Of a stretch of 64,000 bases of DNA, positions 1 through 64,000 are shown one piece after another (the stretch's first letter is position 1; each line of letters starts with the position of its first letter). The translations under genes were made by a program, and so were the position numbers. The stretch comes from Phaeacidiphilus oryzae TH49 (GTDB taxonomy: Bacteria; Actinomycetota; Actinomycetes; Streptomycetales; Streptomycetaceae). Below the pieces are notes generated by a model, which worked only from the letters and a program-made list of their open reading frames with translations, did no database searches and was not told the DNA's origin. Location: NCBI RefSeq assembly GCF_000744815.1, contig NZ_JQMQ01000005.1:5537801-5601800 (forward strand). Reading direction: 5' to 3'.

Positions 1-67
1 GCAGTCTTCCAGCCCGAACCCGTCAGCTCACCCGGTAGGCGGTCGTAGGAAGAAGGAGCTCGCCTTC

Positions 68-1090
68 GTGGCGTCCCACCGCCGACCCAAGAACCCCAAC
101 CGCCGCGCCCGGGCCGCCGTGCTCGGTGTCACGGCGGCGGCCGCCGTCGCGATGTCCGCGAACACGGCCGCCCAGGCCGCGCCCAAGGAATCCCTGTCGC
201 AGGTCAAGGCCGACGTCAACAAGCTCAACGACCAGGCGGACGGCGCGATCCAGAAGTACGACGGCGCGAAGGCCCAACTCGCGCAGGAGCAGAAGCAGGT
301 CGATCTGCTCGAGAACGAGGTCGCCAAGCAGCAGTCGCAGGTCAACACCTCGCTGGAGAACCTCGGTTCGCTCGCCGCCTCGCAGTACCGCACCGGCGCC
401 GTCGACCCCACCGTCCAGCTGATGATGTCCTCGGACCCCTCCAGCTACCTGCAGAAGGCCTCCTCGCTGGACCAGCTGACCACCCAGCAGACCGACATGC
501 TGAACCAGCTGAAGCAGCAGCAGGCCGGTCTCGCCCGCGAGAAGGCCCAGGCCGAGGCCAAGCTGGCCGGCCTGCAGTCCACCGCCAAGCAGCTGGCGTC
601 CGCCAAGAGCGACGTGCAGAAGAAGCTGGCCGCCGCGCAGGCCAAGCTCAGCTCGCTGACCGCGGCCGAGCGTCAGAAGCTCCAGCAGCAGGAGGCCTCC
701 GCGGTCAACGACGCCGCGAGCCACGTCGGCGGTACCGCCTCCTCCGGCGCCGCTGCCGCCGCCTTCGCCGCCGCCAAGACCCGCCTCGGCGACGCCTACG
801 TCTTCGGCGCGACCGGCCCGAGCAACTTCGACTGCTCCGGCCTGATGATGTGGGCCTACGAGCAGGCCGGCGTCTCGCTGCCGCGCACCTCGTACGCCCA
901 GGAGAACGTCGGCACCTCGGTGCCGCTCTCCGAGGCCCAGGTCGGCGACCTGGTCATCTTCAACGGCGGTGAGCACGTGGGGATGTACGCCGGCAACGGC
1001 GTGGTCCTCCACGCCCCGCACACCGGCGCCGTGGTCCGCTACGAGTCGATCTCCACGATCGGCAGCGTGGTCACCGTCCGCCGCGTCTGA
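68..1090 (+). CDS. Secreted NlpC/P60 peptidoglycan endopeptidase, coiled-coil N-terminus
   Basis: A 340-residue secreted cell-wall hydrolase expected to cut D-Glu-diaminoacid bonds in peptidoglycan stems. The basic N-terminus (MASHRR, then Arg-rich) and a hydrophobic stretch at 16-37 ending in AQA form a signal peptide. Residues about 40-215 are Lys/Gln/Ala-rich coiled coil, typical of RipA/CwlO-like regulators. The C-terminal NlpC/P60 domain (about 225-340) shows Cys256 in DCSG, His303 in EHVGMY and His315 in LHAPH. The GTG start follows GGAAGAAGGAG. The next gene is a paralogue with the same MASHRR start. Upstream control lies outside the window, so a c-di-AMP riboswitch of the kind that precedes some such genes cannot be checked. 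Confidence 0.93.
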   Translation: MASHRRPKNPNRRARAAVLGVTAAAAVAMSANTAAQAAPKESLSQVKADVNKLNDQADGAIQKYDGAKAQLAQEQKQVDLLENEVAKQQSQVNTSLENLGSLAASQYRTGAVDPTVQLMMSSDPSSYLQKASSLDQLTTQQTDMLNQLKQQQAGLAREKAQAEAKLAGLQSTAKQLASAKSDVQKKLAAAQAKLSSLTAAERQKLQQQEASAVNDAASHVGGTASSGAAAAAFAAAKTRLGDAYVFGATGPSNFDCSGLMMWAYEQAGVSLPRTSYAQENVGTSVPLSEAQVGDLVIFNGGEHVGMYAGNGVVLHAPHTGAVVRYESISTIGSVVTVRRV

Positions 1091-1260
1091 GCCTCCCCCG
1101 CTCGACCACCCGGCCCGGTCCTCCTCGCGGAGGGCCGGGCCGCGCGCGTCTCCGCGTGCCGCCCCTGCCGCGGATTTCCGCTCGGGCCCGGAGACCCGCG
1201 CTGAGCTGGCAGATCGTCAATTCGTACGTGTGCCGCCCGAATTTTCGCCCGGTGGGGGGT

Positions 1261-1290
1261 TTGGACCAGGCGCCCTCTTCTCGCTAACGT
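1261..1290 (+). promoter_or_regulatory. Candidate promoter of second NlpC/P60 gene
   Basis: TTGGAC (1261-1266) and TAACGT (1285-1290) are separated by 18 nt, a reasonable housekeeping-sigma promoter about 45 nt upstream of the start at 1336. The rest of the 1091-1335 gap shows only GC-rich sequence after the previous stop. Confidence 0.5.
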
Positions 1291-1335
1291 CAGCGCTCGT
1301 ACCCACGGGGCTCACGGGTGAAGGGAGTTCGCGCG

Positions 1336-2433
1336 ATGGCGTCGCATCGACGGGCCAGGGCCCGAGCCGTTCCCTTCCTTGGCGGCGGGGCCGGGCGCAC
1401 CCTCGCCCTCACCGTGGCCGCGGCCGCGGCGGCGCTGGCCGGCGGCGGCAGCGCGCTCGCCGCCCCGGGCGGGCCGGGGGCGGCGGCGGGCGCCGGCGAC
1501 CCGGCGCAGCGCCTCCAGTCGCTCTACGAGCAGGCCGAGCGGTCCGGTCAGCGCTACGACGCCGTGCAGGAGGAGAGCGAGCAGGTCCAGGACCGGGTCG
1601 CGGACGTCCAGCAGCGGATCGCCGTCGAGCAGGAGCAGCTCAACGGCGCGGTCGACGAACTCGGCGCGCTGGCCGGGGCGCAGTACCGGGACGGCGCCGT
1701 CCCGCCCACCCTCCAGCTGATGCTGGACAGCCGGCCCGAGGAGTACCTCGACCGGGCCGACGCCCTGGACCGCGCCGACGCCCGCACCGCCGACCGGGTG
1801 CACGCCATCGAGGAGCGGCAGCGGCGCCTCGACCGCGACCGTGACCTGGCGGAACGTCAACTCGCCGAGCTCCAGCGGCTGCGCGGGCAGCTGGCCGGGG
1901 CGAAGTCCGCCGTGCAGGGCCGGCTCGCCGCGGCACGGGCGCTGCTCTCCTCGCTGGACGCCCGGCAGCGGGCGGCGGTGGAGGCAGCCGTCAACGGCAG
2001 GGCCGGGGGCGCCGACGGCCTCTCCGACCCGGCCGCCCAGGCCGCCGACGCGGCGCTGGCGAACGCGGGCGGCGCCGGCGCCCCGGATCCCCGGGCCGCC
2101 GCGGCGGTCGCCGCCGTGCGCGCCGCGCTGGGCCGCCCGTACGTCTACGGCTCCACCGGTCCCGGCTCCTTCGACTGCTCCGGGCTGATGTACTGGGCCT
2201 GGCGGCACGCCGGGGTGACCCTGCCGCGCACCTCGCAGGGCCAGGCGGGGGCCGGGCAGCGGATCCCCCTCTCCCAGGCCCGCCCCGGCGACCTGGTCAT
2301 CTACTACGGCGACCGGCACCATGTCGGGATGTACATGGGCAACGGCATGGTCGTCCACGCACCGCACTCCGGCTCCTCGGTCCGCTACGACCGGGTGACC
2401 GCCATGCCGGTGGAATCCGTGGTCCGGGTATGA
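1336..2433 (+). CDS. Secreted NlpC/P60 endopeptidase, paralogue of upstream gene
   Basis: 365 residues with the same architecture as the preceding gene: MASHRR basic start, an Ala-rich signal segment, a long Glu/Arg/Gln-rich coiled coil and a C-terminal NlpC/P60 domain. Catalytic residues are Cys281 (DCSG), His329 (HHVGMY) and His341 (VHAPH). A GTG at 1318 is in frame, but ATG 1336 is preferred because AAGGGAG lies 8 nt upstream and the MASHRR start then aligns with the paralogue. The stop overlaps the next ATG by 4 nt (ATGA), so the downstream protease is probably translationally coupled. A local gene duplication is likely. Confidence 0.93.
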   Translation: MASHRRARARAVPFLGGGAGRTLALTVAAAAAALAGGGSALAAPGGPGAAAGAGDPAQRLQSLYEQAERSGQRYDAVQEESEQVQDRVADVQQRIAVEQEQLNGAVDELGALAGAQYRDGAVPPTLQLMLDSRPEEYLDRADALDRADARTADRVHAIEERQRRLDRDRDLAERQLAELQRLRGQLAGAKSAVQGRLAAARALLSSLDARQRAAVEAAVNGRAGGADGLSDPAAQAADAALANAGGAGAPDPRAAAAVAAVRAALGRPYVYGSTGPGSFDCSGLMYWAWRHAGVTLPRTSQGQAGAGQRIPLSQARPGDLVIYYGDRHHVGMYMGNGMVVHAPHSGSSVRYDRVTAMPVESVVRV

Positions 2434-3908
2434 GCGCGGAACCGAGCGCCTCCGACGAGGACGAGAATCGCGAGCGGGAGCGCGAGCGGGATCGGAGCCG
2501 CGAGCCCCTTCCCGGTCAGCGGGGCGGCACGCCCCCTGCCGGGCACCCCTCGCGCCGCCGGGCGCTGCTCCTCGGCGCCGGCATCGCGGGCGGTCTCGCC
2601 GTCGGCGCGGCCGGGGCGTACGCGGCCCGGGCGCTGCCCGACTCGGCCGACGGCCCCGCGTCGGACGGCCGACTCGGCCCGGACACCGACGCCGCCGCCC
2701 CGCTGGCCCTGGACGAGACCGACCGCTCCGGCGTCGACGCGCTGCTCCGCGAGCGCGCGGCGGCGGTGCTGGCGCACGACCGCGGGCGGCTGCTGGCCAC
2801 CGTCGACCCCCAGGCGGAGCCCAGGTTCCGGGCGGCGCAGGGCGCGTTGACCGCGAACCTGGCGGCCGTGCCGCTGGCCGAGTGGCGGTACCGGCTGGTG
2901 GCCGTGGACGCCTTCCCGCTGCCCGCGCTGGCCCAGGCCGCGGCACCCGGCCAGCCCGCGGAACGGCGGCTGGCCGCGCGGATCGAACTCGACCACCGGT
3001 TGCGCGGCTACGACACCCGCCCGCTGACCTCGACCCAGTACCTCACCCTGGTCCGGCGGTCCGGCCGGTGGCTGGTCTCCTCGGACAGCGACGGCGCGGC
3101 CGCCGGCCTCCACGGCGACGTCCAGCTCTGGGACCAGGGCGCGGTACGGGTGGTGCGCGGCCGGCGCTCACTGGTGCTGGGGCTGCGGCCGGTGCCGCTG
3201 CTGCGGGCGCTCGCCGAGGTCGCCGACGCGGCCGCACCGATGGTCGAACGGGTCTGGGGGAGCGGCGCGAGCAGCGGCGGCTGGCCGGGGCGGACGGTGC
3301 TGCTGGCCCCCGCGGACCTCGACCAGTTCGCGGACCTGCTGAGCGCCGAACCGCGGGCCTACCAGTCGATCGCCGCGGTCACCACCGGCGAGCTGGGCGC
3401 CGGGACGGCGCCGGCCGACCGGGTGATCGTCAACCCGCAGGCGTACGACGGGCTGAGCGCGCTGGGGCAGCAGGTCGTGATCACCCACGAGACCACCCAC
3501 GCGGCGACCCGGGCCATCACCGAGCCGTGGACCCCGCGCTGGCTCGCCGAGGGCGCGGCGGACTGGACCGCGTACGCGGCGACCGGCCGCAGCGCGCGCC
3601 AGATCGCGCCGGAGCTGGCGGCGGACATCCGCGCGGGTCGCGCGCCGCGGGCGCTGCCCACCGACGCGGAGTTCGCGTCCACGGCGCCGCGGCTGCCGCA
3701 GGCCTATGAGGAGGCCTGGCTCGCCTGCCGCTACGTGGCCGACCGCTGGGGCGAGCCGCGGCTGCGCGCGCTCTACCGCGCGGTGGCGTCCTCCGCGCGG
3801 CATACGCAGAGCGCGGCGGTCTCCTCGGCCCTCCACGCCGAACTGGGCGTCTCGCCGGCCGAGTTCACCTCGGCGTGGCGCGCGTACGTCCGCACGGCGA
3901 TGGGCTGA
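2430..3908 (+). CDS. Membrane-anchored HExxH (gluzincin-like) metalloprotease of unknown substrate
   Basis: 492 residues. An acidic/Arg-rich cytoplasmic head is followed by RRR and a hydrophobic segment (about 45-70) that would anchor the protein with its body outside; the RRRALLLGAG run could also act as a Tat-like signal. The outer domain carries HETTH at 353-357 and Glu374 in WLAEGAADW, the zinc ligands and general base of gluzincin peptidases. A NTF2-like region precedes it (about 100-230). The 4-nt overlap with the NlpC/P60 gene suggests a cell-wall or secreted-protein role, possibly processing the coupled hydrolases; that is inference. The family name is not known to me. Confidence 0.85.
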   Translation: MSAEPSASDEDENRERERERDRSREPLPGQRGGTPPAGHPSRRRALLLGAGIAGGLAVGAAGAYAARALPDSADGPASDGRLGPDTDAAAPLALDETDRSGVDALLRERAAAVLAHDRGRLLATVDPQAEPRFRAAQGALTANLAAVPLAEWRYRLVAVDAFPLPALAQAAAPGQPAERRLAARIELDHRLRGYDTRPLTSTQYLTLVRRSGRWLVSSDSDGAAAGLHGDVQLWDQGAVRVVRGRRSLVLGLRPVPLLRALAEVADAAAPMVERVWGSGASSGGWPGRTVLLAPADLDQFADLLSAEPRAYQSIAAVTTGELGAGTAPADRVIVNPQAYDGLSALGQQVVITHETTHAATRAITEPWTPRWLAEGAADWTAYAATGRSARQIAPELAADIRAGRAPRALPTDAEFASTAPRLPQAYEEAWLACRYVADRWGEPRLRALYRAVASSARHTQSAAVSSALHAELGVSPAEFTSAWRAYVRTAMG

Positions 3909-3915
3909 GCTTCCG

Positions 3916-3993
3916 CTGGGCGCGCAGTTCCCCGCGCCCCGGATTGCAGCGCCGAAGGCGCGAAAACAGGGGCGCGGGGAACTGCGCGCCCAG
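3916..3993. repeat. Intergenic composite hairpin element, copy A
   Basis: Two perfectly complementary 25-nt arms (3916-3940 and 3969-3993) flank a 28-nt loop that contains the small hairpin GCGCCGAAGGCGC. It sits between convergent genes and could form a bidirectional terminator. The arm core GGGGCGCGGGGAACTGCGCG recurs in at least six other gaps of this window. Confidence 0.9.
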
Positions 3994-4045
3994 CCGACCC
4001 TAGCCCGCAGACGCCGACGGTCGGCGAGCCGCCGCCCGCCCCGCG

Positions 4046-5287
4046 CTACCGCCGCGCTCCGCCCCGCGCCCAGCCGCGCGCCAGCGCCACCCGCTGGGAC
4101 GGCGTCGGGTGGGTGCCGAAGAGGACGCTGAGCCAGCGCGGGGGGTCCGGCTCGGCGACGTTGGCCACGGTCAGCGCCCGCTGCATGGCGATGAAGCCCT
4201 CCGGATCGCGCGTCGCGTCCAGCGCGAAGACGTCCGCCCGCCGCTCGATCCGCCGGCTCACGGCGCACTGCACGGGCCCCGCCACCGCGCCCCCCAGCGC
4301 GGCCAGCGCCATCAGCAGCGCCATCGACCGCGGGTCGGAGACCGTCCAGTCGCCCGCGAGCGGCCCCGCCACCGGGCCGGCCAGCACCCCCGCCAGCGGC
4401 CCGACCACGCACACCGCGGCCGCCGCGCCGAGCGCGCCCAGCAGCATGCCCCGGGTGACGTCCCGGTGGACGACATGCCCCAACTCATGTGCCACGACCA
4501 GCTCGACGTCCCGCTCGGCAGCGGTCGCCAGCAGCGTGTCGTAGACCACGATCCGCCGCGTCGCGCCCAGCCCGGAGACGTAGGCGTTCAGCGCGGTCGT
4601 CCGCCGGGACGCGTCAGCGACCAGCACGTCCCGCACCCGTACGCCCTGTCGCTCCGCCAACTCCAGCAGCCGGCCGCGCAGTCCGCCCTCCGGCATCGGC
4701 GTGAAGCGGTTGAAGAGCGGCTCCACCAGCAGCGGCCAGAGGAAGGACATCACCACGGCCAGCACCGCCGCCGCGCCCGCGGCCGGCAGCCACCACCACC
4801 GCTCCGACCACCCGGCGAGCGCGTACACCCCCTCCGCGGCGGCGATCCCGAGCACCGCGCTCAGCGCGAAGCCCCGCGCCACGTCCACCCACCAGCCGGC
4901 CCAGCCCTGGGTGACCAGCCCGAACCGCTGCCGCACCACCCGGCCGCGGGCCGCGAACGGCAGCCCCAGCAGCTGCCCGGCCAGCAGCAGCACCACGGCG
5001 CCCGCGACGATCCGCGCCTGCCGCCCGCCGCCGAGGAGCTCCCCGGCCCGGACCGTCAACCACGGCCCGGCCCCGGTGAATCCGAGCAGCGCGCTGAGCG
5101 CCAGCCCGGCCGTCCGCCCGCCCAGCGCGACCGGCACGGCGGCCCGCCGCAGGGCGCGCGCCCGGGCCGTCTGCTCGGGGGTGAAGTCGGCTTCGTCCGC
5201 CCCCGCGGCAGGCCCTCCCCCCGGGCCGGCGCCCGCGCCGCTGCCCGCGCCCGCGCCTGCCCCCGCCTCCGCCCCCGCGTCGGTCAC
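4046..5287 (-). CDS. M48 (Ste24/HtpX-like) membrane zinc endopeptidase
   Basis: 413 residues. A Gly/Ala-rich low-complexity head (about 1-30) is followed by several membrane segments and a cytoplasmic M48 domain with HELGH at about 267-271, the downstream Glu in IERRADVFALDA, and membrane helices after HELGH. The family cleaves membrane or prenylated-type substrates and does membrane-protein quality control. The GTG start at 5287 overlaps the TGA of pimB' (GTGA), arguing for a two-gene transcript. The C-terminal GTHPTPSQRV is typical of M48 proteins. The substrate is unknown. Confidence 0.9.
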   Translation of the reverse strand: MTDAGAEAGAGAGAGSGAGAGPGGGPAAGADEADFTPEQTARARALRRAAVPVALGGRTAGLALSALLGFTGAGPWLTVRAGELLGGGRQARIVAGAVVLLLAGQLLGLPFAARGRVVRQRFGLVTQGWAGWWVDVARGFALSAVLGIAAAEGVYALAGWSERWWWLPAAGAAAVLAVVMSFLWPLLVEPLFNRFTPMPEGGLRGRLLELAERQGVRVRDVLVADASRRTTALNAYVSGLGATRRIVVYDTLLATAAERDVELVVAHELGHVVHRDVTRGMLLGALGAAAAVCVVGPLAGVLAGPVAGPLAGDWTVSDPRSMALLMALAALGGAVAGPVQCAVSRRIERRADVFALDATRDPEGFIAMQRALTVANVAEPDPPRWLSVLFGTHPTPSQRVALARGWARGGARR

Positions 5288-6414
5288 AGCAGCGCCGCCA
5301 GCCGCTCCGCCAGGATGTTCCAGCGCCAGGTGCCCTCCACCCAGGCCCGCCCGGCCTCGCCCATCCGCCGCCGCAGCCCGGCGTCGAGCAGCAGCTCGGC
5401 GACCCGGGCGGCCACCGCCCCCACGTCCCGTCCGCCCACCACGTAACCCGTCTCGCCGTCCAGCACCGCGTCCGGCGCCCCGCCCGAGTCGCCGGCCACC
5501 ACCGGCAGGCCGGTGGCCGAGGCCTCCAGGTAGACGATCCCCAGCCCCTCCACGTCCAGCCCCCCGCGCCGAGTCCGGCAGGGCATCGCGAAGACGTCCC
5601 CGGCGCCGTAGTACGCGGGCAGCTCGTCCCACGGCACGGCCCCGGTGAACCGCACGCTCTCCGACACCCCCGTCTCCGCCGCCAGCTTCTCCAGGTCCGC
5701 ACGATACGGCCCGCCACTGACAATCAGCAGCACCGTCTCCGGCACCCGCCGCAGGATCTCCGGCAGCGCCCGGATCAGGGTGTCCTGCCCCTTCCGCGGC
5801 ACCAGCCGGGAGACGCAGACGACGACCGGGCGGTCGGTCAGCCCCAGCCGCGCCCGCACCTTGTCCCCGCCCGAGTCCGGCCGGAAGACCGAGTCGTCCA
5901 CCCCCGGCGGGACGTGCGCCATCCGGGCCGCCGCCTCCGGTCCGATCGCCGAGGCGATCCGGGAGCGGGTGTACTCGCCGAGGTAGGTGAGGGTGTCGGT
6001 GCCGGCGCCGATCCGGCGCAGCAGCTGCCGCGAGCCGGGCAGCTGCGCCCAGGCCGCCTCATGGCCGTGGGTCATGCCGACGATCCGCCGCGCCCCGGCC
6101 CTCCGCAGGGCCGGCGCCATCAGCCCGAGCGGCGCCGCCGCGCCGAACCAGACCGAGGTGCAGCCCTCGGCCCGGAGGATCTCCGCGGCCCGCCGGGTCA
6201 CCCGGGGCGTCGGCACCATCATCCGGGTCCGGTCCCGGATCACCGGGAACGGCTGCACCGCGTCGAACCGCGCGACCTCGGCGCCGTCCTTCCAGGTGGA
6301 GGCGTAGACGACCAGCTTCTCCGGGGGCAGTTGGAGGGCCATCGAGTGGACGAAGGTCTGGATCCCGCCCGGCCTCGGCGGGAAGTCGTTCGTGACGATG
6401 AGCGTCTTGTCCAT
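5284..6414 (-). CDS. pimB': GDP-mannose-dependent phosphatidylinositol-monomannoside mannosyltransferase PimB'
   Basis: 376-residue GT-B glycosyltransferase (GT4). It tracks mycobacterial PimB' closely: TNDFPPRPGGIQ at the N-terminus, WFGAAAPLGLMAP, THGHE, TYLGEYTRSR, CVSRLVPRKGQDTL, FAMPCRTR, and the E-x7-E nucleotide-sugar motif in VEGLGIVYLEA. It should add the second mannose to phosphatidylinositol mannoside at the cytoplasmic face of the membrane. ATG 6414 starts at the conserved N-terminus with GAGGGG about 20 nt upstream. It is divergent from a GT87-like membrane glycosyltransferase, which fits a shared mannolipid pathway. Confidence 0.9.
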   Translation of the reverse strand: MDKTLIVTNDFPPRPGGIQTFVHSMALQLPPEKLVVYASTWKDGAEVARFDAVQPFPVIRDRTRMMVPTPRVTRRAAEILRAEGCTSVWFGAAAPLGLMAPALRRAGARRIVGMTHGHEAAWAQLPGSRQLLRRIGAGTDTLTYLGEYTRSRIASAIGPEAAARMAHVPPGVDDSVFRPDSGGDKVRARLGLTDRPVVVCVSRLVPRKGQDTLIRALPEILRRVPETVLLIVSGGPYRADLEKLAAETGVSESVRFTGAVPWDELPAYYGAGDVFAMPCRTRRGGLDVEGLGIVYLEASATGLPVVAGDSGGAPDAVLDGETGYVVGGRDVGAVAARVAELLLDAGLRRRMGEAGRAWVEGTWRWNILAERLAALL

Positions 6415-6570
6415 GCGCGGCGGCGCGTCCCCTCGGATGCTCGGTTCGCAGATCGCTGGTCCGTACGATAGGGCAGCGTTCTCAGCTGTTCTTGAACATT
6501 GTCTGCTACGAATCGGTCCGTCGGCGTCGATGCCGTTCACCGACACCCTCCTCCCCGCAAGGAGCCCGCC

Positions 6571-7848
6571 GTGCCGCCCGAACCCGCCCACCGTTCGGTA
6601 CTCGGCGGGGTCGCACGCTCGGCCTGGGTCTACTGGCCGCTGTGGTGCGCGACCCGCGCGCTGGTCGTGGCGATGGCGGTCGGCCCGCTGCGGATCTCGG
6701 CGATGGACGTGACCAGCGACGTCTCGGTGATCTATCGCGGCTGGTTCGAGGTGCTGCGCTCGGGGACGTTCCCGATGGACGACGTCACCTGGCAGTACCC
6801 GCCGGCCGCGGCGGTGGTGATCATCCTCCCGGGGGCGCTGGCGGCCGCCCTCGGCTGCTCCTACCTGACCGGCTTCCTGGCCCTGGTGGCGGCGTTCGAC
6901 GCGGCGGCGGCCTGGCTGCTGCGCCGCGCCTCGCGCGGCAGGCGCGCCGCCGGGGCCTGGTACTGGCTCATCGGCGTACCGCTGCTGGGCCCGACCGTCT
7001 ACGCCCGGTACGACCTGGTGGTGACCGCGGTCGCGGTGGCCGCGCTGCTCCTCTCGGTCCGCCGGCCGGCCGTCGGCGGCGCGCTGGCCGGGCTGGGCGC
7101 GATGCTCAAGGTGTGGCCGGTGCTGACGGTGCTCGGCCTGCCGCGCGGACGGCGCTTCCGGGACGCGGTGGTCGCCTGCGCGGCGTCGGTGCTGGCGCTG
7201 GGCTTCTTCTTCGCCGTGGCGGCGCACGGGGCGTACGCGTTCCTCGGGTTCCAGGAGAACCGCGGGGTGGAGGTGGAGTCGCTCGGCGGGATCGTCTTCC
7301 AGATCGCGCGGGCCTTCGGCTGGCCGGGCTCGGTGAGCATGAACTACGGCTCGCTGGAGTTCCTCGGGCCGGGGGTCGGGGTGGTGGCCAAGGCGTCGGT
7401 GGCGCTGACCGCGGCCGCCTTCGGCTGGCTGCTGCTGTGGCGCTGGCGCGCGCGGCGGTGGTCGGCGGCGACGCCGTTCGACGCGGCGCTGGTCGCGCTG
7501 CTGCTCTTCACCGCGACCAGCAGGGTGATCAGCCCGCAGTACCTGGTCTGGCTGCTCGGGCTGGCGGCGGTCTGCCTGCTGATGCCGGGGAGCAGCCAGC
7601 GGCCGGTCGCCTGGCTGCTGCTGCCGGCCGCGGCGCTCACCACCGTCGAGTTCCCGGTCCTCTTCGGCGACGTGGTCTCCGGGCATCCGCTGGGCGTCGT
7701 CGTGCTGACCGTCCGCAATGCGCTGCTGGCCGTCGCGACGCTGTGGGGCGCGAGGCGGCTGTGGCGCGCGACGACGTCGGCTCCCCCCACCCAGCCGCCC
7801 GTCACCGCGCAGCGGCGTGCGCCCCAGGCCCGGGAATTCGCGCCGTAG
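6571..7848 (+). CDS. GT87-family (DUF2029) polytopic glycosyltransferase
   Basis: About 425 residues with roughly ten hydrophobic segments. It shows features of GT-C polyprenol-phosphate-mannose-using enzymes: a periplasmic loop with an Asp soon after the first helix (SAMDVTSD), WQYPP, ISPQYLVWLL near the C-terminus, and LKVWPVL. It probably adds mannose to lipid or glycan outside the membrane. The GTG at 6571 follows CAAGGAG by 6 nt and is preferred over longer in-frame starts. The stop TAG lies inside the small hairpin of the intergenic repeat, so the last codons (REFAP) may be repeat-derived. Divergence from pimB' supports a phosphatidylinositol mannoside or lipomannan role, but the acceptor is unknown. 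Confidence 0.8.
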   Translation: MPPEPAHRSVLGGVARSAWVYWPLWCATRALVVAMAVGPLRISAMDVTSDVSVIYRGWFEVLRSGTFPMDDVTWQYPPAAAVVIILPGALAAALGCSYLTGFLALVAAFDAAAAWLLRRASRGRRAAGAWYWLIGVPLLGPTVYARYDLVVTAVAVAALLLSVRRPAVGGALAGLGAMLKVWPVLTVLGLPRGRRFRDAVVACAASVLALGFFFAVAAHGAYAFLGFQENRGVEVESLGGIVFQIARAFGWPGSVSMNYGSLEFLGPGVGVVAKASVALTAAAFGWLLLWRWRARRWSAATPFDAALVALLLFTATSRVISPQYLVWLLGLAAVCLLMPGSSQRPVAWLLLPAAALTTVEFPVLFGDVVSGHPLGVVVLTVRNALLAVATLWGARRLWRATTSAPPTQPPVTAQRRAPQAREFAP

Positions 7849-8000
7849 GCGCAGCGCCGCAGGCGCAGGTAAGGGGCGCGGGGAACTGCGCGCCCAGGCA
7901 TCTACGGCGCCGCGCCTGGCAACGGCGACTGGGTTGCAACCCGTACTCCGTTGCCGGGTGCGGCGCCGTTCGCGGCGGGCCGCGCAGTTCCCCGCGCCCC
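7840..8000. repeat. Intergenic composite hairpin element, copy B (full length)
   Basis: The most complete copy. It contains small GCGCCGTAGGCGC-type hairpins (7840-7868), the outer arm at 7873-7892, an inner stem GGCAACGG/CCGTTGCC around a GGGTTGCAACCC palindrome (7918-7955), and the complementary outer arm at 7981-8000. It lies between convergent genes and includes the stop codon of the left gene. Confidence 0.9.
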
Positions 8001-8031
8001 TAATTCGCCCTACGGGCTCACCGCCCCGCCG

Positions 8032-9825
8032 TCAGCGCGCGTACAGCGCTTCCACCTCGCCCGCGAAGTCCCGCATCACGACCGCGCGCTTCAGCTTCAT
8101 CGACGGGGTGACGTAGCCGCCCTCCTCGGTCCACTCGGTGTCCAGCAGGCGGAACTTCTTCACCGCCTCCGCGTGCGACACCGCGCGGTTGCCGTCGTCG
8201 ATCGCCTCCTGGACGCCGGCCAGCACGTCCGGGTCGGACATCAGCGCGGCCCCGCTCAGCGTCTCCGGCTTGTCGTGGAGCTTCAGCCAGGTCGGGAGGA
8301 ACTCCCGGTCCAGCGTCACCAGGCAGCCCACGAACGGCTTGCCGTCCCCGACCACCATGCACTCGCCGACCAGCGGATGGGCCCGCACCCGGTCCTCGAT
8401 CACCGCGGGCGCGACGTTCTTGCCGCCCGCCGTGACGATGATCTCCTTCTTCCGCCCGGTGATCTTCAGGAAGCCCTTGTCGTCCAGTGTCCCGATGTCC
8501 CCGGTGTGGAACCAGCCGCCGCGCAGCGCCTCGGCCGACGCCTCCGGGTTGTTCCAGTACCCGGTGAACACCTGCGGCCCGGCCAGCAGCACCTCGCCGT
8601 CGTCCGCGATGGCCACCGCCGACCCCGGCAGCGGGCGCCCGACCGAGCCGATCACCGGCCCGTCGGCCGGGTTGTACGCGGTCGCCGCGCAGGTCTCGGT
8701 GAGCCCGTAGCCCTCCAGCACGGTGAAGCCGATGCCGCGGTAGAAGTGGCCGAGCCGCTCGCCGAGCGGCGCTCCGCCGGAGATCGCGTGGGTGGCCCGG
8801 CCGCCCAGCGCCGCCCGCAGCTTGCTGTAGACCAGCTTGTCGAAGGTCTTGTACTCGACCTTGAGCCGCAGCCCCGGCTTGCCCTCGTCGAGCGCCCGGC
8901 TGTGGTCCATGGCGATCTTCGCCGCCCGGTCGAAGATCTTGCCCTTCCCCTCGGCCTGCGCCTTGGCCCGCGCGGTGTTGTAGACCTTCTCGAAGACCCG
9001 GGGGACGCCGAGGATCAGGGTCGGCTTGAAGGCGCCCAGCTCCGCGGTGACCTCCTTGACGTCCGAGAGGTGGCCCAGCCGGATCGGCGCGACCGCGCAG
9101 GCGATCTCCGCGATCCGCCCCAGCACGTGCGCCTGCGGCAGGAAGAGCAGCACCGAGGCCTCGCCGGTGCGGAAGAGCTGCGGCAGGTCGGCGACGATGT
9201 TGCCGCACTCGTGGAGGAAGTTGCGGTGGGTCAGCGCGCAGCCCTTGGGCCGCCCGGTGGTGCCCGAGGTGTAGACGATGGTGGCGATGGAGTCGGCGCC
9301 CAGGGTGGCCCGGCGCTGGTGGACCAGTGCGGAGTCCAGGTCGTGGCCCTCCGCCTGGAGGTGCTCGACGGCGCCGCCCTCGATCTGCCAGACCTGCTTC
9401 AACTGCGGCAGCCGGTCCCGGACCTGGTTGACCGTCCGCTCGTGGGCGGCGGTCTCGGTGACGCAGGCCACCGCGCCGGAGTCGCCGAGGATCCACTCCA
9501 CCTGCTCGGCGGAGGAGGTCTCGTACACCGGGACGGTGATCGCCCCCGCGCACCAGATGGCGAAGTCCAGCAGGGTCCACTCGTAGCGGGTGCGGGACAT
9601 CAGGGCGACCCGGTCGCCGGCCTGCACACCGCCGGCGATCAGGCCCTTGGCGGTCCGGTGGACCTCGGCGAGGAACTGGGACGCGGTCAGATCCCGCCAG
9701 GACCCGCCCAGCTTGCGGCTGATCACGGCCGCGTCGGGAGTCCGCTCGGCGTTCCGGTGGATCAGATCGGTGAGGTTCGCTTCGGGCGCTACCTCGTAGA
9801 GAGCCGGAAGGCTGAACTCGCGCAA
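8032..9825 (-). CDS. fadD: Long-chain fatty-acid-CoA ligase
   Basis: 597-residue AMP-forming acyl-CoA synthetase of the FadD15 type. The P-loop-like YTSGTTGRPKG is at about 185-195, followed by the YGLTE motif, the TGD hinge motif (GWFHTGDIG) and the catalytic lysine region GRKKEIIVTAGGKNVAP. It activates long-chain fatty acids for lipid synthesis or beta-oxidation. The start is TTG at 9825, supported by CTAGGAG about 7 nt upstream. A palindrome in the promoter region suggests a repressor that senses fatty acid or acyl-CoA. Confidence 0.93.
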   Translation of the reverse strand: MREFSLPALYEVAPEANLTDLIHRNAERTPDAAVISRKLGGSWRDLTASQFLAEVHRTAKGLIAGGVQAGDRVALMSRTRYEWTLLDFAIWCAGAITVPVYETSSAEQVEWILGDSGAVACVTETAAHERTVNQVRDRLPQLKQVWQIEGGAVEHLQAEGHDLDSALVHQRRATLGADSIATIVYTSGTTGRPKGCALTHRNFLHECGNIVADLPQLFRTGEASVLLFLPQAHVLGRIAEIACAVAPIRLGHLSDVKEVTAELGAFKPTLILGVPRVFEKVYNTARAKAQAEGKGKIFDRAAKIAMDHSRALDEGKPGLRLKVEYKTFDKLVYSKLRAALGGRATHAISGGAPLGERLGHFYRGIGFTVLEGYGLTETCAATAYNPADGPVIGSVGRPLPGSAVAIADDGEVLLAGPQVFTGYWNNPEASAEALRGGWFHTGDIGTLDDKGFLKITGRKKEIIVTAGGKNVAPAVIEDRVRAHPLVGECMVVGDGKPFVGCLVTLDREFLPTWLKLHDKPETLSGAALMSDPDVLAGVQEAIDDGNRAVSHAEAVKKFRLLDTEWTEEGGYVTPSMKLKRAVVMRDFAGEVEALYAR

Positions 9826-9872
9826 GACTGCTCCTAGTCTGCTGCGGCGGGGGACGTTGCGACCCGTGGACG

Positions 9873-9886
9873 TTACTGCCCAGTAA
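9873..9886. promoter_or_regulatory. Palindromic operator upstream of fadD
   Basis: TTACTGCCCAGTAA is a perfect palindrome (6-nt arms, 2-nt centre). On the minus strand it overlaps a plausible TAACGT -10 box of fadD, so a bound protein would block transcription. Size and symmetry fit a TetR-type regulator; its identity is unknown. Confidence 0.55.
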
Positions 9887-10027
9887 AGCGGTTTCGATAG
9901 GCATGACCGGCAGGTGTTAGCTGCGTCTCACCGAAACTCACGAAGTCCGCACAAATGATCAGCGCCCGGTGCAAGGGAGTTGACACACCGTGATCGGACC
10001 GGGGTTTGATGGACTCCGCTGCAGTGC

Positions 10028-10062
10028 TACTAACCAGACTAGTACCGAACCGGCACTAAACT
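10028..10062 (+). promoter_or_regulatory. Leaderless promoter and operator of the metallophosphoesterase
   Basis: TAAACT (10057-10062) ends 6 nt before ATG 10069 and no ribosome site is present, the usual picture of a leaderless Streptomyces mRNA. TACTA/TAGTA inverted arms (10028-10032, 10040-10044) cover the -35 area and share TACT and CCAG with the fadD palindrome, so one regulator may bind both. A TTGACA at 9980-9985 lacks a convincing -10 at normal spacing. Confidence 0.5.
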
Positions 10063-10068
10063 GCGCCC

Positions 10069-10845
10069 ATGCGGGTCCACGTGGTGAGTGACGTACACGG
10101 CAACGCCGAAGCGCTGGCCCGCGCCGGTGACGGCGCCGACGCCCTGCTCTGCCTCGGCGACCTCATCCTCTTCCTGGACTACGCGGACCACTCGCGCGGC
10201 ATCTTCCCCGACCTCTTCGGCGCCGAGAACGCCTCCCGGATCGTCGCGCTGCGTACCGCCCGCCGCTTCGAGGAGGCCCGGGAGTTCTCCCGTGAACTGT
10301 GGGCCGGGATCACCGCCGATGGCACGGACCGCGCCCAGGTGATGCGGGACGCCGTCCGCCGCCAGTACGCCGAGCTCTTCGCCGCCTTCCCGGCCCCCAC
10401 CTACGCCACCTACGGCAACGTCGACATCCCGCCGCTTTGGCCGGAGTTCGAGCGGGACGGGGTGACCGTGCTGGACGGCGGCACGGCCAAGATAGGCGGC
10501 CGCACCTTCGGCTTCGTCGGCGGCGGGCTGCCCAGTCCGATGCGCACCCCGTACGAGGTCGACGAGGAGGAGTACGCGGCGAAGGTGGCCGCGGTCGGCG
10601 AGGTGGACGTCCTCTGCTGCCATATCCCGCCCGCCGTGCCGGAGTTGACCTATGACGTGGTGGCCCGCCGGTTCGAGCGCGGGAGCGAGGCGGTGCTGGA
10701 CGCGGTCCACCGCGTCCGCCCCCGGTACGTCCTGTTCGGCCATGTCCACCAGCCGCTGGTGCGCCGGCTGCGGATCGGCGGCACCGAGTGCGTCAACGTG
10801 GGCCACTTCCGCTCCACCGGCCGCCCCTGGGCGATGGAGTGGTGA
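10069..10845 (+). CDS. Calcineurin-like metallophosphoesterase
   Basis: 258 residues. Metallophos superfamily residues are visible in order: a DVHGN motif near the N-terminus, GDLI (Asp), GNVD (Asn-containing), a CHIPP histidine and a terminal GHVHQPL. These ligate a dimetal centre that hydrolyses phosphate esters or diesters. Length and compact form fit small YfcE/MPPED-like enzymes; the substrate cannot be read from sequence. The gene is probably transcribed leaderless, divergent from fadD, and monocistronic: the next gene has its own ribosome site after a 150-nt gap. Confidence 0.85.
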   Translation: MRVHVVSDVHGNAEALARAGDGADALLCLGDLILFLDYADHSRGIFPDLFGAENASRIVALRTARRFEEAREFSRELWAGITADGTDRAQVMRDAVRRQYAELFAAFPAPTYATYGNVDIPPLWPEFERDGVTVLDGGTAKIGGRTFGFVGGGLPSPMRTPYEVDEEEYAAKVAAVGEVDVLCCHIPPAVPELTYDVVARRFERGSEAVLDAVHRVRPRYVLFGHVHQPLVRRLRIGGTECVNVGHFRSTGRPWAMEW

Positions 10846-11002
10846 ACTCCCGCAGGCCTCCCAGGGGGCGCGAGGCGGGCCGCCGCGGCGAGCGGTGACC
10901 AGGAGATACCCGCACGGTAGCCTTCGGTTGCACGGTTACGCGGGTGCACAGTACGGGTGCAGACAACCTGCCGTCCCAGAAACAACGCGGAGGCCACCGA
11001 CG

Positions 11003-11446
11003 ATGGCGGAGCACACCAGGTCGAGCACGACGATCGGCGCGACCCCGGCCGAGGTGATGGCGGTGATCGCCGATTTCGCCGCGTACCCGCAGTGGACCGG
11101 AGAGGTGAAGGAGAGCGAGGTCGTCTCCGAGTTCCCGGACGGCCGCGCCGAGCAGGTGCGCTTCCTCCTGGACGCCGGCGCGATCCGCGACGAGCACACC
11201 CTGGAGTACACCTGGGAGGGCGACCGCAAGGTCAGCTGGACCCTGGTGAAGAGCCAGATGCTGCGCTCGCTGGACGGCGTCTACGCGCTGGACCCGGCGG
11301 CCGGCGGCGGCACCCAGGTCACCTACCAGCTCGCGGTGGACGTCAAGATCCCGATGCTCGGCATGATCAAGCGCAAGGCCGAGAAGGTGATCATCGACCG
11401 CGCGCTGGCCGGCCTGAAGAAGCGCGTCGAGGAACTCAAGGGCTGA
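11003..11446 (+). CDS. SRPBCC (START-like) lipid/ligand-binding protein
   Basis: 147 residues of the polyketide cyclase/SRPBCC fold: an N-terminal TRSSTTIGATPAEVMAVIADFAAYPQW strand-helix pattern, central beta strands, and a long C-terminal helix (KAEKVIIDRALAGLKKRVEELKG). Such proteins bind hydrophobic ligands. ATG 11003 has CGCGGAGG about 10 nt upstream. The ArsA-like ATPase follows 46 nt later and a third small gene after it. The conserved neighbourhood suggests joint work, perhaps membrane-lipid or tail-anchored cargo handling, which is speculative. Confidence 0.85.
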   Translation: MAEHTRSSTTIGATPAEVMAVIADFAAYPQWTGEVKESEVVSEFPDGRAEQVRFLLDAGAIRDEHTLEYTWEGDRKVSWTLVKSQMLRSLDGVYALDPAAGGGTQVTYQLAVDVKIPMLGMIKRKAEKVIIDRALAGLKKRVEELKG

Positions 11447-11492
11447 ACCAGGCATACCGGAAGAAACCGGACGACCCCGGGAGGAACGCGAG

Positions 11493-12785
11493 TTGAGCAC
11501 CGCCGCGGAGACGCCCCCGCACACGGTCGTGATCACCGGGCGCGGTGGCGCCGGGCGCACCACCGTCGCCGCGGCCACCGCGCTGCGCTCGGCCCGCGCC
11601 GGCCGCCGCACCCTCCTGGTCGCCGCCGACGACCCGCACCGCGGCCTCGACGAGCTGCTCGGCACCCGCCTGGGCCCGGTCCCCGGCGCGGTCGGCCCGG
11701 ACGGCGTCACCGGCCGCCTCCACGCCATGCGCCTGGACCCGCAGGCGGCCTTCCGCGAGGAGGCCGGCCGGCTGCTCGGCCGGGCCAAGACGGTCTTCGA
11801 CCTGTTCGGCGTGGAGCCGCTGGAGGAGGACGAGTTGACCGCCCTCCCGGGCGCCGGGAAGCTCACCCTCCTCCGCGCCCTGCGCGAGCACACCGCCTCG
11901 GGGGAGTGGCAGACGGTGGTCGTCGACGCCCCCTCCGCCGCCGAGACGATCGGCGCCTTCGCGCTGCCCGAGCAACTCGCCCGCTATGTCGCCCGGCTGC
12001 TGCCCCAGGAGCGCCGGGCCGCCCGTTCGCTCCGCCCGATCCTGGCCGCGGTCGCCGGGGTCCCGATGCCCGCCGACTGGCTGTTCGAGGGCGCCGCCTG
12101 GGCCGAGGCCGAGCTCGGCGAGCTGCGCGCCGCCGCCGAGTCCCCGGAGCTCTCGGTCCGCCTGGTGGCCACCCCCGGCTCCGCCTCGGCCCCCGAACTC
12201 CGGCTCGCCCGTGCCGGCTTGGCGCTCTACGGCCACCGGGTGGACGCGGTGATCGCCAACCGCGTCGTACCGGCCCCGCCGGCGGAGGCATCCGGCCGGG
12301 AGGACGGCTTCCTGGGCCGCCTCCACGCCGCGCAGCGCGAGGAACTCGCCGCCATGCGCGAGGAGTTGGCCGCCGGTGCGGCCACGCCGCTGCTGGAGCT
12401 GCCGCACCTCGGCCGCGACCCGCGGGGCTGGGAGGACCTGGCCCGACTCGCCGACGCCGCCGACGCCGACGCCGCCGACGGCTCCGGCCTCGGCGCCGAC
12501 GGCTCCGCCGATCCGCCCCCGCGCTCCCACGTCGAGGACCGGCTCGCCGCCGACGGCCTGCTGGTCTGGCATGTGCCGCTGCCCGGCGCCGCCCGCCCCG
12601 ACCTCGACCTGGTCCGCCGAGGGGACGAACTCCTGGTCGCCGTCGGCCCCTACCGCCGGACCCTGCCGCTGCCCTCCGCGCTGCGCCGGTGCACCGTCGC
12701 GGGCGCCGGGCTGCGCGACGCCGTGCTCTCCGTGCGCTTCCGCCCGGACCCGGGTCTCTGGCCCGCGGCGCGCCCGCAAACCTGA
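11493..12785 (+). CDS. ArsA/Get3-like P-loop ATPase with arginine-substituted Walker A
   Basis: 430 residues resembling ArsA/TRC40 ATPases. The N-terminal P-loop reads TGRGGAGRTT (residues 15-24), where canonical members have GKGGVGKT; both lysines (signature and P-loop) are Arg here (Arg17, Arg22). The DDPHRGLDELLG switch-I-like region, VVDAPSAAETI (switch II) and VIANR motifs are retained. The TTG start at 11493 is supported by GGGAGG about 9 nt upstream. It lies between SRPBCC and a DUF5304-like gene. Nucleotide hydrolysis may be weak or lost; I infer a nucleotide-sensing or scaffold role. Confidence 0.8.
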   Translation: MSTAAETPPHTVVITGRGGAGRTTVAAATALRSARAGRRTLLVAADDPHRGLDELLGTRLGPVPGAVGPDGVTGRLHAMRLDPQAAFREEAGRLLGRAKTVFDLFGVEPLEEDELTALPGAGKLTLLRALREHTASGEWQTVVVDAPSAAETIGAFALPEQLARYVARLLPQERRAARSLRPILAAVAGVPMPADWLFEGAAWAEAELGELRAAAESPELSVRLVATPGSASAPELRLARAGLALYGHRVDAVIANRVVPAPPAEASGREDGFLGRLHAAQREELAAMREELAAGAATPLLELPHLGRDPRGWEDLARLADAADADAADGSGLGADGSADPPPRSHVEDRLAADGLLVWHVPLPGAARPDLDLVRRGDELLVAVGPYRRTLPLPSALRRCTVAGAGLRDAVLSVRFRPDPGLWPAARPQT

Positions 12786-12860
12786 TCCCGGGCGGCCGCT
12801 TCGGGTAGCGTCGCAGGCGAGGGCCCAGAGTTGGGCAAGGCGTGAGAGGGGAGCCCCGCC

Positions 12861-13406
12861 ATGAACGCTTCGAGTGGTTGGCCCGGCCGGGACGAGCCGG
12901 AGGACGTCTGGGCGGAGGCCGTCGCCGAGGATGCCGCTGAACAGCGGCGCCGGGCGCGCGAGGCAGCCGCCCGCGCCGAGGAGTGCGCGCGGGCCGAGGC
13001 CGAGGCGGGCGGTGAGTCCGGTGCCGGGCCCGAGGACGCGGAGCGGGCCGGGCGGCCGGGGTCGGCCGAGCCGTCCAGTCCCTTCGGCCCCGATCTCAGC
13101 AACCTCGTGGACGAGGTGCGCCGCCTCGCCGGCACCGTGGGCGAGCGGCTGCAGCAGGCCTCCGACGCGGTCACCGCGACCCATGAGGCCACCGACGGGC
13201 TGCAGCGGCTCACCGCCCCGCTGCGCGAGAAGCACCCCGAGGTGTACCGCCATCTCGCCGCCGCGGGAGGCGAGTTGCTCGCCGCCTACCGGGCGGCCGT
13301 CACCGGCCACGAGCGCCGCTGGACCTCCGGAACGAGCGGTTCCGGGCCCGGCGAGGACGACGGCGAAGGGCCCGGCAACGCGGGCGAACACATCGACCTC
13401 GACTGA
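12861..13406 (+). CDS. Small acidic hypothetical protein (DUF5304-like)
   Basis: 181 residues, Glu/Ala/Gly-rich, without signal peptide or membrane segment. The first 70 residues are low complexity. Residues about 78-145 contain a helical block (LSNLVDEVRRLAGTVGERLQQASDAV ... LREKHPEVYRHLAAAGGELLAAYRAAV) that is probably the conserved part. ATG 12861 follows AGAGGGGAG. I recall proteins like this (DUF5304) preceding glucokinase in Streptomyces, but no function is known to me. Confidence 0.7.
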   Translation: MNASSGWPGRDEPEDVWAEAVAEDAAEQRRRAREAAARAEECARAEAEAGGESGAGPEDAERAGRPGSAEPSSPFGPDLSNLVDEVRRLAGTVGERLQQASDAVTATHEATDGLQRLTAPLREKHPEVYRHLAAAGGELLAAYRAAVTGHERRWTSGTSGSGPGEDDGEGPGNAGEHIDLD

Positions 13407-13574
13407 CAGCACCGTCCCGCCGGGACGCCCCCTGACACCCTGCCTACAAGTTCTGAAGAGGGTGTTGCCATCCCGTTACGTATTCCCTTCGGTTAATGTA
13501 AGGGCGAGTGTGTACGGGCAGGCTGTCGGGCCAGTACGGTACCGGCCTGGATCCAGCGATCAGTTGAGGGACAC

Positions 13575-14516
13575 ATGGGACTCACCATTGGCGTCGATGT
13601 CGGAGGCACCAAGATTGCGGCGGGTGTCGTCGACGAGCAGGGTGCGATCCTCGCCCGTACGCGCGTGCCGACCCCGGCCGACCCGCAGTGGGCGGTCGGC
13701 GCCATCGCCGACGCGATCAAGGAGCTGCGAGGGCAGTACCCCGACGTCGAGGCGGTGGGCGTGGGCGCCCCCGGCTACGTCGACCGGGCCCGCTCCACGG
13801 TGCTGATGGCGCCGAACATCGACTGGGAGAACGAGCCGCTCAAGGTCCGCATCGAGGACCTGGTCGACCTCCCGACCGTGATCGAGAACGACGCCAACTC
13901 GGCCGCCTGGGGTGAGTTCCGCTTCGGCGCCGGCGCCGAGTACGAGGACATGGTGCTGATCACGGTCGGCACCGGCATCGGCGGCGGCATCGTCCTCGAC
14001 GGCCGGCTGCACCGGGGCGCCTTCGGCGTCGCCGGCGAGATCGGCCACATCAACATGATCCCGGACGGCCTGCTCTGCGGCTGCGGCAAGCACGGCTGCT
14101 GGGAGCAGTACGGCTCCGGCCGCGCGCTCCGCCGCTACGGCCGTGAGCGCGCCGCGGCCGACCCGGTGCGCGGCAAGCGGATGCTGGAGCTGAACGAGGG
14201 CGTCGCCGAGACGATCCGCGGGGTGCACATCACCCAGGCCGCGGAGGAGGGCGACCCGCTGGCCCTGGAGTGCTACGACGAGCTCGCCGACTGGCTGGGC
14301 CGGGGCCTCGCCGACCTGGCCGCCTCCTTCGACCCGTCGGTCTTCGTCCTCGGCGGCGGCGTCGCCGACTCCGGCGAGCTGCTGCGGGCGCCGGTCGCGA
14401 AGAGCTTCGAGAAGTACGTGGTGGGCGGCCCCCACCGCCCCCGCGCGGACATCACCCTCGCCACGATGGGCTCCGAGGCGGGCATCGCCGGCGCGGCCGA
14501 CCTGGCCCGGGTCTGA
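13575..14516 (+). CDS. glkA: ROK-family glucokinase
   Basis: 313 residues, close to Streptomyces Glk in length. ROK motifs: DVGGTKIAAGVVDE (phosphate loop), ENDANSAAWGE (sugar binding and catalytic Asp), VGTGIGGGIVLDG, and the zinc signature GHINM...CGCGKHGCWEQYGSG. It phosphorylates glucose with ATP and, in streptomycetes, is the hub of glucose repression. ATG 13575 has TTGAGGG just upstream. The 168-nt upstream gap is relatively AT-rich around 13470-13500 and has a TAATGT (13494-13499) that could be a -10, without a clear -35. Confidence 0.95.
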   Translation: MGLTIGVDVGGTKIAAGVVDEQGAILARTRVPTPADPQWAVGAIADAIKELRGQYPDVEAVGVGAPGYVDRARSTVLMAPNIDWENEPLKVRIEDLVDLPTVIENDANSAAWGEFRFGAGAEYEDMVLITVGTGIGGGIVLDGRLHRGAFGVAGEIGHINMIPDGLLCGCGKHGCWEQYGSGRALRRYGRERAAADPVRGKRMLELNEGVAETIRGVHITQAAEEGDPLALECYDELADWLGRGLADLAASFDPSVFVLGGGVADSGELLRAPVAKSFEKYVVGGPHRPRADITLATMGSEAGIAGAADLARV

Positions 14517-14539
14517 GCCCGGGTCGCGCGGCGACTCGA

Positions 14540-14572
14540 GGGCGCGGGGAACCGCGCGATTCCCCGAGCCCC
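14540..14572. repeat. Degenerate intergenic hairpin element, copy C
   Basis: GGGCGCGGGGAACCGCGCGA is followed directly by TTCCCCGAGCCCC, a shortened relative of the composite element: GGGGAA pairs with TTCCCC around CCGCGCGA. It is the only copy lying between co-directional genes and may terminate glkA. Confidence 0.6.
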
Positions 14573-14633
14573 GGAGGCAGCCCCTGCGGGCCCACCTCCG
14601 GGGCCCGGGGGGCGGAGTGAAGGGAGTCCGCGG

Positions 14634-15353
14634 ATGACGCAGGCCAGGATCGCGAGCTACAACATCCGCTCGCTGCGCGACGACCGCGCCGCCCTCGCCC
14701 GCGTGATCCGCGCCCTCGCCCCTGACGCCCTCTGCGTCCAGGAGGCCCCCCGCTTCTGGCGCCCCAACCACCAGGCCCGGCGACTGGCCCGCAGAACCGC
14801 CCTGGAGGTCCTCAGCGGCGGCGCGGACACGGCCTCCGGCCCGCTGCTCCTCGGCCGGCCGCAGCCGCGCCTGCGGACCCTCTCCACCCACGACCGCCTG
14901 CTGCCCCGGACCCCCGGCCTCCACCGGCGCGGCTTCGCCACCGCCGTGGTGCGGATCGGCGGCTCCGCCCCGTTCTCCCTGACGAGCTGCCATCTGTCGC
15001 TCAACCCGGCCGAGCGCTACACCCAGTGCGAGCTGCTCCTCGAACACCTCGCCGAGCTGCCGGCCGAGCACGCCGTCGTCGCGGGGGACTTCAACGAGCA
15101 CCCCGAGGACCCCGGCTGGCGCCTCCTGGCCCGGCACCTCCAGGACGCCTGGGCGACCGCGCCGTGGGGCGGCGAGTACACCTCCGTGCCCCGCGACCCC
15201 TACCAGCGCATCGACGCCGTCTTCTGCAGCCCCGGCGTCCGGGTGGTCCGCTGCGGGGTGCCGTCCGGACTGCCCGGGGTCGACCCCGCGGACCTGGTCG
15301 CCGCCACGGACCACCTCCCGGTCCTCGCCGAGCTGGAGCTGCCCGCGCCCTGA
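14634..15353 (+). CDS. Endonuclease/exonuclease/phosphatase family protein
   Basis: 239 residues with the EEP fold: ASYNIRSLRDD (Asn), QEAP (Glu), the histidine region LHRRGFATAVV and SLTSCHLSLNP, GDFNEHPED (Asp/Asn) and terminal ATDHLPVLAEL (Asp-His pair). The metal-dependent phosphodiester or phosphoester hydrolase residues are complete. There is no signal peptide, so it is cytoplasmic. AAGGGAG lies about 8 nt before ATG. The substrate (nucleic acid, lipid or sugar phosphate) cannot be decided. Confidence 0.83.
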   Translation: MTQARIASYNIRSLRDDRAALARVIRALAPDALCVQEAPRFWRPNHQARRLARRTALEVLSGGADTASGPLLLGRPQPRLRTLSTHDRLLPRTPGLHRRGFATAVVRIGGSAPFSLTSCHLSLNPAERYTQCELLLEHLAELPAEHAVVAGDFNEHPEDPGWRLLARHLQDAWATAPWGGEYTSVPRDPYQRIDAVFCSPGVRVVRCGVPSGLPGVDPADLVAATDHLPVLAELELPAP

Positions 15354-15392
15354 CCCGAGCCAGGGGCAGCGCCCGGGCCCGGGGGTCCGGGC

Positions 15393-15980
15393 TCAGACCA
15401 CGGCGCCCGCCTGCGGATCGTCGTCGTCCTCGTCCCGGTCCTCCTTCAGCCGGGAGACCAGCGCGACGAACCCGCCCACGAAGAGCGCCCCGGCGACCAT
15501 CCCCCACCAGCCGCCGACGTCCTGTCCCGTTATCCACAGGATCAGCAGCAGCACCGGACCCGCGGCCATCACGCCCCAGGCGACCTTGGTGGCGGCCTCG
15601 GGCTGCGGCAGCGGCGGAGGCTCGGGGGGAGTGAAGTGCTCGTCCTCGGCCTCCGCGCCGGACGGCAGCAGCCAGTCCCGCGGTCCGGAGCCGTTGCCCA
15701 GCACGGTCTCGGCGCCCGGCCCCGAGCCGCCCGACGGCGGTGCGGCAGAGGAGAGGGGGCCGCTCGCGGGGGCGGCCGGAGCCGCCGGGGCGGCCGACGC
15801 GGGCGAGGCGGGGGGAGGCGGCGAAGGCGACAGCTCCTCCGCCTCCGGCCAGCTCCGCAGCGTCAGATCCACCGGCGCGTCGAACGACGCCACGAGCTCG
15901 GCGAAGACCTCGTCGTCGCTGCGCGACTCGCGGTCCTGGCCGTCCCGCTCCGGGCCGTCTTCCTCACGCATCCCGCTCAC
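15393..15980 (-). CDS. Hypothetical membrane protein with disordered acidic/Pro-Ala head
   Basis: 195 residues. Residues 1-120 are acidic then Pro/Ala/Ser-rich and probably disordered. Two hydrophobic helices (about 132-152 and 156-176) end in a very acidic tail (KEDRDEDDDD). GTG 15980 overlaps the TGA of the hydrolase (GTGA), while ATG 15971 has a better-spaced AGGGGGTGA; either may be used. The gene is cotranscribed with the upstream esterase. I do not recognise a function. Confidence 0.75.
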   Translation of the reverse strand: MSGMREEDGPERDGQDRESRSDDEVFAELVASFDAPVDLTLRSWPEAEELSPSPPPPASPASAAPAAPAAPASGPLSSAAPPSGGSGPGAETVLGNGSGPRDWLLPSGAEAEDEHFTPPEPPPLPQPEAATKVAWGVMAAGPVLLLILWITGQDVGGWWGMVAGALFVGGFVALVSRLKEDRDEDDDDPQAGAVV

Positions 15981-16846
15981 CCCCTGGTCGCCTCACTGCC
16001 CCGGTCCTCCGCATCGGCGTCCGGACCCCCGCTGCTCCCGCCGTCGGACTCGGCCGAAGCCGAAGCCGAGGCCGAGGCCGAGGCCGAATCCGCCGCCTCC
16101 GGCGCGAGCCGGCGTACGAACTCCCAGGAGCCCTCGAAGATCTGCTCCGCCTCGTGGTCCAACGTCGCGACGTGGTAGCTGCGTTCCAGGGTGCGCTCGG
16201 TGATGTCCCGGCTGCCCGCGTGGGCCAGGATGTAGTCGCTGCTCGACCCGGGGACGACGTGGTCCACCCGGCTCCGGAAGAGCAGCAGCGGCTGCGTCAC
16301 CCGCGGCAGCTCGTCCCGGACGGTGCGGAACAGCTGCCCGGTGGAGTACGCGGCGTGCAGCGGGGTGCGGTCGTAGCCGCCCTCCAACTGGCCCGGCTTG
16401 GCGATGTCGTCGGTCAGCCCCGGCACGCTCGGCACCAGGTGGCGGAGTATCGGCAGCGCCGCGGCCTGCACCGCGCTCGGCATCTTCACCGCCGGGTTGA
16501 CCACCACCAGCCCGGTCAGCTCCGAGCCGTGCTGGGCGGCCAGGTGGAGGCAGAGGGCGCCGCCCATCGAGAGGCCGAAGGCGAAGACCTTGTCGCAGCG
16601 CTCGCGGAGCCGGGCGAAGGCCCGGTCCACCTCGGCGTACCAGTCCGGCCAGCGGGTGGCGTTCATCTCACGCCAGTCCGTGCCGTGCCCGGGGAGCAGC
16701 GGCAGCGAGACGGTGAGCCCGCGCTCGGCGGCGTGCTCCGCCCAGGGCCGCATCGACTGCGGGGAGCCGGTGAATCCGTGGCAGACGAGGACGCCGACGG
16801 GTCCCCCCTGGTGGCTGAACGGCTCGGCTCCGGGTAGCAGCGGCAT
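15977..16846 (-). CDS. Alpha/beta hydrolase, carboxylesterase Est30-like
   Basis: 289 residues. The fold markers are HGFTGSPQSMRPWA (oxyanion), nucleophile Ser93 in GLSMGGA, Asp in FRSRVDHVVP and His in SYHVATLDH, the triad of monoglyceride-lipase/Est30 carboxylesterases. A Ser-Ala dipeptide repeat and Gly/Asp-rich tail follow residue 255. AGGAG precedes ATG 16846. It forms a two-gene unit with the downstream membrane protein and is divergent from plsC, so a lipid or short-acyl-ester role is plausible. Confidence 0.87.
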   Translation of the reverse strand: MPLLPGAEPFSHQGGPVGVLVCHGFTGSPQSMRPWAEHAAERGLTVSLPLLPGHGTDWREMNATRWPDWYAEVDRAFARLRERCDKVFAFGLSMGGALCLHLAAQHGSELTGLVVVNPAVKMPSAVQAAALPILRHLVPSVPGLTDDIAKPGQLEGGYDRTPLHAAYSTGQLFRTVRDELPRVTQPLLLFRSRVDHVVPGSSSDYILAHAGSRDITERTLERSYHVATLDHEAEQIFEGSWEFVRRLAPEAADSASASASASASAESDGGSSGGPDADAEDRGSEATRG

Positions 16847-17085
16847 GTCGGCTCCTCGCGGCGCGGGCGAAGCCCGACCGAGGCTCGCTCGGTCGGAAGT
16901 CGGTGGGAACGGGTCGGCAGGAACAAAACGGCGGAGTCGACGCATCGTCCCACGCCCGCGCGCCGCCGTACAGCATCGGCGGGACCCGGCGGAGCACCGG
17001 GCGGGGCCCGGGACGAGGGGGCTCCAGGCGGTCGGCGGGGGCGCGCGGAGGGCTTGCGCCGGGGCCGTCGCGCGGACCGGTGGCG

Positions 17086-17112
17086 TGGACACCCCCCGGT
17101 CGGCACTAGAGT
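17086..17112 (+). promoter_or_regulatory. Candidate plsC promoter
   Basis: TGGACA (17086-17091) and TAGAGT (17107-17112) with 15-nt spacing lie 33 nt before the plsC start. The remainder of the 298-nt gap (16847-17144) is GC-rich with no other signal I can support. Confidence 0.45.
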
Positions 17113-17144
17113 GCTACCGGATTGATGCTCCATGGAGGTCTGGG

Positions 17145-17993
17145 TTGTCCGGGACGTTCTACCGATTGATGAAGATGACCGTCGCGCCGTCGCTGCGGGT
17201 CGCCTTCCGCCCCTGGGTCGAGGGGCTGGAGAACATCCCCGAAACCGGCCCCGCGATCATCGCGAGCAACCACCTGTCCTTCTCGGACTCGTTCTTCCTG
17301 CCCTCGGTGATGAAACGGCCGGTGACCTTCATCGCCAAGGCCGAGTACTTCACCGGTTCGGGTATCAAGGGGAAGTTGACGGCCGCCTTCTTCAAGGGGG
17401 TCAACCAGCTCCCGGTCGACCGCACCGGCGTCCGCGGCGCCGGCGAGGCCGCGATCAAGGCCGGTACGGAGGTCATCGAGCGCGGCGAGATCTTCGGCGT
17501 GTACCCGGAGGGCACCCGCTCCCCGGACGGCAAGCTCTACCGCGGCAAGGTCGGCGCGCTGGCCCGGATCGCGCTGGCCACCGGCGCGCCGGTGATCCCG
17601 GTCGCGATGATCGACACCGAGAAGCTCCAGCCGCCCGGCCAGGTCTGGCCGAACTGGGGCGTCCGCCCGGGGATCCGGATCGGCCAGCCGATGGACTTCT
17701 CCCGCTACCAGGGCATGGAGAGCGACCGCTTCATCCTCCGCTCGGTCACCGACGAGGTGATGTACGAGATCATGAAGCTCTCCGACCAGGAGTACGTCGA
17801 CATCTACGCCACCGCCGCCAAGCGGAAGCTCGCCGAGGCGGCCAAGGCCAAGGAGAAGGCGGAGAAGGCGGAGAAGGCGGAGAAGGCGGAGTCGTCGGAG
17901 AAGGCGCCGGAGCCGGAGAAGACGCAGCAGCCGGAGAAGACGCAGCAGGCGGAGGAGACCGCCGACCCGGGGCCCGCGGAGGGGGAGAAGTAG
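17145..17993 (+). CDS. plsC: 1-acyl-sn-glycerol-3-phosphate acyltransferase
   Basis: 282 residues. The PlsC acyltransferase block has the catalytic NHLSFSD (His43, Asp48), the substrate motif YPEGTRS and VIPVAMI. It acylates lysophosphatidic acid in phospholipid synthesis at the membrane. TTG 17145 is chosen because GGAGG lies 6 nt upstream and MSGTFYRLMK then matches typical N-termini. The C-terminus (about 225-282) is a charged KEKAEKAEKAEKAE repeat and Glu/Gln-rich tail, coded by tandem GAGAAGGCG units, absent from the catalytic core. Confidence 0.92.
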   Translation: MSGTFYRLMKMTVAPSLRVAFRPWVEGLENIPETGPAIIASNHLSFSDSFFLPSVMKRPVTFIAKAEYFTGSGIKGKLTAAFFKGVNQLPVDRTGVRGAGEAAIKAGTEVIERGEIFGVYPEGTRSPDGKLYRGKVGALARIALATGAPVIPVAMIDTEKLQPPGQVWPNWGVRPGIRIGQPMDFSRYQGMESDRFILRSVTDEVMYEIMKLSDQEYVDIYATAAKRKLAEAAKAKEKAEKAEKAEKAESSEKAPEPEKTQQPEKTQQAEETADPGPAEGEK

Positions 17994-17994
17994 C

Positions 17995-19260
17995 TTGCCG
18001 TCGACGGGGGGAGACGGGGCGTCGGCCGCGGTCCGCGACGCGGCGGACCGCTCCAGCGGCTCGCGGATACGCCTGGCCCACTCGGTCGAGCGGCCACTGT
18101 GGACGGCGGTCCTCGCCTTCCGCCTCCTCGGCCTCGCCTACGCGGTGGTCCGCTACACCGGCAACTCGGCCCACTACGACCGCCCCGGCTGGGGCTGGGC
18201 GTACCTGGCGCTGCTGACCGGGTGGGTGCTGGCCACCCTGCCGTTCTTCCTCTCGTCGCGGCGCTGCCGCTGGTGGGTGCTGTGCACCGACCTGGCGATC
18301 ACCGTCCTCGGCATCATCCTCACCCGGGTGCTGGACGACCCGGCCCGGCTGGACTCCGAGATCACCCTGCCGACGATCTTCGCGGCGGCGTCCATCCTCG
18401 GCTTCTCGGTCAAGGGCGGCTGGCGGCCGGGCGCCGCCGCGGTGGTGGTGGTCGCGGTCGCCGACAACCTGGAACACGGCCGGGTCGCCATGGTCAACGT
18501 CCACAACGGGATCATCCTGCTGATCGCGGGCTGCGCCATCGGCTACGTCGTCGAGGTGGCCAGGGCGAGCGAGGCGGCACTGGCCCGCGCCCTGCGGATC
18601 GAGGCGGTGACCCGGGAGCGCGAGCGGCTGGCCCGGGACATCCACGACTCCGTCCTCCAGGTGCTCGCCATGGTGAAGCGCCGGGGCGCCGAGGTCGGGG
18701 GAGAGGCGGCCGAGCTCGGCCGGCTGGCCGGCGAGCAGGAGGTGGCCCTCCGGGCGCTGATCGCCGAGGGCCTCGCCGACCCGTCCGCCGCGGACCTCCC
18801 CCCGTCGACCGCGGACCTCTCTGCCGGTCCCGAGGACGCCCCGTCCCCGGCCGTCGACCTGCGTACGGCGCTCAACGGCCTCTCCGCGCCCGGCGTGACC
18901 GTCTCCGCGCCCGGTGACCCCGTCCTCCTCCAGCGCCGGGTGGCGCAGGAGCTGACCGCCGCCGTGGCCGCCGCGCTGGACAACGTCCGCCGGCACGCCG
19001 GGGCGGAGGCGCGGGCGTGGATCCTGCTGGAGGACTCACCCGAGGACGACTCGGTGATCGTCGGCGTCCGCGACGACGGGCCGGGCATCCCCGAGGGCCG
19101 GCTCCTCGCCGCCGAGCAGGAGGGCCGGCTCGGCGTGGCCCAGTCCATCCGCGGCCGGCTCCGCGACCTCGGCGGCAGCGCGGAGATCAGCTCCGTGCCC
19201 GGCGAGGGCACCGAGGTCGAGCTGCGCATCCCCCGCCCCCGGGAAGGAGAGCCCGCGTGA
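17995..19260 (+). CDS. Sensor histidine kinase of NarL-type two-component system (MacS-like)
   Basis: 421 residues. About five membrane helices in 35-190 form the sensor. The HisKA_3 phosphoacceptor is His217 in ARDIHDSVLQVLAMV. The catalytic domain has AALDNVRRHA (N box), VRDDGPGIPEG (G1) and GRLGVAQSIRGRLRDLGGSAEI (G2). It autophosphorylates and passes phosphate to the overlapping response regulator. TTG 17995 lies 1 nt after plsC, with the GGAGGGGGAG ribosome site inside plsC. The arrangement resembles MacRS of S. coelicolor, reported to affect development and membrane proteins; that link is from memory. Confidence 0.9.
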   Translation: MPSTGGDGASAAVRDAADRSSGSRIRLAHSVERPLWTAVLAFRLLGLAYAVVRYTGNSAHYDRPGWGWAYLALLTGWVLATLPFFLSSRRCRWWVLCTDLAITVLGIILTRVLDDPARLDSEITLPTIFAAASILGFSVKGGWRPGAAAVVVVAVADNLEHGRVAMVNVHNGIILLIAGCAIGYVVEVARASEAALARALRIEAVTRERERLARDIHDSVLQVLAMVKRRGAEVGGEAAELGRLAGEQEVALRALIAEGLADPSAADLPPSTADLSAGPEDAPSPAVDLRTALNGLSAPGVTVSAPGDPVLLQRRVAQELTAAVAAALDNVRRHAGAEARAWILLEDSPEDDSVIVGVRDDGPGIPEGRLLAAEQEGRLGVAQSIRGRLRDLGGSAEISSVPGEGTEVELRIPRPREGEPA

Positions 19261-20027
19261 CACCCGACCAGGACGCCGCCGCCCAGGGCCCCGGCGAGCC
19301 TCTGCGCGTGATGGTGGTCGACGACCACCCGATGTGGCGGGACGCCGTCTCCCGCGACCTGGCCGCCGCCGGCTGCGAGGTGGTGGCCACCGCCGGCGAC
19401 GGACCGGAGGCCGTCCGCCGGGCGCACGCGGTGCGGCCGCAGGTGCTGGTCCTCGACCTCAACCTGCCGGAGCTGCCCGGCGTCGAGGTCTGCCGCCAGG
19501 TGCTGGCCCGGCATCCGGCCACCCGGGTGCTGGTGCTCTCCGCCTCCGGCCAGCACGCCGACGTCCTGGAGGCGGTGAAGTCCGGCGCGACCGGATACCT
19601 GGTGAAGTCGGCCAGCCGCGAGGAGCTGCTGGCCGCGGTGCGCTCGACGGCGGCCGGGGACCCGGTCTTCACCCCCGGCCTGGCCGGGCTGGTGCTCGGC
19701 GAGTACCGCAGGCTGGCCGCCGCCGCGGGCGGCCCGGCCGCCGTCCCGGACGAGTCCGCCGCGGACCCGGCGGCGGCCGGGCAGGACGACGTCCCGCGGC
19801 TGACGGAGCGGGAGACCGAGGTGCTGCGGCTGGTCGCCAAGGGTCTGACGTACAAGCAGATCGCCGGGCGGCTGGTGCTCTCCCACCGGACCGTGCAGAA
19901 CCACGTCCAGAACACCCTGAACAAGCTCCAGCTGCACAATCGCGTGGAACTCGTCCGCTATGCGATGGAGCGCGGACTGCACCGCGAGGACCCGGGGGAA
20001 CCGGAGGGCGCGCTGCCCGCCGGGTGA
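19257..20027 (+). CDS. NarL/LuxR-family response regulator (MacR-like)
   Basis: 256 residues. The receiver has acidic Asp22-Asp23, phosphoacceptor Asp67 (VLDLN), the Ser in VLSAS and the Lys in YLVKSAS. A Pro/Ala linker leads to the LuxR helix-turn-helix (LTERETEVLRLVAKGLTYKQIA...HRTVQNHVQNTLNKL). GTG 19257 overlaps the kinase TGA (GTGA), giving strict coupling. It binds DNA as a dimer after phosphorylation; targets are not visible here. It forms a plsC-kinase-regulator operon. Confidence 0.93.
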   Translation: MTPDQDAAAQGPGEPLRVMVVDDHPMWRDAVSRDLAAAGCEVVATAGDGPEAVRRAHAVRPQVLVLDLNLPELPGVEVCRQVLARHPATRVLVLSASGQHADVLEAVKSGATGYLVKSASREELLAAVRSTAAGDPVFTPGLAGLVLGEYRRLAAAAGGPAAVPDESAADPAAAGQDDVPRLTERETEVLRLVAKGLTYKQIAGRLVLSHRTVQNHVQNTLNKLQLHNRVELVRYAMERGLHREDPGEPEGALPAG

Positions 20028-20089
20028 CCCGTGAGTAGCGTCCTGCAGACGCCTATCCAGCCGGGCCGCCCCGTGGCACCGTGGTGGCC

Positions 20090-21115
20090 ATGCGTGTCGG
20101 AGTGCTCACCGGCGGCGGAGACTGCCCCGGCCTGAACGCGGTGATACGAGCGGTCGTCCGCAAGGGCGTCACCGCCTACGGCCATGAGTTCATCGGCTTC
20201 CGGGACGGCTGGCGCGGGCCCATGGAGGGCAGGGCGGTCCCGCTGGACATCCCGGCCGTGCGCGGTCTGCTGCCGCGCGGCGGCACGGTGCTCGGCTCCT
20301 CCCGCACCAACCCGCTCAACGAGCCGGACGGCGAACGCCGGGTCAAGGAGCAGCTCTCCGGCCTCGCGGTGGACGCGCTGATCGCCATCGGCGGCGAGGA
20401 CACCCTGGGCGTGGCCGCCTACCTGGCCGAGCAGGGCGTCAACGTGGTCGGCGTGCCGAAGACCATCGACAACGACCTCTCCGGCACCGACTACACCTTC
20501 GGCTTCGACACCGCCGTGAACATCGCCACCGAGGCCATCGACCGGCTGCACACCACCGCCGAGTCCCATATGCGCACCCTGGTGGTCGAGGTGATGGGGC
20601 GTCACGCCGGCTGGATAGCGCTGCACTCCGGGATCGCCGGCGGCGCCAGCGTGATCCTGATCCCCGAGCAGCCCTTCGACATGGACCAGGTCTGCCGCTG
20701 GGTGGAGAGCCGCTTCCGCACCCACTACGCGCCGATCGTGGTGGTGGCGGAGGGAGCCGTCCCCACCGAGGGCCGGATGGTCACCAAGGACGACTCGCGG
20801 GACGCCTTCGGCCACGTCCGGCTCTCCGGGATAGGGGAGTGGCTGGCCGCCGAGATCGAGCGGCGCACCGGCACCGAGGCCAGGACCATCGTCCTCGGCC
20901 ACGTCCAGCGCGGCGGCACGCCCAGCGCCTTCGACCGCTGGCTGGCCACCCGCTTCGGGCTGCACGCCATCGACGCCGTGCAGGAGGGCGCCTTCGGCAC
21001 GATGGTCGCCCTGCGCGGCACGGACATCGTCCGGGTGCCGCTCTCCACCGCGACCGCCCGGGCCAAGACCGTCGACCCCGCCCTCTACCAGGAGTTCGAC
21101 GTCTTCTTCGGCTGA
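20090..21115 (+). CDS. pfkA: 6-phosphofructokinase with PPi-type active-site residues
   Basis: 341 residues, group III PFK. Motifs are GGGDCPGLNAVIR, GGEDT and PKTIDND, the latter carrying the catalytic base. Residue 104 is Asp and 124 is Lys, the pair associated with pyrophosphate-dependent PFK; ATP enzymes have Gly104. It phosphorylates fructose 6-phosphate, possibly reversibly with PPi. ATG 20090 is chosen over GTG 20081 because MRVGVLTGGGDCPG is the normal start; no strong ribosome site is visible. Confidence 0.92.
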   Translation: MRVGVLTGGGDCPGLNAVIRAVVRKGVTAYGHEFIGFRDGWRGPMEGRAVPLDIPAVRGLLPRGGTVLGSSRTNPLNEPDGERRVKEQLSGLAVDALIAIGGEDTLGVAAYLAEQGVNVVGVPKTIDNDLSGTDYTFGFDTAVNIATEAIDRLHTTAESHMRTLVVEVMGRHAGWIALHSGIAGGASVILIPEQPFDMDQVCRWVESRFRTHYAPIVVVAEGAVPTEGRMVTKDDSRDAFGHVRLSGIGEWLAAEIERRTGTEARTIVLGHVQRGGTPSAFDRWLATRFGLHAIDAVQEGAFGTMVALRGTDIVRVPLSTATARAKTVDPALYQEFDVFFG

Positions 21116-21208
21116 GGCCGCTGGCTGGCTCCGGGCTGGCTCCGGGCTGGCTGCGGGCCGCTCCGGGCCGCCCGGAATGAGGCATACCTCACCAGAAGCG
21201 GCTGTAGG

Positions 21209-21239
21209 TTGCACCTTTTGTCCGAACGGCCCCTATGCT
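21209..21239 (+). promoter_or_regulatory. Candidate promoter of MFS gene, after a short direct-repeat run
   Basis: TTGCAC (21209-21214) and TATGCT (21234-21239), 19 nt apart. Just upstream (21119-21170) GGCTGGCTCCG-like 11-mers repeat about three times. The rest of the 220-nt gap is unremarkable. Confidence 0.4.
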
Positions 21240-21335
21240 GGCGCCCGTTTGTCCCCTGCCCATCCCCCGAGCCGACCGGAGCCGCCCAAGGACCACCCGC
21301 CCGAACGTCCCCGAAAAGGAACACCACATCACTCC

Positions 21336-22730
21336 ATGTCTTCGGTAATCGAGAACGCCCCCTACACCCGGTTCCACAAGCGCCTGGCGCTCGCCTGCTC
21401 GGGCGGCCCCCTGCTGGACGGATACATCCTCAGCATCGTGGGCGTGGCGCTGATCACCATGCAGCCCCAGCTCCACCTCAGCACCGCCGAGGTCTCCCTG
21501 ATCGGCGCGGCGGCCCTGATCGGCATGTTCGTCGGCGGCGCCGTCTTCGGCGTGCTGACCGACAAGATCGGCCGGGAGGTGATGTACACCGCCGACCTGG
21601 TCGTGATGATCGCCTGCTCGGTGCTCTCCTTCTGGGCCACCGGCGTCTGGGAGATCGTCGCCCTGCGCTTCGTCCTCGGCATGGCGGTTGGCGCGGACTA
21701 CCCGATCGCCACCTCGCTCCTCGCCGAGTGGCTGCCCACCAAGCACCGCGGCCGACTGCTCGGCAAGCAGATCATCGCCTGGTACGCGGGCTCGGTGCTG
21801 GCCTACCTCGTCGGCTGGGCGTTCATCCAGTTCGGCGGCGCGGACAGCTGGCGCTGGATGCTCTCCTCCTCGGCGCTGCTCTGCGTGGTCTTCCTGGTGA
21901 TCCGCCGGGGCTCCCCGGAGTCCCCCCTCTTCCTCGCCCAGCACGGGCGCGGCGAGGACGCGGTACGGGTGGTGAAGAAGCACCTCGGCGTGGACGTCAC
22001 CGCGCGGGAGCTGCTGGCCGGCGAGCCGGAGGGCGACGAGCGGCTCTCGGCGGGCCGGATCCGGGTGCTGTTCCAGCCGGAGTACCGGAAGCGGACGATC
22101 TTCTGCGGGCTGTTCTTCCTCTGCCAGGTGGGTCCGCTGTTCGCGATGCTGACCTTCGGGCCGCAGCTGCTGGAGTCCTTCGGCTTCCCGAGCGGCAACG
22201 TGATGTCCACCCTGGGCACCGGACTGATCAGCGCGGTCTTCCTGATCGGCTGCTATCCGGCGCTGCGGGCGATCGACACCAAGGGCCGCCGGCCCACCAT
22301 CGTCTGGTCCTTCGGGCTGATGATCGTCCCGCTGCTGCTCCTCGGCGTCTGGCCGGCGGCTCCGGCCGCGGTCGCGCTCCTCGCGCTGTGCGCCTACGCG
22401 TTCTTCTGCGGCGGCCCCAACGTCCTCGACTGGACGTACCCCAATGAGCTGTTCCCCACCTCGGTCCGGGCGACGGCGGTCGGCTTCGCCACCTCCATCA
22501 GCCGGATCGGCGCGGCGATCGGCACCTACCTGCTGCCGATGTCCCTCACCGGTCTCGGCACCGGCCTGACGATGATCCTCGCCGCGGCGGTCACCGCCGC
22601 CGGCTTCGTCGCCTGCCTCCTCTGGGCGGTGGAGACGCGAGGCGTCGGCCTCCAGGCGGCGGCCCGCGCGCCGGAGCCGGGGCCGGCCGCCGCCCAGCGC
22701 GCGGAGGACCGCGTCCCCGCGTCGGTCTGA
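21336..22730 (+). CDS. MFS transporter, sugar/metabolite:H+ symporter type
   Basis: 464 residues, 12 predicted helices. The loop 2-3 signature GVLTDKIGRE, a PESPRF-like SPESPLFL before the central loop, and the second-half RPTIVWSFG and NELFPTSVRATAVGFATSISRIGAAIGTYLLP are typical of the sugar-porter/metabolite-H+ symporter branch. The charged central loop is at about 200-235. ATG 21336 begins a sensible soluble N-terminus, but the nearest purine run (AAAAGGA) is 16 nt upstream, so initiation may be inefficient. The substrate is unknown. Confidence 0.85.
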   Translation: MSSVIENAPYTRFHKRLALACSGGPLLDGYILSIVGVALITMQPQLHLSTAEVSLIGAAALIGMFVGGAVFGVLTDKIGREVMYTADLVVMIACSVLSFWATGVWEIVALRFVLGMAVGADYPIATSLLAEWLPTKHRGRLLGKQIIAWYAGSVLAYLVGWAFIQFGGADSWRWMLSSSALLCVVFLVIRRGSPESPLFLAQHGRGEDAVRVVKKHLGVDVTARELLAGEPEGDERLSAGRIRVLFQPEYRKRTIFCGLFFLCQVGPLFAMLTFGPQLLESFGFPSGNVMSTLGTGLISAVFLIGCYPALRAIDTKGRRPTIVWSFGLMIVPLLLLGVWPAAPAAVALLALCAYAFFCGGPNVLDWTYPNELFPTSVRATAVGFATSISRIGAAIGTYLLPMSLTGLGTGLTMILAAAVTAAGFVACLLWAVETRGVGLQAAARAPEPGPAAAQRAEDRVPASV

Positions 22731-22774
22731 CCCTCTGGCCGGGCCCGCCCGGAAGTAGGTCCGAAGCCGCTTCA

Positions 22775-22916
22775 GGGGCGCGGGGAACAGCACGGCCCGC
22801 GCCCCACGGCGCCGCACTCGGTAGCGACCCCTGGGTTGCGCCCCCCGGGTTGCGACCCAGCCGCCGCCGCCGACTGCGACTCCGTTCGCGGCGGGCCGCG
22901 GAATTCCCCGCGCCCC
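22775..22916. repeat. Intergenic composite hairpin element, copy D
   Basis: Left arm GGGGCGCGGGGAA (22775-22787) and right arm TTCCCCGCGCCCC (22904-22916) enclose CGGCGCCGCACTCGG and a GGGTTGCGCCCC/GGGTTGCGACCC core. It fills the gap between the convergent MFS and histidine kinase genes. Confidence 0.85.
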
Positions 22917-24445
22917 TCATTCGCTCCCCGAATCGGGGTCAGACCCACCGTCCTGCCGCGGCAGCCGCAGCGTGAAGGCGGTGCTGCCCGGGCGGGAGCT
23001 GAGGTCGAGGGAGCCCCCGTGCGCCTCCGCCACCGCGCGGGCGATCGCCAGCCCCAGCCCCGCGCCCCCGCCGCCCGCGCCCGCCCGCCGTCCACCCGGG
23101 TGAAGCGGTCGAAGATCGCCGGCTGCATCTCCTCCGGAATCCCCGGCCCCTCGTCCCGGACGACCAGCTCCACCGGGCCCCCGTCGACCGGCGCCGCCAC
23201 CGACACGGTCACCCGCGTCCCGGCAGGGGTGTGCCGGGCGGCGTTCGCCAGCAGGTTGGCGACCAGCTGGTGGAGCCTCCCCTGGTCCCCGGTGACCACC
23301 ACCGGCTCCTCCGGCAGCTCCAGCACCCACCGGTGCTCGCGTCCCGCCGCCCGCGCGTCCGCCGCCGCGTCGATCGCCAGCACGGTCAGGTCCACCGGCT
23401 CCCGCTCCAGCGGCCGCCCCGCGTCCAGCCGCGCCAGCAGCAGCAGGTCCTCGACGATCGCCCCCATCCGCTCGGACTCGGAGCGGATCCGCTCCAGCGC
23501 CCGCTCCACCACGGGGTCCCGCAGCTCCGCCCGCCGCTCGTCCAGCCGCGCGCCCGCCAGCTCCGCGTGACCCCGGATGGCCGCCAGCGGGGTCCGCAGC
23601 TCATGGCCGGCGTCGGCGGCGAACCGGCGCAGCCGCTCCTCCACCCGGTGCCGCCGGCCCAGCGCGTCCTCCACGTGCCCCAGCATCCGGTTGAACGAGG
23701 AGGAGAGCCGCCCCACCTCGCTCTCCGGATCGGCCTCGTCCTCCACCGCGGTCTGCGGCACCGTCACCTCCCCGCTGGCCAGCGGCAGCCGGGTGACCCG
23801 CTCGGCGGTGGCGGCGACCCGGCGCAGCGGCCGCAGCGCCGCCCGCACCCACAGCCCGCCGCCGACTCCGGCCGCGATCAGCATGCAGCCGAAGACCACC
23901 GCCTCGACCGCCACCAGCCGGTGGACGGTGTCCTCGACCGAGGCCAGCCGCAGCCCGGTGACCAGCTGGTCGCCGTCCCGCCCCGGCAGTTTCCGCATCC
24001 GGTACGGGCCGAGCGCGGAGATCCGCACGGTGCGGCAGTCGCCGTCCGCCGGCAGGGCGGCCAGCGCCGCGCGGTCGGCCGCGGTGAGCCGCACCCGGTC
24101 GTCGCCGTCCCGGCCGTGGCCGGAGGCCGAGTCGTCGAAGTCGTCGCCGTCCCCGTCCACCACCCCGGTCTGGGTGACCTGCCCGTCCAGCAGCCGGGCG
24201 CCGAAGGTGCCGTCGGCCTGGGCGCGGGTGTCGCCCGGTTCGACCGAGCCGTGCTCCAGGCTCTGCGCGTACCGGGTGCCGGTCTGCACCAGGGCCTCGT
24301 CCAGGCGCCCCATCAGAAAGCTGTTCAGCGCGGCCGTGGTGGCCACCCCCACCGCCGCCGAGGCGACCGCGAGGAGCACCAGCAGGCCCACGATCAGCCG
24401 CCCGCGCAGCGTCCGCGGTCGCAGCCGCGGCCTGGGCGGCCTCAC
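22917..24445 (-). CDS. OmpR-type sensor histidine kinase, apparent frameshift in ATP-binding domain
   Basis: About 508 residues if one frame break is healed. The product has membrane helix 1 (about 16-40), an extracytoplasmic sensor, helix 2 (about 188-210), HAMP, phosphoacceptor His281 (HELRTP), N box (NLLANAARH) and G1 (VRDEGPGIPEE). After RFTRVDGGR the frame loses the G2 box; GGAGLGLAIARAVAEAHGG continues in another frame to the stop at 22917. The switch lies in a G/C run near 23060-23100 and fits loss of one base. GTG 24445 overlaps the regulator stop (GTGA). As written, the protein would lack the ATP lid and be inactive. Confidence 0.82.
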
Positions 24446-25215
24446 CGCAGCGCGGGCCGCAGCACATAACCCACCCCGCGGACGGTGTGGATCATGGGCG
24501 TCCGGCCGGCGTCGACCTTCTTCCGCAGATAGCTGATGTACAGCTCGACCACATGCGCCTGGCCGCCGAAGTCGTAGGACCACACGTGGTCGAGGATCTG
24601 GGCCTTGCTCAGCACCCGCCGCGGATTGCTCATCAGGTACCGCAGCAGCTTGTACTCGGTCGGGCTGAGCTGGATCAGCTCGCCGTCGCGGAGGACCTCG
24701 CGGGCGTCCTCGTCCATCTCCAGGTCGCCCACCACCAGCCGCGGGGAGGGCGGCGGCCCGCCCGCTCCGTCGGCGGCGGCCGCCGCCATCCCGGCGCGCC
24801 GGAGCAGCCCGCGCAGCCGGGCGACCACCTCGCCGAGGCTGAACGGCTTGGTGACGTAGTCGTCGCCGCCGGCCGTGAGCCCGGCGATCCGGTCCTCGAC
24901 GGCGTCCCGCGCGGTGAGGAAGAGCACGCAGACCCCCGGGGCCAGCTCCCGCAGCCGGCGCAGCACGGTCATCCCGTCGGTGTCCGGCAGCATGATGTCC
25001 AGGACGACCGCGTCCGGCTGGAGCTCCCGCGCGGCGGCGACCGCGGATCTGCCGTCCGCGGCGGCGCGCACCTCCCAGCCCTCGTAGCGGAGGACGTCGC
25101 CGAGCACCTCGGTGAGCGCGGGTTCGTCGTCGACGACGAGCACGCGTACCGGGGTGCCGTCCGGGCGCAGCAGTCGGGGGGCGGCCTCGGGGGCCGCGGG
25201 CTGGCTCTGTCGCAT
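24442..25215 (-). CDS. OmpR/PhoB-family response regulator (TrcR-like)
   Basis: 257 residues. The receiver has Asp29-Asp30, phosphoacceptor Asp73 (VVLDIMLP), Thr in FLTARD and Lys in YVTKPFS. A Gly/Ala linker precedes the winged-helix output domain (LSPTEYKLLRYLMSN...SKAQILDHVWSYDFGGQAHVVELYISYLRKKVD). It is paired with the overlapping histidine kinase. Because it is divergent from the ferric-reductase operon, with inverted repeats between, that operon is a likely target. Confidence 0.93.
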   Translation of the reverse strand: MRQSQPAAPEAAPRLLRPDGTPVRVLVVDDEPALTEVLGDVLRYEGWEVRAAADGRSAVAAARELQPDAVVLDIMLPDTDGMTVLRRLRELAPGVCVLFLTARDAVEDRIAGLTAGGDDYVTKPFSLGEVVARLRGLLRRAGMAAAAADGAGGPPPSPRLVVGDLEMDEDAREVLRDGELIQLSPTEYKLLRYLMSNPRRVLSKAQILDHVWSYDFGGQAHVVELYISYLRKKVDAGRTPMIHTVRGVGYVLRPALR

Positions 25216-25258
25216 AGTGGGCTCATCCTCGGACGCCAGGGTGAGGGCAGGCCAGGGT

Positions 25259-25282
25259 CAGTTCTGAAGCCCCTGAGAACTG
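25259..25282. promoter_or_regulatory. Inverted repeat between response regulator and ferric reductase
   Basis: CAGTTCT (25259-25265) and AGAACTG (25276-25282) are perfect inverted arms with a 10-nt spacer. A second pair, CTGACAG (25354-25360)/CTGTCAG (25378-25384), lies closer to the reductase. Both are candidate operators in the divergent control region 25216-25476. Confidence 0.4.
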
Positions 25283-25476
25283 GATGAGTTTTCCCGTCCG
25301 CCCTGAGGCTTTTCCTGGGTTCTGTCCTGTTTCGGGGCCCCGGGGAGGCCGCACTGACAGAGACCTGAGAGGATCCGCTGTCAGAGTTGGCGCCCGATCG
25401 AGGCGGGTCGAACGTCCGGGTGCGGACGGCCGGATCCGCCCCGGCAACGGTCGCCGAGCAAGAGGAGAAGACCGAG

Positions 25477-26876
25477 ATGAGCACCACCGCCGGAGCACAC
25501 CGGGCCACCGGTCCGGACGGCCGTGGCGCGGCCCGGGGCCGGCCGGCGCCGCCCCCGGCGCCCCGCTGCGGCTCTCGCCCGTGGCGGCGCGGACCGCGAT
25601 CGCGCTCGGCGCCCTCGGCGTCCTGCTGATGTGGTGGTCCGACACCAGCGCCGTGGTCTCCACCGGCGCCTGGGTCACCGACGCCGGCCGGCTGCTCGGA
25701 CTCCTCGGCGGGTACGGGATGGCGGTGCTGCTCCTGCTGATGGCCCGGATCCCGGCGGTGGACCGCGGCGTCGGGACGGACCGGCTGGCCCGCTGGCACT
25801 CCTTCGGGGGCCGCTACGCCATCGGCCTGGTCGTCGGCCACATCGTCCTGATCACCTGGGGCTATGCGATAACCGCCCACAAGGGCCTGCTGAACGAGGG
25901 CGTGGAGCTGGTCTTCCACTACCCTGACCTGCTGATCGGCACCATCGGCGTGCTGCTGGTCTTCCTGGTGGGCCTGGTCTCCGCGGGCGCGGTCCGCCGC
26001 CGGGTCCGCTACGAGACCTGGTACTACCTCCACTTCCTCACCTACCTGGCGATCTACCTGACGTTCTGGCACCAGCTCGCCAACGGCGCCCAGTTCGTCC
26101 TGGACGGCAAGTTCCGGGCCGCCTGGTATCTGCTGTACGGCGGCAGCGGCGCGCTGCTGGTCTGGTTCCGCTGGCTGGTGCCGTGCCGGCGGGCCCTCCG
26201 GCACCGCCTCCAGGTCGCCGAGGTCCGCCGGGAGGCCCCCGGCGTCGTCTCCATCCTGCTGACCGGCCGCCACCTCTCCGAGCTGGCCCGGATCACCGAG
26301 CCCGGCCAGTTCTTCCGCTGGCGCTTCCTCGCCCCCGGCCTGGTCTGGGCGGCCAACCCGTACTCGCTCTCCGCGCCCGCGGACTCGCGCTTCCTGCGGA
26401 TCACCGTGAAGAAGCTCGGCGGCCACAGCGCGGCGCTGGCCCGGCTGAAGCCGGGCACCCGGGTCTTCGCCGAGGGCCCGTACGGCGGCCTGACGGCGGC
26501 CCGCCGGAGGCAGTCCAAGGTGCTCCTCATCGCGGGCGGGGTGGGCATCACGCCGCTCCGGGCGCTCTTCGAGACCCTGCCGGCCCGGCCCGGCGACCTC
26601 ACCCTCCTCTACCGGGCGAGCCGCGCCCGCGACCTCGTCTTCCGCGAGGAGCTGGAGGCCATCGCCCGCGACCGCGGCGCCCGGGTGCACTACCTCCTCG
26701 GCAGCCGCGACAAGGACCCGCTGGACGCGCGCGCCCTGATGGCGGCCGTTCCGGACATCCGCGAGCACGACGTCTACCTGTGCGGTCCCCCCGGGATGAC
26801 GGAGCGCGCCCACGAGGCGCTGACCACGGCCGGCGTGCCGAAGCGCAGCATCCACCACGAGTCCTTCGCCTTCTGA
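25477..26876 (+). CDS. Ferric-reductase-like transmembrane flavocytochrome, suspected N-terminal frameshift
   Basis: The body (from about 25560) has six membrane helices with heme-type histidines (HSFGGRYAIGLVVGH, HFLTYLAIYLTFWH), then an FAD domain (NPYSLSAP) and an NAD(P) domain (LIAGGVGITPLRALFE, YLCGPPGM). It should move electrons from NAD(P)H across the membrane. ATG 25477 has an ideal AGAGGAGAAG site and a plausible start (MSTTAGAHR), but its frame stops at 25629. The body lies in another frame, whose nearest start is an unsupported GTG at 25581. A one-base loss around 25535-25565 would join them. Confidence 0.82.
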
Positions 26877-26909
26877 GCACCTTCTGAGCCGTCCCAGCTG
26901 GAGAACCCC

Positions 26910-27368
26910 ATGAGCGTCCGCCGGACCGTCCTCGCCGGTGGCGGCACCGCCGCCGTAGTCGCCCTCCTCCTCGCGGCCAAGCCGCACCACATCGCCGCCC
27001 CGACCGCCGCGGCGCAGCCGCCCGCGGCCACCGCGGGGGCCACCCCCGGGGCCGGCTCGTCCTCGTCCTCCTCGTCGTCGTCCTCGACGTCTCCCCGGGT
27101 GGTGGACGGCGACATCGAGCAGACGCCCTTCGGGCCGTTCCAGGTCGCCGTCCACCTCACCGGCAAGAAGATCACCGCGGTGGACGTCCTCCAGGAGCCC
27201 ACCGACCGCCCCCGCGACCAGGAGATCAACTCCTACGCCGTCCCCGTCCTCAACCAGGAGGCCCTCTCCGCCCAGGGCGCGAAGATAGACGCCGTCTCGG
27301 GCGCGACCTACACCAGCGAGGGCTACATCACCTCCCTCCAGAGCGCCCTGGACCGCGCAGGCCTCTAG
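26910..27368 (+). CDS. FMN-binding (flavinylated) secreted/lipid-side protein
   Basis: 152 residues: a short basic/hydrophobic N-terminus (1-24) as membrane anchor or signal, a Thr/Pro/Ser linker with ten consecutive Ser (50-59), and an FMN_bind domain ending DAVSGATYTSEGY. The SGAT motif (130-133) is the ApbE target where FMN is attached covalently to Thr133. It follows the ferric reductase by 33 nt, so it probably accepts its electrons at the outer membrane face. No apbE gene is adjacent, unlike many such clusters. Confidence 0.85.
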   Translation: MSVRRTVLAGGGTAAVVALLLAAKPHHIAAPTAAAQPPAATAGATPGAGSSSSSSSSSSTSPRVVDGDIEQTPFGPFQVAVHLTGKKITAVDVLQEPTDRPRDQEINSYAVPVLNQEALSAQGAKIDAVSGATYTSEGYITSLQSALDRAGL

Positions 27369-27398
27369 CCCCGAACGCGGCGACGAGGTCGCAGTTGA

Positions 27399-27490
27399 GG
27401 GGCGCGGGGAACCGCGCGGCCAGCGCACTACGGCGCCGCACTCGGCAACGGCCCCCGGGTCGCAACCCGTACTCCGTTGCCGGCTGCGGC
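27399..27490. repeat. Intergenic composite hairpin element, copy E (right arm missing)
   Basis: Left outer arm GGGGCGCGGGGAACCGCGCG at 27399, GGCGCCGCACTC, inner stem GGCAACGG (27444-27451)/CCGTTGCC (27474-27481) enclosing CGGGTCGCAACCCG. The complementary outer arm is absent. It lies between convergent genes. Confidence 0.85.
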
Positions 27491-27505
27491 AGCCTGCCTC
27501 GGGGG

Positions 27506-29539
27506 TCAGCCCCCGACGCGCGGCGCCCCCGCCCCCGCGCGGGCATGCGCCAGCGCCGCGGCGACGATCTCCACGCCCTGGGTGGTCAGGACCGACTCCG
27601 GGTGGAACTGGAGGGTCGCGAAGCCAGGGCCGCGCAGTCCGTGGACCTCGCCGGTCTCCGGATCGCGCGCGACCTCGACGCCCTGCCCGCGCAGCCGCTC
27701 CGCCGCCGCCTCGTCGCAGACCGCGGCGAAGGTGTTGTAGAAGCCGACCGTCCGCCGCTCGCCGAACAGGTCGACGGTCTCCTGGGCACCCTGGAACGGC
27801 ACCGCCTTGCGCCGCACCGGCAGCCCCAGCTCGGCGCAGACCAGCTGGTGGCTGAGGCAGACCGCGAGGACGTCCGTCCGCCCCGCCGCCCGCAGCCGGC
27901 CGACGATCCGCCGCATCACCCGCATCCGCGGGTCCTCGGCGTCCGCCGGGTCGCCCGGGCCCGGGCCGAGCACCAGCGTCCCCTGATGCTCCGTCACCTT
28001 CCGCTCCAGCTCCGGGTCGGAGCAGGGGAGGACGGTGACCCGGTTGCCGAGCGAGCGCAGCAGGTGGGCCAGCATGGTGGTGAAGGTGTCCTCGCAGTCG
28101 ACCACCAGCGCGTGCGGGGCGTCGGCCGGCAGCCGCGACTCCGGGCGGAGCTCCGTCTGCATCCGCAGCCAGAACGGCGCCAGGTCGGCCCGGCGGGCGT
28201 CCAGGGCGGACTGCACGCGGTGGTCGTCCGCGAGCCGGGGCCGGCCGTCCGCGGCGGGGGCGGTGCCGCCCGCCGCCGCGCCGCCCGCCGCCGCGCCGTC
28301 CCTCGTGCCGTCCGTCGTGGTCGTCGCGCCGAGCGCCCGCAGCACCCCCGCGGCCTTCGCGTGGGTCTCGGCCACCTCGGAGCGCGGGTCGGACTTGCGC
28401 ACCAGGGTCGCGCCGACCCCCACCCGGAGCCGGCCGGAGGCCGCGTCGATGTCCGCGGTGCGGATCAGGATGGGGGAGTCGAGGGTCTGCTCGCCCCCGG
28501 CCGTGCGGCCGATCAGCGCCAGTGCGCCCGCGTAGTAGCCGCGGCCGTCCGGCTCGTGCCGGTTGATCACCCGGGTCGCGTTCTGCAGCGGGCTGCCGGT
28601 GACGGTGGCCGCGAACATCGTCTGCCGCAGCACCTCCCGGACGTCCAGCGAGGTGCGGCCGCGCAGCTCGTACTCGGTGTGGGCGAGGCGGGACATCTCC
28701 TTGAGCCGCGGCCCCAGCACCTGGCCGCCCAGGTCGCCGACCGCGCACATCATCTTCAGCTCCTCGTCCACCACCATGGACAGCTCCTCGCGTTCCTTGG
28801 GGTCGGAGAGGAAGGCGAGGAGGGAGCCGAGGTCCGGCCCGGCGGCCGGGTAGCGGTAGGTCCCCGAGATCGGGTTCATCACCACGGTCCCAGCGGTCTG
28901 CCGGACGTGCACCTCCGGGCTGGCCCCGACCAGCACCCGGTCGCCGGTGTGGACGAGGAAGGTCCAGTAGGCGCCCCGCTCCTGCCGGAGCAGCCGGCCG
29001 AAGAGCAGCAGCGCGAGCTCGGCGGAGTGCTCGGCGAACTCCGGCAGGACGCCGGTGAAGTCCCGTCGGATCACGAAGTTGGCGCCCTCGCCGCGCCCGA
29101 TCTCCTCGGACAGCACCCGCTCCACGATCGCCGCATAGGCGTCGTCGTCGGTCCTGAAGCCGGCCCCGCGCAGCTCCACCGGGCGCTCCGGGGCCACCTC
29201 GGCCAGCGCCCCCAGCGCCTCGCCCACCGGCAGCGCGTACGACTCCTCGACCCGCAGCGCGCGCAGCGGGGTGCCGTCGTGGCGGGCCGGGAAGCCGCGC
29301 TCGCGGATCTGCCGGTAGGGGACGAGGGCGAGGAGGTCGTGCTCGGGCCGCCCGCTGCCGCCCTCCTCCGAGACCGGCAGCTCGGCGAGGGTCTGGTAGG
29401 TCCCGACCGGGCCGAGCAGCACCTCGACGGTCTCCGGCGCGAGCCGCGGGGTGCGGCGGTGCAGCAGAGCGAAGGGGCCGGCCTCGCCGGAGGCGAGTCG
29501 GCGGAGGAGTGAGCCGGCGTCGGACGCGGATGCGGGCAT
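27506..29539 (-). CDS. Fused anthranilate synthase (chorismate-binding + glutamine amidotransferase), PhzE-like
   Basis: 677 residues. Residues about 1-430 are a chorismate-binding TrpE-like domain (PISGTYRY, FAATVTGSPLQNATRVI, GYYAGALALIG, RTADID). A Gly/Ala/Thr linker joins it to a class I amidotransferase (about 480-670) with nucleophile Cys in AVCLSHQL and His/Glu in FHPES. It makes anthranilate, or 2-amino-2-desoxyisochorismate if truly PhzE-like, from chorismate and glutamine. ATG 29539 follows GAGAGGA. A Trp-rich leader ORF and terminator upstream indicate attenuation by tryptophan supply, supporting a Trp-related role. It is divergent from DAHP synthase. Confidence 0.9.
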   Translation of the reverse strand: MPASASDAGSLLRRLASGEAGPFALLHRRTPRLAPETVEVLLGPVGTYQTLAELPVSEEGGSGRPEHDLLALVPYRQIRERGFPARHDGTPLRALRVEESYALPVGEALGALAEVAPERPVELRGAGFRTDDDAYAAIVERVLSEEIGRGEGANFVIRRDFTGVLPEFAEHSAELALLLFGRLLRQERGAYWTFLVHTGDRVLVGASPEVHVRQTAGTVVMNPISGTYRYPAAGPDLGSLLAFLSDPKEREELSMVVDEELKMMCAVGDLGGQVLGPRLKEMSRLAHTEYELRGRTSLDVREVLRQTMFAATVTGSPLQNATRVINRHEPDGRGYYAGALALIGRTAGGEQTLDSPILIRTADIDAASGRLRVGVGATLVRKSDPRSEVAETHAKAAGVLRALGATTTTDGTRDGAAAGGAAAGGTAPAADGRPRLADDHRVQSALDARRADLAPFWLRMQTELRPESRLPADAPHALVVDCEDTFTTMLAHLLRSLGNRVTVLPCSDPELERKVTEHQGTLVLGPGPGDPADAEDPRMRVMRRIVGRLRAAGRTDVLAVCLSHQLVCAELGLPVRRKAVPFQGAQETVDLFGERRTVGFYNTFAAVCDEAAAERLRGQGVEVARDPETGEVHGLRGPGFATLQFHPESVLTTQGVEIVAAALAHARAGAGAPRVGG

Positions 29540-29602
29540 GTCGGGGGGTCCTCTCGAAGTCCTGGGACTGGGGGATCGGGGAGGACGCCCGGTGAAACCG
29601 CG

Positions 29603-29626
29603 ACGGCCGCCCCGTGGGGCGGCCGT
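29603..29626 (-). terminator. Attenuator terminator hairpin of anthranilate synthase leader
   Basis: Arms ACGGCCGCCCC (29603-29613) and GGGGCGGCCGT (29616-29626) form a perfect 11-bp stem between the leader ORF and the structural gene, followed on the minus strand by CGCGGTTTC (weak U run). Its first transcribed arm contains GGCCGCC, complementary to GGCGGCC inside the leader ORF just after the Trp codons, giving a competing antiterminator. Confidence 0.85.
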
Positions 29627-29636
29627 GGTGTCGTCG

Positions 29637-29708
29637 TTAGGAACGCACGAGGAGTGGGCCGCCTCGGGAAGCGGGCCACCACCAGGAGAAGGTGCGGAGT
29701 GCGTTCAC
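29637..29708 (-). CDS. trpL: trp leader peptide with three consecutive Trp codons
   Basis: A 23-residue ORF from GTG 29708 to TAA at 29637. Residues 9-11 are TGG TGG TGG (Trp-Trp-Trp), preceded by TFS and followed by PASRGG. Scarce charged tRNA-Trp would stall the ribosome there and favour the antiterminator; abundant tryptophan would allow the downstream hairpin to end transcription. A TAGAGT box 7 nt before GTG suggests a leaderless start. The arrangement is the classic ribosome-mediated trp attenuator known from other Streptomyces trp genes. Confidence 0.88.
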   Translation of the reverse strand: MNALRTFSWWWPASRGGPLLVRS

Positions 29709-29715
29709 GGCCCCG

Positions 29716-29721
29716 ACTCTA
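29716..29721 (-). promoter_or_regulatory. -10 box of trpL/anthranilate synthase transcript
   Basis: TAGAGT on the minus strand, 7 nt before GTG 29708, placing transcription start at or next to the leader start codon. No convincing -35. Confidence 0.55.
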
Positions 29722-29801
29722 GCGGATCGGGGGCCCGTGCCGCGGTGTGTGCTTCGAATCTCACCCTTCGGGCGCGGCCGAGATCGCCGGTCGCCCTGCC
29801 T

Positions 29802-29807
29802 TAACCT
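29802..29807 (+). promoter_or_regulatory. -10 box of leaderless DAHP synthase mRNA
   Basis: TAACCT followed by 7 nt and GTG 29815, with no ribosome site between: leaderless pattern. The 106-nt spacer to the trpL start holds both divergent promoters. Confidence 0.6.
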
Positions 29808-29814
29808 TGTCCCC

Positions 29815-31152
29815 GTGACCGTGAACGACGTATTCCCCTGGCGAACCCTTCCGGCGGTGCAGCAGCCCGAGTACCCGGACCAGGACGCACTGCACGGCGT
29901 CCTGACCGAACTCGCGTCGTATCCGCCGCTGGTCTTCGCCGGCGAGTGCGATCAACTGCGGGACCGGCTGGCGGCCGTGGCGCGCGGCGAGGCCTTCGTC
30001 CTCCAGGGCGGCGACTGCGCGGAGGCCTTCGACGGCGTCTCCGCCGAGCACATCCGCAACAAGCTCAAGACCCTGCTGCAGATGGCGGTCGTCCTCACCT
30101 ACGCGGCCAAGGTGCCGGTGGTGAAGATCGGCCGGATCGCCGGCCAGTACTCCAAGCCGCGCTCCAAGAACGTGGAGACCCGGGACGGCGTGACGCTCCC
30201 GGTCTACCGCGGCGACTCGGTGAACGGCTTCGAGTTCACCGAGGAGTCCCGGGTCCCGGACCCGGAGCGGCTGAAGCGGATGTACCACGCCTCCGCCTCC
30301 ACGCTGAACCTGGTCCGCGCGTTCACCACCGGCGGCTACGCCGACCTGCGGCAGGTGCACGCCTGGAACCAGGACTTCGTCCGCAACTCCCCGGCCGGGC
30401 AGCGCTACGAGCGGCTGGCCAAGGAGATCGACAACGCCCTGGCCTTCATGAACGCCTGCGGGGTCGACCCGGAGGAGTTCCGCACCGTCGAGTTCTACTC
30501 CTCGCACGAGGCGCTGCTGCTGGACTACGAGACGGCGCTGACCCGCACCGACTCGCGGACCGGCAAGCTCTACGACGTCTCGGGGCACATGGTCTGGATC
30601 GGCGAGCGCACCCGCCAACTCGACCACGCCCACGTGGAGTTCGCCCGGAACATCCGCAACCCGATCGGCGTCAAGCTCGGCCCGACGACCTCCGCGGACG
30701 ACGCGCTGACCCTGATCGACAAGCTGGACCCGGAGCGCGAGCCGGGCCGCCTGACCTTCATCACCCGCATGGGGGCCGGCCGGATCCGGGACGTCCTCCC
30801 GGGCCTGGTGGAGAAGGTCACCGCGACCGGGGCGCAGGTCGCCTGGATCTGCGACCCGATGCACGGCAACACGTTCGAGGCGACCAGCGGGCACAAGACC
30901 CGCCGCTTCGACGACGTCCTCGACGAGGTCAAGGGCTTCTTCGAGGTCCACCGGGCGCTGGGCACCCACCCGGGCGGCGTCCACATGGAGCTGACCGGCG
31001 ACGACGTCACCGAGTGCATCGGCGGCGGCGACGAGGTCTTCGTCGACGACCTCCACCAGCGCTACGAGACCGCCTGCGACCCGCGCCTCAACCGCAGCCA
31101 GTCCCTGGACCTGGCGTTCCTGGTCGCGGAGATGTACCGCAGCCAGAGCTGA
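29815..31152 (+). CDS. aroH: Class II 3-deoxy-7-phosphoheptulonate (DAHP) synthase
   Basis: 445 residues. Plant-type (class II) DAHP synthase motifs: LQGGDCAEAF (metal Cys), KIGRIAGQYSKPRS, GERTRQLDHAHVEFARNIRNPIGVKLGPT, and WICDPMHGN. It condenses PEP and erythrose 4-phosphate, the first step of aromatic synthesis. GTG 29815 is used by the leaderless promoter (second GTG at 29821). It sits divergent from the Trp-attenuated anthranilate synthase, so first and branch steps share one control region. A strong terminator follows. Confidence 0.95.
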   Translation: MTVNDVFPWRTLPAVQQPEYPDQDALHGVLTELASYPPLVFAGECDQLRDRLAAVARGEAFVLQGGDCAEAFDGVSAEHIRNKLKTLLQMAVVLTYAAKVPVVKIGRIAGQYSKPRSKNVETRDGVTLPVYRGDSVNGFEFTEESRVPDPERLKRMYHASASTLNLVRAFTTGGYADLRQVHAWNQDFVRNSPAGQRYERLAKEIDNALAFMNACGVDPEEFRTVEFYSSHEALLLDYETALTRTDSRTGKLYDVSGHMVWIGERTRQLDHAHVEFARNIRNPIGVKLGPTTSADDALTLIDKLDPEREPGRLTFITRMGAGRIRDVLPGLVEKVTATGAQVAWICDPMHGNTFEATSGHKTRRFDDVLDEVKGFFEVHRALGTHPGGVHMELTGDDVTECIGGGDEVFVDDLHQRYETACDPRLNRSQSLDLAFLVAEMYRSQS

Positions 31153-31166
31153 CCGGTTGTGACGAA

Positions 31167-31198
31167 GGACTCCCCGGCGGACGGCCGGGGAGTCCTTT
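31167..31198 (+). terminator. Rho-independent terminator of DAHP synthase
   Basis: GGACTCCCCGG (31167-31177) pairs perfectly with CCGGGGAGTCC (31185-31195) over a 7-nt loop, followed by TTT. Confidence 0.85.
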
Positions 31199-31218
31199 CG
31201 CGCTCCCGCGACGGTGGG

Positions 31219-31237
31219 TAAGGTAAGCCTTAGCTCA
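31219..31237. promoter_or_regulatory. Iron box (DmdR/IdeR/DtxR operator) of bfd
   Basis: TAAGGTAAGCCTTAGCTCA matches about 13 of 19 positions of the DtxR-family consensus TTAGGTTAGGCTAACCTAA and ends 29 nt before the bfd start, so iron-replete cells should repress bfd. Confidence 0.75.
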
Positions 31238-31266
31238 CCTGCCACCGTCCTCGGGAGATCCGCACG

Positions 31267-31509
31267 ATGTACGTCTGCATGTGCCACGCGGTGACCGAGG
31301 AGCGCGTCAGGGAGGAGATCGGCGCCGGGGCCTGCAGCCCCCGCCAGATCGCCAAGGGCTGCGGCGCCGGCACCGACTGCGGCTCCTGCGTCCAGCGGAT
31401 CCAGGTCCTCCTCGGCGCCGAGGGCGCCCGCCCCTGCCCCACGGCGAGGCTCGCCACCCGCCTGGGCCTGGCCCCCACCCCACCGGACCCGGACGCCGAA
31501 GCAGCCTGA
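31267..31509 (+). CDS. bfd: Bacterioferritin-associated ferredoxin (Bfd-like, [2Fe-2S])
   Basis: 80 residues. The BFD fold has Cys4-x-Cys6 (YVCMCHAVTE) and a CGAGTDCGSC pair supplying the other cluster ligands. It reduces ferric iron in bacterioferritin to release it. Control by an iron box is expected. The ferritin gene bfr is the next gene but convergent, separated by a hairpin element, so storage and release proteins are transcribed from opposite sides. GGGAG lies about 9 nt before ATG. Confidence 0.93.
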   Translation: MYVCMCHAVTEERVREEIGAGACSPRQIAKGCGAGTDCGSCVQRIQVLLGAEGARPCPTARLATRLGLAPTPPDPDAEAA

Positions 31510-31536
31510 GGCGCGCCCAGCCCCCGCGTCCCGGGC

Positions 31537-31660
31537 GCAGCGCCGTAGGCGCAAGCAAGGGGCGCGGGGAACTGCGCGGCCGGCCGACCATGGCGCCGCA
31601 CCCGGCGACGGCGGCCGGGTAGCGACCCGATCTCCGTTGCCGACGGCGGCAGGCTGCAGC
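31537..31660. repeat. Intergenic composite hairpin element, copy F
   Basis: The small hairpin GCGCCGTAGGCGC (about 31540), outer left arm GGGGCGCGGGGAACTGCGCG (31559-31578) and a degenerate inner core with CTCCGTTGCC. The right outer arm is missing. It lies between convergent bfd and bfr. Confidence 0.8.
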
Positions 31661-31683
31661 GCTCGCCGCGCTGCGTCCGGGGC

Positions 31684-32163
31684 TCAGCTGTCCGGTTGCT
31701 CGATCTGCTGCGCGAGGTACAGCGGCTCGCCCAGCTTCTCGATGAGCTCCAGCTGCGTGTCGAGGTAGTCGATGTGGTGCTCCTCGTCCTCCAGGATCGA
31801 CTCGAAGATGTTCGCCGAGGTGACGTCGCCCTTGGCGCGCATCACGGAGATCCCCCGGCGCAGCCGGTCGATCGCCTCGACCTCCACCTGCCGGTCGGCC
31901 TGGAACATCTCGGTCACCGTCTGCCCGACCCGCAGATGGAACAGCCGCTGGTAGTTCGGCAACCCCTCCAGGAAGATGATCCGGTCGGTCAGCACCTCGG
32001 CGTGCTTCATCTCGTCGATCGACTCGCGCCTGGTGACGGCGGCGAGCTTCAGCCAGCCGTAGTTCTCCTGCAGCTTGGCGTGGAGGAAGTACTGGTTGAT
32101 CGCCGTCAGTTCGCCCGTGAGCTGCTCGTTGAGGAACTCGATGATCTCGGGGTCGCCCTGCAT
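31684..32163 (-). CDS. bfr: Bacterioferritin
   Basis: 159 residues, normal Bfr length. Ferroxidase ligands are visible in GELTAINQYFLH (Glu), DEMKHAEVL (Glu, His; the Met is the heme ligand), EAIDRLR and EDEEHHIDYL. 24 subunits form a hollow shell that oxidises and stores iron. ATG 32163 begins MQGDPEIIEFLNEQL as in the family; GAAGGCAGG is about 8 nt upstream. No clear iron box precedes it. Confidence 0.95.
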   Translation of the reverse strand: MQGDPEIIEFLNEQLTGELTAINQYFLHAKLQENYGWLKLAAVTRRESIDEMKHAEVLTDRIIFLEGLPNYQRLFHLRVGQTVTEMFQADRQVEVEAIDRLRRGISVMRAKGDVTSANIFESILEDEEHHIDYLDTQLELIEKLGEPLYLAQQIEQPDS

Positions 32164-32325
32164 CGCCGGCCTGCCTTCGAAAGTCGCGGGGTCGTAACGA
32201 ACGCGGGCATCGTTCCACTCAGGCGTCCCGACTTCCAGTAAGTTCACACTCACCACGGTTTGTCCGTTTGCCCCCAGGCCGACCGCAGGTTCGGAGCACA
32301 GGCCGGTCTCTGACACCATGGAGTC

Positions 32326-32952
32326 ATGGGGCAGGAAGAGAACAAGCAGGCCAGCGGCGTGGACGGGCTTCCCCCTGGGCAGCACCCGCAGCGCGGGTGG
32401 CCGGTTCTCCACTACGGCCCGGTGCCGCGTTTCCGCCCCGAGGCGTGGGACTTCCAGGTCTTCGGCGCCACCGCTTCGGGTGAGAAGTACAGCTGGGACC
32501 ACGCCGGGTTCTCCGCGCTGCCGCGGGTGACCGTCCACGGCGACTTCCACTGCGTCACCCGCTTCACGATGGTCGGCAACGAGTGGGCCGGGGTGACCCC
32601 CGCCACGATCCTCGGACTCGCCCCGCCGGCGCCCTCCGTCACCCATGTGATGGTCTGGGCCGAGTACGGCTACAGCGCCAACCTGCGGATGGCCGACTTC
32701 ACCGCCCCGGACACGGTCCTCGCCACCCACCGCAACGGCGAGCAGCTCACCGTCGAGCACGGCTTCCCGCTGCGCCTGGTGGTCCCCCGGCTGTACGCCT
32801 GGAAGGGCCCCAAATGGGTGCGCGCCATCGAGTACATGACGGCGGACCGCCGGGGTTTCTGGGAGGAGCGCGGCTACCACAACCTGGCCGACCCCTGGAC
32901 CGAGCAGCGCTACACCTACCAGGAGTCCCCGGGCGACGGCCCGGAGCACTGA
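32326..32952 (+). CDS. Sulfite-oxidase-like molybdopterin oxidoreductase
   Basis: 208 residues of the short sulfite oxidase/MsrP (YedY)-like family. The Cys in DFHCVTRFTMVGNEWAGV is the expected Mo ligand; GYSANLRMADF, HGFPLRLVVPRLYAWKGPKWV and GFWEERGYH are family landmarks. It is soluble without a signal peptide, so likely cytoplasmic, unlike Tat-exported MsrP. The substrate is unknown. The start is weakly supported (GGAG only 2 nt from ATG). It is divergent from bfr. Confidence 0.88.
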   Translation: MGQEENKQASGVDGLPPGQHPQRGWPVLHYGPVPRFRPEAWDFQVFGATASGEKYSWDHAGFSALPRVTVHGDFHCVTRFTMVGNEWAGVTPATILGLAPPAPSVTHVMVWAEYGYSANLRMADFTAPDTVLATHRNGEQLTVEHGFPLRLVVPRLYAWKGPKWVRAIEYMTADRRGFWEERGYHNLADPWTEQRYTYQESPGDGPEH

Positions 32953-33042
32953 CCCCCGGCGGGCCTCAGGGGGACCCGGCCCCGAGCGGCTGTCGGGCAC
33001 CCGGCCCCGAATGGCTGTCGGGCACCACGCCCCGACGCCGGC

Positions 33043-33927
33043 TCAGCCCTGCCGGGCGCGCAGCTTCGCCAGCGTGGCGACGTCCTCCGCGTGGCCGAAG
33101 CCCTCCGGGGAGGAGCGGTCCGGGGTCTCCAGGATCAGCGGGACGCCCTCCGTGCTCGGGTGGCGGAACAGCTCCGCGAACGGCTCGGCGCCGATCTCGC
33201 CGGCCCCGATGTTGGCGTGCCGGTCTAGGTGGGAGCCGCAGCCGGCCTTGGAGTCGTTGGCGTGGACCAGCCGGAGCCGGTTCGGGCCGGCGACGGAGGC
33301 GAGCTGGTCGAGCGCGGCCGCCGTGCCGCCCTCCGCCGCCAGGTCGTGCCCGGCCGCGAAGGCGTGGCAGGTGTCCAGGCAGATGCCGACCCGCGGGTGG
33401 TGGTCGAGGGCGTCCAGGTACTCGGCGAGGTCCTCGATCCGGGAGCAGAGCGAGCTGCCCTGCCCGGCGGTCGGTTCCAGCAGCAGCTCGGGCGGGTCGC
33501 CGCCGAACTCGTCCAGCGCGTCGGCCAGCGGCAGCATCGCCTCCCGCACCTGCCGCAGGGCCTCCGCCCGGGTCCGCCCCGAGGTCGCCGAACCGGTGTG
33601 GACGACCACGCCGAGCGCCCCTATCGCCGTGCCGCGCACCAGCGAGTGCCGCAGCGACTCGACCGAGCGCTCCAGCGTACGGGCGTCCCCGGAGCCGAAG
33701 TTGATGAGGTACGGCGCGTGGATGTACGCCGGGACGCCGCGTGCGGCGCAGGCCTCGCGGAACTCCGCGTCCTTCCGCGGATCGCCGGCCGGGGTGGCCC
33801 AGCCGCGCGGGTTGGCGACGAAGACCTGGACCGCCTCGGCGCCGACCTTCTCGGCGTAGGCGAGGCCGGTCCCGACCAGACCGCGGCCGGCGACCGGGAC
33901 ATGGGCGCCGATGGGGTTCCTGTGCAT
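33043..33927 (-). CDS. nfo: Deoxyribonuclease IV (AP endonuclease Nfo)
   Basis: 294 residues, endonuclease IV TIM-barrel: GAHV start, YLINFGS, VVHTGS, LLLEPTAGQGSSLCSRIEDL, GICLDTCHAFAAGHDL, HANDSKAGCGSHLDRHANIGAGEIG and the terminal LILETPD. These supply the three-zinc site that cleaves at abasic sites in base excision repair. It lies 11 nt downstream of the PASTA kinase stop on the same strand, suggesting cotranscription; functional coupling is unknown. Confidence 0.95.
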   Translation of the reverse strand: MHRNPIGAHVPVAGRGLVGTGLAYAEKVGAEAVQVFVANPRGWATPAGDPRKDAEFREACAARGVPAYIHAPYLINFGSGDARTLERSVESLRHSLVRGTAIGALGVVVHTGSATSGRTRAEALRQVREAMLPLADALDEFGGDPPELLLEPTAGQGSSLCSRIEDLAEYLDALDHHPRVGICLDTCHAFAAGHDLAAEGGTAAALDQLASVAGPNRLRLVHANDSKAGCGSHLDRHANIGAGEIGAEPFAELFRHPSTEGVPLILETPDRSSPEGFGHAEDVATLAKLRARQG

Positions 33928-33938
33928 GGAGGGGCCGA

Positions 33939-35978
33939 TCAGTAGGTCAGCAGGGTGATCTTGGTGTTGTGCGGCTGCTGGGTGCCGCCGCCCGGGCTCT
34001 CCGAGTGCACGGCCGGGTTGCCCGCCAGCGGGTTGAGGTTGACCACCGACACCTGGAAGCCGGCCGCCTGGAGGGCCGCCGTCGCCTGGTCCGCGGTCTG
34101 CCCGGTGACGTCCGGCACCGGGAACAGCTGCGGGCCCTTGGAGAGGGTGAGGGTGACCGTCGAGCCCTGTGGGGCGGTCCCGCCGGCCGGGCTCTCCTGG
34201 GCGACCTGCCCGGCCTGGACGGTGTCCGAGTACACCTGCTCAGGGGAGACCTGGACGGTGAAGCCGGCCGCCGAGAGCTGCTGCTGCGCCTGGTCCACCG
34301 GGAGCCCGGTGACCTGCGGCAGCGGCACCGGCTGCGGGCCCTGGCTGAGGGTCAGCGCGACCGGGGTGCCCGGCTTGAGGCTCTGCCCGGCGGCCGGCTG
34401 GGTGGAGACCACGGAACCCTTCGGCACGGTCGCCGAGTACTGCTGGGTGGTGGTGCCGACGGCGAGCTTGGCGGCGGTGATGGCCTGCCGGGCGGCGGCC
34501 AGCGTCCGGCCGGTGACGTCCGGCATGACATGCCGCTCGGGGCCCTGGGAGACCAGCAGGGTGACCGTGCCGTCCTTGCTGATCCGGCTGCCCGGGCCGG
34601 GGTCGGTGGAGATCACGTCGCCGCGGGTGACCGTCTCGCTGTAGGCGCGGGTGACCCGGGTGGAGAGGCCGTCCTGGTGCAGCTTCTGCTCGGCGGCGGA
34701 GGCGGAGAGGCTGAGGACGCCGGGCATGGTGGTGTACAGCGCGCCGTTCAGGGTCCAGGTCAGCCCGCCGACCAGGACCGCGACCAGCGCTCCCGCGGCG
34801 GTCCAGAGCGCGGCCCGGCGCGGCCGCCGGCGGCGCGGCGCCGGGCGCGCCGGGACCGGCTGCCGGGTGGTCGGCTCGCTCTCGCCGAACTGGCCGCGTC
34901 GGGGCATCACCAGGTCGGCGGGGAGGTCGGCGAGGACGCTTGTGGGTTCGGTCCCGCTGCGCGCGGCGGCGGCGAGGACGCTTGTGGGCTCGGTCCCGCT
35001 GCGCGCGGCGGGGCCGGCGGGCCGCTCGGTCCGCTGCCGCCGCTTCCTGCGGCCGCCCAGCATGGCGGTCGGCTCGTCCCGGCGGACCGGGCGGCTGGAC
35101 TCCGGCGGCTCGGCGTCCAGCTGGTCCGGCGTCAGCCCGGCGCGGCAGCGCCGCAACAGGACCAGCAGCTCGGCGGCGTCGGCGGGCCGCCGGCCCGGCT
35201 CGCGGGCGGCGGCCGCGGCGGTGAGGGCGTCCAGCTGCGGGGCCAGCCCGGGGACGGCCGCGGACGGCGGCGGCGCGTCCTCCTCCAGCTTGCGGTAGAT
35301 CACCTGCACGGGGGTGCCGCCCGGGTAGGGCTTTCCGCCGGTCAGCATCTCGTAGAGGAGCACGCCCGCGGCGTAGACGTCGGTGCGCGGATCCGCCTCA
35401 CCCTGCTGGATCTGCTCCGGCGCCAGATACGAGACGGTGCCCAGGACCTGGCCGGTCGAGGTGCTCCCGGCCTCCCCGGTCACCGCCCTGACCAGCCCGA
35501 AGTCCGCGACCTTGACCAGGCCGCCGTGGGTCAGCAGCACGTTCTCCGGCTTGACGTCCCGGTGGACGAGCCCCGCCCGGTGGGCGGCGCCGAGCGCGGC
35601 CAGCACGGGCTCCAGGATGTCCAGCGCGGTACGGGGGTTGAGGGCGCCCCGGTCGTTGAGGAGGTCGCGCAGGGTGCAGCCGGGCACGTACTCCATGGCA
35701 AGGAAGACGGCCTGGCCGTCGGCGCCCTGGTCGAAGACGTTGACCACGTTGGGGTGGGCGAGCCGGGCGACGGCCTTGGCCTCGCGGATGAAGCGGTCGG
35801 TGAACTCGGGGTCGGCGGCCAGCGCGGGGTGCATGACCTTGAGCGCGACCGTCCGGTCCAGCCGGGTGTCCACCCCGCGGTAGACGGTGGCCATGCCGCC
35901 GACGGCGAGCCGCTCGTCGACCCGGTAGCGGCCGTCGAGCTCCCGGCCGATCAACGGGTCCTGCAGGGTGGTGTCCAC
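33939..35978 (-). CDS. PASTA-domain Ser/Thr protein kinase (PknB-like)
   Basis: 679 residues from GTG 35978. The kinase domain (18-275) has Lys47, HRDVKPEN with Asp141 and DFG at 159-161. A juxtamembrane region holds a duplicated 14-residue unit containing GTEPTSVLA. One membrane helix (near 410) precedes four extracellular PASTA repeats that bind peptidoglycan or lipid II. It monitors wall synthesis. A TAAAAT box 7 nt before GTG argues for a leaderless start; ATG 35999 and GTG 36035 are longer in-frame options without good ribosome sites. A possible substrate, the Rv2175c homologue, lies about 8 kb away. Confidence 0.92.
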   Translation of the reverse strand: MDTTLQDPLIGRELDGRYRVDERLAVGGMATVYRGVDTRLDRTVALKVMHPALAADPEFTDRFIREAKAVARLAHPNVVNVFDQGADGQAVFLAMEYVPGCTLRDLLNDRGALNPRTALDILEPVLAALGAAHRAGLVHRDVKPENVLLTHGGLVKVADFGLVRAVTGEAGSTSTGQVLGTVSYLAPEQIQQGEADPRTDVYAAGVLLYEMLTGGKPYPGGTPVQVIYRKLEEDAPPPSAAVPGLAPQLDALTAAAAAREPGRRPADAAELLVLLRRCRAGLTPDQLDAEPPESSRPVRRDEPTAMLGGRRKRRQRTERPAGPAARSGTEPTSVLAAAARSGTEPTSVLADLPADLVMPRRGQFGESEPTTRQPVPARPAPRRRRPRRAALWTAAGALVAVLVGGLTWTLNGALYTTMPGVLSLSASAAEQKLHQDGLSTRVTRAYSETVTRGDVISTDPGPGSRISKDGTVTLLVSQGPERHVMPDVTGRTLAAARQAITAAKLAVGTTTQQYSATVPKGSVVSTQPAAGQSLKPGTPVALTLSQGPQPVPLPQVTGLPVDQAQQQLSAAGFTVQVSPEQVYSDTVQAGQVAQESPAGGTAPQGSTVTLTLSKGPQLFPVPDVTGQTADQATAALQAAGFQVSVVNLNPLAGNPAVHSESPGGGTQQPHNTKITLLTY
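34931..35014. repeat. 42-bp tandem duplication in kinase juxtamembrane region
   Basis: Two adjoining 42-nt copies starting at 34931 and 34973 differ at only about two positions and encode two copies of a 14-residue GTEPTSVLA-containing segment. Confidence 0.85.
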
Positions 35979-36075
35979 GCAGGGGATTTTACGGGCCATC
36001 CCTCGCGACTCGGACCGCTCCGGTTCAGGTCGCACCCAGGTCGTGACAGAAGCGCCGCCGGGCGCCCGGCCTGTC

Positions 36076-36357
36076 TCAGTCCTGCTCGGCGGAGATCAGC
36101 GCGGCGAGCTCGTCCAGCACGGCGGCCGCGCCGGCCTCGCCGTCGGTGCTCAGCAGCAGCTCGTCGCCGTGCTTGGCGGCCAGGCCCAGCACGGAGAGGA
36201 GCGAGCGGGCGTCCACCGGATCCTGGCCGGGCCGTCCGACCGTGACCCGGACCGGCTGCCGGGCGGCGGCCTGCACGAACTGGGCCGCAGGCCGGGCGTG
36301 GAGGCCGCCGCGCGCGCCGACGGTGGCGGTGAGGGAGAGCCGATTCGGCTGAGACAT
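36076..36357 (-). CDS. ptsH: HPr phosphocarrier protein of the PTS
   Basis: 93 residues. The active His20 is in GLHARPAAQF and the regulatory-type Ser52 is in ARSLLSVLGL. It carries phosphate from enzyme I to the fructose permease FruA encoded divergently 2 kb away. It is read away from fruR across a 200-nt shared control region. The Ser52 position allows HPr-kinase-type regulation in firmicutes; whether a kinase exists here is unknown. Confidence 0.93.
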   Translation of the reverse strand: MSQPNRLSLTATVGARGGLHARPAAQFVQAAARQPVRVTVGRPGQDPVDARSLLSVLGLAAKHGDELLLSTDGEAGAAAVLDELAALISAEQD

Positions 36358-36463
36358 CGTCAGAACCTTCCGAATGCGTCTGTCTGCGCCCGTTGGGGGC
36401 CGATGGGGCTTGGTTCTACGTCCGAATCGCCGAAGCTGTCAACACATTCGGGCATCCAAGGGG

Positions 36464-36492
36464 TTTGCATTCGGCCCTCCACGGCCTACGCT
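36464..36492 (+). promoter_or_regulatory. fruRKA promoter with overlapping CATTCGG repeats
   Basis: TTTGCA (36464-36469) and TACGCT (36487-36492), 17 nt apart. CATTCGG occurs at 36445-36451 and 36468-36474, and inverted (CCGAATG) at 36370-36376 near ptsH. These are candidate FruR operators serving both divergent units. Confidence 0.6.
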
Positions 36493-36558
36493 CTCGGTCA
36501 GCGCCCGCGACCGGGCAGAAACAGACAGCGATCCCGCGGCAAACAGAAGCGAACCCAC

Positions 36559-37320
36559 ATGTACCCACCCGAGCGCCAGCAGCGCATCGTCCTCCTCGCC
36601 CAGGAGCGCGGCCGGGTCGACGTCCCCTCCCTCGCCGAGGAGTTCGACGTCACCCAGGAGACCATCCGGCGCGACCTCTCCGCGCTCGACCGGGCGGGGC
36701 TGATCCGCAGGGTGCACGGCGGCGCGCTCCCGGTCGGCGGCCTCCACATCGAGCCGGGCCTCGCCGAACGCGACTCCACCGCCGCCGACGAGAAGGAGCG
36801 GATCGCCAAGGCCGCGCTCGCCCTCCTCCCCGAGGCCGGCAGCGTCCTGCTGGACGCCGGCACCACGATCAGCCGGCTGGCCGCGCTGCTCCCGCAGGAC
36901 AGCGCGCTCACCGTGGTCACCAACGCCCTGCCGGTCGCCGCCCGGCTGGCCGACCACGCCGAGCTCACCCTCCACCTGGTCGGCGGCCGGCTCCGGCACC
37001 GCACCCATGCCGCGGTCGACGCCTGGGCGCTGCGCGACCTCGCCGACGTCCACGCCGACCTCGCGGTGATCGCCACCAACGGCTTCAGCGCCGGACACGG
37101 CCTCTCCACCCCCGACCTGGCGGAGGCCGCGGTCAAGCGGGCGATGGTGGCCGGGGCGGACCGGGTGCTGCTGGTCGCCGACTCGGGCAAGTACGGCCAC
37201 CGGCACTTCGCCCGCTTCGCCTCGCTGGCCGAGATCCACACCGTGGTCACCGACTCCGGCCTCTCCGACGAGGACGCGGCGGCCGTCGCGGCGGCCGGGC
37301 CGGAGGTGATCCGGGCATGA
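36559..37320 (+). CDS. fruR: DeoR-family fructose operon repressor
   Basis: 253 residues. The DeoR helix-turn-helix (PPERQQRIVLLAQERGRVDVPSLAEEFDVTQETIRRDLSALDRAGLIRRVHGGA) is at 1-57, followed by a DeoRC sugar-phosphate sensor with LDAGTT, VVTNALPVA, VGGRLRH and VADSGKYGHRHFARFA. It probably represses the operon until fructose 1-phosphate binds. ATG 36559; the ribosome site is weak. The stop overlaps fruK by 4 nt. Confidence 0.92.
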   Translation: MYPPERQQRIVLLAQERGRVDVPSLAEEFDVTQETIRRDLSALDRAGLIRRVHGGALPVGGLHIEPGLAERDSTAADEKERIAKAALALLPEAGSVLLDAGTTISRLAALLPQDSALTVVTNALPVAARLADHAELTLHLVGGRLRHRTHAAVDAWALRDLADVHADLAVIATNGFSAGHGLSTPDLAEAAVKRAMVAGADRVLLVADSGKYGHRHFARFASLAEIHTVVTDSGLSDEDAAAVAAAGPEVIRA

Positions 37321-38312
37321 GCGGGAGCGCCGGGCGGATCGTCACCGTCACCCCCAACCCCAGCCTGGACCGCACCTACGAGCTGCCCGCCCCGGCCCCG
37401 CTGGTCCGCGGCGGGGTCAACCGGGCCGCCGGCGACCGGCTCGACCCCGGGGGCAAGGGCGTCAACGTCTCCCGGGCGCTGACCGCCGCCGGGCACGCCA
37501 CCCGCGCCGTACTGCCGCTCGGCGGCCCGGGCGGCCGGCTGCTCGGCGAACTGCTCGCCGAGCAGGGCATCGAGGTCCGCGCCGTCCCCGTACGCGGCGG
37601 CACCAGGATCAACGTCGGCGTCGCCGAGCCCGGCGGCCCGCTGACGAAGATCAACGCTCCGGGGCCCGAGCTCACCCCGGCCGAGTCGGCGGCGCTCCTC
37701 GCCGAGGTGCGCGACTCGGCGCGGGCCGGCACCGGCTGGCTGGCCTGCTGCGGCTCGCTGCCGCGCGGCCTCCCCGACGACTGGTACGCGCGGGCGGTCG
37801 CCGCCGTGCACGGGGCCGGCGCCCGAATCGCCCTGGACACCTCGGGCCCGGCGCTGGCCGCCGCCCTGGCGGCCGGACCCGACGTGCTGAAACCCAACCT
37901 GGACGAGCTGGCCGAGGCGGTCGGCGGCGAGCTCCGGACCCTCGGCGACGCCGTCGACGCCGCCAAGGAGCTGCGCAAGCGCGGCGCCGTCGCGGTGCTG
38001 GCCAGCCTCGGGGCCCGGGGGATGCTGCTGGTCGCCGAGGACGGCTGCTGGTACGGCACCGCGCCGGTCGACCCGGCGGAGGTCCGCAGCGACGTGGGCG
38101 CCGGAGACGCCTCGCTGGCCGGTTTCCTGGGCGCCGGCGGCGCCGGCGGTGCGGCGGGCGGCGCTGCGGGGCCTGCGGCGCTGGCGGCGGCGCTCGCGCA
38201 CGGCGCGGCGGCGGTGCGGCTGCCCGGCAGCGCCATGCCGCGCCCCTCCGACCTCCGCCCGCAGGACGTCACCGTCACCCCCGACCTCTCCCCGGACCTG
38301 CGCCTCCGCTGA
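37317..38312 (+). CDS. fruK: 1-phosphofructokinase
   Basis: 331 residues, PfkB family: TVTPNPSLDRTYEL start, DPGGKGVNVSRAL (substrate), GSLPRGLPDDWY, KPNLDEL, and the ATP/catalytic GAGDASLAGFL. It phosphorylates fructose 1-phosphate delivered by FruA. ATG 37317 overlaps the fruR stop (ATGA). A Gly/Ala-rich insertion follows GAGD, coded by very GC-rich DNA. Confidence 0.94.
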   Translation: MSGSAGRIVTVTPNPSLDRTYELPAPAPLVRGGVNRAAGDRLDPGGKGVNVSRALTAAGHATRAVLPLGGPGGRLLGELLAEQGIEVRAVPVRGGTRINVGVAEPGGPLTKINAPGPELTPAESAALLAEVRDSARAGTGWLACCGSLPRGLPDDWYARAVAAVHGAGARIALDTSGPALAAALAAGPDVLKPNLDELAEAVGGELRTLGDAVDAAKELRKRGAVAVLASLGARGMLLVAEDGCWYGTAPVDPAEVRSDVGAGDASLAGFLGAGGAGGAAGGAAGPAALAAALAHGAAAVRLPGSAMPRPSDLRPQDVTVTPDLSPDLRLR

Positions 38313-38355
38313 TCCCGCCCCTGATCCGACCCCACCCGCGAAGGACCACTCGACG

Positions 38356-40371
38356 ATGAGCGATCTGGGAACCACCGACAGAACCGCGGACGCCTCCGCG
38401 GGCGCCACCCTCACCACCCCGGCACTGGTCGACCTCTACCTCGCCCCCGGCGACACCCCGGACGCCCTGCGGGCGCTGGCCCAGCGGCTCGCCGCGGCGG
38501 GCCGGGTCACCGACCTGGAGGGCTTCCTCGCCGACATAGCCGCGCGCCAGGAGCAGGCGCCCACCGGCATGGGCGACGGGATAGGCGTCCCGCACTGCCG
38601 TTCCGCCCACGTCACCCAGCCCTCGCTGGCCTTCGGCCGCAGTGTCGGCGGCCTGGACTTCGACGCTCCGGACGGCCGTCCGGCGGACCTGGTCTTCATG
38701 ATCGCCGCCCCGGCCGGCGCCGACGACGCCCACCTGGAGATCCTGGCCGCGCTGGCCCGCCGCCTGGTCCGGGAGGACTTCACCCGCGCCCTGCGTGCCG
38801 CCACCGACCCGACGGCCGTGGCGGCCCTCCTCAACTCGACCGGAGGGGCGGCAGTCGAGCCGGCCGCCGAGCCGACCGCCGCAGCGGCGGCGCCGGCCCC
38901 CGCGGCGGCGCCGGCGGCGCAGTCGGCCCCCGCGGCCACCCTCCGCCTGGTCGCGGTGACCTCCTGCCCCACCGGGATCGCCCACACCTACATGGCCGCC
39001 GAACGGCTGGAGCAGGCCGCCGCCCGGGCCGGGGTGGAGATCGCCGTGGAGACCCAGGGCTCGGCGGGGTCCACCCCGCTCGACCCGGCGGTGATCGCCG
39101 CCGCGGACGCCGTCGTCCTCGCCCACGACGTGGAGATCCGCGACCGGGCGCGGTTCGCCGGCAAGCCGGTGGTGGACGTCGGGGTCAAGGCGGCGGTCAA
39201 CCGCCCGGACGAACTGATCGCCCGGGCAAGGGAGTCGGCGGGGTCCGCGCCGGCGGCCGGCGACCGCCCCGCGCCGGAGCCGCGCCCGGTCGAGGCGCCC
39301 CCGCACTGGGCGACCCGGCTGCGCCAGTACCTGATGTCCGGGGTCAGCTACATGATCCCGTTCGTCGCCGCCGGCGGGCTGCTGATCGCGCTCGGCTTCG
39401 CCGTCGGCGGGTACCAGATCAAGTCCGCGCCCTCGGTGGTGGGCCACTTCGACTGGACGGCGAGCAGCAGTTGGGCCGCCCTCCTCTTCCAGGCCGGATC
39501 GGCGGCCTTCGGCTTCCTGGTGCCGATCCTGGCCGGCTTCATCGCGTACGCCATCGCCGACCGGGCGGCGCTGGCCGCCGGCATCGTCGGCGGCGCGGTG
39601 TCGGTGACGGTTGGGGCGGGCTTCCTCGGCGGCATCGTGGCCGGTCTGCTGGCCGGGGTGCTGGTGCGGTGGATGGTCCGCTGGAAGGTGCCCAAGGGCG
39701 TCGCCGGGATCATGCCGGTGGTGGTGATCCCGCTGATCTCGGTGGCGGTGATCGGGTTCCTGATGTTCGTGGTCCTCGGCCAGCCGATCGCCACCGCGAT
39801 GAGCGGCCTCACCCACTGGCTGAACGGGATGTCCGGCGGCAACGCCGTCATCCTGGGCGTGGTGCTGGGCGCGATGATGGCCTTCGACATGGGCGGCCCG
39901 CTCAACAAGGTGGCCTACACCTTCGCGGCGGGCGCGCTGACGACCGCGGGCAGCGACCCGGGCGCGGGCAGCCTGAAGGTGATGGCGGCGGTGATGGCCG
40001 CCGGGATGACGCCGCCGCTGGGGCTGGCGCTGGCGACCGTGGTGCGGCGGCGGCTGTTCTCCGCGGAGGAGCGGGAGAACGGGAAGGCCGCGTGGGTGCT
40101 GGGCGCCTCCTTCATCACCGAGGGCGCGATCCCGTTCGCCGCGGCGGATCCGCTGCGGGTGATCCCGTCGGGGATGCTGGGCTCCATGGTCGTCGGCGGC
40201 CTCTCGATGTGGTTCGGCGCGACGCTGCGTGCTCCGCACGGGGGGATCTGGGTGCTGCCCCTGATCGGCCGCCCGCTGCTGTATGTCCTCGCGATCGCCG
40301 CCGGTACGGCGGTGACGGCCGCCGCGGTCATCACCCTCAAGTCCCTCCGCGGCACCCCCGGAGCCCGGTGA
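38356..40371 (+). CDS. fruA: Fructose-specific PTS permease EIIABC
   Basis: 671 residues. EIIA (about 20-160) has phospho-His80 in GVPHCRS. An Ala/Pro linker leads to EIIB (about 195-290) with phospho-Cys204 in TSCPTGIAHTYMAAE. EIIC (about 320-665) has some ten helices and the GGPLNKVAY motif. It imports fructose as fructose 1-phosphate using phosphate from HPr. AAGGA is 10 nt before ATG. The TGA stop is the first part of a tandemly duplicated hairpin element. Confidence 0.95.
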   Translation: MSDLGTTDRTADASAGATLTTPALVDLYLAPGDTPDALRALAQRLAAAGRVTDLEGFLADIAARQEQAPTGMGDGIGVPHCRSAHVTQPSLAFGRSVGGLDFDAPDGRPADLVFMIAAPAGADDAHLEILAALARRLVREDFTRALRAATDPTAVAALLNSTGGAAVEPAAEPTAAAAAPAPAAAPAAQSAPAATLRLVAVTSCPTGIAHTYMAAERLEQAAARAGVEIAVETQGSAGSTPLDPAVIAAADAVVLAHDVEIRDRARFAGKPVVDVGVKAAVNRPDELIARARESAGSAPAAGDRPAPEPRPVEAPPHWATRLRQYLMSGVSYMIPFVAAGGLLIALGFAVGGYQIKSAPSVVGHFDWTASSSWAALLFQAGSAAFGFLVPILAGFIAYAIADRAALAAGIVGGAVSVTVGAGFLGGIVAGLLAGVLVRWMVRWKVPKGVAGIMPVVVIPLISVAVIGFLMFVVLGQPIATAMSGLTHWLNGMSGGNAVILGVVLGAMMAFDMGGPLNKVAYTFAAGALTTAGSDPGAGSLKVMAAVMAAGMTPPLGLALATVVRRRLFSAEERENGKAAWVLGASFITEGAIPFAAADPLRVIPSGMLGSMVVGGLSMWFGATLRAPHGGIWVLPLIGRPLLYVLAIAAGTAVTAAAVITLKSLRGTPGAR

Positions 40372-40682
40372 GCCCCAAGGGCTCGTCGAGGGCGCGGGGA
40401 ACTGCGCGCCGGCAGTGGCCACTGGGCTGCAACCCGTACTCCGTTGCCGGCTGCGGACCGTAGCCGCTTCGCCGCGCAGTTCCCCGCGCCCCTTATGTCG
40501 CTGCGCGACTTCGCGGGGCCGGGTGAGCCCGAAGGGCTCGTCGGGGGCGCGGGGAACTGCGCGCCGGCAGTGGCCACTGGGCTGCAACCCGTACTCCGTT
40601 GTCGGCTGCGGATCGTAGTCGCCTCGGCGCGCAGTTCCCCGCGCCCCTTAAGTCGCTGCGCGACTTCGCGGGGCCGGGGGCA
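40367..40682. repeat. Two tandem 155-bp copies of the composite hairpin element (copies G and H)
   Basis: Unit 1 starts at 40367 (on the fruA stop, GGTGAGCCC) and unit 2 at 40522; they are about 95% identical. Each holds outer arms (…GGGGAACTGCGCGC and GCGCAGTTCCCCGCGCCCC), a CAGTGGCCACTG palindrome, TGCAACCCGTACTCCGTTG, and a CGCTGCGCGACTTCGCGGGG tail. The elements fill the convergent gap between fruA and thiG; no gene lies in these 316 nt. Confidence 0.92.
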
Positions 40683-40687
40683 GAGAA

Positions 40688-42908
<2,221 letters not shown>

Positions 42909-42920
42909 GGGTTCCCAGAA

Positions 42921-43012
42921 CCTCCCTTCGCCGGCATGACCCGGATCAGGTTCGGACGGTCGGAGGCCGCGAACGCCTCCCTCTCAGCCCGGCGCGCCGG
43001 GCTCCCGCGATA
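42921..43012 (-). promoter_or_regulatory. TPP riboswitch (THI element)
   Basis: On the minus strand, GGGAGCCCGG...CTGAGAGGGAGGC is followed by CCGAACCTGATCCGGGTCAT and GCCGGCGAAGGGAGG, the invariant THI-box segments. It lies directly before thiO and should shut the thiOSG operon when thiamin pyrophosphate binds, probably by hiding the ribosome site. Confidence 0.97.
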
Positions 43013-43063
43013 CCCTCCCCACCGTACAGGTGATCGCTTCGCAAGGGTGGGGGTGGACCGGGG

Positions 43064-44335
43064 ATGCCGGAAGCGCCGGGAACGGAGCGGGCGTCGGCCG
43101 CTGAACAGCGGGTCGTCGTGGTCGGCGCCGGGCTGGCCGGCCTGCAGATCGCGCTGGGCCTGCGGGAGAACGGCCACCGCGGACCGATCACCCTGGTCGG
43201 CGAGGAGCTCCACCCGCCGTACGACCGCCCGCCGCTCTCCAAGGATCTGCTGCTGGGCACCACCGAGCATTCGGCCTTCGAGTTCGACGCGGTCGGCCGG
43301 GAGATCGAACTCCGGCTCGGCACAAGGGCGTCCGGCCTCGACCCGGTCGCCCGTGAGCTCCGGGTGACCGGCGGCGACGGCGAGGAGAGCATCCTCCGCT
43401 ACGACAGCGTGGTGCTGGCCACCGGCGCCGCCCCGGTCCTGCTGCCCGGCACCGCCCCGGGCTCCGGGGTGCACCTGCTGCGCACCCACGACGACGCCCT
43501 CGCGCTGCGCTCGGCGCTCCGCCCCGGGGCCCGGGTGGTGATCGTCGGGGCGGGCTGGATCGGCGCCGAGGTGGCCACCGCCGCCCGCAAGTCGGACTGC
43601 GAGGTGGTCGTCCTGGAGGCGGCCGACCGCCCGCTGGCCGGCGCCCTGCCCGCCGAGTACGGGGAGCGCACCCGCCCCTGGTACGCCGAGGCCGGCGTCG
43701 AGCTGCGCACCGGCTGCCGGGTGGCGGAGCTCTCCGCCGACCGGGTCCGGCTGGCGGACGGCGAGGAGCTGCCGGCGGACGCCGTGGTCCTCGGCGTCGG
43801 CGCCCGCCCGGCCACCGACTGGCTGGCCGGCAGCGGCGTCGCCCTCCACGACAACGGCGCCGTGCTGGCCGACGACCGGCTGCGGGCCTCCGTCCCCGGC
43901 GTCGAGGACGCCGGGGTGTGGGCGGTCGGCGACTGCGTCTCCTTCCCCTCCACCCGCTACGGCGCCCGGCTCACCGTCCACCACTGGGACAACGCCCTGA
44001 ACGGCCCGCGCACCGTGGTCACCAACATGCTGGGCGCCGACGACGCGTACGACCCGGTGCCGTACTTCTGGTCGGACCAGTTCGGCCGGATGATCCAGTA
44101 CCTCGGCCACCACCCGGCCGGCGACCTGGTCGTCGAGCGCGGCGAGCCGGACGGGCCGGAGGGCTGGTCGGTGCTCTGGCTGCGGGAGAGCGACGGGGTG
44201 CCGATGGCGTTGCTCGCCGTCAACCGGCCGCGGGACGTCGCCCAGGGCCGGCGGCTGCTCGCCCTGGGCTCCCCGATCGACCCGGTGGCGGCCTCGGACT
44301 CGGCGGTTCCGCTGAAGTCCGCGGTGCGGCGCTGA
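43064..44335 (+). CDS. FAD-dependent pyridine-nucleotide oxidoreductase, ferredoxin reductase type
   Basis: 423 residues. FAD loop VVVGAGLAGLQIALGL, PPYDRPPLSKDLL (typical of oxygenase ferredoxin reductases), NAD loop VVIVGAGWIGAEVA, and VWAVGDCVSFPS before the reductase C-domain. It transfers electrons from NAD(P)H to a ferredoxin or rubredoxin. No partner ferredoxin or oxygenase is adjacent, so its electron acceptor is unknown. It is divergent from the thiO operon, from which the TPP riboswitch separates it. Confidence 0.88.
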   Translation: MPEAPGTERASAAEQRVVVVGAGLAGLQIALGLRENGHRGPITLVGEELHPPYDRPPLSKDLLLGTTEHSAFEFDAVGREIELRLGTRASGLDPVARELRVTGGDGEESILRYDSVVLATGAAPVLLPGTAPGSGVHLLRTHDDALALRSALRPGARVVIVGAGWIGAEVATAARKSDCEVVVLEAADRPLAGALPAEYGERTRPWYAEAGVELRTGCRVAELSADRVRLADGEELPADAVVLGVGARPATDWLAGSGVALHDNGAVLADDRLRASVPGVEDAGVWAVGDCVSFPSTRYGARLTVHHWDNALNGPRTVVTNMLGADDAYDPVPYFWSDQFGRMIQYLGHHPAGDLVVERGEPDGPEGWSVLWLRESDGVPMALLAVNRPRDVAQGRRLLALGSPIDPVAASDSAVPLKSAVRR

Positions 44336-44360
44336 CCCAGGCGCATCGGGATCGTAGGCT
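44332..44360 (+). promoter_or_regulatory. Promoter of leaderless Rv2175c-like gene
   Basis: CTGACC (44332-44337, overlapping the previous stop codon) and TAGGCT (44355-44360) are 17 nt apart; GTG 44368 follows 7 nt later with no ribosome site. Confidence 0.65.
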
Positions 44361-44367
44361 GTCCCCT

Positions 44368-44733
44368 GTGAGTGAGATTGATCCCAAGATCGACGCCCTG
44401 GTCCCCTCCTGGATGTACCTGCCGGACATCTCCGAGAAGTGGGGGGTGGAAGTCACCCGGGTCCGGCAGATGGTCAAGGAGGGCGATCTGCTCGCCGTCC
44501 GACGGGGTGAGAACAACAGCCTCCAGGTGCCCGCCGCCTTCATCGGGGACGAAAAGCCGGTGAAGGGCCTGGTCGGCACGCTCACCGTGCTGAAGGACGC
44601 GGGCTTCACCAAGGAGGAGGCCATCGAGTGGCTCTTCACCCCCGACGACACCCTGCCCGGGACGCCCATCGACGCGCTGCGCGAGAACCGCGGCACGGAG
44701 GTCAAGCGGCGCGCCCAGGCGATGGCCGTCTGA
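44368..44733 (+). CDS. Rv2175c-like helix-turn-helix DNA-binding protein
   Basis: 121 residues. A winged-helix N-terminal half ([42 protein letters not shown]) and the C-terminal [29 protein letters not shown]...[19 protein letters not shown] match M. tuberculosis Rv2175c, a DNA-binding substrate of kinase PknL. The mycobacterial N-terminal Thr-containing extension is missing here. The start is leaderless GTG. Target sites are unknown. Confidence 0.85.
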
Positions 44734-44791
44734 GCGTCCGAAGATCCGAGCCGAAGGTCTGAGCCCAAGGTCTGAGGGGACGTCAACAACT

Positions 44792-45448
44792 GTGGAAACC
44801 CGTGAGGAGCGTGCGTCGGCGCTCGCCGACGCACGGCTCTACCTGTGCACGGACGCCCGCCGCGCGCAGGGCGACCTGCCCGACTTCCTGGACGCGGTGT
44901 TGTCCTCCGGAGTCGACATCATCCAACTGCGCGACAAGGGTCTCGAGGCCAGGGAGGAGCTGGCGCATCTGCGGCTGTTCTCCGAGGCCTGCCGCCGGCA
45001 CGGCAAGCTGCTCGCCGTCAACGACCGCGCCGACGTGGCGTGGGCGGCCCGGCCGGACGTCCTCCATCTGGGCCAGGACGACCTGCCGGTCCCGGCGGCC
45101 CGCGGCATCCTCGGCGACGGGGTGCTGATCGGCCGCTCCTGCCACGCGGAGGAGGAGGTGGACGCCGCCGCGGCGGAGCCGGGCGTCGACTACTTCTGCA
45201 CCGGGCCGGTCTGGCCCACCCCGACCAAGCCGGGGCGCCCGGCGCCGGGGCTCGGCCTGGTCTCCTACGCCGCCAAGCTCGGCACCGACCGCCCGTGGTT
45301 CGCCATCGGCGGTATCGACGCCGAGAACATCGAACAGGTCCTGGACGCGGGCGCCCGCCGGGTGGTGGTGGTCCGGGCGATCACCGCGGCCGATGACCCC
45401 GCGGCGGCCACGGCCCGCCTGGCCGCGCTGGTACGCGAACGCGACTGA
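44792..45448 (+). CDS. thiE: Thiamin-phosphate synthase
   Basis: 218 residues, TIM barrel: [67 protein letters not shown] and [29 protein letters not shown]. It joins the pyrimidine and thiazole phosphates. GTG 44792 with GAGGGG 13 nt upstream. Upstream DNA has a short tandem repeat (GAAGGTCTGAGCCC-like). No riboswitch is seen here; only the thiO operon has one. Confidence 0.95.
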
Positions 45449-45511
45449 GCGCCGCCGCTCGGTTCCCGCGCCCCGGATCCGCCGCCCCCGCGGGGCGCGG
45501 ATCCGGGCGCC

Positions 45512-46114
45512 TCAGCGGCGGGTGAACGCCGGTTGCGCGAGGCCCGCGACGCGCGTCGGGCGGCCCAGCAGCGCGACCTCGCGGAACTGGTAGAGCAGCG
45601 CGCCCGTCGGCGCGTGGATGGTCATGTCCTCGGCCAGCGGCATCTGCAGCAGCCGCGTCCCGTCCGGCAGCCGCGCCCACCGCGGCACGCCGTCCGCCAG
45701 CAGTGCCGAAAGCGGCACCAGGTGCAGCGACTTGACCTCGTGGTTCGGCCGCAGCTCCGGCGCCCGCTCCGGAACCAGCACCACCACCGGGGTGATCACG
45801 AAACCCGAGTCGGTGGCGAAGTCGTCCAGCAGGCCGGCCACGCAGGACCCCGGGCAGACCAGCCCGACCTCCTCGGCCAGCTCGCGCAGCGCGGCCTCGA
45901 CCGCCGTCTCCCCGGCCTCGACCCGCCCGCCGGGCAGCGCCCACTGCCCCGGGTTGCGCCCCCGGTCGGCCCGGCGCATCAGCAGGACCTCGGGCTCCGG
46001 CTCGCATGGGATGACGCACAGGCAGACCGCCGCCGAGCGCCCGCCGGGAGGGACCGCCAGGGCGCGGCGCGGAAAGCCCGCCAGGTTGCCGCGGATGTCG
46101 GTCTCCGTGCTCAC
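45512..46114 (-). CDS. NUDIX hydrolase
   Basis: 200 residues. The Nudix box [24 protein letters not shown] (GX5EX7REUXEEXGU) is intact, and the context [11 protein letters not shown] and the C-terminal [20 protein letters not shown] suggest a CoA-pyrophosphatase-like or general NDP-X hydrolase. GTG 46114 gives a natural N-terminus. It lies 20 nt downstream of the Rrf2 gene on the same strand and is probably cotranscribed with it. The substrate is not determinable. Confidence 0.9.
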
Positions 46115-46134
46115 GGGCTCTGCCTCGCTCGGGG

Positions 46135-46602
46135 TCAGTGCGACTGCCAGGCTTCCTCGCGTGCGGTGCGCACGGTGACCTCCTCGGGGAGGGCCCGGTC
46201 GGCGAGCTGGCCGATGGAGACCTGCTCCAGCACCTCGCGGAGGGAGTCCCGGGCGGCGATCCAGACGTGCTGGAGCACCTCGGCGTGCTCGTTGTAGGTG
46301 ACCGCCTCCGGGCGCAGTCCGTGCACCGAGACGAGCGGACCGTCGACGGCGCGGGCCACGTCCGCGACCGACACCTCGTCCGCCCGGCGGGCCAGCCGCC
46401 AGCCCCCGGCGGGGCCCCGCTGGGAGGTCACGATGCCGGCCTTGCGCAGGTCGGCGAGGATCGCCTGGAGGAAGCCGTGCGGGATCCCCTGCGCACGCCC
46501 GAGCTCCTCGGCGCTGACGGCGGAGCCCGCGCTCCCGCCCTCGCGCGAGGCCATCTCGATGAGCGCGCGCAGCGCGTAATCGGACTTCGCTGTGACTCGC
46601 AC
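46135..46602 (-). CDS. Rrf2-family transcriptional regulator
   Basis: 155 residues. Winged helix [20 protein letters not shown]...[42 protein letters not shown] at 4-75 is Rrf2. The usual three Fe-S cysteines are absent, so it is not an IscR/NsrR-type cluster sensor; CymR-like sulfur or thiol control is more likely. GTG start. It is divergent from a TauE/SafE permease across an AT-rich operator-like region, suggesting autoregulation and control of the permease. Confidence 0.88.
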
Positions 46603-46631
46603 CCGAAGATTCTCGCAGACCGGCGTAGGCC

Positions 46632-46669
46632 ATAAAGTTGACTAAATTTATAGACTTACTGGCTATAGT
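46632..46669. promoter_or_regulatory. AT-rich operator and leaderless promoter of TauE permease
   Basis: Positions 46632-46669 are strikingly AT-rich for this genome. GACTA-AATTTA-TAGAC forms an imperfect inverted repeat. TATAGT (46664-46669) ends 7 nt before ATG 46677 (leaderless); TTGACT (46638-46643) is 20 nt upstream of it. It is the likely Rrf2 binding site. Confidence 0.65.
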
Positions 46670-46676
46670 CCGGCCC

Positions 46677-47603
46677 ATGGACTTCTCGTGGCCGCTCGTC
46701 CTCGCCGGAGCGCTCACCGGAGCCGCGGTCGGACTGACCGGGATGGGCGGCGGCGCCCTGATGACGCCGCTGCTGGTGATGATCTTCGGAGTGGATCCGA
46801 CGGCGGCGGTCGGCAGCGACCTGCTGGCCTCGGTCGCGATGAAGCCGGTCGGCGCCGCGGTCCACCACCGCGCCGGGACGGTGCGCTGGGACTTCGTCCG
46901 CTGGCTGCTGCCGACCGCCGTGCCGGCGGGGTTCGCCGGCGCCTTCGCGATGCATCTCCTCGGCCGGGGCGACGAGCTGACGAGCCGTCTGAAGTACGTG
47001 ATCGGCGGCGCGCTGCTGCTGGCGGTACTCGGGCTGGCGGCGCGGGCACTGCTGGACCGCCGCCGCGCCGCGCTCCCCGCGGCCGCTCAGGACACCGGGA
47101 CGCAGCGGGTACGGCCGGTGCCCACCCTGCTGATCGGCCTGGTCGGCGGGCTGATCGTGGGACTCACCTCGGTCGGCGCCGGGACGCTGATCATCGTGCT
47201 GCTGATGCTGACCCATCCCCGGCTCCAGGCGCGCGAGCTGGTGGGCACCGACCTGGTGCAGGCGGTCCCGCTGGTGGCCGCGGCGGCGGCCGGGCACCTG
47301 GTCGCGGGCGACACCAGCCTGTCGCTGGCCGGGGTGCTGCTGCTGGGGGCGATCCCCGGCATCTACCTCGGGGCCCGGGTCTCCGCCAAGGCCCCGAACC
47401 GGCTGCTCCGCGGGGTCCTGGCGATCCTCCTGGTCGGCTCGGGCCTCGCCCTGTGGAACGTCCCCACCAGCGTGATCGTCGCCGCGTCGGCGGGGCTGGC
47501 CGTGCTGGGCGTGGCCACCGCCCTCGTGCGGGGCGGCCGCCGCCGTGCCGATCCGGTTCCTGTTCCCACCGAGGGGGCAGAGGCGGCGAGCGCGGCGCCG
47601 TAG
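46677..47603 (+). CDS. TauE/SafE-family sulfite/sulfonate-type permease
   Basis: 308 residues, about eight helices in two inverted halves: [33 protein letters not shown] and its echo [37 protein letters not shown]. The family exports sulfite or organosulfonate-derived anions. ATG 46677 is set by the leaderless promoter. The last codons and the TAG stop lie within the intergenic hairpin element (SAAP-stop), as in the glycosyltransferase at 7848. The divergent Rrf2 supports a sulfur-related role. Confidence 0.87.
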
Positions 47604-47725
47604 GCGCAGGTAAGGGGCGCGGGGAGCTGCGCGCCCAACCGTCTACGGTGCCTCGGCCGGCAACGGACATCTGGTGGCAATCCGGACCCCGGACCCCGTA
47701 CCCCGTACCCCGTACCCCGTACCGG
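47597..47725. repeat. Intergenic hairpin element, copy I, with CCCCGTA heptamer array
   Basis: Small hairpin GCGCCGTAGGCGC at the tauE stop, arm GGGGCGCGGGGAGCTGCGCG (47614-47633), a decayed core (GGCAACGGAC), then about four tandem CCCCGTA heptamers (47694-47721) where other copies have a single CCCGTACTCC. It lies between convergent genes. Confidence 0.8.
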
Positions 47726-47752
47726 CGCGCCGGACTGCGCCGCGCCCGCGGC

Positions 47753-48742
47753 TTACGCCGTAGCGGCCAGCGCCATCCGCCGCAGCGCCGCCCGCGCCGC
47801 CGGCACGGCGATCGGCGCCGCGGTGAGGACCGCGAGGGCGCCCGCGCGCAGCGTGGCGACGCGGGACTCCGGCGGCTCGCCGGCCAGCGTCGCGAGGAGG
47901 CTGGGGCGCCCGTCCCTGGCGTCCTCCCCGGCGTCCGAGACGTCGTCCCGCAGCTGGAAGGCCTCCCCGATGGGAAGCCCGAACTCGCCCAGCGCGGCCA
48001 GGAGTTCGGGCGACCCGCCGGCCAGTGCGGCACCCAGCTGCAGCGGCCGCTGGACGGTGTACCGGGCGGACTTGTACTGGGCGATCAACCGCTCCTGCCC
48101 GCGCGCCCCGGACCGCGCGGCGGTGCCGACGGTCTCCAGCAGCTGTCCGGCCATCACCTCGGTGCGCAGCACGTCGAAGTAGTCCCTGGCGCTGCTGACG
48201 CCGCTTCCGCTGATGCCGCTTCCGCTGACGTCGCCGCAGCCCGCGCCGCGTGCGAACAGCTCGTCGCACCAGGCCAGCAGCAGGTCGCCGACGATCAGCG
48301 CGGCCGAGTCGCCGAACCGCTCGGAGTCGCCGCGGAGCCCGGCCCGCGCGTGCTCCTCCGCGAAGCGGCGGTGGATGGACGGGGCCCCGCGCCGAGTCGG
48401 CGAGCGGTCCATCAGGTCGTCGTGGACCAGCGCCGCCGCCTGCAGCAGCTCCAGCGAGGCCGCCGCGGTCAGCGCCGCGGGCGCGTGCCGGGCGCCGCCC
48501 GCCGCGCGCCAGCCCCAGTAGCAGAAGGCCGCCCGCAGCCGTTTCCCGCCGCCCACCACGAACTCCTGTGCGGTCCGCGCCGCGGGCCCGAGTTCGGGGG
48601 AGATGTCGGTGAGCAGCCGGACCTTGCCCGAGAGGAACTCCGCGAGCAGCGTCTCGACCTGGTCCCGCACGCCCTCGTCGTCCACGGGCTCCACGGCCAC
48701 CACCGCCGGGGCGGCGGGCGTACGGGCGACGATCGGACTCAC
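47753..48742 (-). CDS. Polyprenyl diphosphate synthase (GGPP/FPP-type)
   Basis: 329 residues. First Asp-rich motif DDLMD (VHDDLMDRS), second DDVSD (LRDDVSDAG), with GGKRLR near the N-terminus. The two residues upstream of the first motif are Val-His, so chain length is probably C15-C20. It makes prenyl diphosphates for carotenoids, quinones or terpenes; a CrtI-like gene lies 2 kb away but no phytoene synthase. A TACGCT box 6 nt before GTG 48742 suggests a leaderless start. It is divergent from metF. Confidence 0.9.
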
Positions 48743-48857
48743 GGCGTCAGCGTAACCGACCGCCCCCGGCGCGCCCGGACGCGCCCCGCGCCCCCGGTCG
48801 GCGACACGGCGTATCACCCTGTGGACATTCGGTTTCGGTCCGCGTCGGGATCGCGGA

Positions 48858-48863
48858 TACCCT
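48858..48863 (+). promoter_or_regulatory. -10 box of leaderless metF
   Basis: TACCCT followed by seven nt (TCCCCCC) and ATG 48871; the C-run cannot serve as ribosome site. Confidence 0.6.
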
Positions 48864-48870
48864 TCCCCCC

Positions 48871-49788
48871 ATGGCTCTCGGACTACCCACCACCAGGAAC
48901 GACCGGACGGTCTCGATCCGCGGTCAGCTGGCGGCCGGGAACCCCACGTACTCCTTCGAGTTCATGCCCCCGCGCAGCGAGGAGGAGGAGCGGCGGCTGT
49001 GGAACTCGGTCCGCCGGATCGAGGCCCTGGCTCCGACCTTCGTCTCCGTGACCTACGGCGCCGGCGGCTCCACCCGCGGCCGCACGGTGAACGTCACCGG
49101 CCGGATCGCCTCCGAGACCACCCTCACCCCGGTCGCCCACCTCACCGCCGTCGACCACTCGGTGGCCGAGCTGCGGAACATCATCGGCCACTACGCCGAC
49201 CAGGGCGTCCGCGACGTCCTCGCGCTCCGCGGCGACCCGCCGGGCGATCCCCTCGGCGCGTGGGTCTCGCATCCGCAGGGCATCGACTACGCCGCCGAAC
49301 TCGTCCGGCTGGTGAAGGAGTCGGGCGACTTCAGCGTCGGCGTGGCGGCCTTCCCCGAGATGCACCCGCGCTCCGCCGACCGGGAGAGCGACATCCGGCA
49401 CTTCGTCGACAAGTGCCGGGCCGGCGCCGACTACGCCATCACCCAGATGTTCTTCCGGCCCGAGACCTACCTCCGCTTCCGCGACCGGGTCGCCGCGGTC
49501 GGCTGCGACGTCCCGATCATCCCGGAGATCATGCCGGTCACCACGGTGCGGATGCTGGACCGGCTGCCGACCCTCTCCACCGCCGAGATCCCGGCCGAGC
49601 TCAGCGAGGCGCTGCTGGCCCACGCGGACGACAGGAAGGCGGTCCGCGCCATCGGCATCGACTGGGCGACCCGGATGTGCCGGACCCTGCTCGACGAGGG
49701 CGTCCCCGGGCTGCACTTCATGACGATGAACTTCTCCACCGTCACCTCGGAGATCTACCAGAACCTGGGCCTTCACCGCGCCGGGTGA
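48871..49788 (+). CDS. metF: 5,10-methylenetetrahydrofolate reductase
   Basis: 305 residues, FAD-dependent Met[14 protein letters not shown] start motif, [65 protein letters not shown] and a terminal [22 protein letters not shown]. It supplies 5-methyltetrahydrofolate for methionine synthesis. The mRNA is probably leaderless. Its start lies 129 nt from that of the divergent prenyl synthase. Confidence 0.96.
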
Positions 49789-49887
49789 CAAGGGGGTGAC
49801 CGGACAGGCCGAGGGACTAGGGTGACCCCCACCGCATCACGCGGACCACCCCCTCCACCCCTGCCCGGCTGTCCCCCGGAGGCCCCG

Positions 49888-50775
49888 ATGAACCTGGGAT
49901 TCGCGGTTCTCTACGCCGCCTTCGCGGTGGTCGCGGCCTGGCTGCTCGCCGAGGTGCTGCTGCAGCACCGGGCACCACTCCACTGGCGGTTGCTGGCCCT
50001 GGCCGGATTCCTCGGCGTGGCCGGCGGGGTGTACCTGCGGAACGTGCCGGTGATCGTGGCCGGGGTGGCCGCCTTCGGCGCCGGGCAGCTGATGGTCGGC
50101 CGGATGCACAAGCTCCCCGGCGCGGAGGGCAGGTACTGGGCGCTCCGCCGCCCGTACCCCGCCGAGGACTTCGAGGACGGGCCGCACCCGGCGGAGGACC
50201 GCCCGGTCGGCGAGGTCGGCCCGGTGGAGCCGGTCGAGCCGGTGGAGTCGAGCGAGCCGCTGGAGCCGGCCGCCCTCGCCGAGCCGCTCCCGCCGCTGGT
50301 GCCCGGATACCCGCACGAGCAGCCGCCGCCGCTCTACGAGCAGCAGCCCGACTACGCCCAGCCGGTCTACGACCTCGGCGGCTACCAGCAGCCGGACGGC
50401 GCCACGCCGGTCTACTCCATGGAGCCGCTGCCCGAGGACAGCGACAACTACGGCGTCTACACCGGCCTCGCCGCCCAGCAGGTCCGCGAGCAGTACGCCG
50501 CCGAGGGCTACCAGCAGCCGTACCAGCAGCAGCCCTACGAGCAGCCGCAGTACGACCAGGCGGCCTACGACCAGCAGCAGTACGCGCAGTACCAGCAGCA
50601 GTACGCCCACGACTACCCGTACACCCCGGAGCAGCAGCAGTACGCGCAGTACCAGCAGCAGTACGCCGAGCAGGGCTACTACGTCGACGAGTACGGCCAG
50701 TACCAGCCCTACCAGCCGCAGCCGCAGTCCCACCAGCAGCCGGCCGCCGAGGGCTACTACGCCCCGGAGAGCTGA
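49888..50775 (+). CDS. Membrane protein with long Tyr/Gln-rich low-complexity tail
   Basis: 295 residues. Three short hydrophobic helices (about 4-80) are followed by a Glu/Pro/Val segment and then about 150 residues dominated by Tyr, Gln, Pro and Ala, with EQQQYAQYQQQYA-type units. The unit is duplicated at the DNA level with an exact 60-bp offset (50572-50607 and 50632-50667). ATG 49888 has CCCCGGAGG at ideal spacing. The tail is prion-like in composition and may self-associate; function unknown. The last 19 nt overlap the convergent oxidase gene. Confidence 0.82.
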   Translation: MNLGFAVLYAAFAVVAAWLLAEVLLQHRAPLHWRLLALAGFLGVAGGVYLRNVPVIVAGVAAFGAGQLMVGRMHKLPGAEGRYWALRRPYPAEDFEDGPHPAEDRPVGEVGPVEPVEPVESSEPLEPAALAEPLPPLVPGYPHEQPPPLYEQQPDYAQPVYDLGGYQQPDGATPVYSMEPLPEDSDNYGVYTGLAAQQVREQYAAEGYQQPYQQQPYEQPQYDQAAYDQQQYAQYQQQYAHDYPYTPEQQQYAQYQQQYAEQGYYVDEYGQYQPYQPQPQSHQQPAAEGYYAPES

Positions 50776-52232
50776 CGCTCCACCAGCTCAGCCGCCAGCG
50801 CCGCGGACATCCCGGCCCGGGGCAGTCCGCCGCCCGGATGCGCCCAGCCGCCGATCCGGTACCGGCCGGGCACCGCCGGGTCCCCGTTCGGCGCCGCCAG
50901 CAGCGCGCCCGAGGCCCCGGCCAGGGCCGGGGGCGGCAGCGCGCCGCCCGGCGCCCCGGTCTCCCGCTCCAGGTCGGCCGGGGTGCGGACGACCCGCCAC
51001 AGCAGCCGCTCGCCGAGGCCGAGTTCGGGGCCGAGGGCGTCGGCGGCCCGGGCGAGCAGCGCGTCCGCGTACCTCTCGGCGGTGGCCGGGTCCCCGGCCC
51101 AGTCGACCCGCCCCTGGGCGGGGACGGTGACCGTCAGCGAGGCGGCCTCGTGGCCCTCGGGCGCGAGCGAGGCGTCGTCCGGGCGCAGCAGCTGGAGGGT
51201 GGGCCGGGGGCAGGGCCGGGGCTCCGGCCCGAAGAGGGCCTCGCGCTCCTCCTCCGGATCGGCGGCGTGGAGCACGGTCCGCTCGGGCGTCCCCTCGGGG
51301 CGCGCCCCGCGCAGCGCCAGCAGCACGGTGAACCGCCCGGTGGCGGGCACCGGGCCGGAGGGGGCGGCGGGCGGTGCCGGTGGCGGGGAGGAGTCCAGTA
51401 CCGCGTCCGCCTCGATCAGCTCCCCGCCGGCGGTGCGCACCCCGGCCGCCCGGCCGGACTCCACCGCCGTCTCCTCGACCCGGGTGCCGAACCGGAACTC
51501 CACGCCCAGCTTCCGGCAGCGGGCCAGCAGATCGTCGGCGAGGCTCCGCATCCCCCCGTCGGCCAGGTACCAGACGCCGAAGGTCTGCTCCATGTACGGG
51601 AGCACGGCGAGCGAGGCCGGGGCGGTGCGCGGATCGAGGCCGAAGCGGACGGCGTACTCGTCCAGCAGCGCGGCGAGACCGGGGTGGCGCAGCTCGCGCG
51701 CGCCGATCCCGGCGACGGTCCTGGCCGGCGCGCGGAGGCGGCGCCGCACCGCCGGGTACGGGTCGGTGTGCAGCGGCCGCGGATCGGCCGGCAGCGGCTC
51801 CTCCAGCAGCGGACGCCTGGTGGCCTCCCAGACCGCCCGGCCGCGGTCCAGGAACGCCGCCCAGCGCTCGCCCGCGCCGGGGCCGAGCGCGGACTCCAGG
51901 GCCGCGACCACCCCCGCCCGGGAGGCGTTGGCCAGGTCGAACCGGGTGCCGTCGGGCAGGACGTGGTGGCTGCCGGGGGAGACCGGGCGCAGTCCGAGGT
52001 TGTCCTCCAGTCGGTCCTTCCCCGACTTGAGGTAGAGGTCGCGGTAGACCGCGGGCAAGGTCATCAGCGTCGGGCCGGTGTCGAAGGCGAAGCCGTCCCG
52101 CCGGTACCGGCCGAGCTGGCCGCCGTGCGCGGGAGCGGACTCGCAGACCACCACCTCGTGCCGGCGCCGGGCGAGCCGGGCGGCGGCGGCGAGACCGGAG
52201 ATCCCGGCCCCGATGACGACGATGCGTCCCAT
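50757..52232 (-). CDS. CrtI-like FAD-dependent amine oxidase/phytoene desaturase-family protein
   Basis: 491 residues. The N-terminal FAD loop VVIGAGISGLAAAARLARRRHEVVVCE, the GGQLGRYRRDGFAFDTGPTLMTLP segment and the C-terminal VPGRYRIGGWAHPGGGLPRAGMSAALAAELV match the carotenoid desaturase/isomerase family. The substrate may be a carotenoid or other polyene; no phytoene synthase is in the window. ATG 52232 (GTG 52235 is the alternative) with AAAGGGAG upstream. A TetR regulator is encoded just upstream on the same strand. Confidence 0.86.
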   Translation of the reverse strand: MGRIVVIGAGISGLAAAARLARRRHEVVVCESAPAHGGQLGRYRRDGFAFDTGPTLMTLPAVYRDLYLKSGKDRLEDNLGLRPVSPGSHHVLPDGTRFDLANASRAGVVAALESALGPGAGERWAAFLDRGRAVWEATRRPLLEEPLPADPRPLHTDPYPAVRRRLRAPARTVAGIGARELRHPGLAALLDEYAVRFGLDPRTAPASLAVLPYMEQTFGVWYLADGGMRSLADDLLARCRKLGVEFRFGTRVEETAVESGRAAGVRTAGGELIEADAVLDSSPPPAPPAAPSGPVPATGRFTVLLALRGARPEGTPERTVLHAADPEEEREALFGPEPRPCPRPTLQLLRPDDASLAPEGHEAASLTVTVPAQGRVDWAGDPATAERYADALLARAADALGPELGLGERLLWRVVRTPADLERETGAPGGALPPPALAGASGALLAAPNGDPAVPGRYRIGGWAHPGGGLPRAGMSAALAAELVERQLSGA

Positions 52233-52283
52233 CACGCTCCCTTTCCCGGCCGCGGGCGGAGCAGCCCCGGCCGGCCGACGATC

Positions 52284-52916
52284 CTATGCGGTCGCCCCCC
52301 GCCGGTGCGGCAGCACCCGGCCGCCGCCCGCGGGGGCGGACGCACGTGGCCGCAGTCCCTCGGTGAGCAGCCGGAGGAGCCGGTCCGCGTCCGCCTCGGC
52401 GCCGCCGGCCTGGTCGTTGACGTAGGCGATGCCGCTGAGGAGGCGGAGGACGTCGCGGGCCGCGATGTCGTGCCGAACCGTTCCTGCGGCCTGAGCGCGG
52501 CGGATCACCGAGACGGCGATCTGGTGGATCTCCTCGCAGGACGGGCGCAGTTCGGACTGCTCGTCGGAGAAGGCCGCGATCAGCGCCGAGGAGAGGCCGC
52601 GGTAGGTGTTGATGTACCGGACCAGTACGCGCATCCAGTCGTCCATCGCCTGCCCGGGCGGCTCGGCCAGCAGCCGGTCGGACTCGGCCCGCAGCTCGGC
52701 GAGCCACTCCCTGGTCACCGCCTGGAGGAGCGCCTGCCGGGTGGGGAAGTGGCGGTAGAGGGTGCCGGGACCGACGCCGGCCCGGCGGGCGATGTCGTCC
52801 AGCGAGGCGCCCGCGCCGTGCTCGCCGAAGGCGGACCTGGCCTCGGCGAGCAGCCGTTCGTTGTTGCGCCGGGCGTCGGCGCGCAGGGGGCGGTCGCGGG
52901 ATGTCGGTTTCGCCAT
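52284..52916 (-). CDS. TetR-family transcriptional regulator
   Basis: 210 residues. N-terminal helix-turn-helix RNNERLLAEARSAFGEHGAGASLDDIARRAGVGPGTLYRHFPTRQALLQAV (about 22-72), then an all-helical ligand domain (TetR_C with RGLSSALIAAF). ATG 52916 with AGAGAGGGG upstream is preferred over a longer in-frame GTG. It is probably cotranscribed with the CrtI-like oxidase 51 nt downstream and may control it. A perfect palindrome 113 nt upstream is a candidate operator. Confidence 0.9.
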   Translation of the reverse strand: MAKPTSRDRPLRADARRNNERLLAEARSAFGEHGAGASLDDIARRAGVGPGTLYRHFPTRQALLQAVTREWLAELRAESDRLLAEPPGQAMDDWMRVLVRYINTYRGLSSALIAAFSDEQSELRPSCEEIHQIAVSVIRRAQAAGTVRHDIAARDVLRLLSGIAYVNDQAGGAEADADRLLRLLTEGLRPRASAPAGGGRVLPHRRGATA

Positions 52917-53028
52917 GGTCGGTGAAGCCCCTCTCTGCCGTGGTCGGCGGCTCTCGGCTCTCGGCACGCGCACTCGTCCCGCGACCATCATCGCGCCGGG
53001 GCCTGTGGACGATGCGGAGCGGGGTCCG

Positions 53029-53046
53029 CTGAGTACGGGTACTCAG
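53029..53046. promoter_or_regulatory. Perfect 18-bp palindrome, candidate TetR operator
   Basis: CTGAGTACGGGTACTCAG has 8-nt arms and a 2-nt centre, the right size for a TetR-family dimer. Related GAGTA half-sites occur at about 53065 and 53107. Confidence 0.55.
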
Positions 53047-53253
53047 GCGGTCGCCGGTCACGATTGAGTATGTGTGCGGGTACCGACAGTGCTCGGCGAG
53101 CGGCAGAGTATCGGTCAACGGAGAGCGGCTCCCCGGGGCGAAGAGGCACGGGGGATCCACGGGGGAGGCCACGGGGGCTTCGCGACGGGGCCCGGGGGCC
53201 GCTCTCCAGGGGGGAAGCGGGGGAAGCACGGGGAACACGGGGGCACGCCGCAG

Positions 53254-53310
53254 GGGGCGGCCACCGGTTGGAGACCGCGGGAGGGACGGTCTCCAACCGG
53301 TGGCCGCCCC
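53254..53310. terminator. Perfect 24-bp stem hairpin
   Basis: Arms 53254-53277 and 53287-53310 are exact inverted repeats (starting GGGGCGGCCACCGG and ending CCGGTGGCCGCCCC) with a 9-nt loop CGGGAGGGA. No strong T run follows on either strand (TTC on plus). It could be a terminator, an RNA stabiliser or the core of a small RNA. Confidence 0.7.
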
Positions 53311-53558
53311 TTCGGCGTTCGCGCCCGCCGCGTCCGGGGCGGCCGCCGCCCGCCGGGTACACCCCGGGTTCCCCTACCTACTGCGTCCACCTGGGCGAAT
53401 GAGTAGCCGCGCGGATGTCTCCGGGCCTGTTTCTACTGCAGAGTAGGAACCACCGGGAAGGACGGGGGCGTTCGCACCGCCGACACGGGGCGGCGGAGCG
53501 AGCGCCCCTCGCCTCCGGTGGGGTTCCGTGGGGTGCCACGGAACCGGGGGGCCGCGCG

Positions 53559-55079
53559 TCAGATCACCAGCGGCTCGCGTACCGGCGCTCCCGGCGCCTC
53601 CGCGCCGCCCCCGCCGCCCGCGCCGCGGGCCCGCGCCAGGCGGCGGACGGCCTCCTCGGCGACCGCCTCCGGCTGGGTGAACGGCAGCCGCAGGAAGCGC
53701 TCCAGGGTCCCGTCCACGCCGAACCGCGGCCCCGCCGCCAGCCACAGCCCGTACCGGGCGGCGTCTGCGGCCAGTGCCGATCCCGACTCCCCGTCCTCGG
53801 TGCGCACCCACAGGCACAGCCCGCCCTCCGGCACCCGGAAGGTCCAGCCGGGCAGCTCCCGCCGGACCGCCGCGACCAGGGCGTCCCGCTGCCTCCGCAC
53901 CCGCTCCCGCTGGTGGCGGAGGACCGCCGGCAGCGGCTCGCCCAGCAGCCGGGCCACCGCCAGCTGCTCCACCACCGGTGAGGAGACGTCGGCGCTGGCC
54001 CGGTCCGCGGCGAGCCGGCGCACCAGGTCGGGAGCGGCCCGGATCCAGCCGATCCGCAGGCCGCCCCAGAACGTCTTGCCGGCCGAGCCCACCGTGATCA
54101 CCGTCGACCCGCCCGGGTCGTACGCGGCCAGCGGCAGCGGGGGCGGCCCGTCCCCGTCCGCCTCCAGCGGGTACTCCGCCATCGTCTCGTCGGCCAGCAG
54201 GACGGTCCCGGTCGAGCGGGCCAGCCGGACCAGCTCGCGGCGCAGGCCGGCCGGCATCAGCAGCCCGGTCGGGTTGTGGAAGTCCGGGATGACGTACGCC
54301 AGTTGGGGGGCGGCCGCGCGCAGGGCGTCGGACCAGGAGCGGATCGACCAGCCGCCGTCCTCCCCCTCCGGCGCCAGCGGCACCGGCAGCGGCCGGGCGC
54401 CGTTGAAGCGCAGCGCCTGCAGCGCGTTGGCGTAGCTGGGGGAGTCCACGGCGACCCTCTCGCCCGGCCTCAGCAGCTGGCGGAAGAGGAGGTTGAGCGC
54501 CCCCGCCGCGCCGCTGGTGATCATGATCTCCTCGGCGGAGGTGGGCAGTCCGCGCTGCTCGTACCGGGCGGCCACGGCCTCCCGCAGCACCCGCAGCCCG
54601 GCCGGGAAGTCGCCGTGGGTGCGGGTGTAGGCGGGGAGCTCCGCGACCGCCTCGGTCATCGCCGCCGAGAGCCAGGGCTCGGGCGCGGACATCGCGGCCA
54701 CCCCGAGATCGATCACCCCGCCGCCGTCGGTGGGGAAGGGGCTCAGACCGGCGGACGGCATCGGCCGCCCCTCGGGCAGCGCGACATAGCTGCCGGAGCC
54801 GCGGCGGCTGGTCAGGAAGCCCTCCTCCCGCAGGAGTTGATAGGCCGCCGCGATGGTGGTGCGGCTCACCCCGAGGGCGGTGGCGAGCTCGCGCTCGGCG
54901 GGCAGCCGGCTGCCGACGGCCACCCGGCCGTCCCCGACGAGGGTGCGCACCCCCTCCGCGAGGGCGCGGTACGCGCTGCCGCCGGGGCCGGCCCCCGTCT
55001 GCCGCTCCTGCCAGCCGTCCCCGAGCAGCCGCGCCAGGCTGCCGGCGGCCACCGCCGTGGTCGGCATCGGCATCGGCAT
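53559..55079 (-). CDS. MocR/PdxR-type regulator (GntR + aminotransferase-like domain)
   Basis: 506 residues. The GntR winged helix (GSRLPAERELATALGVSRTTIAAAYQLLREEGFLTSRRGSGSYV) spans about 35-100; a fold-I aminotransferase domain follows, with PDFHNPTGLLMP, LADETMAEYP and PLP-Lys in GSAGKTFWGGLRIGW. It is expected to bind PLP and control the divergent gene. MPMPMP at the start gives three in-frame ATGs (55079, 55073, 55067). The divergent partner is a YczE-type membrane protein, the known YczR-YczE pairing. Confidence 0.92.
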   Translation of the reverse strand: MPMPMPTTAVAAGSLARLLGDGWQERQTGAGPGGSAYRALAEGVRTLVGDGRVAVGSRLPAERELATALGVSRTTIAAAYQLLREEGFLTSRRGSGSYVALPEGRPMPSAGLSPFPTDGGGVIDLGVAAMSAPEPWLSAAMTEAVAELPAYTRTHGDFPAGLRVLREAVAARYEQRGLPTSAEEIMITSGAAGALNLLFRQLLRPGERVAVDSPSYANALQALRFNGARPLPVPLAPEGEDGGWSIRSWSDALRAAAPQLAYVIPDFHNPTGLLMPAGLRRELVRLARSTGTVLLADETMAEYPLEADGDGPPPLPLAAYDPGGSTVITVGSAGKTFWGGLRIGWIRAAPDLVRRLAADRASADVSSPVVEQLAVARLLGEPLPAVLRHQRERVRRQRDALVAAVRRELPGWTFRVPEGGLCLWVRTEDGESGSALAADAARYGLWLAAGPRFGVDGTLERFLRLPFTQPEAVAEEAVRRLARARGAGGGGGAEAPGAPVREPLVI

Positions 55080-55097
55080 GGCAGTCCACCTCTCTCC

Positions 55098-55148
55098 GAT
55101 TGGCCATGGAAAACGGGTCCGCTTCCGATGAACATCATCGTATTGGAC
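55098..55148. promoter_or_regulatory. Divergent control region of MocR-YczE pair
   Basis: GATTGGCC (55098-55105) and TATTGGAC (55141-55148) are near direct repeats, the layout used by MocR dimers; between them CGATGAACATCATCG (55126-55140) is a perfect 15-nt palindrome. Confidence 0.55.
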
Positions 55149-55180
55149 CGCTCAACCTCTTCAAGGGGGAAGGAAACACC

Positions 55181-55789
55181 GTGCTCCGCCGACTCGTCCA
55201 GCTCTACCTCGGACTCGCCCTCTACGGATTCAGCATGGCCCTGATGATCAGGGCCGACCTGGGGCTGGACCCCTGGGACGTGTTCCACCAGGGGCTGAAC
55301 TCCCTGATCGGCGTCTCCTTCGGCACCGTGACCATGATCGTCGGGGCGGTGGTGCTGCTGCTGTGGATACCCCTCCGGCAGAAGCCGGGCCTCGGGACGG
55401 TGAGCAACGTGGTGGTGATCGGCCTCTCGGTGGACGCCGGGCTCGACGTCCTGCCGGCCGTCCACGCGCTGGCTCCGCGGATCCTGCTGATGGTGGCCGC
55501 GATCGTGCTGAACGGCCTGGCCGGCGGGGCCTACATCGGCGCCCGGCTCGGGCCGGGGCCGCGGGACGGGCTGATGACCGGCATCTGCGCGCGCACCGGC
55601 CGCTCGGTGCGGCTGATCCGTACGGCGATCGAGATCAGCGTGCTGCTCACCGGCGTCGCCCTCGGCGGGAGCTTCGGCGTCGGCACGGTCGCATACGCCC
55701 TCTCGATCGGCCCGCTGGTGCAGTTCTTCCTGCCGCGGCTGACCGTGGGCGAACCGGCTCCCCGCTCTTCGGCCTGGTCGGAGGCCTGA
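55181..55789 (+). CDS. YczE/YitT-like membrane protein
   Basis: 202 residues, about five helices: LVQLYLGLALYGFSMALMIRADLGLDPWDVFHQGLN, MIVGAVVLLLWIPLRQKPGLGT, NGLAGGAYIGARLGPGPRDGLMTGI and GGSFGVGTVAYALSIGPLVQFFLPRL are the YczE/YyaS landmarks. GTG 55181 is chosen because GGAAGGA lies about 8 nt upstream and the conserved core begins at LRRLVQLYLG. The function of the family is unknown; the pairing with a PLP-binding MocR hints at vitamin B6 or amino-acid related transport. Confidence 0.85.
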   Translation: MLRRLVQLYLGLALYGFSMALMIRADLGLDPWDVFHQGLNSLIGVSFGTVTMIVGAVVLLLWIPLRQKPGLGTVSNVVVIGLSVDAGLDVLPAVHALAPRILLMVAAIVLNGLAGGAYIGARLGPGPRDGLMTGICARTGRSVRLIRTAIEISVLLTGVALGGSFGVGTVAYALSIGPLVQFFLPRLTVGEPAPRSSAWSEA

Positions 55790-55869
55790 GAGGAGTCGAG
55801 AAGGCTGGATTGTCAGTGGTCCCGTTCACCATGGCGTCGTGGGCGACTCACGGGTTACCCTGGCGATGT

Positions 55870-55885
55870 TCGAACATTGGTTCGA
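55870..55885. promoter_or_regulatory. Perfect LexA SOS box
   Basis: TCGAACATTGGTTCGA matches the actinobacterial/Gram-positive LexA consensus TCGAAC-N4-GTTCGA with full symmetry. It lies 24 nt upstream of the DUF6504 start, well placed for repression. Confidence 0.88.
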
Positions 55886-55908
55886 ACGACTGGAAGGAGG
55901 ACGAGACC

Positions 55909-56208
55909 ATGGCCCGACGGCAAGCCGACCCGGTCGAGGTCCGCGGCGAGGGCGGCCCCGGCGGCCGGCCCACCCACTTCCTCTGGCGGGACCGCGTCTA
56001 CGCGGTCCGCGAGGTGCTGGGGCACTGGCGCGAGGGGGGCGCCTGGTGGGACGCGCCGGCTCAGGCCGCGCCCGCGCCGCTGGACGCGGCGGAGCGCGAG
56101 GTCTGGCGGGTCGAGGCCAGCCGCGGCCGCTGCTACGCGCCGGGGGTGTACGAGCTCAGCCTCGACCGCGCCGGCCGGCGCTGGACCCTCAGCCGGGCAG
56201 CCGACTGA
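55909..56208 (+). CDS. DUF6504-like small protein, SOS-controlled
   Basis: 99 residues: RPTHFLWRDRVYAVREVLGHWREGGAWWD and the C-terminal YELSLDRAGRRWTLSRAAD. From memory this resembles DUF6504 proteins found next to the SOS mutagenesis polymerase genes (dnaE2/imuB) of actinobacteria. It has an excellent GGAAGGAGG ribosome site. The perfect SOS box directly upstream shows DNA-damage induction is likely. The role is unknown; an accessory function in DNA repair is inferred. Confidence 0.82.
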   Translation: MARRQADPVEVRGEGGPGGRPTHFLWRDRVYAVREVLGHWREGGAWWDAPAQAAPAPLDAAEREVWRVEASRGRCYAPGVYELSLDRAGRRWTLSRAAD

Positions 56209-56261
56209 CCGCCGGTGGCCGCCGCCCACGACTCCACCAGCCGAACGGGAGGGAACGCACG

Positions 56262-56849
56262 ATGACCGTCTCCATCCAGCCGAAGGCACGTGTACTCCAA
56301 CTGCCGCTCCAGGCGCAGGACTCCGCGAGCGGCGCGCGTGGCGCGAGCCTGCCGCAGCGACCGCCCGGAGACATCCATCCGGTGCCGCGCCGCTCGGCGG
56401 CCCCGCCCGCCGCCCTCGACCTGCTGGCCCAGGCCGAGCGCAGCCTCGCCGAGGCCCGCGGCCAGGAGCAGCCGCTGGAGCGGTACGCCATCGCCCACCT
56501 CGCCGCGCTGCGGGCGACCGCCGCGGTGCTCGCCGTCCGCGGGCGCCCGGAGAAGACGGACGCCCGGGGGCGGCGGCGGATCCGCAGCGCCTGGGACGTC
56601 CTGCCGGAGGTCGCCCCCGAGCTGGCCGAGTGGTCCGCGTACTACGCGGCCGGCGCGGGGAAGCGGGCCGCGGCGGAGGCGGGCATCGAGTCCGCGGCGA
56701 CCATGCGGGACGCGGACGACCTCATCCGCAACACAGCGCTCTACCTGCGCATCGTCCAGCGCCTGCTGTCGCTGCGGCCGCAGGTCGCCCCGCCGGCCCA
56801 GCTGTTCGACGAGCCCGAGGAGCCCCCGGAGGTCCCCCGCACCGGCTGA
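56262..56849 (+). CDS. SAV_6107-type HEPN-domain protein
   Basis: 195 residues. A basic/Pro-rich head (1-48) is followed by a helical HEPN-like domain with the R-x4-H signature (Arg74 to His79 in RYAIAH), conserved ATAAVLAVRGRPE, IRSAWDVLPEVAPELAEWSAYYAAGAGKR and DADDLIRNTALYLRIVQRLL. HEPN proteins are often RNases or nucleotide-binding regulators. It lies 53 nt after the SOS-boxed DUF6504 gene with its own GGGAGGGAA site, so it is probably in the same damage-induced transcript. No MNT partner is present. Confidence 0.82.
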   Translation: MTVSIQPKARVLQLPLQAQDSASGARGASLPQRPPGDIHPVPRRSAAPPAALDLLAQAERSLAEARGQEQPLERYAIAHLAALRATAAVLAVRGRPEKTDARGRRRIRSAWDVLPEVAPELAEWSAYYAAGAGKRAAAEAGIESAATMRDADDLIRNTALYLRIVQRLLSLRPQVAPPAQLFDEPEEPPEVPRTG

Positions 56850-56997
56850 TCCGCGCGGGGCCGGGGCCGGCCGCCGGGGGCGCGCACCTCGCGCGGACGG
56901 CGGGCGGCGGTGCCGGGCGCATCGGTGGCCGCCGGGGCCGCCGCCGACTCGTAAGCTGGTCGCGCTCGGAAAACCACCCCCGTCGAGGAGTTCTGTC

Positions 56998-57750
56998 GTG
57001 TACCCGACGCGTCCCCGCAGTTCACTTCGGACCGCCGTGGTCTGGGAGGTGCTGCGCGAGGCGCTGGAGCGCCGCGCCCAGCAGACCGGCCGTACCGCTC
57101 TGGACGTCCTCGACACCGGCGGCGGCACCGGCAACTTCGCCGTGCCGGTCGCCAAGCTGGGCCACCGGGTGACCGTCGTCGACCCCAGCCCGGACGCCCT
57201 CTTCGCGCTGGAGCGCCGAGCCGCCGAGGCCGGCGTCACCGACCTGGTCAACGCCGTGCAGGGGGACGCCCAGACGATCGGCGACCTGGTCCAGCCGGAG
57301 AGCGTGGACGCGGTCCTCTGCCACGGGGTGCTGGAGTACGTGGACGACCCGGCGGACGCCGTCGCCCGGATCACCGCCGTGCTGCGCAAGGGCGGCGCGC
57401 TCAGCCTCCTTGCCTCCAACCGCAACGGGGCCGCCCTGGCCCGGGCCATCGCCGGCCACTTCGCCGAGGCCCAGCACGCGCTGGAGGACGCCGACGGGCG
57501 CTGGGGCGAGGGGGACCCGATGCCCCGCCGGTTCACCGAGGACGAGCTGGTCGCCCTCGCCGACGGCGCCGGGCTGCGGGTGGACTCCGTGCACGGCGTG
57601 CGGATCTTCGCGGACCTCGTGCCGGGTGTCCTGGTGGACACCGAGCCGGGGGCGCTGGACGCCCTCCTCAAGCTGGAGCAGTCGGCGGCCGGACGGGCCG
57701 CCTTCCACGCCATCGCCACCCAGTTGCACCTTCTCGCCACGCTGGGCTGA
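56998..57750 (+). CDS. Class I SAM-dependent methyltransferase
   Basis: 250 residues, SmtA-like. SAM motif I VLDTGGGTGNFAVPVAKLG, motif II VTVVDPSPDAL, then GDAQTI, the acidic loop DAVLCHGVLEYVDDP and VLRKGGALSLLASNR. The substrate could be a tRNA or a small molecule. GAGGAG lies 7 nt before GTG 56998. TAAGCT (56952-56957) is a possible -10, suggesting its own promoter rather than readthrough from the HEPN gene 148 nt upstream. Confidence 0.88.
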   Translation: MYPTRPRSSLRTAVVWEVLREALERRAQQTGRTALDVLDTGGGTGNFAVPVAKLGHRVTVVDPSPDALFALERRAAEAGVTDLVNAVQGDAQTIGDLVQPESVDAVLCHGVLEYVDDPADAVARITAVLRKGGALSLLASNRNGAALARAIAGHFAEAQHALEDADGRWGEGDPMPRRFTEDELVALADGAGLRVDSVHGVRIFADLVPGVLVDTEPGALDALLKLEQSAAGRAAFHAIATQLHLLATLG

Positions 57751-58157
57751 CCCGCCGCCGCGGACCGCTCCGGGGCCTTCGAGGGGGCTTCGAGGGGGCT
57801 CCGGCGGGGGCTCCGCTGTCCGACCCCGGACGATGGCCGCGAGCCCCCCGCGGAGGGCCCTTCGACCGTATGATCTGAGTGAGGGCTCCGCAGGCTCTCA
57901 TGGCGCTCTCATGGCGCGTGACCGGCGCATGGTCGGGAAGCGCGCGGGGCATACGGTTCTCTGTGAGATCCGGGGGAGAGGCTCTCCGGATCGAGCGGCG
58001 GGGCGTGTGCCAAGGGTGGGTTTCCCGGAGGCGACTCCCTACCTATCCTGAGAGGACCACCTTCCCCCGGGCCTTGACGGCGCGGGGGGACCCCCTGCGT
58101 CGCCGGGACGGAGGCGGTGAGGCGGTCGCCTGGCGACCGACTGAGTAGGAGGACTCC
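57751..58157. other. 407-nt intergenic region before DUF3040 gene
   Basis: No gene seen. It holds two TTCGAGGGGGC direct repeats (57777-57799) after the methyltransferase, a TATGAT at 57869-57874, and a weak promoter TTTCCC (58021)-17 nt-TATCCT (58044-58049) for the DUF3040 gene, leaving a leader of about 100 nt. Confidence 0.5.
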
Positions 58158-58562
58158 GTGCCGCTCTCGGATCACGAGCAGCGACTGCTCGAACAGATGG
58201 AGCGAGCGCTGTACGCCGAAGACCCCAAGTTCGCGTCGGCGCTTGAGGGCACAGCGTCGCGTACGCATGCTCGTCGGCGGATCTACCAGTCCGCGGCGGG
58301 GTTCCTGGTCGGGGTCGCGCTGCTGATGGGCGGGCTTGTGGCCCACATGCTGTGGCTGAGCGTGCTGGGATTCCTGGTGATGCTGGCCTGTGCGGTGTTC
58401 GCGGTGGCGAGTTGGCGGAAGCCGCGGTTGAAGGTGGTCGATCCGCGGACCGGGCGGCCGGTCGCGGCGAAGAAGCGTGCCAAGCCGGTGAAGAGCGGGG
58501 GGTTCGTCGACCGGATGGAGGCGCGCTGGCAGCGTCGCCGGGACCAGCAGACCGGCTTCTGA
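58158..58562 (+). CDS. DUF3040 membrane protein
   Basis: 134 residues. The N-terminal SDHEQRLLEQMERALYAEDPKFASAL is the DUF3040 signature, then two helices (about 44-85: AAGFLVGVALLMGGLVAHMLWLSVLGFLVMLACAVFAV) and a basic tail (RKPRLKV...KKRAKPVK...RWQRRRDQQ). GTG 58158 follows TAGGAGGA. The family is restricted to actinobacteria, commonly near the division (dcw) cluster; function unknown. It ends in a strong terminator. Confidence 0.9.
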   Translation: MPLSDHEQRLLEQMERALYAEDPKFASALEGTASRTHARRRIYQSAAGFLVGVALLMGGLVAHMLWLSVLGFLVMLACAVFAVASWRKPRLKVVDPRTGRPVAAKKRAKPVKSGGFVDRMEARWQRRRDQQTGF

Positions 58563-58593
58563 GCCGCCAGACCTCCTCCTCGTTCTCCGGCCC

Positions 58594-58625
58594 GCCCACC
58601 CGCCCTCCCGGGTGGGTGGGCTTTT
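58594..58625 (+). terminator. Rho-independent terminator of DUF3040 gene
   Basis: GCCCACCC (58594-58601) pairs with GGGTGGGC (58614-58621), followed by TTTT. The stretch 58626-58720 beyond it holds no gene I can support. Confidence 0.85.
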
Positions 58626-58720
58626 CCGTCTCCGCCCAGGCCCGCGCTTTCGCGTTCCTCCGGGGCTCCCCGCCCCGGGCCCCGGGCCCCGCCTGCGCCG
58701 CAGGGGCCGCGCCTGGGGCG

Positions 58721-60980
58721 CTATCTGCGGGGTGGCAGCAGGGAGCGGGGGCCACCGCCGCGCGGACGCGGGCCGCGCGGGGCGCGGGGCGCGGAGGGCC
58801 GCCAGGGCGGTGTGGACGTCGGCGCGGAGGGACGCCGGGGGAGGCGGCGGCTCCGGGGACCACAGGGCGCGTTCCGTCGCGCGGGCGACCCGGTCCGCCG
58901 CCTCGCGGCCGGGGCCGGGCGGCAGGGGGAGCCGGCGGGCGGCCGCCCGCGGGGTCTCCGCGGGGTCCGGTGGCCCGCCGCTGCCGAGGTCCCAGGCGGA
59001 GTCGAGGATCTCCCGCCAGGCCTCCGGCGGCTGACGCCGCCTCAGCCGGCGGGCCCGGCGGCCGGCACGCAGCAGCGCGGGCAGCGCGAGCAGCAGCAGG
59101 ACCGCGCCGCCCACCGCGATCCAGGCCAGCGCCAGTGAGGACGGGCCCCGTTCGGGCGTGCTGACGGTGATCGGCGTCTGCGGGCCGGAGTTGACGCAGT
59201 CGGCCAGCGGGTGGTGCGGCGGGCAGGCGCTGGACGGCCGGGTCCCGGCGCTGGGCTCGCTGGTCGGGACGCTGCCGCTGACCCCGCCCCCGGCCCCGCT
59301 CCCGGTCGGCGAGGAGATGGTGTACGAGGGGCTGATCCCGCGGGACGGCGTCGGTTCGAAGCGCAGCCAGCCGGCGCCGGAGAAGTACAGCTCGGGCCAG
59401 GCGTGGGCGTCCTTGCTGCCGACCACCCAGCTGCCGTCGCCCTGCTGGGTGCCGGAGGTGAAGCCGACCGCGACCCGCGCGGGGATGCCCAGCGAGCGGG
59501 CCATCGCCGCCATGGTGGCCGCGAAGTGGACGCAGAAGCCCTGCTTGGAGCGGAGGAACTGGACGATCGCCGGCACCCCGGTGGAGGAGCGCACCCGGGT
59601 GTTGTAGGTGAACTCCCCGGAGTCGGCGAACCAGGTCTGCAGGGCCACCGCCTTGTCGTACGCGGTGGGCGCGTTCCTGGTGACGGCGCGGGCGTCCTGG
59701 GCGACGATCGACGGCAGGTCGGGGGGCAGCGCGAGGAAGTGCCGGCGGATGCTGGTCGGCGCCGGGCCCGCGTTGCGCAGCTGCTCCGCGGTGGGGTGGA
59801 CGGCGTCGCTGGTCACCGAGTAGGTGAGGCCGCGGGTGGTCTGCCCCTCGGAGCCGACCAGGTTGCGCCCGCCCGGCTCGTACTGCCAGCTGCCCGAGGC
59901 GTTGACCTGGACCGCCGGGTACGGCATCGGCAGCCAGCTCTCGGCGAAGTTCCCGTCGGCGGTGACCTGGGTGCGGACGGTCGTGGTCTGGGTCTCGGGG
60001 GAGAGGCCCTCCGGGGCGGGCAGCCGCTTGGGGACGTCCACGGCGGCCTGGGTGGAGGCCTGCCAGGAGGTGCCGTCGAAGCTGTCCAGATCGACGATGC
60101 GCAGGTACAGGTCGCCGGCGTCGGGGTCGGTGGTGCGGTAGCGCATCAGCGGGGTGTCGGTGTTGTCGTTGAGGCTCTGCTGGAGGGAGGCCAGCGGGTC
60201 GACGGTGTTGATCACCGCTCCGCCGGTGCCGGTGGCGTCGATCAGGCCGCGTCCGGTGGCCGGCAGCAGGGCCGGGGTGATCAGCGCGGCGACGAGCGCC
60301 AGCAGGGCCACCCGCTGCCCGGTCCGGGAGAGCGGCCGGGCGCCCGAGCCGTAGGGGGAGGAGGCCAGCGCGGAGGGGGTGCCGCGGAAGACCCGGCCCC
60401 AGCGGGAGAGCCGGTCGTTGCCCTCGGCGAGGAGGAGGGCGAGGAAGCCGAAGGCGGAGAGGAGGAACCAGAACCACGAGGTGTCGTGGGGGTGCATCCC
60501 CGTGCCCACGGAGAAGACGGCGAGCAGCGGCAGCCCGGCGAGGGCGGCCCAGCCGCAGGTGGCGGCCAGCGCGTCGACCGCGACGCCGACCACCAGCACG
60601 GTGAGGACCAGGATCAGGGTCAGCCCGGGGGTGGCCGGGGCCGGAGAGGAGTACTGGGTGACGTCGGTGAGCCCGCCGCGGACCAGGTCGGCCAGCTGGG
60701 CGAGGGCGGCGGGGCCGGGCAGTATCCCGGCGACGGCCTGGCTGGAGGCGGCGGAGGCGGTCACCAGCAGCAGCGCGAGCAGCAGTTGGGCCAGCACGGT
60801 CGCGGGGCGCGGCAGGCCGAGCCGGCGCAGGCCGCCGCCGAGGAGCACGGCGGCGGCGAGCATCAGCAGCGCCTCGACGTACCAGGCGGCCGGGTGGACC
60901 AGGGGGGTGAAGCAGAGGGTGGAGAGGGCGGTGGCGAGGAAGCCGAGGCCGGCGACGCGGAAGCGGGAGGGGGAGTTCAT
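58721..60980 (-). CDS. TgpA-like transmembrane transglutaminase, frame break near C-terminus
   Basis: About 750 residues. Six N-terminal helices (DUF3488/TgpA_N), then an extracytoplasmic transglutaminase core with Cys in KQGFCVHFAATMAAMARSLGIPARVAVGF, His in KDAHAWPELYF and Glu in WLRFEPTPS, a further helix (LAWIAVGGAVLLLLALPALL) and a cytoplasmic DUF4129-like end. The annotated frame never stops before running antisense through DUF3040; a one-base shift near 58770-58800 gives a normal end RSLLPPRR-stop at 58721. ATG 60980 overlaps the DUF58 stop (ATGA). It forms a unit with DUF58 and MoxR. Confidence 0.85.
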
Positions 60981-62730
60981 GCCCTGGGGCCGCCTTCCTC
61001 TGCGGGGCGGGGGCCTCTGCGGCCCGGCCGGCTCCGTCGGCCCCCTTGGCTCCGTTGGCTCCGTTGCCCCCCTTGGTTCCGTTGGCCCCGGCGGCTCCGT
61101 TGGACGCTGCGGGCTGCGCCGGGCCTGCCGTCTCCGGGGTGCGGGGCCGCGTGGAGTAGTCGGCGGCGGGCCGGGCGAGGGTGGCCCAGAGGGCCGGGAG
61201 GGAGTCGCCGTGCCGGGCCCGGAGGACGGTCCAGCCGCTGTTGCGGAGCAGCCGGTGCCGGGCGGCGGCGGGGTCGGCGGGTGCGGCCGCCGCGGTCGGG
61301 GCGGAGGCGGCGGCCGGGCCGGCGCCGTTCGTCCCGGCGGCGGGGTGCGGGGACGAGCCGTTCGCCCCGCCCGAGCCGCCGGCGCCGTTCGCGGCCTGCT
61401 GCGGGTCGGCCCAGGAGTCGGTGGCGAGGTGGAGGGCGAGGGCCGCGCCGGTCCGGCGGCGGAGCCGGGAGAGGGTGGCCACCTCCTCTCCGCCGAGTTC
61501 GCCGAGGACGGCCACCACCAGGCCCTCGCCGCCGAGCCGCAGCACGTCCTCGGCGCGGTCGAGCCCGGCGCTGTCGGAGAGCCGCACCCCGGCGAGGGTG
61601 TCCAGCAGCAGACCGCTCTCGTCGACGGTGTCGCCGTTGCCGGTGGTCTCGACGGACTCGCCGGTGTCGGTGAGCAGCCGGATCGCGTAGCCGCGGGCGC
61701 GCAGGTGGAGGGCGATCGAGGCGGCGGCGGAGACCGCCCACTCGAAGGAGGAGGCGGCGCCCCGCCCGCGGTGGGCGATCGCCCGGGTGTCCAGCAGGAC
61801 GGTGGCCCGGGAGCGCAGCGGCTGCTCCTCCCGGCGGACCATCAGCTCGCCGTACTTGGCGGTGGACCGCCAGTGGACCCGGCGGAGGTCGTCGCCCTGC
61901 CGGTAGCCGCGGGGCACCACGTCGTCCTCGCCGGCCAGGGCGAGGGCCCGGGAGCGGCTGTCGCCGTAGCCGGTCCACTGCCCGGCCAGCCGGACCGGCG
62001 GGAGGTGCTCCACCGCCGGAACGACGGTGAGGACGTCGGAGGCGGAGAACGAGCGGGTCAGCTCGCAGAGCCCGAAGGGGTCGCTGAGGCGCAGCTGGAG
62101 CGGGCCCAGGCGGTAGCGGCCGCGCAGGTCGGAGCGCACCCGGTAGGTCACCTCGCGGTGGCCGCGCGGCTCCACCCGGTCCAGGACGAAGCGCGGGCGC
62201 GGGCCGAGGACCTGCGGCATTTGGTCCTCCAGCATCAGCACGCCGGTGGGCGTCCGGGAGACGTTGTCCACCCGGAGGAAGGCGCGGGCCTCCTGCCCGG
62301 CCGGGACCCGACGGGGCGTCAGCCGCCGTCCGCCGGCCACCCGGAAGCGGGTGCGGACCAGCAGCACGGCTGCCGCCGGGGGCAGCGCGGCGAGGAGCAC
62401 CCCGACCCGCAGCAGGGCCGGCTGGCCGAGCGCGTAGGCGCAGACCACGGCGGTGATGCCGGCCGCGGCGAAGGAGCGCCCGCGGGTGGTGAGGCCGCGC
62501 AGGGCCATCCGGAAGGCCCGCCAGGTCAGGGCGGGGTGCTGGGACTCGGTCGCCGGGGTCGCGGCGGTCGCGGTGCCCGCAGTGGCCGCGGGCGCCCCGG
62601 GGGCCGCCGGCGCCGGCCGGCCCGCGGGGGCGCGGGAGGCCGTCGCGGCCGCGGGGCCGGCGGCTCCCCGCGCCCTCGGCCGCGGGCCTTTCGGGCCGCG
62701 GTCATGGGCGCGGGGCGTGGTCCGGGCCAT
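60977..62730 (-). CDS. DUF58 (VWA-like) protein, frame break near C-terminus
   Basis: About 580 residues. A Pro/Ala/Thr-rich head, two helices (about 80-125), then the DUF58 core VPRGYRQGDDLRRVHWRSTAKYGELMVRREEQP and a VWA-like Rossmann segment (VLLDTRAI...SFEWAVSAAASIALHLRARGYAIRLLTDTGE). A Gly/Asn/Ala low-complexity tail follows. The frame runs on out of phase into tgpA, whereas the neighbouring frame ends in EEGGPRA-TGA overlapping the tgpA ATG, so one missing base near 61000-61060 is suspected. ATG 62730 lies one nt after the MoxR stop. It acts with MoxR ATPases. Confidence 0.85.
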
Positions 62731-62731
62731 C

Positions 62732-63832
62732 TCAGAGGTGTCCGCGGGAGGCCGGCGCGGGGGCGCCCGGGACGGGCAGGTGGCGGACCAGGTCGGTGAC
62801 GACCTCCTCGGGGCTGCGCCGGGTCAGCTGCGCCTCGGCGGTCGGCAGCAGGCGGTGGGCCAGGACGGGGACGGCCAGCTCCTGGAGGTCGTCGGGGAGG
62901 ACGTAGTCGCGGTCGTCGAGGGCGGCGGCGGCGCGGGCCGCGCGCAGCAGGTGGAGGGTGGCCCGGGGGGAGGCGCCGAGCCGCAGCTCGGCGTGGGTGC
63001 GGGTGGCGGCGACCAGGGAGACCGCGTACCGGCGGAGGTCGTCGGCGACGTACACCTGGCGGACCACGCGGATCAGCCGGAGGACGTCCTCGGCCCGGGC
63101 GACCGGCCGGAGGTCGTCCAGCGGGGAGGCCCCGCCGTGGACGTCCAGCATCGCCAACTCGGCCTCGGGGCCCGGGTAGCCGATGGAGATCCGGGCCATG
63201 AAGCGGTCCCGCTGGGCCTCCGGCAGCGGATAGGTGCCCTCCATCTCCACCGGGTTCTGGGTGGCCACCACCATGAAGGGGGAGGGCAGCGGGTAGGTGG
63301 TGCCGTCCACCGTGACCTGGCGCTCCTCCATCGACTCCAGCAGCGCCGACTGGGTCTTGGGCGAGGCGCGGTTGATCTCGTCGCCGAGCACCACCTGGGC
63401 GAAGATCGCGCCCGGCTTGAACTCGAAGTCCCGGCGGTTCTGGTCGAAGACGCTGGTGCCGGTGATGTCCGAGGGCAGCAGGTCGGGGGTGAACTGGATG
63501 CGGCGGACGCTGCAGTCCAGGGAGCGCGCGAGCGCCTTGGCGAGCATCGTCTTGCCGACCCCGGGGACGTCCTCGATCAGCAGGTGGCCCTCGGCCAGCA
63601 GGACGGTGAGGGCCAGCCGCACGGCCTCCGGCTTGCCCTCGAGGACCGTCTCCACGCTGGCCCGGACCCGGTCGACGACGGCGCCCAGCGGCTCGCCGGC
63701 CGTGCCGCTCTGCGACTCGCCGTCCGCGTCCGGGTCCGCGGCGGCCTCCTGGGACTGGGGCTCCCCGCCGGCTCTGCGGCCGCCGCCGGCGGCCCGTCCG
63801 GAGAGACTCGTGCGCTCGTTGTAGGTCGTCAC
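62732..63832 (-). CDS. MoxR-family AAA+ ATPase
   Basis: 366 residues. Walker A EDVPGVGKT, Walker B VVLGDEINRASPKTQSALLESMEERQVTVDG, sensor ATQNPVEMEGTYPLPEAQRDRFMARI and the C-terminal lid (SPRATLHLLRAARAAAALDDRDYVLPDDL). A disordered acidic head (1-50) precedes. MoxR ATPases act as chaperones with VWA/DUF58 partners, here encoded 1 nt downstream. GTG 63832 is supported by GAGGAG about 7 nt upstream. It is the first gene of the MoxR-DUF58-TgpA operon; the promoter lies in 63833-63970, where I see no strong box. Confidence 0.93.
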   Translation of the reverse strand: MTTYNERTSLSGRAAGGGRRAGGEPQSQEAAADPDADGESQSGTAGEPLGAVVDRVRASVETVLEGKPEAVRLALTVLLAEGHLLIEDVPGVGKTMLAKALARSLDCSVRRIQFTPDLLPSDITGTSVFDQNRRDFEFKPGAIFAQVVLGDEINRASPKTQSALLESMEERQVTVDGTTYPLPSPFMVVATQNPVEMEGTYPLPEAQRDRFMARISIGYPGPEAELAMLDVHGGASPLDDLRPVARAEDVLRLIRVVRQVYVADDLRRYAVSLVAATRTHAELRLGASPRATLHLLRAARAAAALDDRDYVLPDDLQELAVPVLAHRLLPTAEAQLTRRSPEEVVTDLVRHLPVPGAPAPASRGHL

Positions 63833-63970
63833 CCGCTGCTCCTCGGCGATCCCGGTGCGCCGCGGCGACGGCCCACCCGGCCGCACCCGGACTCTCCGGA
63901 TGCGGCTCCGCTGTGAGCATTCTTCCTTGTGGGTGGGACGTAAGTCACCCGTTCGGGTGGGTGCGCCCGC

Positions 63971-64000
63971 TCAGACGACCTCGTTGAGGAGTCCGGTCGA
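63971..64000 (-). CDS. Possible 3' end of a truncated gene
   Basis: Reading leftwards from the window edge gives STGLLNEVV and TGA, followed by a CACCC-GAAC-GGGTG hairpin (63946-63959). It may be the C-terminus of a gene beyond the edge; nine codons cannot prove it. Confidence 0.25.
   Translation of the reverse strand, partial: STGLLNEVV

Follow-up and report, generated by a model that had tools for sequence, protein, structure and literature searches.

An actinobacterial orthogroup that combines an ArsA/Get3 core with an alpha-crystallin-like domain, the architecture of Get3d, has in Streptomyces and relatives lost key residues, and in one genus the whole motif, with which such proteins use ATP. 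Because the gene and its SRPBCC neighbour are kept despite this loss, comparison of the sequences suggests that the chaperone fold probably works in these bacteria without burning ATP. The member described here lies in a stretch of 64,000 nucleotides from Phaeacidiphilus oryzae TH49 (the window), whose relevant features are listed in Table 1. Its reading frame opens with TTG, and the sequence GGAGG is found at 11480-11484, 8 nt 5' of the start.

Table 1. Features of the ArsA-like locus, in window coordinates (aa, residues of the ArsA-like protein)
Feature	Coordinates	Strand	Basis
ArsA/Get3 protein of Get3d architecture, degenerate P-loop, 430 aa	11493..12785	+	ORF reading, PF02374, PF17886, AF2 model
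P-loop GRGGAGRTT, aa 16-24	11538..11564	+	ORF translation and family survey
Switch I AADDPHRGLDE, aa 44-54	11622..11654	+	Asp46 retained, STDxAHSL consensus gone
Switch II region TVVVDAPSAAETIGAFALP, aa 141-159	11913..11969	+	Asp145 retained, DCAPTAETLRLL consensus gone
Helices aa 163-210, assumed to belong to the client-binding domain	11979..12122	+	Helical in model; conservation, dN/dS
C-terminal alpha-crystallin-like domain, about aa 350-420	12540..12752	+	PF17886 at 357-416; beta strands in model
SRPBCC (START-like) protein, 147 aa, 46 bp upstream of the ArsA-like gene	11003..11446	+	PF10604, 64.7 bits
DUF5304 protein, 181 aa, 75 bp downstream of the ArsA-like gene	12861..13406	+	PF17230, 75.6 bits
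ROK glucokinase, conserved neighbour	13575..14516	+	TIGR00744, 352 bits over cut-off 260
Metallophosphoesterase, frequent upstream neighbour	10069..10845	+	PF00149
Acyl-CoA-synthetase-like AMP-binding enzyme, frequent divergent neighbour	8032..9825	-	PF00501, 251 bits

The initial annotation had read this gene as an ArsA/Get3-like ATPase with both P-loop lysines replaced by arginine. The identity is borne out by PF02374 (ArsA_ATPase, 102.3 bits against a cut-off of 24.3) and the replacement by the translation, in which Arg17 occupies the position of the signature (intermonomer) lysine and Arg22 that of the Walker lysine, so the protein departs from the intradimeric deviant Walker A motif GKGGhGK[ST]. 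The annotation had both lysines acting across the dimer, which is right for the signature lysine but not for the second, the ordinary cis Walker lysine (PMC10248533). To it the switch regions had also seemed intact; the aspartates Asp46 and Asp145 are indeed kept, but the surrounding consensus is lost, AADDPHRGL replacing the canonical STDxAHSL in switch I and DAPSAAETIGAF replacing DCAPTAETLRLL in switch II. The C-terminal crystallin domain, absent from that annotation, was found by PF17886 (ArsA_HSP20, 59.2 bits against a cut-off of 22.5, residues 357-416).

Neither a sequencing artefact nor a GC-driven drift from Lys to Arg accounts for the loss, because it is common to relatives and because the Walker lysine is present in seven of the eight other P-loop ATPases found at ArsA-profile matches in the same genome (BagA with GKGGTGKTT, BagB with GSGGVGKTT, one protein each with GKGGSGKTT and GKGGVGKSS, and three with KGGVGKTT). 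The eighth, with GRGGAGAST, is of the Ssd type (TIGR03815, 242 bits; L011 1480-2217, near 3814389 of C5), a deviant-Walker protein without the lysines. Of the orthologues read, none but that of the window genome has the exact double arginine, since two further rows that show it (L051 and G272, one genome) are out-of-frame readings of a frameshifted gene; a conserved Arg-Arg pair was therefore rejected, the first position being mostly Pro or Ala in the relatives. In that genome, Streptacidiphilus sp. 4-A2, the ArsA-like gene (L051 5451-7202) is split over two reading frames, and the acyl-CoA synthetase, metallophosphoesterase and glucokinase neighbours are split too, which points to assembly errors.

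The AlphaFold2 model of the window protein (mean pLDDT 83.6, pTM 0.85, 15 aligned sequences) has NosGet3d as its best match in the PDB (8egk_A, Z 32.2, 344 aligned residues, rmsd 3.0, 24% identity). After a second entry of NosGet3d comes AtGet3d (8elf_A, Z 27.8), so that no other protein matches the model as well as these two; the archaeal Get3 3zq6_D is next with Z 26.8, the margin of 8elf over it being small for a predicted single chain. The alignments of the Get3d entries extend over the C-terminal domain, those of the 47 further entries listed end at residues 321-335, and Foldseek likewise places NosGet3d first. On the strength of these matches the window protein is assigned the Get3d architecture. 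It belongs to an actinobacterial orthogroup of that architecture; PF02374 and PF17886 are both found in 16/16 members of an alignment mixing canonical and degenerate forms. As in Get3d, the CXXC zinc motif is absent (the translation holds a single Cys). The signature lysine that marks Get3d is replaced by Arg17 and is missing from 117/118 family genomes. The window protein scores below the cut-offs of the named groups: 80.3 bits against an equivalog cut-off of 325 for NF050088 (NosAFP), 95.7 against a subfamily cut-off of 135 for TIGR00345 (GET3/ArsA/TRC40), 34.2 and 56.1 against equivalog cut-offs of 400 and 521 for BagA and BagB, and 40.8 against an equivalog cut-off of 650 for the arsenical pump ATPase ArsA (TIGR04291).

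The survey of orthologues comprised a first search, with a match in 58/61 relatives (some only through a distant paralogue), and a profile search, with a match in 104/197 genomes of the class and 149/150 of the family; 93/197 class genomes gave no match at 1e-40. We aligned 156 orthologous loci, from 141 genomes and 15 named contigs, a set in which at least one genome occurs twice (L047 = G035) and one row, L051, is frameshifted. It covers 99 of the 104 matching class genomes (G091, G098, G146, G197 and G227 were left out) and, in family f3, nine of the 14 genomes with a match in the first search. Lysine stands at both positions, the form we call canonical, in 67/156 loci from 24 families, and 89/156 are non-canonical, here also called degenerate. 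Every row read is canonical in f2, f4, f10-f16, f19, f22, f24, f26, f28, f29, f31, f32, f34, f35, f37, f40 and f42. Non-canonical forms make up all 48 loci of f1 (Streptomycetaceae), all nine of f3 (GKGGSGVTT or GPGGAGTTT), 14/15 of f20 (G238 is canonical), 2/10 of f6, the single locus of f30 and all 15 named contigs, 12 of them from Streptomyces, Kitasatospora or Streptacidiphilus and three from Williamsia. The f20 loci L147-L160, of the GKGGGGTTT type, keep the signature lysine and have Thr for the Walker lysine, an order of loss unlike that in Streptomycetaceae; of the two f6 rows, G166 retains the Walker lysine (GPGGAGKST) and G177 has neither.

Within Streptomycetaceae, 121 of the 149 genomes with a match were read, 73 of them in addition to the aligned loci (28 were not fetched), and three of these were set aside (G272 for its frameshift, G273 and G325 at contig ends), leaving 118 readable genomes. 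The initial annotation had named lysines in close relatives as the sign of an artefact; that objection falls away, the Walker lysine being kept in 0/118 of these genomes and the signature lysine in 1/118 (G009). The frame of the P-loop, lysine-less at the Walker position, is present in 98/118, all 98 with the switch II Asp. Among these the signature position varies (Pro in 39, Ala in 24, Leu in 9, other residues in the rest), whereas at the Walker position Arg predominates with 87, followed by Thr (6), Ala (3), Ser (1) and Val (1). The switch I Asp is kept in 38/48 f1 loci and lost in 10/48.

In the remaining 20/118 neither P-loop motif nor switch II Asp is present, and this set coincides with the genomes read from one genus, g14 (20 of the 38 listed). 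We call it Kitasatospora after G035 (L047) and G250 (L043); G253 (L042, Streptomyces sp. NRRL B-24484) is a further member. Here the P-loop stretch is 1-3 residues shorter and the motif is erased, for example GEGSAVVAAA for GRGGAGRTTVAAA. The model of one such protein (L043; pLDDT 84.4, pTM 0.85) equals that of the window protein in confidence and has NosGet3d as its best structural match (Z 29.2), so the fold is predicted to stay Get3d-like without the motif.

These two groups of genomes bear in opposite ways on the idea, put forward in the initial annotation, that the protein binds nucleotide and hydrolyses it weakly: the Arg P-loop would bind ATP, ADP or phosphate and hold the dimer closed with little hydrolysis. 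As a property of the window protein and of the 98/118 genomes with P-loop frame and switch II Asp this is possible from the sequences, with Arg at the Walker position in 87/98 while the signature position is free; moreover, AtGet3d was crystallised with phosphate at this site and NosGet3d, with Arg there, is a slow ATPase with a KM near 350 uM (PMC10248533). As an explanation of what the conserved protein does, a nucleotide switch without turnover seems to us unlikely, if still a serious contender: all 20 g14 genomes read keep the gene without motif or switch II Asp, one of their proteins (L043) is predicted to have the same fold, and the switch I Asp is lost in 10/48 loci. As 20/20 genomes read of g14 do without motif and switch II Asp, the conserved role is unlikely to require nucleotide binding itself.

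A single shared origin of the losses was rejected. On a maximum-likelihood tree of 92 rows, built after removal of the P-loop and switch columns and of unknown root, the label canonical or degenerate changes four times, all four changes being forced by starred branches (bootstrap range 4-5), where degenerate means only that Lys is not present at both positions: G166 lost the signature lysine alone, and the degenerate f20 rows the Walker lysine alone. Counted as irreversible, the losses are five, namely the window's own family with f3, f20, G166, G177 with Williamsia, and G078; the grouping of f1 with f3 may reflect long-branch attraction, and G166, G177 and G078 are long branches. We infer from the superfamily consensus that the canonical form is ancestral and that the changes are losses rather than gains, and at least one lysine thus appears to have been lost four to five times on this tree.

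The initial annotation had correctly named the SRPBCC and DUF5304 genes as neighbours and had proposed a survey of their co-occurrence: an SRPBCC gene immediately precedes the ArsA-like gene, in the same orientation, in 154/156 loci (89/89 degenerate and 65/67 canonical), the sequence breaking off at a contig end in G132 and the flank being short in G101, the two exceptions, and DUF5304 was detected downstream in 111/156 (73 degenerate, 38 canonical), a lower bound because DUF5304 evolves fast. The glucokinase gene follows in 146/156 loci (87 degenerate, 59 canonical), and the metallophosphoesterase and acyl-CoA synthetase genes were seen in 98/156 and 94/156, counts limited by the many loci with flanks of only 1.5 kb. 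What had been described as a small unit is a conserved actinobacterial neighbourhood, and its SRPBCC association probably predates the lysine loss, being common to canonical and degenerate families. In M. tuberculosis we take Rv2185c and Rv2184c to be the SRPBCC and ArsA-like orthologues. Two tandem ROK kinase genes stand behind the ArsA-like gene in f28 loci such as L111, L121 and L124, and also in L146 (f42) and L113 (f32).

By its place beside the glucokinase gene, the DUF5304 gene is probably the orthologue of Streptomyces SCO2127, which is adjacent to glkA (SCO2126; PMC8115908) and has been credited with effects on glucose uptake, glucose kinase, the regulation of actinorhodin and carbon catabolite control. 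The ArsA-like gene corresponds by position to SCO2128, for which the open-licence papers searched gave no match.

A rival account takes the gene to be a dispensable relic in slow decay, retained by its place in the operon. In one Streptomycetaceae genome (G014, 98% complete, 2 contigs) the ArsA-like gene is gone, with no match at 1e-40, and SRPBCC lies directly beside DUF5304, both kept (L191 5590-6612); the gene is thus not indispensable. Among six genomes searched for SRPBCC (five class genomes without a match and G014) it is present in four, and three of these, G056, G057 and G059 (L192, L193 and L194), keep it with no ArsA-like gene detected in the fetched stretch. The frameshifted Streptacidiphilus gene (L051/G272) and a whole-gene dN/dS above that of canonical relatives fit decay as well. 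Yet a match is found in 149/150 family genomes, and the dN/dS of 0.28 for the whole gene and of 0.13 for the client-binding helices, the latter below the canonical value, argue against it, so that we regard decay towards gene loss as improbable. In G056, G057 and G059 a glucokinase or endonuclease gene comes directly next, and the middle gene may have been lost independently in these genomes, which lie outside the family; in G014 no glucokinase lies between DUF5304 and the endonuclease gene within the fetched 10.5 kb.

Where selection still acts was examined in two ways. The frequency of the modal residue was compared over nine stretches between f1 (48 loci) and the canonical set (67), and since the canonical set spans many families, f1 would be expected to be the more conserved throughout. 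It is so only in the helices 163-210 (0.79 vs 0.62) and in the crystallin domain (0.78 vs 0.64); it is lower in switch II (0.68 vs 0.88), the switch I region (0.57 vs 0.74), residues 211-262 (0.62 vs 0.77) and residues 63-98 (0.49 vs 0.63), with little difference in the P-loop stretch (0.82 vs 0.86). The second measure, dN/dS, was calculated by the simple Nei-Gojobori method on chosen pairs of 72-97% identity, 16 from Streptomycetaceae and 22 canonical, two groups that differ in breadth. It is higher in the family at the P-loop (0.18 vs 0.06), switch I (0.28 vs 0.10), switch II (0.17 vs 0.04) and residues 211-262 (0.33 vs 0.14), lower in the client-binding helices (0.13 vs 0.19), equal in the crystallin domain (0.20 vs 0.20) and higher over the whole gene (0.28 vs 0.18). 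For SRPBCC it is 0.14 in 16 pairs of the degenerate side and 0.24 in 20 canonical pairs. By these estimates selection is relaxed on the catalytic motifs and not on the client-binding helices or the crystallin domain; the gene is open and syntenic in nearly all family genomes, with purifying selection strongest on the helices. A P-loop dN/dS of 0.18 still denotes constraint and speaks for some remaining role of the loop outside Kitasatospora; together with the Walker Arg in 87/98, the switch II Asp in 98/98 and the switch I Asp in 38/48, it suggests that some binding of phosphate or nucleotide is probably still selected there.

The reading to which we lean, by a modest degree, is that the protein is a pseudo-ATPase of Get3d type that acts with the SRPBCC protein as a nucleotide-independent holder of hydrophobic clients. 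It consists of the ArsA/Get3 core, the helical client-binding domain and the alpha-crystallin-like domain and is presumably a homodimer, with ATP hydrolysis probably absent or vestigial in Streptomycetaceae. A hydrophobic client, either a lipid chain or a segment of a membrane protein, would be held in the helical chamber by this holder or scaffold, and the adjacent SRPBCC protein, to judge by gene order alone, may be a partner or a client-exchange factor. The helices conserved in the family are Arg-rich and may bind protein rather than lipid. ATP could be dispensable because proteins of the Get3d type are already closed around their chamber without nucleotide. Get3d is reported to be closed in the apo state with a hydrophobic chamber, to capture a tail-anchored protein also when the crystallin domain is missing, to have no A-loop and to be a slow ATPase (kcat 1.10 per min for AtGet3d and 0.28 for NosGet3d; PMC10248533), and these properties make independence from ATP plausible. 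Loss of turnover would have come first, followed in Kitasatospora by that of nucleotide binding, with SRPBCC as the constant partner; in actinobacteria with GKGGVGKTT, ATP would gate the same step. Against this reading stand the signs of phosphate or nucleotide binding outside Kitasatospora, the slow ATPase of NosGet3d with its Walker Arg, the absence of the gene from G014 and the whole-gene dN/dS, above the canonical value, which also fits a general relaxation. A bolder proposal, distinctly possible though we would not call it probable, is that Kitasatospora has a natural ATP-independent Get3, which has lost its nucleotide site but retained the chamber and crystallin domains and which forms with SRPBCC a two-part carrier of hydrophobic clients (lipids or membrane segments), the shedding of ATPase residues having begun at least four times in actinobacteria.

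A pseudo-ATPase could instead serve as one subunit of a heterodimer, pairing with and modulating an ArsA-type protein that has the Walker lysine. Candidates exist, the window genome having adjacent BagA and BagB genes (459.9 bits over 400 and 622.2 over 521) with the Walker lysine present, and PDB 6bs3, titled Get3-like A and B, is a precedent for ArsA-type pairing. The Bag genes, however, lie 1.75 Mb away, and BagB-like second matches occur in genomes with either form (for example G037 and G060 canonical, G026 degenerate) and so do not track the lysine loss; we hold such a pairing to be very improbable. BagA and BagB (Rv3679/Rv3680, the mycobacterial Get3-like pair of 6bs3) share the actinobacterial ArsA/Get3 fold with the window protein and are separate paralogues of it.

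Other deviant-Walker proteins, the Ssd/CpaE type and type 1 beta-McdA, are likewise without one or both lysines; they belong to the ParA/MinD branch and not to ArsA/Get3, and we know of no crystallin domain in them. Loss of the signature lysine alone is compatible with a working ATPase, as type 1 beta-McdA is without it (PMC8262871). The closest known relatives remain the Get3d proteins (NosGet3d 8egk/3igf and AtGet3d 8elf; J Biol Chem 2023, PMC10248533), which share the ArsA/Get3 core, the C-terminal alpha-crystallin domain and the lack of CXXC. NosGet3d, from Nostoc, even has Arg at the Walker lysine position, as in the window protein, and still hydrolyses ATP at the rate given above (PMC10248533). 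Get3d, however, retains the signature lysine, lost in the window's family, and has a measured ATPase; its described range is green and purple bacteria, cyanobacteria and land plants, whereas the orthogroup studied here is actinobacterial with an SRPBCC neighbour (PMC10248533).

An earlier survey of ArsA homologues described, as its Cluster 10, a group confined to Actinobacteria whose proteins of 400-436 aa were judged orthologous (Int J Microbiol 2010, PMC2963123); by size and taxa it is probably the same orthogroup. That description includes neither a member from Streptomyces nor a crystallin domain, a loss of the P-loop or an SRPBCC neighbour, and the main text does not mention Streptomyces; that of PMC10248533 mentions neither actinobacteria nor Streptomyces. 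Among open-licence papers, these two included, no description was found of the P-loop loss in this orthogroup, nor in that literature any joint treatment of DUF5304, SRPBCC and ArsA in Streptomyces, nor any of an actinobacterial Get3 with tail-anchored proteins or as a pseudoenzyme.

The Get3d architecture is thus seen in a widespread SRPBCC-linked actinobacterial locus, which in Streptomyces stands beside the glucokinase gene and, by position, SCO2127. Get3 and ArsA are textbook examples of targeting factors cycled by ATP, and here one and the same locus is found with a complete site, with a lysine-less loop, with no motif or with no gene; this series of states offers a ready-made means to ask what ATP does in proteins of the Get3d type, which are closed without nucleotide.
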